Below are positions 1 to 48,126 of a stretch of 48,126 nt of DNA, piece by piece. Every line of letters starts with the position of its first letter. Positions within the stretch are counted from its first letter, which is position 1. This DNA comes from Oscillospiraceae bacterium (lineage in GTDB: Bacteria; Bacillota; Clostridia; Oscillospirales; Oscillospiraceae), in contig WQVH01000009.1 in assembly GCA_009781695.1 (NCBI GenBank), forward strand, positions 1 to 48,126. The letters run 5' to 3'. A program made the translations under genes and the position numbers. The notes beneath the pieces were generated by a model. That model saw only the letters and a program-made list of their open reading frames with translations, did no database searches and was not told the origin of the DNA.

Positions 1-123
1 AGGACACCAGGACACCAGGACACCAGGACACCAGGACACCAGGACACCAGGACACCAGGACACCAGGACACCAGGACACCAGGACACCAGGACACCAGGA
101 CACCAGGACACCAGGACACCAGG
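1..123. repeat. 8-bp tandem repeat (AGGACACC)n
   Basis: The window opens inside a perfect direct repeat of the 8-mer AGGACACC: 15 full copies up to position 120, then AGG, after which the sequence diverges. No copy differs from another, which suggests recent expansion by slippage. Because 8 is not a multiple of 3, a reading frame across it would change with every copy gained or lost. The left end is cut by the window edge, so the true copy number is unknown. Confidence 0.97.
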
Positions 124-180
124 GTTTCGGCTAACCCTGTCAACTGTGGCATCTCCAAAAATAAAATAGCACGAAAAAAT

Positions 181-219
181 AGCTAAGTCTCGTGATGTAA
201 ATCATTGCGGGACTTAGCT
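181..219. other. Hairpin, possible weak terminator
   Basis: AGCTAAGTC (181-189) is exactly repeated in inverted form as GACTTAGCT (211-219) around a 21-nt loop. A short TTTT follows at 221-224. It lies between the tandem repeat and the kinase gene, so it could end transcription arriving from the left. The T-run is short and the loop long, so a protein-binding site is also possible. Confidence 0.45.
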
Positions 220-241
220 GTTTTGATATAGCATTCCCTAT

Positions 242-1225
242 GTGGTAGCAGATATAAATATGGATTACTTAGCAATTGATCTGATTGCAAATATAATTCT
301 ACTGACAGTTTGTATGGTTACTGCGAAAACCGGATGGCTCTCAAGATCTTTAAGTCAGATAGTTATGCTGCGCTGGCGCTTAAAAGTGTTGCTACTCACA
401 TCGGTCTGGATCAGTGTCTTATTAGGCAGTTTGTTTTCGTATTTCTATGCCGCAAATTATGATTTGCCGGAGATCGTGCTCATGGGAGTGCTGACTTCTA
501 TTTTAATAATCATTGTCGGTATTATGTGTCCGGCGCTTATACTTAAACATCTTTCTGTCTTGTATTATGAAAATTTGGCAGATATTATGGACAAGCAAGT
601 GCAGGCGCAAGTCTTACACTATGAAGCTGCGTCAAAGATGAATGCGGATATAAGGAAGTTTCAGCATGATTATGCGAATTTGCGTATAGGGATTGCTCAC
701 TTGCTGGAACGTCAAGATATTGATGGCGCACTGGATATGCTCAATGCAAATGCGCTATCAAAACAGGAAAAGGGGAAATCATTTAAAACAGGGAGCTTGG
801 TTCTTGATGCGTTGCTAGAGGAAAAGGCAACGTCAGCGCTGATGTCGCATATATTTATAAACTTTGAAGGGAGCGTACCAAATCATTTGCTGAGTCCTTC
901 GGACATATGTGTGATCTTTGGAAATGCTTTGGATAATGCTATTGAAGCTTGCAAAAAGCTTCCGAAAGCGGAGGAAAAGAAGATAACCATTAAATCTGTC
1001 GTTGCAAATAAATTTTTATTTATAGTAATCGAAAATCCCATCACAGAAGATGTGGAGATCGTAAACAATGCGATTGCTACAACTAAAAAAGATAAACATG
1101 CACATGGTATCGGGCTTCGGTCTATAAGGACAGCGGTTGAAAAATATTCAGGGACAGTAACACTATCGAGTGAGGAAAACACTTTCAAAATTGATATTGA
1201 ACTGGATTTCAATGATTTAAGCTAA
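242..1225 (+). CDS. Orphan GHKL sensor histidine kinase (AgrC/Spo0B-like)
   Basis: This is a membrane sensor kinase that should autophosphorylate on His and pass phosphate to a response regulator. Three hydrophobic stretches (about residues 9-28, 48-70 and 77-101) are followed by a dimerisation/phosphoacceptor helix with the FQHDYANL box (His142), an N-box (NALDNAIEA, 229-237) and a G-box (HGIGLRSI, 288-295). This order is typical of the GHKL kinases that pair with LytTR regulators. AgrC-type kinases normally have five to seven membrane helices and over 400 residues, so the sensor part looks short or truncated. The start is unsure: GTG at 242 or ATG at 260, neither with a clear ribosome binding site. 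No response regulator is adjacent; the only one in the window (4097-4807) is on the other strand. Confidence 0.85.
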   Translation: MVADINMDYLAIDLIANIILLTVCMVTAKTGWLSRSLSQIVMLRWRLKVLLLTSVWISVLLGSLFSYFYAANYDLPEIVLMGVLTSILIIIVGIMCPALILKHLSVLYYENLADIMDKQVQAQVLHYEAASKMNADIRKFQHDYANLRIGIAHLLERQDIDGALDMLNANALSKQEKGKSFKTGSLVLDALLEEKATSALMSHIFINFEGSVPNHLLSPSDICVIFGNALDNAIEACKKLPKAEEKKITIKSVVANKFLFIVIENPITEDVEIVNNAIATTKKDKHAHGIGLRSIRTAVEKYSGTVTLSSEENTFKIDIELDFNDLS

Positions 1226-1683
1226 CATCGAAATATGGCCAAAAGCTGCGTGTCGCTCCCGAAAACATACCTGTTGCGCTCAAAGTGTTGACATAGGTGG
1301 ATATAACCAGTTATCATCATCGACATCAACTGACAACGTTTGCGGAGCTTGTAGATATTATACAAATGACAAAGTTGCGAGTGCGTCATTAGCTTGAGGG
1401 GTGAGGCTTATGGAATGAGGTAGCGATGACGATAAACTAACTCTGAATTATTCAGAGCGAGGCACTTAACTTCCATTATCGCACCAATGGCAAGTGGTGT
1501 GATGGGGGCTTAGTGCAAAGTAAAGCCGAAAATAGTTGCTTATGTGGTGTTTTTTGGAACGATTTCCTCATTTTGAGAAAACGGTAGAGACTTGTTAGAT
1601 GGTGGGTTTCAAGTATTGTATATACCTTTGTGTTGTAGAGTGAATTCAAAAATTTTAAAAATCTAAAGGAGATATTAATTAAT
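1226..1683. other. 458-bp non-coding stretch with strong hairpins
   Basis: No convincing gene is seen. Several foldbacks stand out: CTCTGAA/TTCAGAG (1441-1457), and a longer structure at about 1461-1518 in which TCGCACCA pairs with TGGTGTGA around ATGGCAAG, extended outwards by CC/GG and by GCAC..TAA with TTAGTGC. This density of structure suggests a structured RNA or a mobile-element remnant. It does not match a class I recognise. The last 25 bases carry the ribosome binding site AAAGGAG of the next gene. Confidence 0.45.
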
Positions 1684-1706
1684 ATGAAGGCTTTAAAATA
1701 GTTTGT

Positions 1707-2774
1707 TTGGCGTTGGTTCTAACGATTTTTTCAAGTTTTGGAATGATGGCAAATGCTGTGGAATTAGAGGAAAGTAATGTTCTATTAAACCTTGATGAGG
1801 CTGCTGCGGTTACTGATGAGGATATTGTATACATCATTAGGGACGAGCTTATTGTTCAAGAACACATTGCAGCGGAATTGAGTCAATTGGAGCAAGAATT
1901 GAATCAATTAATATACGAGTTGCGTTTAATAATGCCGCAACTTCCACCAATAGATATGTCTAAATTTGAGGTGATGTATCGCATGGATGAGGACGGCTCA
2001 CTATACTCAGTTCTGACAGACGACACTGAGGAATATTTGACAGCAATGGTGAATCAGCAAATTTATGATTCAACAACGCCAGAAATGCGCGAGCTCGAAT
2101 CTAGAATAGAAGAAAATTTGCAAGAAATTTACGTTCTTGTCAATCAAAATTTCTCACGACAGTCTGAAATAGAAATTGCTCCATTGTATGCCGATCATGC
2201 GATTGCGATGACGTTAAATGCGTGGGACGGAATAAGCGTTCCCGCAGTGTTGCTAGAGGGGGGCATTGCTAGAGATAGGGCACTGAGGGATTTCCCATAT
2301 GCTGGACAAGCGGCTAATCTGCGAGATGCTTTTAGACACTTCTACTGGACTTGGCGCATGTCTAACAACATACTACTCGGTGCAAGAGGAAGTCGAATTG
2401 CCTCAAACAACCATGAATGGGCAAACATGATTGGGAGACGTCATGGAGGTAATGTAATAAATGCAGTACAAGTTCGGAGTCAATACTTAAATTCGATAAA
2501 TACTGTTGCAATGTTCAACGCAATATTTAGCCGTGATGATATCATGGATTTTTGGAACAATCGCAGTGGGGCAACTGATACGACAGCTAATGGCAATGCT
2601 AGAGCTATATTCGATGCAAGGTGGCAAAATACACAAATGCTTATGCGCAATAATAACACCTCAGCCCTGCTATCACCCCTCACTTTGGTGGTATCTGCGC
2701 AAGACGGAATTGGGGGTACCTGTGTACAAAGGCGGCAGCAATTGTTTAACTCTGGTTGGTGGAGAAATCCTTAA
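1707..2774 (+). CDS. Secreted protein with DAFRHxYW domain, frameshifted signal peptide
   Basis: The mature protein (about 330 aa) is predicted to be exported. Its C-terminal half carries RDAFRHFYW, then NNHEWAN, and then more polar sequence, which resembles the His-rich DUF6973-type domain of Firmicutes secreted proteins (a family resemblance from memory, not a search). The N-terminal third is rich in Glu/Gln and probably helical. The likely original start is ATG at 1684, 13 bases after a good AAAGGAG, encoding MKALK. That frame hits TAG at 1699. One extra base in the A-run at 1695-1698 would join MKALK to a hydrophobic signal sequence ending in MMANA. As it stands, only a weak TTG start at 1707, lacking the basic n-region, opens this frame. 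It is either a young pseudogene, a phase-variable gene or a sequencing error. A promoter for the next gene follows the stop. Confidence 0.6.
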   Translation: MALVLTIFSSFGMMANAVELEESNVLLNLDEAAAVTDEDIVYIIRDELIVQEHIAAELSQLEQELNQLIYELRLIMPQLPPIDMSKFEVMYRMDEDGSLYSVLTDDTEEYLTAMVNQQIYDSTTPEMRELESRIEENLQEIYVLVNQNFSRQSEIEIAPLYADHAIAMTLNAWDGISVPAVLLEGGIARDRALRDFPYAGQAANLRDAFRHFYWTWRMSNNILLGARGSRIASNNHEWANMIGRRHGGNVINAVQVRSQYLNSINTVAMFNAIFSRDDIMDFWNNRSGATDTTANGNARAIFDARWQNTQMLMRNNNTSALLSPLTLVVSAQDGIGGTCVQRRQQLFNSGWWRNP

Positions 2775-2775
2775 A

Positions 2776-2804
2776 TTGCAAATTACTTATGTAGAGGCTA
2801 TAAT
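2776..2804 (+). promoter_or_regulatory. Sigma-A-type promoter
   Basis: TTGCAA (2776-2781), a 17-bp spacer and a perfect TATAAT (2799-2804) lie directly after the stop of the upstream gene and about 160 bp before the next start. This should drive the anchored protein at 2967-3614. Confidence 0.7.
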
Positions 2805-2966
2805 ATCATCAAGATGATTGAATGGTGGTTTGACTTGACGATTGTTGCGCAAACAAATGATTTGCCGGAAATTGATATAGGTGGCGGGAATTTGTTTCAC
2901 TCCGCTACCTATAATCACTTATATTCAATTGTAGCAGCTGTCCAAATGATAATTGATGGAAGGAGT

Positions 2967-3614
2967 ATGATGAATGTGAGCACTATAATTTCAAAGTCAA
3001 AGTACTTTTTGATTATCGGACTTGTTGTATTGTCTGTGGGGAGTGCGTTCATAGTCCGAGAAATATTATCAACGAAAGTAATCGAACCGACTGAATTTAC
3101 TTGGCCCGGAGCTCCTCAAATCGGACGATATTATGAGAGTATTCAAAATTTAGAAGCAAATGCGAACAATATATTTTTAGCAATGGTTGTTGGTACTAGA
3201 GATGGTGAAACGGCTGCAGGTGATACAGAAGTTGTACGAAGATTTTATAAGATGTTCGATTTGGAAATAATAGAGGTTTACAAAGGGATGTTGCAGCCAG
3301 GAGATGTTGTTGAGTTAATGCAAATGACCCAGTCGAGGAGTTACTTTATCCGTGAAGAAAATAGGGATTATTATCGAACAATACCGCTTGCGCATGGGAA
3401 TGAGTATATTCTGTTTACGAGATCTGTCAGTGTGCTCAATCGGCACAATCCACACCCCAATGAACCGCAACTCTTACTGAACTCTTGGCAAGCTGCATAT
3501 CGAGTTGACCGCAAAGCAACGATTGTGCAAGATGCTTTTGGATTAAGTAATGTTGATGAGCGAAATGATTTGGTTTTGACAGTTTATGATTTGCGAGCAA
3601 TACAAGAGCGATAA
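2967..3614 (+). CDS. Membrane-anchored extracytoplasmic protein, unknown function
   Basis: The frame is open from 2814, but the good ribosome binding site GGAAGGAG (2958-2965) points to ATG at 2967 or, with better spacing, 2970. The product of about 215 residues starts with a short basic segment and one hydrophobic helix (FLIIGLVVLSVGSAFIV), an uncleaved anchor or signal peptide. The remainder is probably beta-rich and extracytoplasmic, with a stretch of the type 'LEIIEVYKGMLQPGDVVEL' found in many Firmicutes lipoproteins and surface proteins of unknown role. No catalytic motif is visible. It has its own promoter (2776-2804) and a following hairpin at 3693-3723. I do not recognise the family. 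Confidence 0.65.
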   Translation: MMNVSTIISKSKYFLIIGLVVLSVGSAFIVREILSTKVIEPTEFTWPGAPQIGRYYESIQNLEANANNIFLAMVVGTRDGETAAGDTEVVRRFYKMFDLEIIEVYKGMLQPGDVVELMQMTQSRSYFIREENRDYYRTIPLAHGNEYILFTRSVSVLNRHNPHPNEPQLLLNSWQAAYRVDRKATIVQDAFGLSNVDERNDLVLTVYDLRAIQER

Positions 3615-3692
3615 GTAGTCGAACGTTTTAAGCTAATGGGAGTCAAATGTGATGCTATTGTAACGATCCGATTAAATGCACAAGATTACCAC

Positions 3693-3723
3693 GAGGAGAC
3701 CTCTTTATTTAGGAGGTTTCTTC
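3693..3723. terminator. Hairpin after the anchored-protein gene
   Basis: An 11-bp stem pairs GAGGAGACCTC (3693-3703) with GAGGTTTCTTC (3713-3723), including two G-U pairs, around a 9-nt loop. It lies 79 bp after the stop codon at 3614. There is no proper T-run behind it, so termination is plausible but not certain. Confidence 0.4.
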
Positions 3724-3810
3724 ATGATTTCGGATGTGTTACAATGAGGCTATGTATTGTCCGGTTACAGCATATTAAACGTCAGACTATTTTACAATGG
3801 GGATATATAA

Positions 3811-4140
3811 ATGGGAAGATCTTTTCCGAAAATGAACATGAGTTTCCGGCTGTTGTTCTGTTTCTTCATTCTTGTATTGTTAATGACACTTCTGTTAGCA
3901 TGGCAGCTGCCTATATCTATCGATCAGGAGCTAGAGCGCTATGTACATGGAATTTTATTCCGTATGGGAGAGGATACGGGCTATGTACCAAAAAATATAT
4001 ATATCAACGGAGTATACTCAAGATATCTTTTTCAAAATAATCGATTTCAGGGCACATTCGAAATAGAGGGCTTTGATATTACAACCAAACACAAACTCAC
4101 CGGAGGGACTCTTGAAGTTCCTCCAGTTTTTCATGCGTAA
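3811..4140 (+). CDS. Small exported protein, probably 3'-truncated
   Basis: The 109-residue product has a basic start, a strong hydrophobic segment (LLFCFFILVLLMTLLLAW) and then a polar extracytoplasmic part (about residues 33-98) containing YINGVYSRYLFQNNRFQGTF, which looks like real protein. The last 15 or so residues (from position 4097) run antisense through the 3' end of the response-regulator gene. This tail, together with the shortness of the protein, suggests that a longer gene was cut off by a rearrangement near 4090. No good ribosome binding site is visible before the ATG. Function unknown. Confidence 0.5.
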   Translation: MGRSFPKMNMSFRLLFCFFILVLLMTLLLAWQLPISIDQELERYVHGILFRMGEDTGYVPKNIYINGVYSRYLFQNNRFQGTFEIEGFDITTKHKLTGGTLEVPPVFHA

Positions 4141-4807
4141 TAAGCGCTGTTTTGTCCGTTCCTTTGAGTGTGGCGATATATGTCCATCGACCATAGGGAT
4201 GCACGCTGGATATCGCAGAGACACTGATAATATACGCCCTGTGGCATCTGAAAAAATCGCTGCCATCGAGTTTTACCCAGAGTGAGTTTAGACTCTCCGA
4301 GGTTGTATACACACCGTCCGCAGTGACAATATATGTAACCTTGTTTTCCCTATAAACCAGTACGATGTCTTTGACTTTTAGAAAATTCATACCGTCTCTA
4401 TTTTTGAGCAAAAGCGTCTTGGCAACAGAAGTCTTGGTCTTTAACTTCTCTTTTTGAAGTTTTCGGAGTGTCTGACGAACCCTATCGGTTTTAAACGGCT
4501 TGAGCAAATAATCTGCCGCATAAAGCTCAAATGCATCCGGCATATATTCACTGTGTGCAGTGCAGAACACCTTGGCAGTACTTGGGAGAGCCGCGGCAAT
4601 TTCTTTAGCCGCTTCGGTACCCTTCATAATCGGCATATCGACATCAAGAAAGACCACGTCAGGTCTAAGATCAAGGCAAAGACGGACCGCTTCCGCTCCG
4701 TCTCCTGCCTCACCTACGCACTCCATTGCGTCCATACTTTCTATTGTCTTTCTCAATACGAGCCGCATACCGGCATCATCGTCAGCGATGACAATTCTCA
4801 TGTTCAT
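4097..4807 (-). CDS. LytTR-family response regulator
   Basis: This is a DNA-binding response regulator of the AgrA/LytR type. The receiver domain (1-118) shows the acidic pocket ADDD (8-11), phosphoacceptor Asp55 in FLDVDMP and Lys103 in LLKPF. A linker is followed by a LytTR DNA-binding domain (about 131-236) with FFRCHRAYIISVSAI. The length of 236 aa is normal. The start codon overlaps the stop of the upstream 133-aa gene as ATGA, so the two are translationally coupled and belong to the nfeD-floA operon. The likely partner is the GHKL kinase at 7916-8776 on the same strand; this pairing is inferred from proximity and class. Confidence 0.93.
   Translation of the reverse strand: MNMRIVIADDDAGMRLVLRKTIESMDAMECVGEAGDGAEAVRLCLDLRPDVVFLDVDMPIMKGTEAAKEIAAALPSTAKVFCTAHSEYMPDAFELYAADYLLKPFKTDRVRQTLRKLQKEKLKTKTSVAKTLLLKNRDGMNFLKVKDIVLVYRENKVTYIVTADGVYTTSESLNSLWVKLDGSDFFRCHRAYIISVSAISSVHPYGRWTYIATLKGTDKTALITHEKLEELQESLR
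4102..4131 (+). terminator. Rho-independent terminator (plus strand) inside convergent gene ends
   Basis: GGAGGGACT (4102-4110) pairs with AGTTCCTCC (4116-4124, one G-U) around CTTGA and is followed by AGTTTTT (to 4131). It would stop plus-strand transcription from the small exported protein before it invades the convergent response-regulator gene, whose last codons it overlaps. Confidence 0.55.
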
Positions 4808-5205
4808 CTTCTGCGAGACCTCATAGACAACGGCTGACCGATGATCTCTGACATGATGATGGCATGACGTGCCGATCTTGCATTAATGCGTTGACTGCCT
4901 ATAGCTGATTGTGCAAGGCGGCTTGCCGATGCCGCTTTCGGTGCCAAGGCACGTTGATGCTCAGCATCCGCTTGCGGGGAGGGCGATTCATGCATCGCCC
5001 CCTCGTTTAGTTGTGCTCTTAAGTGAAAGACTTCTTCTTGAAGTAATGAGATATTATTTCTGAGTTTCGTTATGACGACTGTGGCATTATCAGGCGGTGG
5101 TTGTGTCTTTAGTGCCGGACGCCAATCCACTCCTGCCACTTCAGCAAAACTCTGACCGATTTGCCTGAGTAAAGCTGATTGAGGAAACTTATTTTCCGGT
5201 CGCAT
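4804..5205 (-). CDS. Hypothetical protein between floA and the LytTR regulator
   Basis: The start is well supported: AAAGGTGG stands 8 bases before ATG 5205, and the stop overlaps the next start as ATGA. The 133-residue product has no membrane helix or signal peptide. Residues 45-68 (VVITKLRNNISLLQEEVFHLRAQL) could form a short coiled coil, and the C-terminus is basic and rich in Arg/Ser/Ala. I do not recognise a family. Its fixed place between a membrane scaffold and a response regulator suggests an adaptor role, but this is inference only. Confidence 0.7.
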   Translation of the reverse strand: MRPENKFPQSALLRQIGQSFAEVAGVDWRPALKTQPPPDNATVVITKLRNNISLLQEEVFHLRAQLNEGAMHESPSPQADAEHQRALAPKAASASRLAQSAIGSQRINARSARHAIIMSEIIGQPLSMRSRRR

Positions 5206-5249
5206 TAAAGCACCACCTTTCGTATCTTTTGTGCATTGAATACGTTACA

Positions 5250-6233
5250 CTAAGCATCGGATTGTTGTGTGTGCTCCTCAACGCCTGCGATGGAATTTCT
5301 CATCTGTGTGTCGGACACGACATTCATCATATTGTAGTAGTCCATGACACCCAATTTGCCTTCACGAAACGCTGTGGCCATAGCGGCCGGAACCTCAGCC
5401 TCGGCCTCGACAACCTTTGCACGCATGTCTTGTACTTTTGCTCGCATTTCCTGCTCCACGGCAACGGCCATTGCACGTCTTTCTTCGGCTTTGGCTTGGG
5501 CGATACGCTTGTCGGCTTCCGCCTGATCGGTCTGGAGCTGTGCGCCGACATTTCTGCCGACATCTATATCGGCGATATCTATTGAAAGTATTTCAAAAGC
5601 AGTTCCGGCATCCAGTCCTTTGCCGAGGACAATCTTTGAAATCTTGTCCGGATTTTCCAGTACTTCTTCATGGGACTCTGCGCTACCTATCGTAGTGACA
5701 ATGCCTTCGCCGACACGAGCGATTACAGTCATTTCTCCTGCGCCACCGATCAATCTGTCAATATTTGCTCTGACAGTGACCTTGGCTTTTGCAGTCAGCT
5801 CAATACCATTTTTGGCGATTGCGGAGATGGGCGGAGTCTCAATAACGCGTGGGTTGACGCTCATTTGAACCGCTTCGAGCACATCACGACCGGCCAGATC
5901 AATGGCCGCAGCTCTTTCGAATTCAAGCGGAATATTCGCCCTTTGGGCTGCGATCAGAGAGTTTATCACTCTATCAACATTACCGCCTGCCAGAAAGTGT
6001 GCTTCAAGTTTGTTTGTGTGAATGCTGAGTCCCGCTTTGACGGCTTTGATTTGTGCATTAACGATGAGTCCCGGTGGTACTCTCCGCAAACGCATACCAA
6101 TCAAGGATAAAATACCGATTCTTACATTGGCGGCTACTGCGCTGATCCACAGCGGGATCGGAATGAACGTAAAGAACAACCAGAGAAATGCGATGATTGC
6201 GGCGACAATTACTATGATTAGCCAAATTTCCAT
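5250..6233 (-). CDS. floA: Flotillin-like membrane scaffold protein FloA
   Basis: This is a bacterial flotillin that assembles in functional membrane microdomains. It has a hydrophobic N-terminal hairpin (residues 3-27, then [20 protein letters not shown]), an SPFH/prohibitin-like domain beginning [16 protein letters not shown], the FloA signature [20 protein letters not shown], and a C-terminal coiled coil rich in Ala/Glu/Arg repeats ([20 protein letters not shown]). The 327-aa length matches B. subtilis FloA (YqfA). GAAAGGAAA precedes the ATG. It lies 18 bp after nfeD, the usual partner, and 44 bp before the small hypothetical gene. Confidence 0.95.
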
Positions 6234-6251
6234 ATTAATGATGTTTCCTTT

Positions 6252-6746
6252 CTATTTTGCTTTGACAACGATTCTGTTGCCTTCGATTTCGATGACTTCT
6301 ACCAATGTACCTTTTTCGATAAATTCTCCATTGCTGACCACATCCAGTTTTACACCGTCAAAATCGGCGCTTCCGGATGGCCGACAAGAGGTTGAGACTG
6401 TGCCTGTTTTTCCCATGAGGTACTTCATGTCTTCGGTGCCGGAAAACCCTTGTTCCAATGTCTCCGCTTCGTGTAAAATGAGTTTTTTCGGCAAGCGCTT
6501 TGAGAAGAACAAGAGGAAAATTGTGAGCAGTAGCAGGATAATCACGAAGAAGATTCCTGTCAGTACAAGCCCTTGGAGCACGGTTTGTGCAGTGACTAAG
6601 ATACATGCGATTAGACTCAGGATGCCTAATGCTCCAAAAATTCCGAATCCGGGGGTATACATTTCTACGATGATAAATCCTACACCCAGGATGAACAGTG
6701 TTATGGATATCCATGAGAAGTTTGACAGTAATTCAATGAATTCCAT
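6252..6746 (-). CDS. NfeD family membrane protein
   Basis: The 164-aa protein has a short N-terminal segment, three to four membrane helices (about residues 13-83, including IIVEMYTPGFGIFGALGI) and a C-terminal OB-fold (about 104-164) with the typical GKTGTVST and GTLVEVIEIEGNRIVVK strands. This is the short NfeD form without the ClpP-like protease domain. NfeD proteins are encoded next to SPFH proteins and stabilise or modulate them, and floA follows 18 bp downstream. GGAGGTGG sits 6 bases before the ATG, so it begins its own strongly translated unit. Confidence 0.92.
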   Translation of the reverse strand: MEFIELLSNFSWISITLFILGVGFIIVEMYTPGFGIFGALGILSLIACILVTAQTVLQGLVLTGIFFVIILLLLTIFLLFFSKRLPKKLILHEAETLEQGFSGTEDMKYLMGKTGTVSTSCRPSGSADFDGVKLDVVSNGEFIEKGTLVEVIEIEGNRIVVKAK

Positions 6747-6801
6747 TCGAGGCCACCTCCTTTATGCTACTGAGCATAATTCATATTTTTTGTAATCACA
6801 A

Positions 6802-6831
6802 CACATATGTGCCGAAATATACATTTTCGGC
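6802..6831. promoter_or_regulatory. Palindrome and hairpin upstream of nfeD-floA
   Basis: The 143-bp gap between the toxin-antitoxin genes and nfeD holds a 10-bp palindrome CACATATGTG (6802-6811) next to a hairpin GCCGAAA/TTTCGGC (6811-6817/6825-6831). Their position suggests an operator or a processing/termination site separating the two units. There is no T-run on the minus side. Confidence 0.35.
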
Positions 6832-6889
6832 GCTGAAATGTCATTATGTATGGCTTATGGTGTTCTTTAAAAATATGTAATTTATGCAC

Positions 6890-7120
6890 TCATCGGGCAG
6901 CGGAAGCTTGTAGTTCGGCCACGATTTCGTCAAGCTCATCAAGAACGCCCTCGTCCCCGGTAAGATGGAATGGTTCGTACCCAATTTCAAGAAAATGTAG
7001 GATATGATATTGTTTATCCTTTTCTACAAATTGCAAAGGCGTCAGATTGTGTCGGCGCATATATTTTCGTGCAATGCCTATTTGAAAATAGGCAACATCA
7101 TTAAATTTTCGAGATTCCAT
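6890..7120 (-). CDS. DUF3791-like protein of a toxin-antitoxin trio
   Basis: The frame is open from 7147, but GGAGGTG (7127-7133), 6 bases before ATG 7120, fixes the start and gives 76 aa. The pattern of a helical N-terminus (FQIGIARKYMRRHNL) followed by FLEIGYEPFHLTGDEGVLDELDEIV resembles DUF3791, a small helical family found beside DUF3990 ADP-ribosyltransferase-like toxins. The start lies 2 bases after the stop of the preceding small gene, so the three genes are co-translated. A role as antitoxin or accessory subunit is inferred from family and context. Confidence 0.75.
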   Translation of the reverse strand: MESRKFNDVAYFQIGIARKYMRRHNLTPLQFVEKDKQYHILHFLEIGYEPFHLTGDEGVLDELDEIVAELQASAAR

Positions 7121-7122
7121 TA

Positions 7123-7368
7123 CTACACCTCCATCCAATTTTCCCAATCGTCGGATAATTCTGCGTAGAGCATATCTTCAACATAAGGCGCGGCTTCCAG
7201 ATACAGATATGATTTAGGATTTGTCAGCAGTTCGTATGTTTTGGTGGCCATGAACAGTCTCATGGCATCCGTCACGGATATGTTTTGTTTGTCGGCGTAG
7301 GCATCTGCGACCTGAGCCGCTATGGATTCAATACACACCTCAATGACATTATCATTGACCTCTTTCAT
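7123..7368 (-). CDS. Small helical protein, middle gene of the DUF3990 trio
   Basis: This is an 81-aa acidic protein, predicted mostly helical. It contains SVTDAMRLFMATKTYELLTN followed by SYLYLEAAPYVEDML, a pattern I associate with small partner proteins of DUF3990 genes. The ATG overlaps the toxin stop by 4 bases (ATGA), so its synthesis is tied to that of the toxin, as expected for an antitoxin. No DNA-binding motif is obvious. The assignment as antitoxin rests on size, coupling and neighbours. Confidence 0.72.
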   Translation of the reverse strand: MKEVNDNVIEVCIESIAAQVADAYADKQNISVTDAMRLFMATKTYELLTNPKSYLYLEAAPYVEDMLYAELSDDWENWMEV

Positions 7369-7916
7369 CGGATGATTCTCCTTTCGTTCAAGCGGAGCAA
7401 GTCAACTGCATGTTGTGTTCCAAAGAAAAATTGCCACGGCAAGCTATCCGGTTCAATAAGTGTAATGAGTGCGTCAATGGATTTGTCCGTCATGATTTGC
7501 CCTTTTGTTAACGGCATAACGGTCTGTATCGCTGCACGAGTATTATCGTTTGCCGTTGGGCCGATTACGATATCATGTTTGTGTTCTTGAACTTTGCTTT
7601 TGTTCTCACGGTTGAGCACTATAAATCGCATCCATTCTCTGTCGGCGGTGGCAAATTCTTTTACGTTAAGTGTTGCCAAGGTATCAACATCGAAGTCGTA
7701 TATGTAAAGCCAAGGTGTGACACATTTTTCTAACCCTCGTAATGCAAAGCGTTCTTCTTCAATGAATTTATTCCGAACTGCAAGTCGCTCAGCGTGACGA
7801 ATATTGCGAGATGTATAAAACCCACGCCCAAAATCTTTGTTGCCTTTTCCTTTAGACACATCGATTTTTTCGAATTCATAGATCGTGCCGTGATAAAGTG
7901 TAATGATATTTGCCAT
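7365..7916 (-). CDS. DUF3990 protein, ADP-ribosyltransferase-like toxin
   Basis: This 183-aa protein has the signatures of DUF3990: LYHGT (7-11), DFGRGFYTS (28-36), a central REWMRFIV (93-100) and a final WQFFFGTQHAVDLL (161-174). The arrangement (H-G-T, then G-x-G-F-Y-T-S, then a Q/E-containing strand) is that of diverged ADP-ribosyltransferases, so modification of a host target using NAD is a reasonable guess. ATG overlaps the stop of the upstream kinase as TAATG, and its own stop overlaps the next small gene. It is therefore inserted in an operon with tight coupling on both sides. The target is unknown. Confidence 0.8.
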   Translation of the reverse strand: MANIITLYHGTIYEFEKIDVSKGKGNKDFGRGFYTSRNIRHAERLAVRNKFIEEERFALRGLEKCVTPWLYIYDFDVDTLATLNVKEFATADREWMRFIVLNRENKSKVQEHKHDIVIGPTANDNTRAAIQTVMPLTKGQIMTDKSIDALITLIEPDSLPWQFFFGTQHAVDLLRLNERRIIR

Positions 7917-8776
7917 TATTGATTCCTCCTCGGCACAAATCCCTCAAAGACTGTTTCATATTCATCGGATATGACCCAAATTTTCCCATTGTATTTACCC
8001 ATGATATCTCGGCAGATAGACAGTCCCATACCTTCGCCGCCCCGAACTCTGGTCGTAAAACCGGTTTCAAAAATCTGATCCCACCGCTCTTGGGGTATGA
8101 TCGGGCCATTATTAGAAATCTTGAATTTAAAACTGTGGATGTCTTCGAACAACTCAATAATCAGCAAGCGCTCTTTGTCAGAACAGATTTCCGACAGCGC
8201 ATTGATGGAATTGTCTATAATATTGCCGAATAACTTGCACAACTCCCAGTCCGGAACAGGCATTTCCGAAAGGGTGGAACTTATTTCTATAGACACATCG
8301 ATGCCCTTTTTTTCTGCCGCTTGCCGCTTGGCTTCCAAAATCGCATTGACCGCCGGAATAGATGTCCGAAGCGAACTGCTGACTTTTTCAATCGCATCAT
8401 ATACTTTGTCTATGTACGCATTGGCTTCCGTATGCTCATTTAATTCGATGAGGCTGTGGACGACTTGCAGGTGATTGAGAAAGTCGTGACGCTGCGCACG
8501 CATGGTATTGTTGAGCTTGTTGAGGTCATCTAACGACTGCTCTGTTTGTCTGAGCCTGAGATTGTGCGATGCCATCGGACGCAGGAGCATGACCGTGATC
8601 ACTGCGCTGCAAAAGGCAAGTAGGGAGATCACAGGCAGGGACAAGCGCTCCGGTTCGAAGGCCATTTCGGCGCTGACGGTGAAAATATATACCGTTATGG
8701 AGATGACCAATATGGCGAGCAAAACATTGACAATAGCCATCAAAACGAGCGCCTTGTGTATGTTGAACTTTCTCAT
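7916..8776 (-). CDS. GHKL (Spo0B-type) sensor histidine kinase
   Basis: Two membrane helices (about residues 9-33 and 46-66) precede a Spo0B-like dimerisation helix with RAQRHDFLNHLQ (His97) and a GHKL ATPase domain with N-box GNIIDNSINAL (184-194), a short NNG loop (222-224) and G-box GEGMGLSIC (247-255). There is no separate sensor domain, so it probably senses something in or near the membrane. Its start overlaps the glnS stop (ATGA) and its stop overlaps the toxin start (TAATG). The best candidate partner is the LytTR regulator at 4097-4807. Membrane microdomain proteins NfeD and FloA lie between them. Confidence 0.9.
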   Translation of the reverse strand: MRKFNIHKALVLMAIVNVLLAILVISITVYIFTVSAEMAFEPERLSLPVISLLAFCSAVITVMLLRPMASHNLRLRQTEQSLDDLNKLNNTMRAQRHDFLNHLQVVHSLIELNEHTEANAYIDKVYDAIEKVSSSLRTSIPAVNAILEAKRQAAEKKGIDVSIEISSTLSEMPVPDWELCKLFGNIIDNSINALSEICSDKERLLIIELFEDIHSFKFKISNNGPIIPQERWDQIFETGFTTRVRGGEGMGLSICRDIMGKYNGKIWVISDEYETVFEGFVPRRNQ

Positions 8777-10434
8777 TTTTTAAATGAGTCTTTTAATGCA
8801 ACGGCACGATTGAATACCAGCTTGCCGGAACTCGAATCTACATGATCTACTGCAAAATAACCCAGTCTCAAAAACTGGAACTTGTCCGGGTAAGCTGCAT
8901 TTCCGAGAGACTGTTCAACCTTGCAATGTGTAAGCACTTCGAGTGAGTCGGGGTTGAGACATTCGGTAAAGTCCCTTCCGGAACCATCCGGATCGGGATC
9001 TGTAAACAGATTATCATACACCCGCACCTCAGCATCAATGGCCGTCTGCGTGTCCACCCAGTGGATGGTTCCGCGCACTTTGCGGCCATCCGGTGTGGTA
9101 CCGCCTCTAGTATCAGGGTCATACTCTGCTTTGACTAAAACCACATTGCCGCTTTCGTCCACTTCGTATCCGGTGCACTTAACAATATAGGCAGACTTGA
9201 GTCTGACCTCATTGCCGACAAACAGACGGTTATATTTTTTAGGCGGTTCGATCATAAAGTCATCGTGCTCAATCCAGAGTTCATGTGAAAAAGTGATTGC
9301 GCGTGTTCCGGCGCTTTCATCTTCGGGATTGTTTTCAATGGTAAATGTCTCAGATTTGTCTTTCGGATAGTTTGTGATCAGAAGCTTTACCGGCTTGAGT
9401 ACAGCCATCGCACGACTGGCGCAGGCATTGAGGTCTTCTCTGAGACAATGTTCGAGAAAAGCATAATCAACAGTGCTGTCTACTTTGGCCACGCCAACGC
9501 GCTCACAAAAGTTCCGGATGGCCGCAGGTGTGTAGCCCCTGCGGCGCAACCCGCAAAGTGTAGGCATTCTCGGATCGTCCCAACCTGCAACAAAGCCTTC
9601 TTCAACCAAGATGCGCAGCTTGCGCTTAGACATAACTGTATAATTTATACCCAGTCTGGCAAATTCAATTTGTCTGGGTTTTGATGGCACATCACAATGT
9701 TCAATAACCCAATCGTAGAGCGGCCTGTGATCCTCATATTCCAGTGAACATAGTGAATGCGTAATATTTTCCAGTGCGTCCTGTATCGGATGCGCCAAGT
9801 CGTACATGGGATAGATACACCATTTGTCCTCTTGGCGATGGTGGTGCGCATATCGGATGCGATATAAGACCGGGTCACGCATATTCAGATTGCCGCTCTC
9901 TAGGTCGATTCTTGCTCTGAGCGTCATTGAACCTTCCGGAAACTCCCTGTTTTTCATGCGCTCAAATAAATCAAGGCTCTCCTCAATCGGGCGATCTCTA
10001 TATGGGGAAGTTGCGGGTGTAGTGAAATCACCGCGCCTTTGCTTGAACTCTTCGGGTGAAAGTTCACAAACATATGCAAGTCCTTTTTTTATAAGGCCGA
10101 CTGTGAGGTCATAGGTTTTGTCAAAATAATCGCTGCCGTAATAGAATCTGTCATCCCACGAAAACCCAAGCCACTGAATGTCTTCTTTGATGGCATCGAC
10201 AAATTCTTCGTCCTCTTTGACCGGGTTCGTGTCGTCCATTCTTAGGTTACAAAGGCCGCCGTATTTTTCTGCTGTGCCGAAGTCGATAACCAGGGCTTTG
10301 CAATGGCCGATGTGCAGGTATCCGTTGGGCTCGGGAGGGAAGCGGGTATGTACGGTGCGTCCTGCAAACTGACCACCTGTGGCGAGGTCTTCTTCTACGA
10401 ATGTATGAATGAAATTCTTTGATAGTTCTTCCAT
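8773..10434 (-). CDS. glnS: Glutaminyl-tRNA synthetase
   Basis: This enzyme charges tRNA-Gln directly with glutamine. It is a class I synthetase: PPEPNGYLHIGH (HIGH at about 41-44) and the KMSKS equivalent VMSKRK (about 267-272) are present, with the GlnRS landmarks RMDDTNP and the acceptor-binding insert, followed by the C-terminal beta-barrel anticodon domains. The length of about 553 aa matches bacterial GlnRS. An earlier in-frame ATG exists at 10479, but GGAG at 8 bases before ATG 10434 supports the shorter form. Many Firmicutes lack GlnRS and use GatCAB, so its presence fits the subset of Clostridia that acquired it. The stop overlaps the kinase start by 4 bases, an unusual coupling. Confidence 0.96.
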   Translation of the reverse strand: MEELSKNFIHTFVEEDLATGGQFAGRTVHTRFPPEPNGYLHIGHCKALVIDFGTAEKYGGLCNLRMDDTNPVKEDEEFVDAIKEDIQWLGFSWDDRFYYGSDYFDKTYDLTVGLIKKGLAYVCELSPEEFKQRRGDFTTPATSPYRDRPIEESLDLFERMKNREFPEGSMTLRARIDLESGNLNMRDPVLYRIRYAHHHRQEDKWCIYPMYDLAHPIQDALENITHSLCSLEYEDHRPLYDWVIEHCDVPSKPRQIEFARLGINYTVMSKRKLRILVEEGFVAGWDDPRMPTLCGLRRRGYTPAAIRNFCERVGVAKVDSTVDYAFLEHCLREDLNACASRAMAVLKPVKLLITNYPKDKSETFTIENNPEDESAGTRAITFSHELWIEHDDFMIEPPKKYNRLFVGNEVRLKSAYIVKCTGYEVDESGNVVLVKAEYDPDTRGGTTPDGRKVRGTIHWVDTQTAIDAEVRVYDNLFTDPDPDGSGRDFTECLNPDSLEVLTHCKVEQSLGNAAYPDKFQFLRLGYFAVDHVDSSSGKLVFNRAVALKDSFKK

Positions 10435-10507
10435 TTGATCTACTCCAAATCTTTTTTCTGCTTTCCATAGATTATACATAAATCTTGATGCTTTTACAAA
10501 TAGTTTG

Positions 10508-10516
10508 TGTTAGAAT
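10508..10516 (+). promoter_or_regulatory. Extended -10 promoter of thioredoxin gene
   Basis: TG-T-TAGAAT (10508-10516) is an extended -10 element 35 bases before the thioredoxin ATG. No good -35 stands at 17 bp. The same TGTTAGAAT occurs before the MFS gene at 12943-12951. Confidence 0.4.
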
Positions 10517-10550
10517 GGATATGCGAAAAATTTTACTTGTGAGGTGTGTT

Positions 10551-10856
10551 ATGAGTTTATTAAATCTGACAGAAGAAAACTTTGACGAAACCATCGCAAA
10601 AGGCAAGGCACTTGTGGACTTTTGGGCCAATTGGTGCGGCCCATGCAAGGCGTTGGGGCCTGTGATAGAAGAACTTGCAAAAGACGTCCACGACCGTGCA
10701 ATTGTAGCAAAAGTGGACATAGATGCGCAAAGCGCACTGGCTGTGCGCTTTAAAGTCATGAGTATTCCAACGGTGATTGTATTTGAAAATGGCGCTGAAG
10801 TAAAGCGCTTTGTCGGCATACAGCCGAAAGAAACGTATCTTTCAGAACTTACTTAA
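10551..10856 (+). CDS. trxA: Thioredoxin
   Basis: This is a 101-aa thioredoxin with the full active site FWANWCGPCKALGP (Cys29 and Cys32) and the cis-proline loop SIPTVIVFENG. It reduces protein disulfides in the cytoplasm. The frame is open from 10485, but GAGGTG 5 bases before ATG 10551 and family length fix the start. It is the only plus-strand gene in this stretch and stands alone, divergent from glnS and convergent with the SLH protein gene. In a window with a candidate selenoprotein, note that this enzyme has the ordinary Cys-Cys motif. Confidence 0.95.
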   Translation: MSLLNLTEENFDETIAKGKALVDFWANWCGPCKALGPVIEELAKDVHDRAIVAKVDIDAQSALAVRFKVMSIPTVIVFENGAEVKRFVGIQPKETYLSELT

Positions 10857-10865
10857 GCAAAACAA

Positions 10866-12170
10866 TTAAAAATCTATTTCAAACATCATTTCATAGAACC
10901 GTTCCATTGTAATGAGATCACCCAGTTCCAGTTCCTTTATGAGATTGACCGGAATTGCGAGATTTATGTTCTGGCCATAAGTGAAGGAACTGGACGCAAC
11001 ACCCACAACTTGCCCAAGTATGTTCAGTACAGGACCGCCGCCGCTTCCGAATGAAATCGGTGCAGTAAACTGAATCATGTTTTCCTCCGCAAGCTCTCGG
11101 CTGGTATGTGCTACAATCCCGGCAGATATGGAATTGATCAAATTGCGCGGACTGCCGATTGCAAAAATCCTATTTCCTGTCTCAAGCAGATTAGAGTCTG
11201 CGAGTGTGAGATAGCTTCGATTGTTTGTTTCCGAACGCACTTCGATCAGTGCCAAATTAAAATCTGCATTTACCGCTCTGATTCCGGCGACTTCAAGAAT
11301 CTCTCCGCAAAACAACACAACATGAGCGTTTGCCGCCCCTTGAACTACATGCAGCGCAGTTGCTGCAAGACCATCGGAAGCGATGAAAAAACCGCTGCCT
11401 GTTCTGATTGAGCGTCCCTGTGCGTCAAATGTCTCGATCATAAAGACCGAAGCGGTGCTTTGTGCAAACAACGCTTCGACAGGGATGGCAGTGGGCAACG
11501 AAATATCCAAGCGTACCGCGGGATGGGCCAGACGCACCAGTATGGCCGCAGCCTCGGCGCGGGATATATGAGTGCCGCCTAAAAATGAGCCGAAACGATC
11601 AGAGCCTGCCAGTATCCCTGCGCGGTAAAGCGCATAGACAGCGGCTCCTCCGGGTGTATCCGAAGCGACATCACGGATACCAAAATCGGGGATATCATTG
11701 ATTGTGGTAAAAGTATAGTCCGGCAGTGCATTGTGCATAATGCCTGCAAATTCGGTGCGTGTAACCGGGGCTGAGAAGTTGCCCGGAGCATCAATGATCC
11801 CACGCGATAGGGCATATTGTACATAGACTGTATAAAACGGCACAGATGCATCGAAGTCAGCTTGACCTGTGTGATAAATGCGCGAAAGTCGTGCAGCCAG
11901 CACAACAGTCTCACCCATGGTGAGCAGTCCGTAAGGATCAAATGTATGTTCGCTCCTGCCCAAAATCAAGCCAAAGCTTACCGCATCACACAGATATGGT
12001 GCATACCACCTATCGGCATTGACATCATGAAACTGTCCGGCGGCAAAGCCATCAGCAGGTACAAAATGATCAAAACCGGGCTGAGCGGCAAGCGCCCTGA
12101 AAGGTAACAAAGCCAAAAGTGCGCACGCAATGAAGAACGTCAGTGTTCTTTTAAGAGATGTTTTTATCAT
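10866..12170 (-). CDS. SLH-domain protein with inactive-looking trypsin-like (HtrA-type) domain
   Basis: The order is: signal peptide (1-29, ending RALAA), two to three S-layer homology modules (about 45-215, with DVNADRWYAPYL and ISRAEAAAILVRLA), and a chymotrypsin-fold domain related to HtrA/DegP (about 235-410). SLH modules bind cell-wall polymers, so the protein should sit on the wall. In the protease domain, His274 (ATALHVV) and Asp303 (NADFNLALI) are in place, but the nucleophile motif reads GSGGGP (375-380) instead of GNSGGP. Codon 377 is GGC (Gly), and the only Ser is one position early. It is therefore probably a pseudoprotease or an altered catalyst. There is no PDZ domain. It is coupled to the upstream kinase-like gene by an ATGA overlap. 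Confidence 0.88.
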   Translation of the reverse strand: MIKTSLKRTLTFFIACALLALLPFRALAAQPGFDHFVPADGFAAGQFHDVNADRWYAPYLCDAVSFGLILGRSEHTFDPYGLLTMGETVVLAARLSRIYHTGQADFDASVPFYTVYVQYALSRGIIDAPGNFSAPVTRTEFAGIMHNALPDYTFTTINDIPDFGIRDVASDTPGGAAVYALYRAGILAGSDRFGSFLGGTHISRAEAAAILVRLAHPAVRLDISLPTAIPVEALFAQSTASVFMIETFDAQGRSIRTGSGFFIASDGLAATALHVVQGAANAHVVLFCGEILEVAGIRAVNADFNLALIEVRSETNNRSYLTLADSNLLETGNRIFAIGSPRNLINSISAGIVAHTSRELAEENMIQFTAPISFGSGGGPVLNILGQVVGVASSSFTYGQNINLAIPVNLIKELELGDLITMERFYEMMFEIDF

Positions 12171-12790
12171 TTGATATCTTTCTTTTCACGAAGCATCGTC
12201 TTTATAATGGAGACAGCACCGTCAATGCCTGTGAAAGATGTATTGATAACCAAGTCAAAATTGTCAAGGTTAGCCCAACGTCTGTTGGTATAGTATTTGT
12301 AGTAATTATTTCTGCTTTTGTCGATCTTCTTTAGCTTCTCCGCCGCTTTTTCGGGAGATAATTCGTAGTGCTCCACGGCATAGCTGATTCTGTCTTTTGG
12401 ATCACCGCGCAGCATGACTTTGATCAAAGCGGGATTGTCGCGAAGTACAAAATCTGCACAACGTCCAACGATCACGCAACTGCCTTTTTCTGCAAGCTCC
12501 TTGATGACCTCTGCTTGTGCGAGAAATAATTTGTCAGTGACCGGAATGTCATAAAAGGATATAGAATCATAGCTTGAATACGCCGAATAATTGAGGTTGT
12601 GCAAGAAAGTATTGGGAAGGTTCTCTGCGCTCTTTGCGATAAATTCTTCGGATAGGCCGCTTTTTTGTGCGGTGAGCGTTCTGATTTCATCGTCATAAAA
12701 AGGTATTTCCAAATCTTGAGCAAGTTTTTTGCCGACGATTCTGCCGCCGCTGCCATATTCACGGCTAATGGTCAAAAGAAATTTTTCCAT
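12167..12790 (-). CDS. Cytidylate kinase-like family protein
   Basis: This 207-aa nucleoside monophosphate kinase-like protein has a P-loop variant ISREYGSGGRIVGKKLA (8-24) and the CVIVGRCADFVLRDNP segment near residue 104, both typical of the cytidylate-kinase-like family (AAK6/Cmk2) common in Clostridia. This family is distinct from the housekeeping Cmk, and the true substrate is usually unknown. A purine-rich GGGGGG stands before ATG 12790. Its stop overlaps the start of the SLH protein gene, so both are expressed together; no functional link is obvious. Confidence 0.85.
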   Translation of the reverse strand: MEKFLLTISREYGSGGRIVGKKLAQDLEIPFYDDEIRTLTAQKSGLSEEFIAKSAENLPNTFLHNLNYSAYSSYDSISFYDIPVTDKLFLAQAEVIKELAEKGSCVIVGRCADFVLRDNPALIKVMLRGDPKDRISYAVEHYELSPEKAAEKLKKIDKSRNNYYKYYTNRRWANLDNFDLVINTSFTGIDGAVSIIKTMLREKKDIK

Positions 12791-12867
12791 GATTAGCCCC
12801 CCTTACTGCTTTTAGCATCTATATAGTACCATAAAGCGGATAAGGTTTCAAATAAAAATGAGTCGTA

Positions 12868-12951
12868 TACAAATTTGTACAATAGGAGTAACATAGGAGT
12901 CGTTACCGCTTATAAATAAACATAGCTTTCGTATTTGCCATATGTTAGAAT
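12868..12951 (+). promoter_or_regulatory. Palindrome and extended -10 element upstream of MFS gene
   Basis: A perfect 12-bp palindrome TACAAATTTGTA (12868-12879) lies 134 bp before the MFS start, and TG-T-TAGAAT (12943-12951) forms an extended -10 element 62 bp before it. The palindrome could bind a dimeric repressor or activator for the transporter; that is inference. Confidence 0.35.
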
Positions 12952-13013
12952 GTGAATCGAAATAAAAACCAGCTGGATGGTGCAAAAATTTTGAGGAGAT
13001 ATGGAGATACAAT

Positions 13014-14228
13014 ATGAGTGAGATTCGCATAGGCAAGTGGACTATTTCAAGAGACTTTTTCCTGTTTCTTTTAGCAAGTGCGTTGCTGGGTGTCTCTATT
13101 GCTGTTGAAAGCACTTCATTTGCAAACCGTCTGGCAGAGGATTTAGGATTTACGACGCTTCAAAGAACCGCTTTGGAATTCCCGCGAGAACTTCCGGGGT
13201 TACTTGTATTTTTCATTATTGGGGCGCTTGCTTTTCTGGGGGATATACGCACGGCTGCTGTGGCGAATATCTTCGGGGGTATCGGTCTGTTCGCGTTTGG
13301 TTTGGTTCCGTCAGGATTTTGGCCTGTTGTGGTTACGATGATGATATTCAGTATGGGACAGCATATTTATCTGCCGCTCTCCGGCTCTATAGCCATGACA
13401 TTTGCCACTGAGAAAAACCTCGGACGCAGGCTCGGCGAGATACAGAGTGTGAGTACCATTGTCATGATTCTTGCATCTGTGGCGCTGTATATTATGTATG
13501 AGTTTTTTGAAGTGCCTTTTAGTGTGGCGTTTACCCTCGGTGCAATTTCTATGGTTTTGGCCGGTTGCGTTTTCTTTTTCATGAGTCCGGGGCCAAAGAA
13601 AACCAAAAAAGAGAGATTTATCATCAAGAAGAAGTACAGACATTTTTATTTTCTGGCGATATTTTTTGGCGCACGCAGACAGATTACATTCACTTTTGTG
13701 ACTTGGCTTATTGTGACGATCTATGGACAACCGGCCTCGACAATTGTCATTTTGTTTTTTGTTACCAATGTGATATCTGTTTTCTTTCGGCCATTGCTTG
13801 GCATTTTCATTGATAGATTGGGCGAGCGATTTGTTTTGGTGTTTGAAGGCGGTTTGCTTTTGATATCCTGTCTTGGATTTGCTTTTGCAAAAGTTTTATT
13901 TTCGCCTTCCGTTGCGCTGATCATCGTTTCGGTATGTTTTGTTATTGATAATCTTTTTTCAATCGGTGCGCAAATGGCGCGGACGACTTATGTACGTAAG
14001 CTTGCTGATGATCAAAATGAAGTGTCGGGTACATTGTCGTTTAGTATCTCGCTGGATCATATTTTTACTATGTCTATGCCGTTTTTTGTGGGTTTGCTCT
14101 GGGAGTGGAATGCTCAGACCGGGTATATCTATGTATTTTTGGTCGGGGTGGTGATTTCCATCATGTGTATGGTTCTTGCCAATGGGATTCGGATTCCGGC
14201 ACGTAAGCGTACGCAAGGTGAGATGTAA
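13014..14228 (+). CDS. Major facilitator superfamily transporter
   Basis: This 404-aa integral membrane protein has about 12 hydrophobic segments split by a basic central loop (GPKKTKKERFIIKKKYR, about residues 193-209), the layout of MFS carriers. The N-half contains an ESTSFANRLAEDLG loop and the segment GDIRTAAVANIFGGIG, which resembles the MFS loop 2-3 region. GAGGAG and GGAG lie before ATG 13014. It appears monocistronic. Substrate cannot be told from sequence; an efflux or sugar/organic solute role is equally possible. The next operon starts 140 bp downstream with its own regulated promoter. Confidence 0.85.
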   Translation: MSEIRIGKWTISRDFFLFLLASALLGVSIAVESTSFANRLAEDLGFTTLQRTALEFPRELPGLLVFFIIGALAFLGDIRTAAVANIFGGIGLFAFGLVPSGFWPVVVTMMIFSMGQHIYLPLSGSIAMTFATEKNLGRRLGEIQSVSTIVMILASVALYIMYEFFEVPFSVAFTLGAISMVLAGCVFFFMSPGPKKTKKERFIIKKKYRHFYFLAIFFGARRQITFTFVTWLIVTIYGQPASTIVILFFVTNVISVFFRPLLGIFIDRLGERFVLVFEGGLLLISCLGFAFAKVLFSPSVALIIVSVCFVIDNLFSIGAQMARTTYVRKLADDQNEVSGTLSFSISLDHIFTMSMPFFVGLLWEWNAQTGYIYVFLVGVVISIMCMVLANGIRIPARKRTQGEM

Positions 14229-14264
14229 CATCCAACATAAAATAGTAAATTTAAAAAATAAGTG

Positions 14265-14313
14265 TTGACACCACAGTCTATAAGTGCTAGACTGTGGTCT
14301 AAACACGTTAGAC
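14265..14313 (+). promoter_or_regulatory. Promoter with double BlaI-type operator
   Basis: TTGACA (14265-14270), a 17-bp spacer and TAGACT (14288-14293) form a near-ideal promoter. It is covered by a perfect dyad: ACCACAGTCTA (14270-14280) and TAGACTGTGGT (14288-14298) with 7 bp between. A second dyad, GTCTAA (14297-14302) and TTAGAC (14308-14313), sits immediately downstream, sharing the GTCTA/TAGAC core. Bound repressor would hide both -35 and -10, as expected for autorepression by the BlaI-family protein encoded next. Confidence 0.85.
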
Positions 14314-14369
14314 TGAAAATGCACACTGATCTTTGACCAGGATGGAGCATCGGTTTAGGGGGGGCAGAT

Positions 14370-14747
14370 GTGGGTATGAGTATCTACCTGACAGAAGCGG
14401 AAAGAAAACTTGCAGAGCTCATTTGGAAAGTGCATGTCATTGCATCGCCGGATCTGGTGTCGCTTGCGGAGCAAGAACTGGGATGGAAAAAATCGACAAC
14501 GTACACAGTCTTAAAAAAGCTGTGCGACAAAGGCGTATTCAAAAATGAAAATGCGAATGTGTCGGTTTTGCTCACCAGCGAAGAGCAAATGACACGCCAG
14601 AGCCAACGCTACGTTGAGGACACATTCGGTGGGTCACTGCCCAATTTTATCGCAGCATTTGTTGGCGGAGGAAAGCTTACGGCAGAAAAAGCATCAGAGC
14701 TAAGACGGCTTATTGATGCGCTGGATGAGGGCGATTTAAATGAATAA
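14370..14747 (+). CDS. BlaI/MecI/CopY family repressor
   Basis: This is a winged-helix repressor of about 125 aa. The N-terminal half (LTEAERKLAELIWK, then WKKSTTYTVLKKLCDKGVF) has the characteristic recognition helix of BlaI/MecI, and the C-terminal helices (about 75-125) would dimerise. In this family the M56 partner protease triggers cleavage of the repressor. The start is GTG 14370, seven bases after a G-rich ribosome binding site; ATG 14376 is an alternative. It overlaps the M56 gene by 8 bases. It probably represses its own operon through the dyads at 14270-14313. Confidence 0.93.
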   Translation: MGMSIYLTEAERKLAELIWKVHVIASPDLVSLAEQELGWKKSTTYTVLKKLCDKGVFKNENANVSVLLTSEEQMTRQSQRYVEDTFGGSLPNFIAAFVGGGKLTAEKASELRRLIDALDEGDLNE

Positions 14748-15729
14748 TATACTGATTACGATTTTAAATATGAGCTTGACCGGAGTGTTTGTGATAACAG
14801 TAATATGTGCTGCCCGATTTGCTTTGAAGAAATTTCCGAAGATTATTTCATACTGCTTGTGGGGCGTGGTGGGTTTTCGGCTTGTTTTTCCATTTTCAAT
14901 TGAAAGTGCATGGAGTTTGATACCGTTTAATGCACAGATCATATCGTCGGATATGGCCATGTCGCAGGCATTGCAAGGAGTGCCGCTTGTGGGCGGTGCG
15001 GTCTATGGAGATCCGGTTCAACTATGGATCACTATTGGTCTGTCGGTATGGCTCTTAGGCGTCGCAGTCATGCTCCTTTATGGTGTGCTATCATATGTGA
15101 TTCTGAGGAGAAAATTAAAAGGTGCCGTTCATGCAGGGACAAATATATATGAGGCACAAATGATCAAAACGCCATTTGTATTTGGTATTTTTTCTCCGAA
15201 GATTTTTTTGCCGGACAATTTAACGGCGGGGGAGCGCAAATATATTGTGCTCCACGAGCAAACACATATCAAAAGACGTGACCATGTCATAAAGTGTGCA
15301 GCATATTTGATACTGTGTGTCCATTGGTTTAATCCGTTGGTTTGGTTGGCCTTTGTGCTTATGAGCATGGATATGGAAATGTCATGTGATGAAAGTGTAT
15401 TAAAAGAATTAGGTGGTGAGCCGAAGCGGGAATATTCTATGGTCTTGTTGTCACTTGCCAGTGAGCGGCGTGTGATCAATGGAGGCATTCCGGCGTTTGG
15501 TGATGGGAATATTAAGGCGAGGATAAGCAATGTACTTAGGCTAAAAAAGCAATCGCGTGCAGTTTCCTGTGTGCTCATGGCACTCGTAGTGGCGCTGAGT
15601 TTGGGATTGGCTGTCAATAGCATTGCAGTTGGATATATCAGCTCGGAGTTCGGACAGTATGATGATGCAGGTGGGATGCCAACGGATGCTTCCGATTTTG
15701 TTTTTGAGCGATGGCAATGTTGTGATTAG
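14740..15729 (+). CDS. M56 family (BlaR1/MecR1-like) membrane metallopeptidase
   Basis: This 329-aa protein has four membrane segments (about residues 5-25, 36-52, 97-121 and 274-296) and a gluzincin active site, HEQTH (172-176), with a downstream glutamate in DMEMSCDESV. In BlaR1 systems such proteases destroy the BlaI repressor after a signal. Here the protein ends soon after the last helix with a short tail, without the penicillin-binding sensor domain, so it must sense something else or through a partner. The lipoprotein gene that follows 33 bp downstream may be the effector or the sensor. It overlaps the repressor gene by 8 bases. Confidence 0.9.
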   Translation: MNNILITILNMSLTGVFVITVICAARFALKKFPKIISYCLWGVVGFRLVFPFSIESAWSLIPFNAQIISSDMAMSQALQGVPLVGGAVYGDPVQLWITIGLSVWLLGVAVMLLYGVLSYVILRRKLKGAVHAGTNIYEAQMIKTPFVFGIFSPKIFLPDNLTAGERKYIVLHEQTHIKRRDHVIKCAAYLILCVHWFNPLVWLAFVLMSMDMEMSCDESVLKELGGEPKREYSMVLLSLASERRVINGGIPAFGDGNIKARISNVLRLKKQSRAVSCVLMALVVALSLGLAVNSIAVGYISSEFGQYDDAGGMPTDASDFVFERWQCCD

Positions 15730-15762
15730 ATATAGAACAATAAGAAAGAGAGGGAAGTCGTT

Positions 15763-16341
15763 TTGAAGAAGATAGGTTTGGTGATTGTAGGCGTTGCCTG
15801 TATGGCACTGCTCTTCGGATGCAGCAGCCCAGAGCCAGCACACGATGCTGCAAGCGTTGCAGATCCGCTCGATGTTGCGGTGCATGAAGCACATCTTGCA
15901 GAGCCGGAAGACAACGAAATTCAGTCCAATGTTGCGCCGGATGAAGAAATTTCTGTGGAGCGGGTAAATTTTGCAGAGCTATTCGATGTTGCGCTAGAGG
16001 ATGAGTATTTCATGAAAACTGTAGATGCTGTTTTTGCAGATTTTAGCAATTACATAGGGAAAACAGTAAGGCTGGAAGGTGTGTTTGAATATTTTGGAAT
16101 GGACACGATTTATCGCCAAGTCTTCAGACGTGCCGGTACATGTTGAGGCCCTGACGGAAACGTAAGCCTTCTGGTAGAATGGCAAAATGACAATGACAAT
16201 GTGTATGCAGACCTTAATGACTGGGTAGAGGTTATAGGGAAATTCGGATTTATTGAAAGAGATGGTGTGCGGCTTATGGGCATACATCTTGATGCACTCA
16301 ATGTACTTGAAGTGCGCGGCAATGAGTTCATTCGGTCATAA
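15763..16341 (+). CDS. Candidate selenocysteine lipoprotein (Cys-Sec motif)
   Basis: The start is TTG 15763 after GAGAGGGAAG. A lipoprotein signal (LLFGC, lipid Cys20) is followed by an acidic linker and a folded domain (about 68-192). The frame meets TGA at 16144-16146 directly after TGT (Cys127), then continues 64 more codons to TAA 16341 with convincing protein sequence (LLVEWQNDND, DWVEVIGKFGF, LDALNVLEVRGNEF). From memory, Cys-containing relatives in Clostridia and the C-terminal domain of DUF1980/YcgQ-type proteins have Cys-Cys followed by G-x-D-G here, so UGA stands where the second Cys is expected. A SECIS-like hairpin starts 19 nt after the UGA (16166-16183). UGA is a normal stop elsewhere in the window. 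The alternative is a Cys-to-stop pseudogene. The operon with BlaI and M56 suggests inducible expression outside the membrane, perhaps in thiol or metal chemistry. Confidence 0.72.
16144..16183 (+). promoter_or_regulatory. UGA codon and bacterial SECIS-like hairpin
   Basis: After UGA (16144-16146), GCC (16166-16168) and TTCT (16169-16172) pair with AGAA (16176-16179) and GGC (16181-16183), with U16180 bulged and GGU (16173-16175) as the apical loop. The loop begins 26 nt after the UGA, inside the 16-37 nt range described for bacterial SECIS elements, and starts with GG as SelB-binding loops do. The bulged U is on the 3' side, whereas in E. coli fdhF it is on the 5' side. Confidence 0.62.
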
Positions 16342-16372
16342 TGAGTATCCATGGAGAAAAACAAGCGTAGCT

Positions 16373-16479
16373 TTATAGAGACGATCGCCCTTGGTCGCTC
16401 ATCGAAAAGAGAAATTTTGCGGATAATCAAACTGCGCAAGAGCAACCCTGCGGGCGACCAAGGGCGATCGTCTCTATAA
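16373..16479. repeat. Long perfect inverted repeat (26-bp arms)
   Basis: The left arm 16373-16398 (TTATAGAGACGATCGCCC...) is exactly complementary to the right arm 16454-16479 (...GGGCGATCGTCTCTATAA) around a 55-bp centre. It lies between the end of the selenoprotein candidate (plus) and the end of pilT (minus). It may act as a two-way terminator or be a small non-autonomous mobile element. No target duplication is obvious beyond the arms. Confidence 0.85.
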
Positions 16480-16542
16480 GAAAATAAGCTAAAAACAAAT
16501 TATAAGCTTTTCGGATGTAACGATACGATAATCATCGCTTAC

Positions 16543-17601
16543 CTAACTATTTCCGATCTGACGGATCACTTGCTCCTGATTTGAAGCATTCTTAATCGCT
16601 GTCTCTTTAGAGATATCGCCATTTCGATATAACTTCATAATATAAGCATCCATACCGATCATGCCATCTTGCGCCGAGGTCTGAATGATGCTATCGACCT
16701 GATGTGTCTTGGCTTCGCGTATGATATTGCTGATGGCATTATTGACTTGCATGATTTCAAACGCAGGAATGGACTTGCCTTCCATATTGGGAAGCAGTCT
16801 CTGCGAAACGACCATGCGCAGCACCATAGACAGCTGTACACGTATTTGTTGTTGCTGCTCAGGTGGGAAAATATCAATCATCCTGTCGATCGTATTGGCA
16901 GCGCCCACCGTATGCAAGGTCGAAATAACCAGATGACCTGTTTCTGCTGCGGTAATCGCAGTCTTTATGGTCTCATGGTCACGCATTTCACCCAAGAGAA
17001 TGATATCAGGCACCTGACGCATACATGCTCTGAGTGCAATAGCGTAAGACTCAGTATCTGTAGACACCTCACGTTGTGTGACCAGACTCTGACTATCTCT
17101 ATGCAGAAATTCTATAGGATCTTCTAATGTAATGATATGACAATTTCTGCTTTTGTTGATTGCATCAATAATACAAGCCAGCGTCGTGGACTTGCCGCCC
17201 CCGGCAGGGCCTGTGACCAGCACCAGACCATTGGTTTCATCAGCGATCCTCATGACACCATCCGGGATCAAAAGGTCTTTATACGCCGGGATTGAAAACA
17301 ACACGACCCGTATGATTGCCGCCATAGTGCTGCGCTGACGAAAGGCATTGACTCGAAATCTCGCAAGGCCGGGTACGGTGACAGGAAAATCGTCATCTCC
17401 GGTTGCGAGATACTTGTCCATAGACCGCTTACCCAGCTCATACAGGCCGGTGATCAAAATCTCCGCATCAGGCGGCATGATGATTCCGCTGTCTTCAGAT
17501 TTGATTATGCCATTGATCTTAAACGAGATATCACGGCCTGCTCCGATGAAAATATCCGAAGCACTTTTTTCAACCGCTTTAGTTAACCAATCAATTACCA
17601 A
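16543..17601 (-). CDS. pilT: PilT-type twitching/retraction ATPase
   Basis: This hexameric type IV pilus motor has all landmarks of PilT: Walker A GPAGGGKSTT (134-143, numbering from GTG 17610), Asp box ITLEDPIEF (160-168), Walker B ILLGEMRD (204-211) and His box GHLVISTLHT (225-234), with the C-terminal VSQRLLP segment. GTG 17610 is an option but touches the ribosome binding site AAGGGGTG, so TTG 17601 is preferred. It is the last gene of the minus-strand pilus cluster and the only motor ATPase in the window; no PilB-type extension ATPase is present here. It may power pilus assembly alone, or PilB may lie elsewhere. Confidence 0.93.
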   Translation of the reverse strand: MVIDWLTKAVEKSASDIFIGAGRDISFKINGIIKSEDSGIIMPPDAEILITGLYELGKRSMDKYLATGDDDFPVTVPGLARFRVNAFRQRSTMAAIIRVVLFSIPAYKDLLIPDGVMRIADETNGLVLVTGPAGGGKSTTLACIIDAINKSRNCHIITLEDPIEFLHRDSQSLVTQREVSTDTESYAIALRACMRQVPDIILLGEMRDHETIKTAITAAETGHLVISTLHTVGAANTIDRMIDIFPPEQQQQIRVQLSMVLRMVVSQRLLPNMEGKSIPAFEIMQVNNAISNIIREAKTHQVDSIIQTSAQDGMIGMDAYIMKLYRNGDISKETAIKNASNQEQVIRQIGNS

Positions 17602-17646
17602 TGGGTTCACCCCTTCCTAAACTCAATCTGCCGGGGAGGCCATGAT

Positions 17647-18102
17647 TTACCAAGGTAAATCATCCCCCAAGTCGATTCCGGGCGGACCCGGATGTACATT
17701 CAGACCTGCATCATATGTCCACTCTCTCGCATTATACATGCGCCAGCCTTGTATCCGGTGCGTGCCATCATAGATCAAAAGCTGAACAAAAATCGCAAGA
17801 TCATCATTAATCGGTGCAGAAAATATGACCATTTCGCCTCCGGTATAAAAGTCAAACTCTGTATGTATATCTACACCTTGCACACTTGAAGGGATGGACT
17901 CCGCCTCAAACAAATCAGCGACAATACTATTGGCCAGCGCATCCGCTTCGAAGAACCCTACAACTAGCCGAGCCTCACTGGAGACGAGCGCTTTGTCATT
18001 GGATGCAACAACATATGTAATAAGTGAAAAAACCGTGAGACAAAGCACCGCAAACACGAGGATAATAGATGCACTGCCAACGCCGATTCCGCCTTTATTC
18101 AT
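17647..18102 (-). CDS. Pilus-cluster protein with single N-terminal helix
   Basis: This 151-aa protein begins MNKGGIGVGSASIILVFAVLCLTVFSL, a pilin-like hydrophobic helix (about residues 9-33) with a short basic leader, and then has a globular extracytoplasmic part ending in a Pro/Gly/Asp-rich tail. The classic prepilin cleavage motif (G followed by F/M-TLxE) is not clear, so it may be a minor pseudopilin or a membrane-anchored helper. It sits 46 bp before pilT in the same direction. Function beyond pilus association is unknown. Confidence 0.7.
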   Translation of the reverse strand: MNKGGIGVGSASIILVFAVLCLTVFSLITYVVASNDKALVSSEARLVVGFFEADALANSIVADLFEAESIPSSVQGVDIHTEFDFYTGGEMVIFSAPINDDLAIFVQLLIYDGTHRIQGWRMYNAREWTYDAGLNVHPGPPGIDLGDDLPW

Positions 18103-18159
18103 TCTGATTCACTCCTTTTGGAGATCGATTTTGAGAATGGAGTACTAGGTAAGCGATGA

Positions 18160-18597
18160 TTAAGAGGGAGAGAAAATTGCGAGCGGGAATGTGACCAGCT
18201 CATCACCGGTGGTTCTGGAAACAGAAATCTCAAATGATAATAAATGTGGATTTAAAGATGAGGAATCAATCAGACGCAAGATATATTCCGCATCACTAAA
18301 ATCTGACATCTGCCAGTTGCTGTCAAAAAACACAAGCCTTGCCTGAGTGCCTCTTTCGGTAAAGCTCTCAGGCCAACCGCCTATTTGCGCAGCGAGATCA
18401 AAGTCACCGGATGTGGCTCTGACCGTTTCGGCTACACTCTCAGCAGCAAGCAGGGCATTGCTGATATCCCTTGAGTCTCTGGCCAGAAAATATGCGTTGG
18501 CTAAAATACTGATACAAGCCGCTGCACAAATCGCAAAAACAGCAATGACAATCAGTTGCTCAATTAAAAAGAGTGTGGATTTAGATCGAGATCTCAT
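18160..18597 (-). CDS. Type IV prepilin-like protein
   Basis: This 145-aa protein has a basic leader (MRSRSKS) followed by TLFLIEQLIVIAVFAICAAACI, where the Glu at about position 13 and the long hydrophobic helix match the N-terminus of type IV prepilins. The usual Gly at the cleavage site is replaced by Ser. The rest would be a globular pilin head exposed outside. The start overlaps the stop of the upstream DUF4860-like gene as ATGA. It is likely a minor pilin of the cluster 16.5-20.6 kb. Confidence 0.75.
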   Translation of the reverse strand: MRSRSKSTLFLIEQLIVIAVFAICAAACISILANAYFLARDSRDISNALLAAESVAETVRATSGDFDLAAQIGGWPESFTERGTQARLVFFDSNWQMSDFSDAEYILRLIDSSSLNPHLLSFEISVSRTTGDELVTFPLAIFSPS

Positions 18598-19118
18598 TCA
18601 AGGCTCACCTCCTGCGCAGTATCATCATCGGATAAATGGCCTACCCCGGCAGTGCGCGGGTATAAAATCAAGCTTCTGGTGCCTGCGGTTATTTTCAAAA
18701 GCCCTCCGTCTAACGTCTCAAATGCAATATGATCCAGCGGCATAATGAGCGTACCATCGGCAGGGGAGAAGTCCAGCTCTACTTCGCTGAATATCTCACG
18801 AATCCAGCCATCATAATGAAAGATAGACGTGCGAAAATGTCGTGCACTTAAATACTCATCATAAACCAGCGCCGACAATCCGCTAAATTCATCGATATGG
18901 ATTCTGCCGCTGTCATCATTATTTCTGACCTTGGTGCGGATGTATGAAAGCGCTGTACGCTCATCTTGCTCTTCACGAGATATGGTGGTCATATTTTGAT
19001 AAATACTCGCACCCAACATCAGCACCATGAGCACCGAAACGGCAAATATGCAAAAGATAATGAGCACAAAAACAGTGTCTATCCTTTGTTTGTTATAAAA
19101 TCTCTTCATATTTCTCAT
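18594..19118 (-). CDS. DUF4860-like pilus-cluster protein
   Basis: This 174-aa protein has one N-terminal membrane helix (about residues 14-38) and an extracytoplasmic domain containing RTALSYIRTKVRNNDDSGRI, the pattern I associate with DUF4860. This family is found next to pilin genes in Clostridia. It probably acts as a minor pilin or assembly subunit. Both ends overlap neighbours by 4 bases (ATGA), so expression is strictly coupled. No enzymatic motif is seen. Confidence 0.78.
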   Translation of the reverse strand: MRNMKRFYNKQRIDTVFVLIIFCIFAVSVLMVLMLGASIYQNMTTISREEQDERTALSYIRTKVRNNDDSGRIHIDEFSGLSALVYDEYLSARHFRTSIFHYDGWIREIFSEVELDFSPADGTLIMPLDHIAFETLDGGLLKITAGTRSLILYPRTAGVGHLSDDDTAQEVSLE

Positions 19119-19441
19119 AATTCAATCACCGCAATATCCGGGAAAATGTTGGAGGCGAATACATCATAGTGCACGACAAATCTATCCCAATCTATATGCA
19201 CTCCAAAATTCTCTTCAATATATTGAATGCTTTCCGGGTAACGTCCTTCAATCGCATAGGCCGTGACGACCGCACGACGAATGCTGTCTTCGAGAATCCG
19301 TTTGGATTCGGCTCTGCTGGCCTCTTCGGTCTGACGTAAACCAAAGACCACCATCACGATCACCACTATTGTAAACAGCAATGGCAATACTGCCCCTTGA
19401 AGGAAATCTACGCCGCTTTTTTTATAAATACTCTTTTTCAA
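19115..19441 (-). CDS. Small pilus-cluster membrane protein
   Basis: TTG 19441 with GAGGG 8-9 bases upstream gives 108 aa (MKKSIYKKSGVDFLQGAV...). A longer TTG start at 19468 has poorer spacing. One membrane helix (LPLLFTIVVIVMVVFGL) is followed by RAESKRILEDSIRRAVVTAYAIEGRYPES, the helical stretch seen in pilin-like proteins of these clusters, and then a short C-terminal part. It lies between pilC and the DUF4860-like gene and is coupled to the latter by ATGA. It is likely a minor pilin-like subunit. Confidence 0.72.
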   Translation of the reverse strand: MKKSIYKKSGVDFLQGAVLPLLFTIVVIVMVVFGLRQTEEASRAESKRILEDSIRRAVVTAYAIEGRYPESIQYIEENFGVHIDWDRFVVHYDVFASNIFPDIAVIEL

Positions 19442-19503
19442 TGTGATACCCTCATTTCCAAAAAGCAAATGTCCTTAGACATTAGTTACTGTGCAGTGCC
19501 CCA

Positions 19504-20550
19504 CTACCCAATCGCTGTCATGATGCCAATAAGCGGCAGCATAACAGACAATAAAATGACACCGACGATGATCGACGAAATGATGACCAAAGTAGGTTCA
19601 ATTCTACCGACAATCCGATCAATACTATCAGTCACATCAAGATCGCTGCGTCTGGCTATTTCTGACATGGCCTCATCAGCCTTTCCGCTCCGAGAACCAA
19701 TAGAGAGCATCTTACCATCCTGAGCAGACAATATACCGGATCCGGTCAGCGCTTCGTGCAGTGGACGGCCTGAACTGATGAGTACATCACACTTCCTATG
19801 CTTTTCATCAACCGCCCTTGAACCTCCGCTGACATTTGCGGCGAGATCTATCGCATCTTGCGTATCCAAACCACTGGCCATCGCCAACCGCATGGCAAAT
19901 ATGAAGCGAGAGGATGCGATTTTGCCAAAAATGCCTTTGCTGCCCCATTTGTTTGAAAAAGCCTTTCCGAGCTTGCTGCGCAACGGAGGCAATATCGCCA
20001 GCACCAGAACAAAAAGAAACAAGATGGCAAAGATGATGGCAATCACAACCGCCGCACCGCCAAGCCACTGACCGAAATCCATCAGCGCAGTAGCCAGTGG
20101 TGACATTTGTGTGCCAAGCCGTGCGAAGACATCATTGAAAATAGGCAGCACTTGAACAATAAGCACAAGCACAACAACGATCATAAGCACCAGCAAAATC
20201 GCCGGGTACAAAACTGAGTTTTTGATCGTCACCGAGAGCCTAACCTGCCGCTCATAATATTCTGAGAGCGCTTTTAGCGTCTCGACCAACCGGCCGGTTC
20301 TCTCCCCGATTTCCACCATGTGGATCATATATCTCGGGAAAACGCCCGACTCCCTGAGCGCAAGCGAGAACTGGTCACCCATCTCCAGCTGATCTACCAG
20401 AGCTTGAAGTACGGCCTGTCCCTCTTTACTGGACTCATCGTCCCTGAGGACATGTACACTATCGCTGACGGTGAGACCTGCATCCAATAGCATTGCAAGC
20501 TCCGCACAGAGCATGGATAGGTACGTGTTTGTTAAGATTCTCTTTCCCAC
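19504..20550 (-). CDS. pilC: Type II secretion/type IV pilus inner-membrane platform protein (PilC/GspF)
   Basis: This 348-aa polytopic protein has two copies of the T2SSF domain (about 10-135 and 215-340), each with a cytoplasmic helical bundle followed by membrane helices. The motif EIGERTGRLVETLKALSEYYERQ is diagnostic, and the second copy repeats it as SIGSRSGKADEAMSEIARR. GspF/PilC forms the platform on which the pilus ATPase acts. The start is GTG 20550 with GAGGT 6-7 bases upstream. It is the first gene of the pilus cluster. No PilB, prepilin peptidase or obvious major pilin is present in the window. Confidence 0.92.
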   Translation of the reverse strand: MGKRILTNTYLSMLCAELAMLLDAGLTVSDSVHVLRDDESSKEGQAVLQALVDQLEMGDQFSLALRESGVFPRYMIHMVEIGERTGRLVETLKALSEYYERQVRLSVTIKNSVLYPAILLVLMIVVVLVLIVQVLPIFNDVFARLGTQMSPLATALMDFGQWLGGAAVVIAIIFAILFLFVLVLAILPPLRSKLGKAFSNKWGSKGIFGKIASSRFIFAMRLAMASGLDTQDAIDLAANVSGGSRAVDEKHRKCDVLISSGRPLHEALTGSGILSAQDGKMLSIGSRSGKADEAMSEIARRSDLDVTDSIDRIVGRIEPTLVIISSIIVGVILLSVMLPLIGIMTAIG

Positions 20551-20624
20551 AGCGTAACCTCATTTCATTATAGATTATAATCGTTGCGATAAGGTTTGCG
20601 AGTGACTTGGTTCAATAGGGAACA

Positions 20625-21731
20625 TTAGCGAATGAATCTGGGAGAATAGTTCTTGCCGTCACCGATAAACCGCATGACATCAGCGCTTTGGTTGCCCGTA
20701 GCAGCAAATGTGGGATCCATCAGATTCCATGACCGACCGTCAAAATGGATGATATTGTTGATCCAACCATCGGCCTCGGAGAATACGTCGATCCATGCAT
20801 GGTACTGCTCTCCTGCATACCCGATGACCAATCGGGTTGGAATGCCGAGACTGCGCAGCATTGCCGTCATGAGCGAAGCATAATCAAAGCATATGCCCTT
20901 TTTGTTGGCAAGCACCGTATCTACATTGGGTACGTATCCGGAGTGCATTCCATTTTGCACTTCTCTTGCAAAAGTTCTATCATAAGTGATGTTTTTAATG
21001 ACAAAATTATAAATGGCCTCAACGCGTGCATACACTCCGGTGATGTTACCTGCAAGTTCGGCAGCTTTTTTTGTGACAGCGCTGTCTTTGCTAAAGTTAA
21101 CAAACTGATTGGGACGCAGAAATGGTGCAAACTCATCTCTTAAGTTTACCGTGATGGTAGACGTGTTTAAAACAGCGAATCGGGTACCTTCAATTTGCTC
21201 AAGCACACTGATGACATACCGGCCATTACCTGCTGAAAGCGGGAAGACCTCCCATGTGCCGCTGCCATTGAGCCTATACTGATAGAGCACATTATCAGGT
21301 CCGGTGATGGTGACTCTGATTTGAGTGCTGGTGTTTCTTGTGACCCTTGCCATGACATACCCATCAGCAGAATTGGAAAAATCAATAGCTGCCCTTTGAT
21401 TGGTATTGTGTTGGGAACCGGATGCAGACGGAATCGGGATCGTAAACCCTGCTGTGCCTGCGGTTACTGTATTTAATGGCGATGCATTTACAGATACCGG
21501 GTTTGCTGTATATACAAGGTTTGCATATATCGGAATTTCTGATAGCGCAATCGCATCCGAGTCAAGGCTCAAAAGAACCATCTCTTCACGCGATATGATA
21601 TCATCAAATGTGTCAATCAGCTCAATATCCCTTGAGATAGGCGCATTAGGGGATATTTGCGTGCATGCAAGAATGCCGCCCATAATCAAAATGGAAAGCA
21701 ATAAGGCGATCAGCCGACCGGTTCTTTTCAT
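20625..21731 (-). CDS. Transglutaminase-like domain lipoprotein
   Basis: The start is ATG 21731, 8 bases after AGGAGG; an upstream GTG lies inside that site. The signal ends in a lipobox (GGILAC), so the protein should be lipid-anchored outside the cell. A middle beta-rich region (about 95-200) is followed by a transglutaminase-like core with catalytic Cys in KKGICFDYASLMTAMLRSLG, His in YHAWIDVF and Asp in LMDPTFAA. These bacterial enzymes act as papain-like proteases or in protein/peptide processing; the substrate is unknown. It lies alone between the pilus cluster and mnmA, transcribed in the same direction. Confidence 0.9.
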   Translation of the reverse strand: MKRTGRLIALLLSILIMGGILACTQISPNAPISRDIELIDTFDDIISREEMVLLSLDSDAIALSEIPIYANLVYTANPVSVNASPLNTVTAGTAGFTIPIPSASGSQHNTNQRAAIDFSNSADGYVMARVTRNTSTQIRVTITGPDNVLYQYRLNGSGTWEVFPLSAGNGRYVISVLEQIEGTRFAVLNTSTITVNLRDEFAPFLRPNQFVNFSKDSAVTKKAAELAGNITGVYARVEAIYNFVIKNITYDRTFAREVQNGMHSGYVPNVDTVLANKKGICFDYASLMTAMLRSLGIPTRLVIGYAGEQYHAWIDVFSEADGWINNIIHFDGRSWNLMDPTFAATGNQSADVMRFIGDGKNYSPRFIR

Positions 21732-21893
21732 AATGCGCACCTCCTGAAAATCAAAAGTAACCCATGATTAGTGTCAGTTGCGAATTGCGAAGAATCCATG
21801 ATACGTGGCTATTATACATAATGAATGTCACAAGACTGTCACGAAGTTAAGTTTTTAGAAAAAAGCTGTTAAAATGTGACAAATTGTAAATTT

Positions 21894-22940
21894 TTAAAGA
21901 ATAGTCCCTCCGCCCAGTATATAGTCGCCATCGTAAATCACTGCGGCCTGACCACTCGTGATGGCTCTTTGCGGCGCGTCAAATTCGATTTGCAAAGCAT
22001 CATCATCGATCTGATGTATCGTAGCAGGTTGCTCCGCTTGATTGTATCGAATTCTGGCCTTTGCTCTGATGGGCTGGTCTAGTTTGTCCATTGCGATCAG
22101 GTTGATATCTCGCACGGTAAGTGTTTTGGAAAAAAGCATTTCATTTTTTCCTACCACTACTGTATTTTCATCCGGGTGGATGGCTACGACATAGGGTGGA
22201 TGCGGCATGGCAAGACCTAAACCTCTGCGCTGTCCGATGGTATAGTGAATGAGTCCTTTCGTTTCGCCCAAGTCATTACCTTGTGTGTCTATAAATCGCC
22301 CTTTTTGCGGCGCTACACCTGTTTGCGCTATGATAAACTGAGCGTAGTCACCATCAGGTATGAAGCAGATATCTTGGCTTTCCTTGCTTTGGGCTGCGGC
22401 AAATTGCGCTTCGGCAGCGAGGGCGCGTACCTGCGCCTTGGAATAGACGCCGAGCGGGAAGCGCAGGTGGGCGAGTTGTGACTGCTTTAATGAATAGAGC
22501 ACATAGCTTTGATCTTTGGTAGGGTCAGCGCCTTTTTTGAGCAGATACCGACCGGATGCATCCTGCTCCGTTTGCACATAGTGTCCGGTGACGAGATAGT
22601 GCTTGTTCAGCTCAGAAGCTTTGTCCAAAAGTCGTCCGAATTTGATATGTTTATTACAATCCACACAGGGATTGGGCGTTTGGCCATTTTGATATGCGCT
22701 GATAAAGCGCGAGAGGACTTTATTTGCAAAATCACCAGCAAAGTCAAAGCTATAAAAAGGGATGTTGAGCTTTTCGGCGGCTGCCCTTGCGGTATGCTCT
22801 GAGTCTTTTACACTCGGGTGCAGTCTCATTATGGCTCCTGCGCAATCGTAGCCCTCATGCAACATGAGCATTGCAGATACTGTGCTGTCCACACCGCCGC
22901 TCATGGCGATCAGTGCGCTTTTGGGTGCGTTATCGTTCAT
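21894..22940 (-). CDS. mnmA: tRNA-specific 2-thiouridylase MnmA
   Basis: This enzyme thiolates U34 of Lys, Glu and Gln tRNAs. It has the PP-loop SGGVDSTVSAM near the N-terminus, the catalytic cysteines in NPCVDCNKHIKFG and SQDICFIPDGDY, and the C-terminal beta-barrel with GLIHYTIGQRRGLG. The frame is open further upstream, but GGAG before ATG 22940 gives the usual length of about 348 aa. It follows the cysteine desulfurase gene by 78 bp, which supplies the sulfur, so the two form a functional pair. Confidence 0.96.
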   Translation of the reverse strand: MNDNAPKSALIAMSGGVDSTVSAMLMLHEGYDCAGAIMRLHPSVKDSEHTARAAAEKLNIPFYSFDFAGDFANKVLSRFISAYQNGQTPNPCVDCNKHIKFGRLLDKASELNKHYLVTGHYVQTEQDASGRYLLKKGADPTKDQSYVLYSLKQSQLAHLRFPLGVYSKAQVRALAAEAQFAAAQSKESQDICFIPDGDYAQFIIAQTGVAPQKGRFIDTQGNDLGETKGLIHYTIGQRRGLGLAMPHPPYVVAIHPDENTVVVGKNEMLFSKTLTVRDINLIAMDKLDQPIRAKARIRYNQAEQPATIHQIDDDALQIEFDAPQRAITSGQAAVIYDGDYILGGGTIL

Positions 22941-23018
22941 ATAATTTCTCCGAGTCTTGCATGATGGGAAAGGACTGTGCAAAAATTTGCGAATTATTTT
23001 AGAGATGCTGCACTTATG

Positions 23019-24155
23019 CTAACGCGATTTGAATAGTGATTTTGAAGCATGCTTGAGTTGGTCAATAAAATAATCAATTTCCGCAATGGTGTTAAACTTT
23101 GAAAAACTCACGCGAATCGCACCGTCCACAATATCACTTTTCAAGTTCATTGCTTCAAGCACTCTGCTCTTTGCGCCCTTTTTACAGGCGGCGCTCTTAG
23201 AAACACAGATGCCCTGTGCATCTAAGAAATTCATCAGCACTTCGCTCTTGTGACCCGGAAGGGCAAGACTCAGTATGAATGGACTGTCGCCTTCGCCGAT
23301 GACCACCGCTTCGGGAATGTTGATGTTTAATCTTGAGATGGCGTGTGTTCTGAGCTGATGTACCGAATCTGTAGTATGCTTAAGCTCCGCATGTGCCAGT
23401 GCAGCAGCCACGCCAAAGCCAACAATGGCGGGTAGCGCCTCAGTTCCCGGACGTTTGCCGCGCTCTTGGCTGCCGCCCAGAAGCGCTTGCGGTAGTTTTA
23501 TATGAGGTTTGGCATACAGTGCGCCTGCACCCTTAGGGCCATGGATTTTGTGGGCGCTTATGGAGATGATGTCGGCGCCGAGGGTCTTCACACAGATGGG
23601 GATCTTGCAAAAAGCTTGCACAGCATCGGTGTGCAAGAGGGTTTTCAGACCTTTGTGCTTAATATGTGCGGCATATTCATGGATCGGATTGATTGCGCCG
23701 GTCTCGTTATTTACAAGCATGATGGAACAAAAAGCAGTGTCATCCCGGAGTGCGTCGGCAAAGGCTTCGGCTGTGATCCGTCCGGCCTCATCCGGCATGA
23801 GATATGTTGCTTCCCAGCCCATGCTTTCGAGTTTTTTGATAGATTCTAAAACAGCATCGTGCTCTATTGCTGATGTGATGATGTGCCGTTCGCTTCGTGC
23901 GGTCATATCTGCCAGGCCTAAGATGCCCCAATTGCTTGCTTCAGTGCCGCCGGATGTGAAGAAAATATGTGCCGGGTCAGCGCCCAGTACGTGAGCGATG
24001 TGTTGCCTTGCAGTCTTGAGTAGGGTTGCGGCTTGTCGACCCATATGATGCGTTGATGATGGGTTGCCGAAGTCTTCACGCATGGCAGATACCATTGCGG
24101 TGACGGCCTCGTCACGCACCATGGTTGTTGCGGCATTGTCAAAATAAACTTTCAT
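23019..24155 (-). CDS. Cysteine desulfurase (NifS/IscS family)
   Basis: This PLP enzyme removes sulfur from cysteine as a persulfide. It begins MKVYFDNAATTMVRDEAV, has the PLP lysine in SAHKIHGPKGAGALY and the active Cys loop SKSAACKKGAKSRVL. It follows mtaB and precedes mnmA, both sulfur-transfer tRNA enzymes, so it is likely the sulfur donor for them. ATG 24155 is preferred over a TTG at 24191 by homology; no strong ribosome binding site is seen, suggesting coupling to mtaB 25 bp upstream. NifS-like enzymes can also act on selenocysteine, of interest given the selenoprotein candidate. Confidence 0.95.
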   Translation of the reverse strand: MKVYFDNAATTMVRDEAVTAMVSAMREDFGNPSSTHHMGRQAATLLKTARQHIAHVLGADPAHIFFTSGGTEASNWGILGLADMTARSERHIITSAIEHDAVLESIKKLESMGWEATYLMPDEAGRITAEAFADALRDDTAFCSIMLVNNETGAINPIHEYAAHIKHKGLKTLLHTDAVQAFCKIPICVKTLGADIISISAHKIHGPKGAGALYAKPHIKLPQALLGGSQERGKRPGTEALPAIVGFGVAAALAHAELKHTTDSVHQLRTHAISRLNINIPEAVVIGEGDSPFILSLALPGHKSEVLMNFLDAQGICVSKSAACKKGAKSRVLEAMNLKSDIVDGAIRVSFSKFNTIAEIDYFIDQLKHASKSLFKSR

Positions 24156-24180
24156 GAGGGATATTCTATCGTATTTTTGG

Positions 24181-25518
24181 TTAAAATACAAGCTTCACAA
24201 TCTCACCTAGAACCATCCCATCCACAACATCCGTCACGCGCACAGGACGGATGCTGTTTTTTGCCCCGTCACCTTGGACAGCCACTTCCAGATAGTTTGC
24301 AGAATTGCCGACCCAATATCCATCTTTTTTTCGCTCAAATAAGACGTCGATGACCTGACCTATTTGACTGCGCTTAAAGGCAAGCGCATTTTTCTCAGCC
24401 AAAGCGATTGCCTGTCGTGCGCGATCCCGGCGCACGGATGGCAGTATTTGATCCGGCATGTCGTATGCGCGGGTATTGGGGCGGGGTGAAAAGGGGAATA
24501 CGTGCATGGCGGAAAATCCGACCGATGCGATAAAATGCAAGGTGTGCTCAAATTCTGCATCCGTTTCACCCGGAAAACCGACAATGAGATCAGCGGTGAT
24601 GCCGCAGTCCGGAAATAATTTCCGAAGATGCGCTATGCAATGGGCTACAGATGATGTAGTATATTTTCGCCCCATCCTGAGTAAAGTGTCATCACACCCG
24701 CTTTGGAGCGAGAGATGAAAGTGGTTGCAGAGGTTTTCTATTTGCGCAAGCGCATTACAAAAACGCTCATCAAAAACGCCCGGATCGAGTGAGCCGAGCC
24801 GGATTCGTGTATGAGGTGCAGCCTTGCTGATTGCGTAAATGACATCAATAACACTGAGGTCTGCTTCAAGATCTTTGCCATATGATGAAATCTCAATACC
24901 TGTGATGACGATTTCCTTAAAACCTTGGCTTTGAAGTGACTCTGCTTGCGAGATGGCATGATCCAAGGGCAGTGAACGCACACCGCCTCGTGCAAGTGGA
25001 ATGATACAATATGCGCAAAAGTTATCGCATCCATCCTGTACTTTCAAAAACGCACGCGTTCTCCCGGATGTACTCTTAAGCGGTAGATTTTCCAAATGAT
25101 CATATCGGTCGTTTGCGGTAAAATTGTGCGGATCATGACCACTTGAGTGAGGCGTACAATGATCGGTTTGAGCAACTAAACCCGAAATAGTCTGTTCGAT
25201 TCTCAGGGCAAATTCACGCCTGTCTCTGCTGCCGCCGACAATATCTGCGCCCAGTTTCTTCACCGCATCCGACTCTAATTGTGAAAGGCAGCCGCATACC
25301 GCGATCAGTGCATCAGGCTCCGCTTTTTTTATGCGGCGAATGGCCTGTCTGGATTTCCTTGCACTTTCAGAGGTGACAGCACAAGTATTGATGATGCACA
25401 CATTGCATCCCTCACCGAGTTTGGCAAGTTTATGTCCCATGGAAACAAGGATGCTTTCGATGGACTCGGTTTCAACTTGGTTGACCTTGCAACCGAGTGT
25501 AGTTGTGCAAAATTTCAT
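24181..25518 (-). CDS. mtaB: tRNA (t6A37) methylthiotransferase MtaB
   Basis: This radical SAM enzyme converts t6A to ms2t6A at position 37 of tRNAs. It shows the UPF0004 N-domain (TTLGCKVNQVETESI with Cys9, then INTCAVT and VCGCLSQ cysteines), the radical SAM cluster motif CDNFCAYCIIPLARGG, and a C-terminal TRAM-like domain (about 375-440). The N-terminal LGCKVNQ and the length of 445 aa point to MtaB rather than MiaB or RimO. It is part of the minus-strand run amidase-deacetylase-mtaB-desulfurase-mnmA. Confidence 0.95.
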   Translation of the reverse strand: MKFCTTTLGCKVNQVETESIESILVSMGHKLAKLGEGCNVCIINTCAVTSESARKSRQAIRRIKKAEPDALIAVCGCLSQLESDAVKKLGADIVGGSRDRREFALRIEQTISGLVAQTDHCTPHSSGHDPHNFTANDRYDHLENLPLKSTSGRTRAFLKVQDGCDNFCAYCIIPLARGGVRSLPLDHAISQAESLQSQGFKEIVITGIEISSYGKDLEADLSVIDVIYAISKAAPHTRIRLGSLDPGVFDERFCNALAQIENLCNHFHLSLQSGCDDTLLRMGRKYTTSSVAHCIAHLRKLFPDCGITADLIVGFPGETDAEFEHTLHFIASVGFSAMHVFPFSPRPNTRAYDMPDQILPSVRRDRARQAIALAEKNALAFKRSQIGQVIDVLFERKKDGYWVGNSANYLEVAVQGDGAKNSIRPVRVTDVVDGMVLGEIVKLVF

Positions 25519-25575
25519 ATGGCTATGCCTTTCGTAGAAATCTCATGCGATTTTATTGCTGCATAGAGGGCAACC

Positions 25576-26802
25576 TCAACGCCCATGTCTGTAAGTCACA
25601 CCGGGCTTAAGCGTGATATTTGAATAACACATGAGCTCTGAAACCGTGACCAATTGAAAACCACGAGCGATCAACGCCGGAACGACCCGCTGCACGGCAA
25701 GTGCTGTCGGCTCGTGAATGTCATGCATCAGAACAATATCTCTATCCCGAACCGTGTCCATGATGATGTTAAATGTGGCATCCGGACTTCTGGTCTCCCA
25801 ATCTCGCGTGTCCAGCGACCAATTGATGATAGGGAGTCCCATGTCTTCGAGCACACCTTCGACCCTTGTATTGGTTGCGCCATAAGGCGCTCGGAAAAGC
25901 GTGGGGTTTACGCCCGTAACTGTGGCAATGGCATTGTTTGTGTTTTCAACTTCCTCTATAATTCGCGCCTGTGACATTCGCGTTAAGCTCTGATGCGACC
26001 ATGCGTGACCGGCAATCTCATGCCCTGCCTCATGTGTGCGTCTGAGTGTAGCACTGTTAGAAGCGATAAGTCTTCCAAGAACAAAAAATGTGGCCGAGGC
26101 ATCATGACGATCCAGAACATCCAAAATCAAATGTGTATTTGGAATCGGCCCATCATCAAAAGTAAGGGCGATAACCGGTCTGTTCGGATCAAGGATTCGG
26201 ATGTGGCTTCCGGAACTTTGTGCGTGGGCAACCGTGTAATTAACTTGCCTGTTGCTCACACCCAAGGAGATTGAAATGCTTTGGGAAGTCCAACTGATGT
26301 CAAACTCTAAAGCATCAGCAATATCACGCAATTTGAAAAAAGTCTCGCCGCCAATGTTCAGTGTGGGTAAGGTCATGACGCGCTCATCAATCAAGATGCG
26401 TGTACTTGAAAAAGTGCCGGTGATTACATTGAGTGCCAAAGGGGACAGCTCGCCGCCAATTGAAACATACGGTGCACTGCTTCTGAGTGCAACAGCACGC
26501 CTATCAGTGTCCCATGCAACGCTGAATTGTATCGGCGTATCCGAAAGCAAGCTGGCCAAATCACGGATTCGGATATGGTTTGCGCCAAATAATTCGAAAG
26601 TATAAAAATGATGCACATGACCATTTATTCTGACTGTAGTATCTCTGCGGACTGCGACAGTGTAGGTTGGTTTTGTGCCATTGGCAGCATAAGCAGGTGC
26701 TACCATGGTGAAAATAACACAAATGGCAAGCAGCAAAAAGATTATTCGATTTGAAATTCCATTGAAAATGCTCATATTTTGATCAGTGGCCTTTTTACTC
26801 AT
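25576..26802 (-). CDS. Polysaccharide deacetylase with copper-amine-oxidase-like N-domain
   Basis: The 408-aa protein has a signal peptide or anchor (about residues 17-40, IIFLLLAICVIFTMVAPAYA). It is followed by a copper-amine-oxidase-N-like domain (about 50-185, with HIRIRDLASLLSDTPIQFSV), which in Firmicutes acts as a wall-associated module. The NodB deacetylase domain (about 210-395) has TFDDGP with the catalytic Asp pair, and HAWSHQSL as the metal-binding H-x3-H. It likely deacetylates peptidoglycan or another surface glycan. It overlaps the upstream amidase gene by 8 bases, so both envelope enzymes are made together. ATG 26802 lacks a clear ribosome binding site; ATG 26775 is an alternative. 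Confidence 0.92.
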   Translation of the reverse strand: MSKKATDQNMSIFNGISNRIIFLLLAICVIFTMVAPAYAANGTKPTYTVAVRRDTTVRINGHVHHFYTFELFGANHIRIRDLASLLSDTPIQFSVAWDTDRRAVALRSSAPYVSIGGELSPLALNVITGTFSSTRILIDERVMTLPTLNIGGETFFKLRDIADALEFDISWTSQSISISLGVSNRQVNYTVAHAQSSGSHIRILDPNRPVIALTFDDGPIPNTHLILDVLDRHDASATFFVLGRLIASNSATLRRTHEAGHEIAGHAWSHQSLTRMSQARIIEEVENTNNAIATVTGVNPTLFRAPYGATNTRVEGVLEDMGLPIINWSLDTRDWETRSPDATFNIIMDTVRDRDIVLMHDIHEPTALAVQRVVPALIARGFQLVTVSELMCYSNITLKPGVTYRHGR

Positions 26803-27805
26803 AAGATTGAAGCGGAGGATTGTTGAAATATTCGGTTATGGCTGTCAGATATGCCAGAGCGAGTCTATCCATAAAACGACTATTCATCAGTCTGGTGCGG
26901 TCGTTGTCATTGGTGTGAAATCCATTTTCGGCCAAAACCGCCGGTATATTGTGCTCACGGAGTATGAAGAAATTTCCGCTCCTCGGACCCAAGTTTTGAA
27001 ACCCAGTGCGTTCAATGTGCGCCAGCAGTATCGTTGCAAAATCATGACTGCGCGCTTCGTGAGCAAATCCTCCAAAGTAATGACGGGTATTGGTGTGCGC
27101 ATTTGAGATGTGATATGCTGTCGCGCCATGCATTCTTGTGTTGATTGGGCGGTGTGTGGCGTTGGAGTGCAGCGATATCACAAGGAAGTTTTCGGCGATT
27201 AGCGGGTCGTTTTGCAACTCGAATATCTGTCTGAGATAAGGGTGGGCTGTTCGATTGGCATCAAAGGGGGTGTTTTTTAGACGTGTGGCATTGTCATCCG
27301 GGTTATCAATGATGGTTTGCATGATGCCGATCAGTCTTTTGATTTTATAGGTGGTGTCTAAATCGGTGTGTTCTGCCTCGGAAGCGGTGTCAAGCGTTTG
27401 TTCTGAGTTTGCATTTGCTGTATCTTTTTCAGTTTGTAATGTAAATTTGAGATGTGCTTCGAGCAGTGCTTCAAGTGCCCAGATATTGATCATTGCCGTA
27501 CGTGCCGGGAGTGTTACATTTTCGCCGGTTGATCTGGTCATGAGTACCGTTGCGCCTTGGGCTTCCAGGAGTGGTTTGATGCGCAATGCCAAGTTAAGCA
27601 TGGCGACTTGTTCATTGTATCCTCTGAATATATTGGTGCTGCCAATGCCGTGTCCGGGGTCGAGTATGATGACTCTTCCGGATAGGTTGGGTACATGTGT
27701 GTTGGCGTGAGCTGAATTTGTATCTGCAAAGATGTATGGTGTGGCAAGCGAAATGATTGTTAGCAACACCAGTGTCAGTGCAGCTTTTTTTAAGTGCATA
27801 AACAA
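26795..27805 (-). CDS. N-acetylmuramoyl-L-alanine amidase (Amidase_3)
   Basis: The 336-aa exported enzyme cleaves the peptide from the glycan of peptidoglycan. A signal peptide (1-28) precedes the Amidase_3 domain, with the zinc ligands in LDPGHG (His near 53), Glu in GYNEQVAMLNLALRI, and His in VISLHSNAT; the catalytic Glu is in AVLAENGF. An acidic insertion of roughly 60 residues (Thr/Ala/Glu-rich, about 122-185) enlarges the domain compared with CwlC-type amidases. AGAGGAGA precedes ATG 27805. It heads the minus-strand operon and has a strong promoter with an operator-like palindrome. Confidence 0.93.
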   Translation of the reverse strand: MFMHLKKAALTLVLLTIISLATPYIFADTNSAHANTHVPNLSGRVIILDPGHGIGSTNIFRGYNEQVAMLNLALRIKPLLEAQGATVLMTRSTGENVTLPARTAMINIWALEALLEAHLKFTLQTEKDTANANSEQTLDTASEAEHTDLDTTYKIKRLIGIMQTIIDNPDDNATRLKNTPFDANRTAHPYLRQIFELQNDPLIAENFLVISLHSNATHRPINTRMHGATAYHISNAHTNTRHYFGGFAHEARSHDFATILLAHIERTGFQNLGPRSGNFFILREHNIPAVLAENGFHTNDNDRTRLMNSRFMDRLALAYLTAITEYFNNPPLQSYE

Positions 27806-27844
27806 GTATCTCCTCTAAATACATCGCACCGGGTATCATACCGG

Positions 27845-27904
27845 TACATCGTATTCTAAATACGATGTATTAGTACAAATAGCATGAAGCAAGGCATTTG
27901 TCAA
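27845..27904 (-). promoter_or_regulatory. Promoter with perfect palindromic operator, amidase operon
   Basis: Reading the minus strand, TTGACA (27904-27899) and TATTTG (27881-27876) are 17 bp apart. Just downstream, around the expected transcription start, lies a perfect inverted repeat TACATCGTAT (27845-27854) and ATACGATGTA (27860-27869). A further TACATCG at 27820-27826 and an ACCGG/CCGGT pair (27828-27845) follow in the leader. A repressor bound here would block initiation of the wall-hydrolase operon. Confidence 0.65.
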
Positions 27905-27998
27905 TAAAATCCATGCACATGTTTTTTTGTAATCTGAAAAGTGGTTAGTAGAAGGTTAACATAACGCCGATGCAAAGCGGACTATTTCAATAGCGCTC

Positions 27999-28027
27999 TT
28001 GACATAGCCGCATTACCCCGATAAGAT
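27999..28027 (+). promoter_or_regulatory. Sigma-A-type promoter of plsC-like gene
   Basis: TTGACA (27999-28004), a 17-bp spacer and TAAGAT (28022-28027) lie 57 bp before the acyltransferase ATG. It is divergent from the amidase promoter about 95 bp away. Confidence 0.75.
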
Positions 28028-28083
28028 GTAGACAAACAATCAAGTGCAACAACTGGAAGACCAGCAATAACCGTGAGGAACCC

Positions 28084-29232
28084 ATGAAAAACTTAGCTTG
28101 GCACAAATGTGTATTTACACTTACCCGGGCGATCGTCAAGCCCATTATAAAACATAAGATGAAATACGAATATCAAAGATATCCAATGCCGGATAAGCCC
28201 TGCCTCATACTCGCAAACCATACCACAGACCTAGACCCGGCGCTTGTGAGTTTGGGCATTTCCAAACATTGTTATTTTCTGGCTAGTGAACATGCCTTTC
28301 GCGCAGGGTTTGGGTCTCGGGTTCTCAAAATGCTCTATGACCCTATTGCGTTTAACAAAGTCAGAACGGACATCTCAGCGATAAAACAGATGATTTTTCG
28401 AATGAAAAACGGTGCCAATATCTGCCTTTTCCCCGAAGGAAATAGGACATTTACAGGTGCAACGATGCCATTTGCACTGTCGGTCACAAAACTGGCCAAA
28501 GCAAGCGGTGCAGACATCATCACATTTCGTATCGAAGGGGGATACCTGACCTCTCCGCGATGGTCCAAAACCATGCGCAAAGGAAAAATGTTCGGGCGTG
28601 TAGTCAGGCATATTACCCAAGCGGAACTCGCCGATATGACGGAAGAACAAGTGCTCAAAGCGATAAGCACAGACATTTATGAAGATGCATATGTGCAGCA
28701 AGGTACGCAGCCGATCCATTATTGCGGAAAGCGTTTGGCGGAACATATTGAAACTGCACTTTTTCTCTGTCCGCAATGTGAAGGCATAGGGACATTAAAA
28801 TCAAAAGGCAATCAGTTCTACTGTGACTGCGGACTTGCAGGTCTATACACTGAGACCGGACATCTCGAAGGGGACGATCTGCCATTTTCCCAAACTACTG
28901 ATTGGGGTATATGGCAAAGTGCGCATCTTGCAAGCGTGATAGACAATATAGACGATCGCCCTATCTGTTCCGATACAGGGCAGGCACTTTACAAAGTACA
29001 TCATGCATCCGGTAAGGTACTTGTCGGAAAGGGCGATATCTCAATCAACCATGATGCTTTGCATTGCTGCGGTATGGTATTTCCGTTGGAAAATATCATG
29101 AAATTTGCTGTAGTTGGGCAGATGACACTGCTGTTTGCGGAAAAGCAAGGCGATATGTACGAAGTCAGAAGCCAGACTTTTCGCAGTGCTCTGAAATACA
29201 AGGAAATATTTAGAGTGTTGACCAAACGGTAA
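28084..29232 (+). CDS. PlsC-type acyltransferase with C-terminal zinc ribbon
   Basis: The N-terminal half is a 1-acylglycerol-3-phosphate O-acyltransferase-like domain: NHTTDLDP (H-x4-D motif), LFPEGNRTFTG (substrate-binding EGNR) and a basic membrane-contact segment near the N-terminus. Plain PlsC proteins are 200-250 aa. Here 382 aa include a four-Cys zinc ribbon (CPQC...CDC, about 228-254) and a further C-terminal region that looks like a beta-rich PH-like domain. This architecture is found in Clostridia, but its exact substrate is not known to me. GTGAGGA precedes ATG 28084. It is transcribed from its own promoter. Confidence 0.88.
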   Translation: MKNLAWHKCVFTLTRAIVKPIIKHKMKYEYQRYPMPDKPCLILANHTTDLDPALVSLGISKHCYFLASEHAFRAGFGSRVLKMLYDPIAFNKVRTDISAIKQMIFRMKNGANICLFPEGNRTFTGATMPFALSVTKLAKASGADIITFRIEGGYLTSPRWSKTMRKGKMFGRVVRHITQAELADMTEEQVLKAISTDIYEDAYVQQGTQPIHYCGKRLAEHIETALFLCPQCEGIGTLKSKGNQFYCDCGLAGLYTETGHLEGDDLPFSQTTDWGIWQSAHLASVIDNIDDRPICSDTGQALYKVHHASGKVLVGKGDISINHDALHCCGMVFPLENIMKFAVVGQMTLLFAEKQGDMYEVRSQTFRSALKYKEIFRVLTKR

Positions 29233-29287
29233 GTATGTAGTATAACTATATCCCTAACGCATGTTTCACTGAGAGGAATAAAAAATA

Positions 29288-30706
29288 ATGTCAACGGGTA
29301 TGCATTTTTGGGATATTGAAGTTTGGACATTTATCATAGAATTTGCTGTTTTGTTGGGCGGTATGGTGTTTGCCAATATGCTGCGCCGAAAAATAAAGAT
29401 TTTTCGAGATTCACTGATACCCAGCTCCGTTGTCGGTGGTTTTTTAGTTTTGGCGGTCAGTTCGGCACTCAAAACGATTGATGTGCAGGTATTTCAGGTG
29501 TTTACGCTTGAAATACTGACTTATCATGGTTTGGGATTGGCATTTGTTGCTTTAGCGCTCAAGACTGAGGATCGGATTAAAAGCAAGAAAGCCAATAAAG
29601 ATGTTTTTAACACCGGGATAACTGTCGTATCTACGTATTTGATACATGGTGTCGTGGGTCTTGGGATAACGCTTGGGCTTTCATATGTGTTGGGCAATTG
29701 GGCAGCGGGCGGAATGCTGCTCCCCATGGGTCTTGGTCAAGGGCCGGGTCAGGCATATAATTGGGGGAACATATATCAAACCGCAACGGATTACCCTCCA
29801 TTTTATGGTGGAGTCAGCTTTGGACTAGGTATCGCTGCGATGGGCTTTGTAGCATCCGGAATCGGTGGCGTTATTTATTTAAACATTATGAAGGCCAGAG
29901 GGCGAATCAAAACGGCGCAGTTTGATCCGGATGTTGCCAGTGAAGATACAGTTGAGCTGATTACTCGAAAAGATGAAATCGGAATGACAGAATCGCTGGA
30001 CAAAATGACGGTTCAAATTGGTTTGGTTGTTTTGACATATATTGCGGCATTTATGCTCATGTACACCGTTTCGCTTGGCCTGAACCACCTTGGTGGTATG
30101 GCTTCCGGTACGATAATGCCTATCATTTGGGGATTTAATTTCCTGATTGGTACATTGTGTGCGATTTTGCTGAAAATCGTTTTGGGGTATTGCCGGAAAA
30201 AGAAAATCGTCAATCGTGAATATCGCAATAATTTTATGTTAAACCGCATAGCCGGTTTCATGTTTGATCTGATGGTTGTGGCTTCAATTGCGGCTATTGA
30301 TCTTTCTGCATTTAGTGAGCGTTCGTTCTGGGTGCCATTGCTCCTGCTCTGTGTTGGGGGCGCACTTGCAACCTATTTCTATATCAAGATTGTCTCAAGA
30401 AGGATTTTTCCGGAATATAAAGATGAGTCTTTTCTTGCGCTCTATGGCATGTTGACCGGCACGGTGAGTACGGGCATCATATTGCTTAGAGAGGTAGATC
30501 CCACATTTAAAACTCCGGCTGCAAAAAATCTCGTATATCAACAGCTGTGGGCGATCGTTTTCGGATTTCCCATGCTCTTGCTCATGGGCATAGCGCCCAG
30601 AAGCATGAGGATGACGTGGTTGTCGCTCATTGCAATGATCGTTTTACTTGCTGCGATGATTTTACTGTTGTTCCGCAATTACATTTTTAAAAGAAAAAAA
30701 GCATAA
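29288..30706 (+). CDS. Sodium/glutamate symporter-like (GltS/ESS family) carrier
   Basis: This 472-aa protein has about 12 hydrophobic segments and two family-typical re-entrant regions: SLIPSSVVGGFLVLAV near residue 40 and GLGQGPGQAYNWGNIYQTA near 152, plus GMLTGTVSTGIILLREVDP in the second half. These match the glutamate:sodium symporter superfamily, although the sequence is longer and diverged from classical GltS. The substrate could be another carboxylate. GAGAGGAATAAAAA precedes the ATG. It directly precedes the mrp antiporter operon (17 bp gap), and a sodium symporter next to a sodium antiporter makes physiological sense. Confidence 0.85.
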   Translation: MSTGMHFWDIEVWTFIIEFAVLLGGMVFANMLRRKIKIFRDSLIPSSVVGGFLVLAVSSALKTIDVQVFQVFTLEILTYHGLGLAFVALALKTEDRIKSKKANKDVFNTGITVVSTYLIHGVVGLGITLGLSYVLGNWAAGGMLLPMGLGQGPGQAYNWGNIYQTATDYPPFYGGVSFGLGIAAMGFVASGIGGVIYLNIMKARGRIKTAQFDPDVASEDTVELITRKDEIGMTESLDKMTVQIGLVVLTYIAAFMLMYTVSLGLNHLGGMASGTIMPIIWGFNFLIGTLCAILLKIVLGYCRKKKIVNREYRNNFMLNRIAGFMFDLMVVASIAAIDLSAFSERSFWVPLLLLCVGGALATYFYIKIVSRRIFPEYKDESFLALYGMLTGTVSTGIILLREVDPTFKTPAAKNLVYQQLWAIVFGFPMLLLMGIAPRSMRMTWLSLIAMIVLLAAMILLLFRNYIFKRKKA

Positions 30707-30723
30707 AAGCATAGGGGTATGTT

Positions 30724-31227
30724 ATGAAACGCAATTTTATATACTTGGTGATTGTGTTTACTATAATTTGGATTATATTAAAAGAAGAAATCACGCTATC
30801 AACGATTCTGATTGGACTTGCGATCAGTGTTGTCTGTGTGGTTTTTTGTCGAAAATTTTTGCCGCTGGACTATATTTCCGGGGTGAATTATTTTAAGCTT
30901 TTCATATATATTTTTTATGTGTTTGGACAGATGTATGTAGGGGCAGTTTTTGCAATAAAGTTGGTTTTAACAGGTGCGAAGGCGGATGTAGTTAAAATAA
31001 GTACAGATATTTCCAATGATTTTTTAAGAGTCATGTTGGCAAATTCCATAACGCTTGTTCCGGGGTCTGTAACGCTTGAACTCAAGGATGATTCAATCAC
31101 GGTGCTGTTATTGCATGAGAAGACCTGGGGATTGATGGAGTTGGCCAATGCCAGCGATCGGGTAAAAGGCGGTCTGGAAGATAAGCTCATAAAGGTGCAA
31201 AAGAGTCAAAGGCCGGATACTGAATAA
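30724..31227 (+). CDS. mrpE: Mrp-type Na+/H+ antiporter subunit E
   Basis: This 167-aa membrane protein has two to three N-terminal helices (about 3-20, 25-45 and 55-80), followed by the conserved MrpE region with MLANSITLVPGSVTLELKDDSITVLLLH. MrpE/MbhA is a small subunit needed for assembly of the multisubunit cation/proton antiporter. It is the first of six mrp-like genes and lies 17 bp after the symporter gene. A gap of 102 bp separates it from mrpF. Confidence 0.92.
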   Translation: MKRNFIYLVIVFTIIWIILKEEITLSTILIGLAISVVCVVFCRKFLPLDYISGVNYFKLFIYIFYVFGQMYVGAVFAIKLVLTGAKADVVKISTDISNDFLRVMLANSITLVPGSVTLELKDDSITVLLLHEKTWGLMELANASDRVKGGLEDKLIKVQKSQRPDTE

Positions 31228-31329
31228 GTGGTGCATCAGGCCTATTTGCGGATTATATATTTTGAAAGTCAGGATAAGTTGCGATAAGCTGCGACAAGTT
31301 TTAAGTGTGTTTGAGAGGATGGGGGAAGT

Positions 31330-31584
31330 ATGTTTGCGGTTTGGATTTTGCTTGCATTTATGTTCCTTTATATCATTAGGACTGTACAAGGGCCGACGAT
31401 TTGGGATCGCTTGCTTGGGATGAGTCTTATATCGGTCAAGGTGATCATCTTAATTGTTGCGTATGCATCGTTTAGTAATAGAGGATATTTATTGGATTAT
31501 GCACTCATATATGCGCTGTTTGGCTTTATCAGCTTGATTTTCATCGCATTTTTTATTTTGGACAGAACGAGAGGGAATAAGTGA
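31330..31584 (+). CDS. mrpF: Mrp antiporter subunit F
   Basis: This 84-aa protein has three membrane helices. The sequence RTVQGPTIWDRLLGMSLISVKVIILIV carries the MrpF/MnhF pattern (R-x-x-x-GPT-x-x-DR), and DYALIYALFGFISLIFIAFFI completes the fold. GGGGGA is placed before ATG 31330. The stop is TGA, overlapping the mrpG ATG by 4 bases. Confidence 0.92.
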   Translation: MFAVWILLAFMFLYIIRTVQGPTIWDRLLGMSLISVKVIILIVAYASFSNRGYLLDYALIYALFGFISLIFIAFFILDRTRGNK

Positions 31585-31898
31585 TGGAGCTTTTGGGCAA
31601 TATTGTAATAGTTATTGGTTTGGTTTTTATGGCGTTTGGTGCGTTGGGGCTCTACAAATTTAAGGATTTTTATTTGCGTTTGTTAGTGCTTGCCAAAATT
31701 GATACGGTTGGGGCAATAACTTTTATGGTTGGTATCATTATTAGGCATGGGTTTAGTTTTTTTTCGCTCAAGGTGCTGCTGATTATTGTGTTGTTCCTCA
31801 TCTTAAACCCTTTGACGGCACATATTATTGCGCGGGCGGCTTATTTGAGTATTGAGGGGATAGATGAGGAGTCTGATGATGGTACAGGTGGAAGATGA
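31581..31898 (+). CDS. mrpG: Mrp antiporter subunit G
   Basis: This 105-aa protein has three membrane helices and the MrpG pattern GALGLYKFKDFYLRLLVLAKIDTVG (the usual form is G-L-x-R-x-P-D-x-Y-x-R-x-H-A-x-x-K). Some typical positions differ: Lys-Phe replaces Arg-Phe-Pro and Leu replaces His. A polar acidic tail follows. The start overlaps mrpF (ATGA). It forms part of the small-subunit module of the antiporter. Confidence 0.9.
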   Translation: MMELLGNIVIVIGLVFMAFGALGLYKFKDFYLRLLVLAKIDTVGAITFMVGIIIRHGFSFFSLKVLLIIVLFLILNPLTAHIIARAAYLSIEGIDEESDDGTGGR

Positions 31899-31951
31899 TA
31901 TGTTGTACTGTGCAATAACTACTAATATCGCAGGTTAAAAGGGTGTCGGTC

Positions 31952-32887
31952 ATGATATATGTGCTTCTTGTTTTTTGGATCATTAGCGGGATATTGGCGA
32001 TTCAGGCCAGAAAGCTTATTCGAATCATCGTGTATTTGGCAATTTTTTCAACCATTTCTGCGGTGTGCTTTTTTGTTTTTGGTGCGCCGGATGTATCTAT
32101 GGCGGAGGTTGCGGTCAGTTCTTTTTCTACAGTGTTTTTGATTGTGTGTTTTGAAAAGTACTTTACGTTGGTTACTGAGGTGACCAAAGATCCGCCTCAT
32201 AAAGAGAAGTTGAGCAAGCGTGCCAGAAAATTTATTCTTCCGGCGTGTTTTACAGCGGCGATTGCGCTTTTGTTTGTCTATTTTTTGCCTGATGGTACGG
32301 TCAATACATATCTTAGAGATTTATATCTATATAGATTCCGGCTTGATGTGGGCGGTGAAAATGCGGCGACATCTATTTATCTTGGGTATAGGGTATATGA
32401 TACGCTTTTTGAAGCTTTGATGCTACTGATTAGTGTGGTGAGTGTCGCACATATGTCATGGCGTGCTGAGACCGATGAGACTGATGCGCATTTTGCCGGT
32501 GTGACAAAATCTGATACTGTGGATGTGTACACCATTCGTATTTTGTGTCCTGCCATGCTGATTTTTGGTGTTTACCTCATTTTAAATGGTCATATCTCGC
32601 CGGGGGGAGGATTCCAAGGCGGTGTGGCGATTGCATCATTTTTTATTTGCAGATATCTGATATATGATGTGTATGATGTGCGTTTTGGAAAGATCATGAT
32701 TTTTGAGAAGATGACTTTTGCTACACTGATTATTTTGGCTGTATTGTTTGTTTTTCTTGGGGTTTATATTCAGTTGCCTCAGCTACGTATACCGTATCTT
32801 CTTGCGATGAATATGCTTATTGCGATGAAGGTTGCATTTGGGTTTATCATAATTTTCTACAGATATATTGCGTTTGAAAGACGGTAA
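31952..32887 (+). CDS. mrpB: Fused DUF4040 (MbhD/MrpA C-terminal-like) and MrpB subunit
   Basis: Two modules are joined in 311 aa. The N-terminal part (about 1-80) with FGAPDVSMAEVAVSSFSTVF is DUF4040, the MbhD-like piece that in classical Mrp forms the end of MrpA. A middle MbhE-like segment follows. The C-terminal part (about 190-305) with YLILNGHISPGGGFQGGVAIASF is MrpB/MnhB. AAAGGGTG (31937-31944) supports ATG 31952; the GTG at 31943 lies in that site. The fusion gives the essential parts of MbhD-E-F in one chain. No large NuoL-like MrpA is present in the window. Confidence 0.9.
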   Translation: MIYVLLVFWIISGILAIQARKLIRIIVYLAIFSTISAVCFFVFGAPDVSMAEVAVSSFSTVFLIVCFEKYFTLVTEVTKDPPHKEKLSKRARKFILPACFTAAIALLFVYFLPDGTVNTYLRDLYLYRFRLDVGGENAATSIYLGYRVYDTLFEALMLLISVVSVAHMSWRAETDETDAHFAGVTKSDTVDVYTIRILCPAMLIFGVYLILNGHISPGGGFQGGVAIASFFICRYLIYDVYDVRFGKIMIFEKMTFATLIILAVLFVFLGVYIQLPQLRIPYLLAMNMLIAMKVAFGFIIIFYRYIAFERR

Positions 32888-32897
32888 CAAAACTGAT

Positions 32898-32924
32898 GTA
32901 GGGTGCGATATCTTCATCGCACCG
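32898..32924. repeat. Dispersed hairpin repeat, copy 1
   Basis: The sequence is GTAGGGTGCGATATCTTCATCGCACCG, forming an 8-bp stem (GGTGCGAT with ATCGCACC) and a short loop. It is one of three copies in the window (others at 43607-43633 and 46350-46376), all in spacers just after genes. Confidence 0.85.
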
Positions 32925-32943
32925 CAAAAGGGGTGATTTTACA

Positions 32944-33288
32944 GTGAATTTTGAGATTGTTGAACTTTTTGCGATTGCGATGTTTTTTATCAGCCTTTTT
33001 GGACTCATTACGAGCAAAGGCGTCATCAAAGGCATTATATCAATGATCACCATGGAGATAGCGGTGGTGATGTTTTTCCTAAGTATTGGTTTTCAAACCG
33101 GAATTCTGCCGCCAATTGGCAGAGACGTAGGAGACAATGTTGCAGATCCTCTGCCGCAGGCGCTGATGATTACCGCAATCATTATAGGCGTTGCAGTGAC
33201 CGCAGTGAACATGACCATGCTTATCGCACTGTCACGGCAGTTTAAAACCACCGAGTGGGATATTTTAAAAAAGAAAAAAATGGAGTAG
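32944..33288 (+). CDS. mrpC: Mrp antiporter subunit C (NuoK-like)
   Basis: This 114-aa protein has three membrane helices and the MrpC/NuoK signature IGFQTGILPPIGRDVGDNVADPLPQALMITAIIIGVAVTAVN, in which DPLPQALMITAIVI is diagnostic. The start is GTG 32944, preceded by AAAGGGGTG. It follows the MrpB fusion after 56 bp containing a hairpin repeat and precedes mrpD. Confidence 0.94.
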   Translation: MNFEIVELFAIAMFFISLFGLITSKGVIKGIISMITMEIAVVMFFLSIGFQTGILPPIGRDVGDNVADPLPQALMITAIIIGVAVTAVNMTMLIALSRQFKTTEWDILKKKKME

Positions 33289-33293
33289 TTTAT

Positions 33294-34964
33294 ATGCTTC
33301 CGTATTTTGTAATAGCACCAATTTTAATAGCGATATTCCTATATGCATTTTCCTCGAATAAAGCGGCGAAGACTATTGCGATTTTGGCACAATTTATTTT
33401 GACGGCCTTTAGCATACGTCTTTTTTTCCAAGCGAGGGAAGGAGAACTCATTACCAATATTGGAAATTATGAGAGCATTATGGGGATTATCCTCAGAGCG
33501 GATACGATATCTGCTGTTTTTGTTGCGTTGACTGCGATTTCATTTTTGATTGCCGCTTTGTATAGCTATAGCGAAAATGAAGGAAAGCTCTTTTGGTTTT
33601 TGATTTTCATTTGGCAAGGACTTCTGATCGGGATTTTCTTGACCAGAGACTTGTTTAATATTTTTGTTTTAGTCGAGGTTGCCGCAGTGGTTGTGGCGGT
33701 GCTCATTATGTACAACCGGGACAATAGATCAATGTATGACGGCATGTTTTACTTGATGACCGGTATCATAGCGATGCAGTTTTATCTCTTTGGTTTGGGA
33801 TATGTTTATAGATTGACAGGCGCATTGGATATGGAAGTTGCGGCGCAGGTGCTCTCTGAGATTGATAGATCATCTCAGATATTGCCATATGCGCTGATTA
33901 TCACCGGAATTGGTCTAAAATGCGCCATTTTGCCGCTTTTTAGTTGGCTGCCTAAGGCGCACGGCTCGCCGAGCGCACCGACCTGTGTTTCGGCGCTCTT
34001 GTCCGGAGTGCATATCAAGAGCGGTATATACTTGTATATGCGTGTGCAGCCGTTGTTTCCTGCCATTGATGCCTCGGAATTTTTCTTGGTTGTGGGAATC
34101 ATCACCGGCATCACTGGATTTGTCTTGGCGATGAGTCAGAGCGATATAAAGCTGCTCTTGGCCTATAGCACTATTTCTCAAGTTGGTCTCATCATGGCGA
34201 GTTTGAGCATTTCGGGTGAATATGCCCAGGTCGGTGCTTTATACCAAGCCTTTAATCATTCGCTGTTTAAAGCGTCGTTGTTTATGTGCGCAGGCATATT
34301 GAGCAAAGTGTATGGCACAAGAAATGTAGACGATATTCGTGGGGTGATTAGGCGTTTTCCGGTTATTGGAGCGGCTATGATCATGGCGATTTTGGGCATT
34401 ACAGGAGCGCCGCTTTTTAATGGCAGTATATCAAAATATTTTATCATGTATGGTACAACTTGGTATGTGACGTGGCTGCTTATGATTGTAAATCTTGGGA
34501 CAATAATTGTTTTTGTAAGATTTTCGACCATGCTTTTTGGCAGATACGATGATGTCAAGGAGGATTCCGCATTGTTGCGGCGGATGCAAAAGATGGACAC
34601 AGATGTGCATCGCAGAGATGAAACGGTTGCGCCGAGAAATTATTCGGAGTCAGTCCCGAAGAATAAGCAGTTTGTGATCATTGTTTTGGGTTTAGTATGC
34701 TTAGCCGGAGGTATTTTTGGATCACAATTTATCACTTTTCTTTGGGGTATCGAGGTTTCTGTAGAAACAGCGGGTTATCTTGAGAAGGTGGCGATCTTTG
34801 CAGGGAGCGTGGCGGTTGGAATTCTTCTATACAGATATGTTGTGGCAAAAAATGTGCTTTTGAGGAAGTTGCGCGGGATTGATTTTGGTTTTCGTGGGAC
34901 ATGTGCTGCGTTGGGTGGGTTTTTCGCTGCGGTGCTTATTGTGCTGGGTTTTTTTGCGAAATAG
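33294..34964 (+). CDS. mrpD: Mrp antiporter subunit D (NuoN/NuoM-like)
   Basis: This 556-aa proton-conducting transporter has about 14 helices. The ion-path region LLSGVHIKSGIYLYMRV and the upstream ILPLFSWLPKAHGSPSAPTCVSALLSG match the MrpD/MbhH family, with the expected Lys of the antiporter-like channel. A hydrophilic insertion near residues 425-460 (RRMQKMDTDVHRRDETVAPR) is longer than in typical MrpD. GGAG 9 bases before ATG 33294 supports this start over the upstream frame. It is the last mrp gene; no hydrogenase genes follow. Confidence 0.94.
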   Translation: MLPYFVIAPILIAIFLYAFSSNKAAKTIAILAQFILTAFSIRLFFQAREGELITNIGNYESIMGIILRADTISAVFVALTAISFLIAALYSYSENEGKLFWFLIFIWQGLLIGIFLTRDLFNIFVLVEVAAVVVAVLIMYNRDNRSMYDGMFYLMTGIIAMQFYLFGLGYVYRLTGALDMEVAAQVLSEIDRSSQILPYALIITGIGLKCAILPLFSWLPKAHGSPSAPTCVSALLSGVHIKSGIYLYMRVQPLFPAIDASEFFLVVGIITGITGFVLAMSQSDIKLLLAYSTISQVGLIMASLSISGEYAQVGALYQAFNHSLFKASLFMCAGILSKVYGTRNVDDIRGVIRRFPVIGAAMIMAILGITGAPLFNGSISKYFIMYGTTWYVTWLLMIVNLGTIIVFVRFSTMLFGRYDDVKEDSALLRRMQKMDTDVHRRDETVAPRNYSESVPKNKQFVIIVLGLVCLAGGIFGSQFITFLWGIEVSVETAGYLEKVAIFAGSVAVGILLYRYVVAKNVLLRKLRGIDFGFRGTCAALGGFFAAVLIVLGFFAK

Positions 34965-35095
34965 CCGTTGTGCGTTGCCGTTTGATTTGAATAACTATAT
35001 GAGTCTGGACGAGCTTTCAAAAAGACCTGAGTACAAACGCAATTAAAGTAACCTTGCAGAACATAAAGGAATGTGATTTGGTAAACAAATAATCA

Positions 35096-35124
35096 TTGAC
35101 AGCGTGAAGATTACGTGACAGAAT
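35096..35124 (+). promoter_or_regulatory. Probable promoter of uppP
   Basis: TTGACA (35096-35101), a 17-bp spacer and CAGAAT (35119-35124) lie 21 bp before the uppP start. The -35 is perfect and the -10 weaker. The rest of the 181-bp gap after mrpD shows nothing recognisable. Confidence 0.5.
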
Positions 35125-35145
35125 TAGGAGATGTGAGGTTGATAC

Positions 35146-35922
35146 ATGAGTTTACTGGAAGCAATCATTTTAGGGTTTATACAAGGGATTTCGGAATTTC
35201 TGCCTGTGTCCAGTTCAGGACATTTGCTGGTATTCCATCATATCTTCGGTATAACGGCAGAGGATAATCTGACTTTTATTATTGTACTCAACATGGGCAG
35301 TCTTATGCCGTTGTTGTTTGTGTTTCGTAAAGAGCTGTGGGCGCTGATCAAAAATCCTCTTCAAAAGACCACAGCGCTGCTAATCATTGCAACGATTCCT
35401 TTGGTCATAGTGACATTGTTTTTGGAGGGATTTATCGAATCAATGTTTCACATGGTGCGTTTTCTGCCCATAGGATTTATCATAACAGGCGTAGTCTTGT
35501 TGCTTTCGGATCGGCTGAAAAATAACCGCAAAAACATGGAAGAGATCAGCCTGATTGATGCTGCGCTTATTGGTTGCGCTCAAGCGCTTGCGGTTTTTCC
35601 GGGCATTTCTCGTTCGGGAAGTACCATTACGGCGACCATGGCCAGAGGGGTAAATCGGGAGAGCGCTGCAAAGTTTTCTTTCCTCATGTCTGTCCCGGCG
35701 GCGTTTGGCGCAATGTTGTTTAGAATAAGCCGAATCATAGCCGATCCGGAACTTATAGAGCGCTTAAATTTCGTGAATCTTGGCGCAGGATTTGTCACCG
35801 CGGCGATCACAGGATATGTTGCGATTAACTTTATGCTGGCGATCATAAAAAAAGCCAAGTTAAAGTATTTTGCGCTATACTATATATTTGCACTAGTTGT
35901 ATTGATCATATTGTTTTTCTAA
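35146..35922 (+). CDS. uppP: Undecaprenyl-diphosphatase UppP (BacA)
   Basis: This integral membrane phosphatase recycles the undecaprenyl lipid carrier for cell wall synthesis. Both catalytic regions are present: GISEFLPVSSSGHLLVFHHI (residues 14-33, with the conserved E-x-x-P-x-S-S-S-G-H) and PGISRSGSTITATMARG (about 150-166). The length of 258 aa is typical. It stands alone behind its own promoter. UppP activity also gives bacitracin tolerance. Confidence 0.96.
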   Translation: MSLLEAIILGFIQGISEFLPVSSSGHLLVFHHIFGITAEDNLTFIIVLNMGSLMPLLFVFRKELWALIKNPLQKTTALLIIATIPLVIVTLFLEGFIESMFHMVRFLPIGFIITGVVLLLSDRLKNNRKNMEEISLIDAALIGCAQALAVFPGISRSGSTITATMARGVNRESAAKFSFLMSVPAAFGAMLFRISRIIADPELIERLNFVNLGAGFVTAAITGYVAINFMLAIIKKAKLKYFALYYIFALVVLIILFF

Positions 35923-36224
35923 CCGCTGTTAATTATCGACCTTTGTTTTTATAAAAAGGCGTGAAATTAAAATTTCGAAAAAGAGAGGTGAAAACGGAAG
36001 TGGAAAGTGACAGTAGAAGCAGCCTTGAACCTGACGGGCCGCGACGATGTAATGTGACGGTATGGGGACTTTTCATTCCGTCACCTTAAACTGAACCGAG
36101 CGCGGTTTGTTCGGTAAGCACTGATTGAGTCAGCGCTTACTTAGGCTGGCGATGAGGCGAAGCCTCTCGTTAGTCCGGGGGCTGTACATCCAAATGCACA
36201 TTATAAAATGGAGGTACAAACCAA
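35923..36224 (+). promoter_or_regulatory. Structured leader upstream of mgtE
   Basis: No gene is seen in this 302-bp gap. Three consecutive hairpins stand out: GTGACGG/CCGTCAC (36054-36060/36078-36084); an 11-bp stem GTAAGCACTGA/TCAGCGCTTAC with one mismatch (36114-36124/36130-36140); and a 12-bp stem with a GAA loop and one bulge, running from 36146 to 36173 (GAGGC-GAA-GCCTC at its tip). Magnesium transporter genes often carry M-box riboswitches, but the M-box core sequence is not visible, so the class is unknown. GGAGG (36210-36214) precedes the mgtE ATG. Confidence 0.5.
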
Positions 36225-37805
36225 ATGAACACAGAAGACATGATTGTAGATTTTAGCAAAACAGTTTTGACACATATCAAATCCAAAGACATGACCTTGC
36301 TAAAGACATTGCTCAATGACTTGGGTGATGTAGAAATTTTGGATGTGATAGAAGACCTATCCTATGAAAATCAAGCGATTGTGTATCGCTTGCTATCGAA
36401 AGATAAGGCGCTGTTTGTTTTTGAGCGGCTAGACACAATCGCCCAACAAAAGTTGATCAGATCCTTTACTGAAGATGCTGCAATTGAAATAATCACAGAG
36501 CTCGATCCGGATGAGCGTGTACGTTTGTTTGATGAGATGCCGGCAACATTTGTAAAAAAGATGCTGGCCGCTCTGTCGCAAGATGAGCGTGAAATGACCA
36601 ATCTGCTGATGGGATACGAAGTGCGCACCGCCGGGCGTATCATGACACCGGAGTATGTGCGTGTAAGCCGTAATATGTCCGTAGGGGAAGCCCTTGGGAA
36701 AGTAAAGGAACACGCCAAGGAAAAAGAGATAGTCTATACCATTTATATCACAGATAATTCAAGGAAGTTAGAAGGCGTCATCTCTCTGCGTGATCTTTGG
36801 ATTGCTGATCCGGCGGCCAGAGTGGAAGATGTGATGCAAGAGGCCGATATTCAGGTCTCGACCGATACCGATCAGGAAGAAGTGGCCAGATTGCTGCATA
36901 AGTTAGACTGGTTGGCTGTTCCGGTGGTAGATAAAGAAAATCGTCTGGTGGGCATTGTGACCATAGACGATGCAGTGGATATTCTGGAAGAAGAGGCCAC
37001 GGAAGATATTCTCGATGCGGCCGGTCTTGCGGATATTACCGGTATAGAATCTGATCGAAGTGAAGTGCTCACTAAGGGTCGTCTGTGGAGAATATGGTCC
37101 GTGCGTTTGCCATTTTTGATTATCACTTTGGCGGCGGGTATGGTTGCGGGTCTGATCATTGAGGGTTTTGAAGAGATACTGGAAAGTGTGGTTATCGTAG
37201 CGTTCTTCATTCCTTTGATCATGGACATGGGCGGCAATGTAGGCACTCAGTCCTCGACAGTATTTGCACGTGGTGTGGTGTTGGGACATATCAATATCAA
37301 GCATTTTGCAAAGCCCTTTCTCAAAGAACTGGGTGTCGGGCTGAGCATGGGTGGGCTTGTTGGTATATTGGCCGGAATAATCATCACACTTTGGTTGGAC
37401 TTGCCTATGCTCGGCCTTGCTGTAGCTATTGCGCTGATCGTGACGATGACTTTGGCGGCGGTCTTGGGATTTATAGTACCATTTACGCTCATGAAGCTTA
37501 AAGTAGATCAAGCGGCGGGTTCTGCGCCTGTGATCACATCGATAAAAGATATTTCAGGGCTTTTTATCTACTTTGCGCTCGTGTTGCTGCTGATGGGTTC
37601 ATATCTTGAGCCTACTTATGAAATTACCGGAAAGTATGTCACCACTGATGGGTTTCATTTCTTTGTCGATATGGAAAAAGAAGAAGCCATTATTCTAAGC
37701 AGAGATGATGACAAACCAAATATGGTGATTCCCGAAGAAATCACCATAGGCTATGAAACATTTCCTGTAGCCGTCATTGAAGACGATGTACTTGTGGATT
37801 CTTAA
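36225..37805 (+). CDS. mgtE: Magnesium transporter MgtE with extra C-terminal segment
   Basis: The order is an N-terminal MgtE_N helical domain (about 20-125), two CBS domains (about 130-255; with GRIMTPEYVRVSRNMSVGEAL and DWLAVPVVDKENRLVGIVTIDDAVD) and five membrane helices (about 285-465; with MDMGGNVGTQSSTVFARG forming the ion pore). The family usually ends near 450 residues after the last helix. Here about 60 residues follow (from TYEITGKYVTTDGF), beta-like, ending VIPEEITIGYETFPVAVIEDDVL, a pattern like the entry strand of BspA-type leucine-rich repeats. The CBS domains gate the channel by cytosolic Mg2+. The structured leader may add RNA-level control. Confidence 0.95.
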   Translation: MNTEDMIVDFSKTVLTHIKSKDMTLLKTLLNDLGDVEILDVIEDLSYENQAIVYRLLSKDKALFVFERLDTIAQQKLIRSFTEDAAIEIITELDPDERVRLFDEMPATFVKKMLAALSQDEREMTNLLMGYEVRTAGRIMTPEYVRVSRNMSVGEALGKVKEHAKEKEIVYTIYITDNSRKLEGVISLRDLWIADPAARVEDVMQEADIQVSTDTDQEEVARLLHKLDWLAVPVVDKENRLVGIVTIDDAVDILEEEATEDILDAAGLADITGIESDRSEVLTKGRLWRIWSVRLPFLIITLAAGMVAGLIIEGFEEILESVVIVAFFIPLIMDMGGNVGTQSSTVFARGVVLGHINIKHFAKPFLKELGVGLSMGGLVGILAGIIITLWLDLPMLGLAVAIALIVTMTLAAVLGFIVPFTLMKLKVDQAAGSAPVITSIKDISGLFIYFALVLLLMGSYLEPTYEITGKYVTTDGFHFFVDMEKEEAIILSRDDDKPNMVIPEEITIGYETFPVAVIEDDVLVDS

Positions 37806-37812
37806 GTTACGG

Positions 37813-37839
37813 GAGTCGAATGTCCATGAGGCTCGACTC
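37813..37839. terminator. Shared hairpin between convergent mgtE and yebC
   Basis: GAGTCGA (37813-37819) and TCGACTC (37833-37839) are perfect inverted arms in the 42-bp space between two convergent genes. It is probably a two-way terminator, although no T-run is present. Confidence 0.45.
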
Positions 37840-37847
37840 TCGGCAAT

Positions 37848-38579
37848 TTAGCCTTCGTAGTTGTGCCAGACGTTTTGGACGTCATCATTATCGTCCATCA
37901 TTTCCAGCATTTTTTCCATGTTCTTTATGTCATTGGGGTCGGTTAGTTTAATGTAGTTCTGCGGTATCATTTCGATTTGCGCTGAGAGGAAAGTATATCC
38001 GGCACTATCCAGAGCGTCGTTGATCGCATTGAAGCTGTCCGGTGAGGAATATACTTCATAAACGCCATCGTCATTTTCTACATCATCAGCGCCTGCTTCC
38101 AGTGCATCATTAATTAGGGTGTCTTCATCAATTGACTGGTCTTCGTTGTCGATGATGATGACACCTTTTTTGTCGAAGGACCATGAGACGCATCCGCTTG
38201 TGCCCATGTTGCCGCCATATTTGTCGAAATAGTGGCGCATGTCTGCGGCTGTTCTTTTGCGGTTGTCGGTCATGGTTTCGACAATCACGGCAACGCCGGA
38301 TGGGCCATATCCTTCGTAAACGATGCTTTCGTAGTTATCGCTGCCTGCTGCGCCGTCTGCTTTTTCAATGGTTCTTTTGATGTTGTCATTGGGCATGTTG
38401 GCGGCTTTGGCCTTGGCGATTACGGTGGCGAGTCTGGAATTATTTATCGGATCTCCGCCGCCGCCTTCTTTTACGGCAACGGTCATTTCGCGTGCAATTT
38501 TTGTGAAGATCTTTCCTCTTTTCGCATCTTGTGCGTTTTTTGTGCGTTGTATGTTCTTCCATTTGGAATGTCCGGCCAT
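37848..38579 (-). CDS. YebC/PmpR family protein (TACO1-like)
   Basis: This 243-aa protein begins MAGHSKWKNIQRTKNAQDAKRG, the diagnostic YebC N-terminus, and shows the three-domain layout with the second signature YEGYGPSGVAVIVE near residues 88-101. Members were described as transcriptional regulators and, more recently, as factors that help ribosomes through difficult stretches. An acidic C-terminus is present. It is monocistronic and convergent with mgtE. Confidence 0.96.
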   Translation of the reverse strand: MAGHSKWKNIQRTKNAQDAKRGKIFTKIAREMTVAVKEGGGGDPINNSRLATVIAKAKAANMPNDNIKRTIEKADGAAGSDNYESIVYEGYGPSGVAVIVETMTDNRKRTAADMRHYFDKYGGNMGTSGCVSWSFDKKGVIIIDNEDQSIDEDTLINDALEAGADDVENDDGVYEVYSSPDSFNAINDALDSAGYTFLSAQIEMIPQNYIKLTDPNDIKNMEKMLEMMDDNDDVQNVWHNYEG

Positions 38580-39178
38580 GTTTTGTCCTCCAGTACAAAA
38601 TAGGTGTTGTGGGTTATTTTAGCATATATTGAAAGGGGTCGCAAGCGTGTGCTTAATGGGCGAGTCGCAGTAAATTATATTACAGATTGTTATATGACAA
38701 ATTGACTTTGCATAAAGATGATGAATATTCAAAGATGAGTATGCACTTTAAGGAAATGGTTAATGATTTAGCACTAAAACACAACAACTGCGACAAAATA
38801 CTGTAGGTTAACTTAGCTGATTTGACAAAATTAAAACATACAATAAGTTTACATAATTATGGATTGTGAAATTGAGTACAAAAAGTTGTTAACATTATCA
38901 ACAGAGTTATCAACATCGAATTACATTTACTGTAACAATGAAATCAGAAAGAAATACCAAAAAATACCATCACCAATGAGCGCATATTTCTGAGTCAGAA
39001 GAGGAGATCATTTGGTTTACATAAAATTGGTATGTATATTTTTGCAAATGATATTCATGCTTGACTTTTTGCTTTTATGGTGATCGCATCATTTGTTATC
39101 AAATGTGGATAAAAACTATGAATTTTCGACAAATGGTCTGACCGCAATAGCGGGCAGGCCATTTTTGAGAAGAATTGC
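38580..39178. other. AT-rich 600-bp non-coding region with DnaA-box-like sites
   Basis: No gene is seen. Two TTATCAACA sites in the same orientation (38895-38903 and 38907-38915, 3 bp apart) differ from the DnaA box TTATCCACA at one base, and a perfect box lies on the opposite strand as TGTGGATAA (39104-39112). The stretch between is AT-rich. The neighbours are not dnaA/dnaN, so a chromosomal origin is not proven; a DnaA-titration or plasmid-like origin is possible. Confidence 0.5.
39131..39166 (+). terminator. Strong rho-independent terminator without an upstream gene
   Basis: The 15-base arms AAATGGTCTGACCGC (39131-39145) and GCGGGCAGGCCATTT (39150-39164) pair with one mismatch and one G-U around AATA, ending in TTTTT (39162-39166). 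No plus-strand gene precedes it for over 1 kb, since yebC is on the other strand. It may terminate an unrecognised small RNA starting in the AT-rich region, or shield the promoter that follows at 39179. Confidence 0.75.
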
Positions 39179-39207
39179 TTGACAATTTGATAACGTTATG
39201 TTACATT
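39179..39207 (+). promoter_or_regulatory. Promoter with internal palindrome
   Basis: TTGACA (39179-39184), a 17-bp spacer and TACATT (39202-39207) precede the 152-aa gene. The spacer contains the perfect palindrome ATAACGTTAT (39190-39199), a likely repressor site. Confidence 0.65.
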
Positions 39208-39228
39208 AATTAAAATTAACGATAGTAA

Positions 39229-39687
39229 ATGAAATATAACTATAAAGAACGATGGAAAGCAACTATGAATGAACTGGAACGATTGCGACAAATTCATCGC
39301 TCGCTTACCGATGTTATTGCACAAATGGAAGCTGAGCAACAAATAACGCCGAACTTGCTCACGAGGTCAGTTCGGCTTGGTGATGCGAGGAGTATGGCTG
39401 TTTTGGCTGCGATAGATAGCGCAGGCGGCACGGTTTCCAGTGGAGAGTTCGAAATGATTCTGGCCAGATTTGGGCGGACGCTCAGGGGTGCGGGGGGATT
39501 TTTTGGTGGTGCCGGGGCAAGTGTCAGGCGAGAAGAGGGTAAGCTCAGCTTAACCAGTGCAGGTACGGTTACACTGGAGAAGTGGAGACTCAGGTATGGA
39601 AATAGGTGGATGGAGGAGCTGATGACTCCGGAGGCGCTCAGTGATAGGGCTTATCCGGACAATTCAAGGATTACATTAAAGGCATAG
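39229..39687 (+). CDS. Hypothetical protein with helical N-terminus
   Basis: The 152-aa product is predicted cytoplasmic. After an optional 12-residue extension (start ATG 39229, or ATG 39265 with a weak GGAAAG site), NELERLRQIHRSLTDVIAQM forms an amphipathic helix. A middle stretch DARSMAVLAAIDSAGGTVSSGEFEMILARFG looks like a small winged-helix-type domain, followed by a Gly-rich segment (GAGGFFGGAG) and KLSLTSAGTVTLEKW. This could be a DNA-binding regulator, but I do not recognise a family. It has its own promoter and is followed 2 bp later by another small gene. Confidence 0.65.
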   Translation: MKYNYKERWKATMNELERLRQIHRSLTDVIAQMEAEQQITPNLLTRSVRLGDARSMAVLAAIDSAGGTVSSGEFEMILARFGRTLRGAGGFFGGAGASVRREEGKLSLTSAGTVTLEKWRLRYGNRWMEELMTPEALSDRAYPDNSRITLKA

Positions 39688-39689
39688 AT

Positions 39690-40025
39690 GTGGCAAGCAC
39701 AAGCAAAGGTGGTGTTTTGGGCATGATTAAAATATGGGGTGGTTCCGGGAAAAGAATATTCAGAAGCAAATTCAGCATCACCGGCAAGTTGAGGGAGGAT
39801 GTAAAAAGAGCTGAGTCAGCGCCTAAGCATGCGCCAGATCAGCAAATTGTGCCTGAATATCCGAGAAGCAGTATGCCTGATAATGTGATTAATTATGAGA
39901 CGCTGCAACAGATGTATCATGATTATCAAAATACACAATTCGAAGCAGCGGCGGCTGTGGGTGATGAGACGAGTGAGTTATCTTATTCCAATAAGCAAAA
40001 GAATCTAAAGTTCTTAACGCTGTAA
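39690..40025 (+). CDS. Hypothetical basic small protein
   Basis: This is an open frame of 111 aa starting with GTG 39690, 8 bases after AAGG and 2 bases after the upstream stop, so it is probably co-transcribed. No membrane helix, signal peptide or known motif is seen. The first half is basic (GKRIFRSKFSITGKLREDVKR) and the second half is rich in Tyr, Gln and Asn. Coding status rests mainly on placement. Confidence 0.5.
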   Translation: MASTSKGGVLGMIKIWGGSGKRIFRSKFSITGKLREDVKRAESAPKHAPDQQIVPEYPRSSMPDNVINYETLQQMYHDYQNTQFEAAAAVGDETSELSYSNKQKNLKFLTL

Positions 40026-40066
40026 CAAGAAAGTACCAGATTTCCAAAATTGAATCAACTTTGATA

Positions 40067-40095
40067 TTGTGTTTCGGCAATGCAAAATATATAAT
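40067..40095 (+). promoter_or_regulatory. Promoter of lactate permease gene
   Basis: TTGTGT (40067-40072), a 17-bp spacer and a perfect TATAAT (40090-40095) lie just before the permease. Because this -10 overlaps the ATG at 40094, translation more likely starts at a later ATG. Confidence 0.55.
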
Positions 40096-40126
40096 GACGG
40101 AGCGCTTTTTTGAAAATCTAACTGAA

Positions 40127-41665
40127 ATGAGACTAAAAATTGTGATGACAGTATTATCGCTCCTACCGATCCTTTGCCTTCTTGTGCTACTCATTGTTAT
40201 CAAAGTGAGTGTTGCAAGAGCAGGGGCAATTTCCCTTGTCGCAACGCTCGTGATTGCGCTCGTCTTCTTTGGACTGAGTGCTTTCGGACTGTTGGTAGCC
40301 GTAGGAAAAGCGCTCTCGCTTGCACTTTTTGTATCGCTTATCGTGTGGGCGGCGCTTTTGCTATATCACCTCGTAGACGGATTTAAGGCGATAGATGTCA
40401 TTAACAAGAACTTTGTCATTCTTGTTGAAGACAAATTTGTCGGATTTTTGCTCTTGTCATGGCTGTTCACAGGGGTATTTCAAGGTATGGCGGGCTTTGG
40501 TGTTCCGGTCGTCATCGTTGCGCCCATTTTGATTGCGCTCGGATTTGATAAGGTCAAGTCGCTCTCGGCGACACTTTTGGGTCATACTTGGGCGGTGACA
40601 TTCGGCTCGATGGGGGCGGCCTTTTTCATCATACAGATGCTTACGGGGCTTCCATATGAAAGTCTGGGCACGCCCATGTGGATATTTAACACGATCATCA
40701 TCTTTGGTACAGGTATCGGTATATGTTGGCTCTACGATGGAATCAAAGGCATCGGAAAGGGCATCTCTTATGTTATCCCGGTTTCGGTCATCATGGCGGT
40801 TACACAGTTTTTTATAATCCGATTAGGTCTATACTCGCTGGCCTCGCTGCTGACGGCGGTTGTCGGCCTTGCAGCGATGCTTGCACTATATAAGTTACGT
40901 GCAAAGCAAAAATCCAAAGCGGGATTGTATTCGGCTGAGCTTACATTGTTCCAATCCGTACTTCCATATGCGGTTATTTTGGTGATGGCGATGCTATTTC
41001 AATTCTTGCCGGATGCACTCAGAGACATCTCATTATCATTTGCTTTCCCCGGAACAGAAACATCGATAGGACATATCGTTTCGCCGGAAACAGGATATGC
41101 ACGCATTCGTCTGTTCGGACATCCGGCGGTGTTGTTGCTGATCGCCTGCGCTGTTGCGATCATTGTGTACAAGCGTGCAGGTGCTTGGGATTCTGCGGTC
41201 TTTAAAGATGCGCTCAGAAAAACAGCAAAAAAAGGCATACCTGCAACTCTGGCACTTCTGGCATTAGGCAATATGTCACTGATTATGATGGACTCCGGCA
41301 TGACCAATTTGCTGTCATATAATGTTGCGGGTATTACGGGGCGATTTTATCCATTTGTAGCGCCGTTCTTTGGTGTGTTGGGCAGTTTTCTTACGGGTAA
41401 CAATACGAACTCAAACATCTTGTTTGGCAGCTTCCAATACGCAATCGCACAAAGGCTTGATGTGAGCACGGCTGTGATGTCTGCGGTTCAATCACTTTCC
41501 GGTGGTATTGGTGTGGCAATAGGCCCTACTTTGGTACTTATGGGTGCACTTGCATCCAAGCTGGAAGGGCAGGAATCGCTGATCTATAGAAAGCTTATCG
41601 GGATTGTGCTGATCATTGCCCTTGTGATGGGCATTGCGAATTTTGTTGTACTTAGGCTGGTGTGA
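40127..41665 (+). CDS. L-lactate permease (LctP family)
   Basis: This integral membrane carrier of about 512 aa moves L-lactate or glycolate with protons. The LctP family signature FQGMAGFGVPVVIVAPIL and ATLLGHTWAVTFGSMGAAFF (first half), and GVLGSFLTGNNTNSNILFGSFQ (second half) are present, with about 13 helices. The start is uncertain because no ribosome binding site is seen: ATG 40094, 40127 or 40145. The promoter at 40067-40095 argues against 40094. It stands alone and is followed by the convergent radC gene. Confidence 0.92.
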   Translation: MRLKIVMTVLSLLPILCLLVLLIVIKVSVARAGAISLVATLVIALVFFGLSAFGLLVAVGKALSLALFVSLIVWAALLLYHLVDGFKAIDVINKNFVILVEDKFVGFLLLSWLFTGVFQGMAGFGVPVVIVAPILIALGFDKVKSLSATLLGHTWAVTFGSMGAAFFIIQMLTGLPYESLGTPMWIFNTIIIFGTGIGICWLYDGIKGIGKGISYVIPVSVIMAVTQFFIIRLGLYSLASLLTAVVGLAAMLALYKLRAKQKSKAGLYSAELTLFQSVLPYAVILVMAMLFQFLPDALRDISLSFAFPGTETSIGHIVSPETGYARIRLFGHPAVLLLIACAVAIIVYKRAGAWDSAVFKDALRKTAKKGIPATLALLALGNMSLIMMDSGMTNLLSYNVAGITGRFYPFVAPFFGVLGSFLTGNNTNSNILFGSFQYAIAQRLDVSTAVMSAVQSLSGGIGVAIGPTLVLMGALASKLEGQESLIYRKLIGIVLIIALVMGIANFVVLRLV

Positions 41666-41692
41666 GTTAAGCTCCCATCGACTCCCGCTGGC

Positions 41693-42328
41693 TTAATATG
41701 CGCTAATAAAAGAGTCTCCGGCGACAATGATATGGTCATCGAGCCTGATGCCCAAAAGCTCTCCGGCCAACCGAATTCGCCGGGTGACATCTTTGTCTTG
41801 TTCGCTGATATCCAGCATTCCGCTTGGGTGGTTGTGTCCGATGATTATAGAGGCGGCGCGGTCTTCGATTGCGGGAGAAAATACTTCGCGAGGATGAACC
41901 AGAGAAGACATAAGCGTTCCAATAGAGATTGTGCGGCAGTTGATGAGTCGTCTTGCGCCGTCCAGTGAGAGCATAACAAAATACTCCTGCTTTTTATTAC
42001 GAATAAAGTCTAACTGCTCCGCAGCCTTTTCAGGTGAGTCTATAAGCGGGGCGGTTTGTTTTGTAAATTTTCTGCGCCAGAACTCCAGTGCGGCGAAAAT
42101 GACAGTCGCTTTGGCCGGGCCAATGCCTTTGATGGTCTTGATATCATGGATGGTCATATTATCAGCGCCGATTTGCGTTATTGTGGTATTGAGGTTTTTG
42201 GCGATTTGTTTAAAGTCATTGTTCTTGCCGCCGCTACCGATGACTGCTTGAAGCAACTCGATATCTGAAAGTGCTGCTGCGCCCTTTTTGTTTAATTTTT
42301 CTCTGGGGAGTTGTTGTGGTAGAGCCAT
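41693..42328 (-). CDS. radC: RadC family JAMM-domain protein
   Basis: This 211-aa protein has an N-terminal helix-hairpin-helix region (IKGIGPAKATVIFAALEF) and a C-terminal MPN/JAMM metalloprotease-like domain with Glu in HPREVFSPAI, then HNHPSG and the Asp of ISEQDKDVT. RadC was linked to DNA repair, but its true role is unsettled. GAGGAGG 6 bases before ATG 42328 fixes the start, shorter than the open frame. It is convergent with the lactate permease gene and divergent from tdh. Confidence 0.95.
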   Translation of the reverse strand: MALPQQLPREKLNKKGAAALSDIELLQAVIGSGGKNNDFKQIAKNLNTTITQIGADNMTIHDIKTIKGIGPAKATVIFAALEFWRRKFTKQTAPLIDSPEKAAEQLDFIRNKKQEYFVMLSLDGARRLINCRTISIGTLMSSLVHPREVFSPAIEDRAASIIIGHNHPSGMLDISEQDKDVTRRIRLAGELLGIRLDDHIIVAGDSFISAY

Positions 42329-42505
42329 ATGAATCCTCCTCGTCCAATCATATAGAATGTAGGTGTCTACGGTATTTGCACACGTACTTTGTATCAATAG
42401 TGTACCCACCGGAAAGCATATTTTCAATATGAATTTAAGTGTAGAAAAAAGACCGGTAGAATGTGTAAAATTTCAACAACAAATATAGTATTTTAACTTG
42501 CAATA

Positions 42506-42514
42506 TGCTATGAT
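42506..42514 (+). promoter_or_regulatory. Extended -10 promoter of tdh
   Basis: TG-C-TATGAT (42506-42514) is an extended -10 element about 40 bp before the tdh ATG. The -35 at 17 bp (TAGTAT) is poor. Confidence 0.4.
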
Positions 42515-42554
42515 GAATCGTCAGTGCAAGTATTGAGACATGTGGAGGTTACTT

Positions 42555-43598
42555 ATGGCTAATAATACGATGATGGCGCTCGTGAAAATGAAAGCAGAAC
42601 CGGGGCTGACATATATGCAAGTACCCATACCCGAAGTTGGATCGGGTCAGGTCATGATAAAAATACTCAAAACCGCAATATGCGGTACAGACCTGCACAT
42701 ATATAACTGGGATGCATGGAGCGAGCGGACGATAAAAACACCGCAGATTATCGGTCATGAATTCGTCGGTGAAGTATACAAGCTTGGAGCAGGCGTAAAA
42801 GGCTTTGAAATCGGCGAAATTGTATCAGGTGAGGGTCATATTGTATGCAACCATTGCCGTAATTGTTTGGCCGGACGGCATCATTTGTGCATGAATACCA
42901 TTGGTGTCGGAGTAAATAGGGATGGTTGTTTTGCGCAGTATTTGGTCATTCCTGCTGAAAATGTAGTTCGTGTAGCAAAGGGCATTTCCTTGGATGTAGT
43001 ATCTATGTTTGATGCATTGGGTAATGCAGTGCATACGGCGCTCAAGTTTGACATAATCGGCGAAGACATTCTCATAACGGGCGCAGGCCCCATCGGTATT
43101 ATGGCTGCGATTATATGCCGACATTGCGGTGCTAAAAAAATCGCAATTACCGACATGAACGAGTATAGACTGGCGCTCGCAAAAAAAGCAGTGCCTGATA
43201 TATGGGCGGTTGATCCGCGCAAAACTTCGCTAAAAGAACTGATGAAGAATATGAATATGGCAGAGGGCTTTGATATTGGTCTGGAAATGTCCGGTGCTGA
43301 GCGGGCTTTTGCCGACATGGTAGAAAGTATGAATAATGGTGGCAAAATTGCACTGTTGGGAATACATAGCGGACGCACTGTTATCAATTGGGATCATGTC
43401 GTGTTTAAAGGTCTGACGATCATGGGTATTTATGGTAGAGAGATGTTTGAAACATGGTATAAAATGATGGCGATGCTTCAAACAGGTCTGGATGTGAGCG
43501 AAGTGATTACGCATCGGTTTGCTGCAAAGGATTTTGAAAAAGGATTTGAAGCCATGCAGAGCGGCAATTCCGGCAAAGTGGTGCTCACCTGGAGCTAA
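42555..43598 (+). CDS. tdh: L-threonine 3-dehydrogenase
   Basis: This zinc-dependent medium-chain dehydrogenase oxidises L-threonine to 2-amino-3-ketobutyrate with NAD+. The catalytic zinc region [13 protein letters not shown], the invariant GHEFVGEV, the structural zinc cysteines [15 protein letters not shown] and the Rossmann [10 protein letters not shown] are all visible. The length of 347 aa is normal. TGGAGGT stands 6 bases before ATG 42555. It is followed after 64 bp by kbl, which uses its product, so the two degrade threonine to glycine and acetyl-CoA. Confidence 0.96.
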
Positions 43599-43606
43599 CT
43601 ACCCAT

Positions 43607-43633
43607 GTAGGGTGCGATGTCCTCATCGCACCG
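43607..43633. repeat. Dispersed hairpin repeat, copy 2
   Basis: GTAGGGTGCGATGTCCTCATCGCACCG lies between tdh and kbl, 8 bp after the tdh stop. The stem is GGTGCGAT with ATCGCACC. In the transcript it could lower kbl expression or stabilise the tdh end. Confidence 0.85.
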
Positions 43634-43662
43634 CATGATTACGATATAATGGAGGAAAAATA

Positions 43663-44844
43663 ATGAACAATGCATTAAAAATTTTTGCAGAAACGATTGA
43701 TGAGATAAAATCTGCCGGTACCTACAAATCCGAACGGATTCTCACCACTCCGCAATCCGGAAATATCGGCACGACTCAAGTTGAAAAAGTAATCAATATG
43801 TGTGCCAACAACTATCTTGGCCTCTGCGACCATCCAGAAATAATTGCTGCGGCTAAAGATACGCTCGACCAATGGGGATTCGGGCTATCCTCTGTACGCT
43901 TCATCTGTGGTACTCAATCCATACATAAGGCGCTTGAAGCGGCCATTTCAGAATTTTTAAGGATGGATGACACCATATTGTATTCATCATGTTTTGATGC
44001 GAACACCGGATTGTTCGAGACATTACTCGATGAGCAAGATGCCATTATCTCTGACGAACTCAATCATGCCAGTATCATTGACGGCGTTCGTCTCTGTAAG
44101 GCCAAACGTCTGCGCTATAAAAACAATAATATGGAAGACCTTGAGCGCTGCCTCAAAGAAGCCGAAGGTTGCCGTATCAAGATGATTGCCACCGATGGTG
44201 TATTTTCCATGGATGGAATCATCGCCGATCTCCAATCCATATGTGACTTGGCTGATAAATACGGTGCGCTGGTTATGGTAGACGACAGTCACTCAGTGGG
44301 CTTTGTCGGAGCAACAGGGCGCGGTACTGCGGAGCATTGCGGTGTTGAAGGCAGGATTGATATCATTACCGGAACGCTTGGCAAGGCGTTGGGCGGGGCT
44401 TCGGGTGGATATACATCCGCACGAAAGGAAATTGTGGATGTCCTGCGCCAAAAGAGCAGACCGTACTTGTTTTCCAATACGCTTGCGCCTGCAATTGTCG
44501 GCGCATCATTGCAGGTGCTTAAGATGCTGTCATTGGATGTATCCCGCCGTGATATTTTGGAAGAAAACACTGCATATTTTCGAGAGAAGATGGCGGCGTT
44601 GGGATTCAATATTGTTCAGAGCACACATCCGATTGTTGCGGTGATGTTCGGAGATGCGAAACTGACCGGTGAAATCGCCGCCCGTATGCTTGAGTTGGGT
44701 GTGTATGTCATTGGGTTTAGTTTTCCGGTTGTTCCCAAAGACAAAGCCCGCATTCGCTGTCAAGTTTCCGCTGCGCACACCAAAGCAGAACTCGACCATG
44801 TAGTCCGGCAGTTTGAGACTGTCAAAAAAGAATTTAAGCTCTAG
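43663..44844 (+). CDS. kbl: Glycine C-acetyltransferase (2-amino-3-ketobutyrate CoA ligase)
   Basis: This PLP enzyme of the alpha-oxoamine synthase family cleaves 2-amino-3-ketobutyrate with CoA into glycine and acetyl-CoA. It shows [31 protein letters not shown], the PLP-binding [16 protein letters not shown], and the lysine in [13 protein letters not shown]. The length of 393 aa is typical. GGAGG is placed before ATG 43663. The stop TAG (44842-44844) lies inside the terminal repeat of a MITE-like element, so the insertion supplied the present stop codon. Confidence 0.96.
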
Positions 44845-45007
44845 TGTAGTGTATCACTGATAATCAGCATATTCTTACATTCTCTTTTTCCGGCTTGCTG
44901 CGTTGAAAAAACTTGAAATGCCAATGGCATTCCTGCGCTTTTTCGCCTTGCAAGACGAAAAAATAAAACGCAATCATATACTAATTATCAGTGATACACT
45001 ACACTAG
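44841..45007. mobile_element. MITE-like element with 24-bp inverted ends
   Basis: The ends 44841-44864 (CTAGTGTAGTGTATCACTGA...) and 44984-45007 are perfect inverted repeats of 24 bp in a 167-bp unit without a coding frame. If the outer CTAG is read as C-TA and TA-G, the element proper is flanked by TA duplications, as for IS630/Tc1-type MITEs. The centre contains ATGCCAATGGCAT, a palindrome, and a GAAAAAAC / GCTTTTTC pair, so it would fold strongly in RNA. It abuts the kbl stop codon. Confidence 0.78.
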
Positions 45008-45040
45008 TGTAGCGTATTTTAAATAACAAAGGGGACAGAT

Positions 45041-46309
45041 ATGCAGCAGCAAGCGGGAGTCTGCCGATTTTCATACCATTGGATGATCTTGACAATACTC
45101 TTTGTCGGAATGATGGTATCATTCGGAATGAGAGCATCTTTCGGCGCTTATATCACACCGTGGGAATATGAATTTTCAGTAGGACGGACGACTGTAACCA
45201 CCATATCCTTGTTGGGCTTTATCATATTCGCCATTGGTCAGCCGCTCGCGGGAAAACTCAACGACCATTTTGGCAAGAATATTGTTCCGACTTTTGGGAT
45301 ACTGGTCATGGGTGTATGCCTGATACTGACCTCCAGAGCCACTCAGATGTGGCATGTCTTTGCCATGTTTGGAGTGGGTTTTTCAATAGGGATTGCCGCC
45401 GCCGGGCATAATGTTTCTGCGGCCATTTTGACCCAGTGGTTCGTCGAAAAAAGAGGTATGGCACTGGGGCTGATGACATCCGGAATGGCTATAGGAATGC
45501 TGGTGTTAGTTCCTGCGAATTTGTTTATCATTCGTGAAGTGGGTTGGCGAACAGCTATGTTGGTATTTGGAATCATCATTATAGCGACTGTGGGGCCACT
45601 CTATCTATTTCTTCTGAAAAGTAAGCCGGAAGATAAGGCGATGAAGCCATACGGATTTGCGGCCGCTTATGAAAGTGCGAAAAGCGCCGACCATAACGAC
45701 GATGCTTCTAAAAAAGAACAAAAGCCGCTTCCGGTCATGGGTATTTTAAAGACAAAAGGATTCTGGTTTTTGGCAATACCGTATTTTATCTGTGGAGTAA
45801 CCGATGTGGGATTGATCACCACGCATATTATTCCGATGGCGGAGGGCAGGGGAATCCCCGATGCCATTATTGCGCTCGCCGTTAGCCTGATTGCCATAGC
45901 GAATATAGCCGGAACAATAGGCTCCGGCTATCTCTCTGATCGCTTTAGCCGTAAACGTCAGTTGGCGTTTATTTACGCATTTAGAGCGGTGACATTTGTC
46001 TTGCTGATCTTTATGCAGCAGCATTGGTTGTTGCTGGTGTTTGCCGTGGGATATGGTGCTGTGGAGATGGCATCTATAGCGCCAACGAATTCTGTTGCCG
46101 CTGATCTGTTTCGTAAATATTCGACCGGTACAGTTTTGGGCATGGTTGCACTCAGCCATCAGCTTGGCGGTGCGCTCGGGTCATGGGTGCCGGGCATCAT
46201 GTATGATATTACAGGATCGTACACCAATGTGCTGATGGTGTCGGTTGTGCTTTTGCTCGGTATGGCGTTTATGTCTCTGGGTATACCTGAAGAATCGTTG
46301 CAGGGTTAA
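45041..46309 (+). CDS. MFS transporter (oxalate/formate antiporter-like subgroup)
   Basis: This 422-aa protein has 12 hydrophobic segments. GQPLAGKLNDHFGKNIVPTFG matches the MFS loop 2-3 motif (G-x-x-x-D-x-x-G-[RK]), and GSGYLSDRFSRKRQLAFIY is its copy in the second half, with a charged central loop (SKPEDKAMKPYG ... SKKEQKPL). The overall pattern resembles monocarboxylate or oxalate/formate-type carriers, so a small organic acid is likely; this is inference. AAAGGGGA precedes ATG 45041, just downstream of the MITE-like element, which could affect its transcription. Confidence 0.86.
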   Translation: MQQQAGVCRFSYHWMILTILFVGMMVSFGMRASFGAYITPWEYEFSVGRTTVTTISLLGFIIFAIGQPLAGKLNDHFGKNIVPTFGILVMGVCLILTSRATQMWHVFAMFGVGFSIGIAAAGHNVSAAILTQWFVEKRGMALGLMTSGMAIGMLVLVPANLFIIREVGWRTAMLVFGIIIIATVGPLYLFLLKSKPEDKAMKPYGFAAAYESAKSADHNDDASKKEQKPLPVMGILKTKGFWFLAIPYFICGVTDVGLITTHIIPMAEGRGIPDAIIALAVSLIAIANIAGTIGSGYLSDRFSRKRQLAFIYAFRAVTFVLLIFMQQHWLLLVFAVGYGAVEMASIAPTNSVAADLFRKYSTGTVLGMVALSHQLGGALGSWVPGIMYDITGSYTNVLMVSVVLLLGMAFMSLGIPEESLQG

Positions 46310-46349
46310 GCTGCGCCGTCCATGTTAGTGGCAATGTTAACACAATTTC

Positions 46350-46376
46350 GTAGGGTACGATGTCCTCATCGTACCG
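46350..46376. repeat. Dispersed hairpin repeat, copy 3
   Basis: GTAGGGTACGATGTCCTCATCGTACCG is the third copy. Compared with copies 1 and 2, G-C in the stem is replaced by A-T on both arms (GGTACGAT with ATCGTACC), a compensatory change that keeps the hairpin. Confidence 0.85.
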
Positions 46377-46450
46377 TGTTGGATCATGCTATATTTATGA
46401 ATGAAGTTGAATTTTTGCAGAAAATTTACGAAAATTACAGCATGGTTTTG

Positions 46451-46479
46451 TTGTGATTGCACGTTTATTGTGCTATAAT
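46451..46479 (+). promoter_or_regulatory. Strong promoter upstream of decayed ATPase gene
   Basis: TTGTGA (46451-46456), a 17-bp spacer and TATAAT (46474-46479) preceded by TGC form a strong extended -10 promoter, 55 bp before the start at 46534. Confidence 0.7.
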
Positions 46480-46533
46480 ATGGTGCGTAAGTACAGAATT
46501 CAGCTGTAATGACCACCATGGGAGCGTGATATC

Positions 46534-46906
46534 ATGGAAAGAATGTTAATGCAAGATCTAATTGCATGGAAAGACGATTTAAACAAGAAACCGCTTGTCA
46601 TACAAGGGGTGCGTCAGTGCGGCAAAACATTTTTGATTGAAGAATTCGGGAAAGGACAAAGATCTATACTATTGGGTCGCTGAGGGTTCAGCAAAGGCAG
46701 AGGTGGACTTTATTGTGCAAGACGATACAAAGTATGTTGTCCCGATTGAAGTAAAGGCCGGTACAGCAAAACATGCTCGGTCGCTCACGCAATACTGTAA
46801 GCTGTTTAATCCTGAAAAATCTGTTTTGACTTCTCTGGATGAGATGACGAGCCGGATTTTGCCACTTTATGCTTTTTGGAAGTTTAAAGAATGGATTGCT
46901 GATTGA
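46534..46906 (+). pseudogene. Remnant of AAA-type ATP-binding protein (DUF4143 family)
   Basis: ATG 46534, with GGAGCG upstream, opens MERMLMQDLIAWKDDLNKKP, then LVIQGVRQCGKTFLIEEFG, the Walker A region of the AAA_14/DUF4143 ATPases. The frame stops at TGA 46681-46683. A second frame from about 46637 contains the family C-terminus: DLYYWVAEGSAKAEVDFIVQ, then PIEVKAG and LYAFWKFKEWI. About 280 residues between the two parts, including Walker B and most of DUF4143, are missing, and the joint is out of frame. Intact members are about 400-440 aa. It is an internally deleted pseudogene near 46645-46665 that still keeps its promoter. Confidence 0.85.
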
Positions 46907-46982
46907 TTGTCTCATGCAAGCAATTTAAGAACATTCATCTACTAAACCTCCCCACCGTCCTTTGTCACAAAAAGCTAAGCTA

Positions 46983-47018
46983 CTGCATATTGCAGATTCT
47001 GCCTAAATCGGCTATACT
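46983..47018 (+). promoter_or_regulatory. Promoter with dyad over the -35, MNT/HEPN operon
   Basis: TTGCAG (46990-46995), a 17-bp spacer and TATACT (47013-47018) precede the nucleotidyltransferase gene by 75 bp. CTGCA-TAT-TGCAG (46983-46995) is a perfect dyad covering the -35, a likely site for autoregulation of a toxin-antitoxin operon. Confidence 0.6.
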
Positions 47019-47092
47019 ATCGGTAGAAATAAGGTGCTGCGTGGCATGAGAAACATCTCGCTCAAAACGCCAGAAAAGATGGGAGAATTACC

Positions 47093-47452
47093 ATGTATAG
47101 CAATGACGATATAATGCAATTTGTAAGTCTTGTGGCAGAAGTCGCTGACCCGGATAGAATTATCTTGTTCGGGTCTTATGCCTATGGCGAGCCGAATGAT
47201 AAGAGCGATGTTGATATTCTTGTTATTAAAAATGGAAAAAAACTGTCTTATGACGAACATGCAGGATTATCGACAGCCGTGTTTAGAAAGAGGAAGCAAC
47301 ATAAAATCGGTGCAAGGTATGATCTCTTTTTCAGGACTGATAGTGAAGTGAATGAATCAGTTGAGAACGACGGTGCATTTGTAGAGGCTCTAAAGAGAGG
47401 ACGTGTTGTTTATGAGCGTAAACATCAGCAGGAACGCAGAGCTATTTCATAA
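47093..47452 (+). CDS. Minimal nucleotidyltransferase (MNT), antitoxin-like
   Basis: This 119-aa protein has the nucleotidyltransferase signature ILFGSYAYGEPNDKSDVDILV (G-S-x10-D-x-D, about residues 24-44), and a third acidic residue near RYDLFF. MNT proteins of HEPN-MNT modules work as antitoxins by adding nucleotides to the HEPN partner (shown for MntA-HepT). GGGAGAA precedes ATG 47093. Its 3' end overlaps the HEPN gene by 41 bases, a usual arrangement for such pairs. Confidence 0.9.
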   Translation: MYSNDDIMQFVSLVAEVADPDRIILFGSYAYGEPNDKSDVDILVIKNGKKLSYDEHAGLSTAVFRKRKQHKIGARYDLFFRTDSEVNESVENDGAFVEALKRGRVVYERKHQQERRAIS

Positions 47453-47858
47453 AGCGACAGAGGATGTATGGGCTGCTGAGCAAATATGGAAAGGCGCTCC
47501 AAATCTTGCAGTTTGGCATTGCACGCAGGCCGCAGAAAAAACCATGAAAGGTTTTCTGCGTTGTTTAAATTTAGATTATAATTATGGGCATGAGTTAAAG
47601 CTACTACTTGATGCCGTATTATCAGTTTTTAAATTGTCGGAAACGACCGAAAGATACATAATGTATTTGAGTGATTTTGAAAGCAGTCTGCGTTACAAGA
47701 GCATGTCCAATGACCCATCGCCGGAAGATGCCAAAATCGCAATCTCACGAACAAAACAGATTATGCAAGAGTTTAACGAAAATCCTAAGATTGCACAATT
47801 TATGGATGAAGCGAGAGAAGTTCATGCTAAGATATTAAACACGAACGATGAGTTGTAG
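47412..47858 (+). CDS. HEPN domain protein
   Basis: The start is ATG 47412 (MSVNISRNAEL), with GAGGA about 9 bases upstream. The 148-aa all-helical product shows HEPN landmarks: AVWHCTQAAEKTMKGFLRCLNL, GHELKLLLDAVL, and the late SSLRYKSMSNDPSPEDA. It matches the PF05168 type, in which the RNase motif R-x4-6-H is missing or altered. A clear R-x4-H could not be found, so toxic RNase activity is doubtful. Together with the MNT gene it forms a two-gene module whose role may be stress or defence. Confidence 0.85.
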   Translation: MSVNISRNAELFHKATEDVWAAEQIWKGAPNLAVWHCTQAAEKTMKGFLRCLNLDYNYGHELKLLLDAVLSVFKLSETTERYIMYLSDFESSLRYKSMSNDPSPEDAKIAISRTKQIMQEFNENPKIAQFMDEAREVHAKILNTNDEL

Positions 47859-48126
47859 CATTATTGTTGCAATAAGTAACAAAACATCCGGCGGCTCTGG
47901 CAATCGTACGATTTGACTTTAGAACCAACGACAATGAAAGCGGCCTGCGGCGCGACACTTTTCTGTTCGTGCAGAAAAGTGCCCAAAAGACACGCTTAGA
48001 GGACTGGTTGACGAGGCCAAAAATAATCGGCCTCGCCGCCGAGCGGAACTGCGCACTACGTGCTTGTTTCAACGGCGCTACGCTTCCCTCTAAGAACTCC
48101 CGAGGACGGGGCTCACAAACTCGCTG
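47859..48126. other. Structured non-coding element at the window end
   Basis: No credible gene is seen; the open frame on the minus strand has Arg/Ser-rich composition without motifs. Three nested or consecutive inverted repeats are present: CACTTTTCTG/CAGAAAAGTG (47956-47965/47972-47981, loop TTCGTG), CGAGGCC/GGCCTCG (48012-48018/48029-48035), and outer arms CTTAGAGG/CCTCTAAG (47995-48002/48087-48094) enclosing the second. GC content is higher than before. It is probably a dispersed repeat or the edge of a mobile element continuing beyond the window. Confidence 0.5.

Follow-up and report, generated by a model that had tools for sequence, protein, structure and literature searches.

Three genes lie in succession on the forward strand of the window, which is the whole stretch of 48,126 nucleotides that was analyzed. 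The first (14370..14747) codes for a BlaI/Penicillinase_R-like repressor (PF03965, E 9.4e-18), and the second (14740..15729) codes for a BlaR1-like M56 membrane protease of 329 amino acids (PF05569, E 7.2e-52) that ends with the residues VFERWQCCD. The third (15763..16341) is predicted from its reading frame, a Pfam match, the alignment of homologues and the pattern of selection to code for a selenocysteine (Sec) lipoprotein of 192 amino acids, with a TTG start codon, a TAA stop codon and a DUF1980_C-like domain. Its predicted lipoprotein signal peptide (15763..15822) ends with LLFGC and extends to the lipobox cysteine Cys20 (codon 15820-15822), which is constant in all 23 rows of the relevant alignment (A2). 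The product is likely to be lipid-anchored on the outside of the membrane.

The 192-residue frame contains a single TGA, at codon 128 (16144-16146), and 64 codons separate this triplet from the terminal TAA (16339-16341). Directly before it stands TGT, and the pair TGT TGA (16141..16146) would thus specify Cys127-Sec128 at the place where, according to the frame and the homologues, this family has its Cys-Cys motif; the local motif reads TCUG. The sequence-only reading of this DNA had described a lipoprotein frame that meets UGA right after a Cys codon and then continues to a TAA, and had warned that gene callers would cut the protein at residue 127. The frame at 15763-16341 has precisely this form, and under translation table 11 its open reading frame ends at 127 amino acids.

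When Cys is placed at the TGA, the Pfam domain DUF1980_C (PF21537) matches residues 74-164 and so spans the TGA (E 1.2e-6), with a score of 28.7 bits that exceeds the gathering cut-off of 25.9 bits, although the score drops to 23.1 bits, below that cut-off, when the genome is searched with the stop read through. Because the match crosses the TGA, the C-terminal part is genuine domain sequence, and it can also be aligned with Cys homologues. The model TIGR03943 matches residues 8-177 of the lipoprotein at 27.3 bits (E 2e-6), and its curated cut-off of 88.8 bits is not reached. The proposed tie to the DUF1980/YcgQ family consequently stands at the level of the domain and falls at the level of TIGR03943 membership; toward the TIGR03943/YcgQ permease subunit there is a weak profile likeness, far below the cut-off, of a gene product that is itself a lipoprotein. 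The closer counterparts are Cys-Cys lipoproteins with a DUF1980_C domain from Clostridia and Treponema, which share the domain, the lipobox Cys and the position of the motif, and which show 19-43% identity to the window's protein among the rows aligned. They differ in carrying CC rather than CU, and in usually lying behind a ZnuB-type permease gene whereas the Sec form lies behind a BlaI-M56 pair. Among solved structures, no relatives of the lipoprotein were found (best E 0.83, unrelated).

The assertion that known relatives have Cys-Cys where the UGA stands is borne out by comparative analysis. Among 131 distinct homologous domains, 127 have CC at the motif, two have CU, one has YG (L151, genome G490) and one has NC (L035, genome G258). 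The two CU carriers are the window's gene and locus L038 from G304, a genome of the same genus. CC is likewise present in 12 loci from the class and in genome G528, which were examined after the 131-domain count. Matches were obtained in 12 of 300 genomes of the family, 11 of 19 of the genus, 89 of 394 of the order and 13 of 391 of the class, and from a GTDB contig search the best 80 of 189 loci were used. Of the 89 matching genomes in the order, 30 loci (the window among them) plus G528 were examined, and the rest were judged by stop count. Since these are capped or sampled sets in which many loci come from close relatives, including many treponemes, the locus counts do not represent independent events. 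Across these sets from the family, genus, order and class searches, no Sec form was found besides those of the window and G304. Four other matches in the order that contain a TGA (G387, G353, G337 and G528) were rejected as candidates, as the motif is CC in all four and their TGA is located elsewhere.

A quick tree built from 129 rows places the Sec pair in one clade (support 100) inside the Cys forms and beside L082 (support 95), a Cys form from Defluviitaleaceae, although the joining of the Sec pair with L082 must be treated with care because long branches lead both to the Sec pair and to L082. A single Cys-to-Sec change would explain the position that the Sec forms hold in this tree.

Over 2169 bp, the BlaI-M56-lipoprotein regions of G304 and of the window share 72.2% DNA identity. 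TGA occupies the same codon in both genomes, which differ in the triplet before it (TGT versus TGC). Among the 63 aligned codons past the TGA, 38 are identical, 16 differ synonymously and nine differ non-synonymously (dN 0.076, dS 0.78), with L038 of G304 serving as the one UGA-containing orthologue for this test. The 60 codons that precede the TGA yield closely similar values (dN 0.074, dS 0.99), and all 127 preceding codons, which include the variable N-terminal part, yield a dN of 0.186 and a dS of 1.13. The domain is equally constrained to either side of the TGA, a pattern that a real stop codon would not produce. Purifying selection past the TGA, taken together with the Cys/Sec pairing among homologues, constitutes the strongest evidence that this codon is read as Sec.

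The genome to which the window belongs (2.2 Mb in 106 contigs, completeness 98.4, contamination 2.2) carries all the genes for Sec insertion that the sequence-only reading had proposed to look for, with two copies of each above the respective cut-offs. The tRNA-Sec genes score 66.5 and 55.8 bits (cut-off 47) and ARAGORN calls both as Sec, and the scores are 353.8 and 327.9 bits for selB (cut-off 242), 526.7 and 497.2 bits for selA (cut-off 268), and 355.7 and 334.7 bits for selD (cut-off 125). Each selD gene has one in-frame TGA of its own, in the context CGGU or QGGU. Furthermore, selA is present in eight of the 14 genomes of the genus that were queried, including G304. The sequence evidence strongly supports decoding of UGA128 as Sec by the organism's own SelA, SelB, SelD and tRNA-Sec, which gives a product of 192 rather than 127 residues.

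The presence of two full Sec gene sets in one assembly, at C4:80382-84962 and on contigs C76/C78/C37 (L001, L002, L009, L010, L017-L020), is an observation in its own right. The selA gene on C76 shares 67-68% identity with its counterparts in G310 and G304, both of the same genus. In contrast, the selA gene on C4 reaches no more than 39-40% identity with the four copies from the genus to which it could be aligned (four of the eight selA loci of the genus gave alignments to the genome's own copies). Because of this low identity, the C4 set may represent a second system, a transfer or contamination.

Two explanations that dispense with Sec can be weighed against these data. Translation table 11 takes TGA as a stop and leaves a clean 127-amino-acid reading frame, as would be expected of a pseudogene, a sequencing error or a true stop with a functional 127-residue product. 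However, the Pfam domain crosses the TGA and the Cys homologues have the domain whole, while the codons past the TGA are under the constraint described above in an orthologue that has the same TGA. A read error would need to have occurred twice, given that the G304 region is only 72% identical in DNA. We therefore consider this explanation very improbable, and its pseudogene and read-error variants are rejected on the strength of the G304 orthologue. Even harder to credit is that the UGA is decoded as some other residue, whether by a reassigned code or by near-cognate suppression. The homologous residue is Cys and not Trp, the genome has tRNA-Sec and SelB, and TGA ends seven of the 38 long, non-overlapping reading frames that were called mechanically in the window. 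Reassignment of UGA is rejected on the basis of these TGA-terminated frames together with the Cys at the homologous position.

A candidate bacterial SECIS hairpin, GCC-UUCU-[GGU]-AGAA-u-GGC, appears in RNA folds at positions 16166..16183 of the forward strand and is identical in G304. The stem-loop begins 19 nt past the UGA, and its GGU loop (16173-16175) is located 26 nt past the UGA. The bacterial SECIS model given in a 2026 review specifies a loop of 3-9 nt, an upper stem of 4-16 bp, a G within the first two loop positions, a distance of 16-37 nt from the UGA and a minimum free energy (MFE) of at most -7.5 (PMC13188914). The GGU loop, the upper stem of 4 bp and the spacing of 26 nt all fit this model. 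Codon conservation is also higher in this region: between the window and G304, only one codon differs among the 13 that reach from the TGA to the hairpin's end, versus 24 of 50 later codons (Fisher p 0.010) and 28 of 60 codons before (p 0.011), although the boundary was chosen post hoc and the p value becomes 0.04 to 0.05 when 17 codons are taken, of which three are changed.

Other properties of the hairpin are less favorable. The MFE of -8.1 applies to a 44-nt stretch past the UGA that folds as two hairpins, and the candidate hairpin alone reaches -4.5 to -6.0 kcal/mol. In some stretches it is not the best fold and another structure wins. Fold energies past the UGA resemble those of shuffled sequences (z -0.74 to 0.45 for five stretches). 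A strict bSECIS scan proved to be unspecific, in that neither the window nor L038 nor one of the selD genes was recovered, the other selD gene passed by means of a different hairpin, and positive calls were made for 252 of 1997 control TGAs as well as for 38 of 127 Cys homologues. With the model fit and the conservation on one side, and the weak hairpin, the shuffle-like energies and the unspecific scan on the other, the stem-loop with the GGU loop past UGA128 is a plausible candidate for a SECIS element.

Taken together, these observations make us nearly certain that Sec is the meaning of this UGA, and we consider it very probable that the product is a selenoprotein anchored in the membrane on its extracytoplasmic side, namely a DUF1980_C-type lipoprotein in which Cys-Cys has become Cys-Sec. 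Exported selenoproteins have probable precedents in SaoB and SaoX. The former (NF040727) is similar to the protein described here in that a transporter-linked and presumably exported selenoprotein carries a CU motif; however, the lipoprotein matches neither NF040727 nor any other selenoprotein model of NCBIfam at E values up to 1. Table 1 of the 2026 review, which covers 119 selenoprotein families and subfamilies, lists both SaoB and SaoX as ABC substrate-binding selenoproteins and gives the CU motif for SaoB (PMC13188914), so that this motif has been recorded before in a selenoprotein of the substrate-binding kind. In term searches of the main text of the same review, DUF1980, PF21537, TIGR03943 and YcgQ were absent (PMC13188914). 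The earlier remark that exported Sec proteins are uncommon requires the caveat that SaoB and SaoX are listed.

Further selenoprotein literature includes deep-Sep (PMC12013277), a Sargasso study (PMC1088965) and a 2022 review (PMC9312934), and a DUF_1980 lipoprotein of Staphylococcus aureus is mentioned as having an unknown function (PMC5020093). Our searches found no literature that joins DUF1980 with selenoproteins. Searches for TIGR03943 or YcgQ gave nothing relevant by title, and nor, at the level of the search listings, did those that combined selenoproteins with BlaR1, the termite gut, znuA plus a lipoprotein, or export. Judged by its domain, we regard the Sec lipoprotein as a new selenoprotein family, and the findings point to exported selenoproteins of a family that is unrecorded so far.

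The Cys forms reside mostly in znu-type operons. A gene for a ZnuB-type permease lies upstream on the same strand and within 1.5 kb, with a median gap of 59 nt, in 117 of the 130 loci that have at least 300 nt upstream (from L025-L160 and L199-L203, the two Sec loci included). Where the upstream sequence extends to 2.3 kb or more, a ZnuA-type binding protein is also encoded there in 41 of 74 loci. The closest Cys form, L082, is situated in an operon of this type. The window's own genome has a Cys paralogue on contig C8 that scores above the DUF1980_C cut-off and that is preceded by genes for ZnuA (PF01297), an ABC ATPase and an ABC-3 protein (PF00950), as assigned by Pfam. In G304, a CC protein encoded on contig C43 (E 2.8e-13 to profile A1) follows znu genes whose products are recognized as a permease by similarity and as ZnuA by Pfam; we regard this protein as a distant paralogue because it matches no Pfam family itself. 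From the operon context of the Cys forms we infer that DUF1980-type lipoproteins are likely to be extracytoplasmic helpers for zinc or a soft metal.

The Sec form has a different setting, and this difference is new: the Cys forms trail a ZnuB-type permease, and the Sec form instead trails BlaI and an M56 protease of the BlaR1 type. This repressor-protease gene pair precedes the Sec gene in the window as well as in G304, and no znu-like gene was found within the 48-kb window or within 14 kb around the G304 gene. Among 80 other loci (L050-L129, with flanks of up to 5 kb and often less), a BlaI-M56 pair is found at L075 only.

The M56 proteases of the two Sec operons extend merely 32 and 35 residues past query residue 297 and lack the long C-terminal part of their relatives. 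Their C-termini are VFERWQCCD in the window and VFEHWQCCDDGF in G304, with the common pattern VFE(R/H)WQCCD; both tails finish with WQCC plus one to four residues, and the linker ahead of the tail differs. Eleven distinct genes of the genus encode other M56 relatives that score above 200 bits, one of which is cut off before the region of query residue 297. The ten readable proteins have at least 101 residues past that point (101 to 290 in the eight that reach a stop codon), and CC occurs within the last 15 residues in none of these eight. Two distant M56 proteins, L185 (G307 C3; 112 bits) and L186 (G309 C32; 104 bits), do have CC within their last 15 residues, and hence a Cys-Cys end is not unique to the M56 proteases of Sec operons. 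With their Cys-rich C-terminal tails, L185 and L186 may function as thiol or metal sensors. Against NF000326, the model for the beta-lactam sensor BlaR1, the window's protease scores 95.6 bits, which does not reach the cut-off of 400, and it is without the C-terminal sensor domain.

The adjacent genes for an M56 protease and a BlaI-like repressor are reminiscent of antibiotic sensing by BlaR1-BlaI, a system whose membrane topology, proteolytic cleavage and usual gene order are established. The Sec operon departs from this system in that its M56 protease is without the large C-terminal part and a separate gene for a Sec lipoprotein comes next. If the topology of BlaR1 applies, then the M56 tail would lie outside, beside the lipoprotein. 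One can envision that the lipoprotein gene left its usual zinc-uptake operon and joined the BlaI-M56 operon, where its product would substitute for the sensor part that is missing from the protease. On the outward-facing side of the membrane, the CU pair would act as a site for a soft metal or for thiol redox chemistry, and together with the WQCC tail it might switch the protease, either by jointly binding a metal or through a selenosulfide/disulfide relay. On taking a soft metal or an oxidant, the CU pair would pass its state to M56 through this tail, and the switched protease would then cleave BlaI and derepress the operon.

We judge that a role for the Sec lipoprotein as a partner of M56 is possible, though somewhat doubtful, and that the signal path from the CU pair through M56 to BlaI is a slightly more tentative proposal. 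The full version, a split selenium-based receptor in which a Cys-Sec lipoprotein replaces the BlaR1-type sensor part and signals via the Cys-Cys of the M56 tail, seems unlikely when taken as a whole, and the association of M56 with the lipoprotein is seen in two species only. Because Cys-pair paralogues lie behind znu genes in both genomes, M56 may just as well do no more than regulate the Sec copy, which would then be a metal or redox protein. For instance, the same selenoprotein may bind zinc or a soft metal as a helper like its Cys relatives, with Sec tuning the affinity and BlaI-M56 controlling expression only. The frequent ZnuB-type permease upstream of this family, the Pfam-confirmed ZnuA, ABC and ABC-3 genes in the genome's own operon and the placement of L082 all favor such a role. 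Set against it are the lack of znu genes near either Sec gene, the fact that the Cys-pair paralogues already occupy the position behind znu genes in both genomes, and the consideration that Sec would offer no obvious advantage in a plain zinc site. We would not bet on this helper role, although it deserves serious consideration.

A further alternative is that the same selenoprotein is a redox enzyme, such as an extracytoplasmic reductase that operates with a vicinal Cys-Sec selenosulfide. Animal thioredoxin reductase ends with Gly-Cys-Sec-Gly, and the TCUG motif of the lipoprotein is locally similar in kind. The 2026 review regards most uncharacterized selenoproteins as likely to serve redox functions (PMC13188914). 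However, DUF1980_C is the sole Pfam match, with no thioredoxin or flavin domain, and the frequent proximity of the family to znu genes speaks for metal. We consider a role as a redox enzyme improbable.

With the Sec lipoprotein, the prokaryotic selenoproteins appear to gain a domain family, namely an outer-face lipoprotein that arose by a plain Cys-to-Sec change within a parent family tied to zinc uptake. The Cys relatives, the paralogues with a Cys pair that the two Sec genomes retain and the exchange of operons amount to a clean natural experiment on the reason for which a cell would bear the cost of Sec. Moreover, the Sec operon suggests a testable Sec-dependent signal path, and the split receptor, if true, would be a Sec-dependent transcriptional switch at the cell surface. 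For the uncharacterized DUF1980-type lipoproteins in general, their position as the next gene after a ZnuB-type permease at most of the loci examined provides a functional lead.

Just 3' of the lipoprotein gene is a perfect inverted repeat of 26 nt (16373-16398 and 16454-16479, 55 nt apart), of which no second copy was found elsewhere in the genome; a search of the window against Rfam returned nothing at gathering scores. The repeat would form a strong hairpin between convergent genes and is perhaps a terminator. On its far side, at positions 16543-20550 of the reverse strand, are type IV pilus-like genes, which by eye resemble genes for a PilT-like ATPase, a PilC-like protein and pilin-like proteins.
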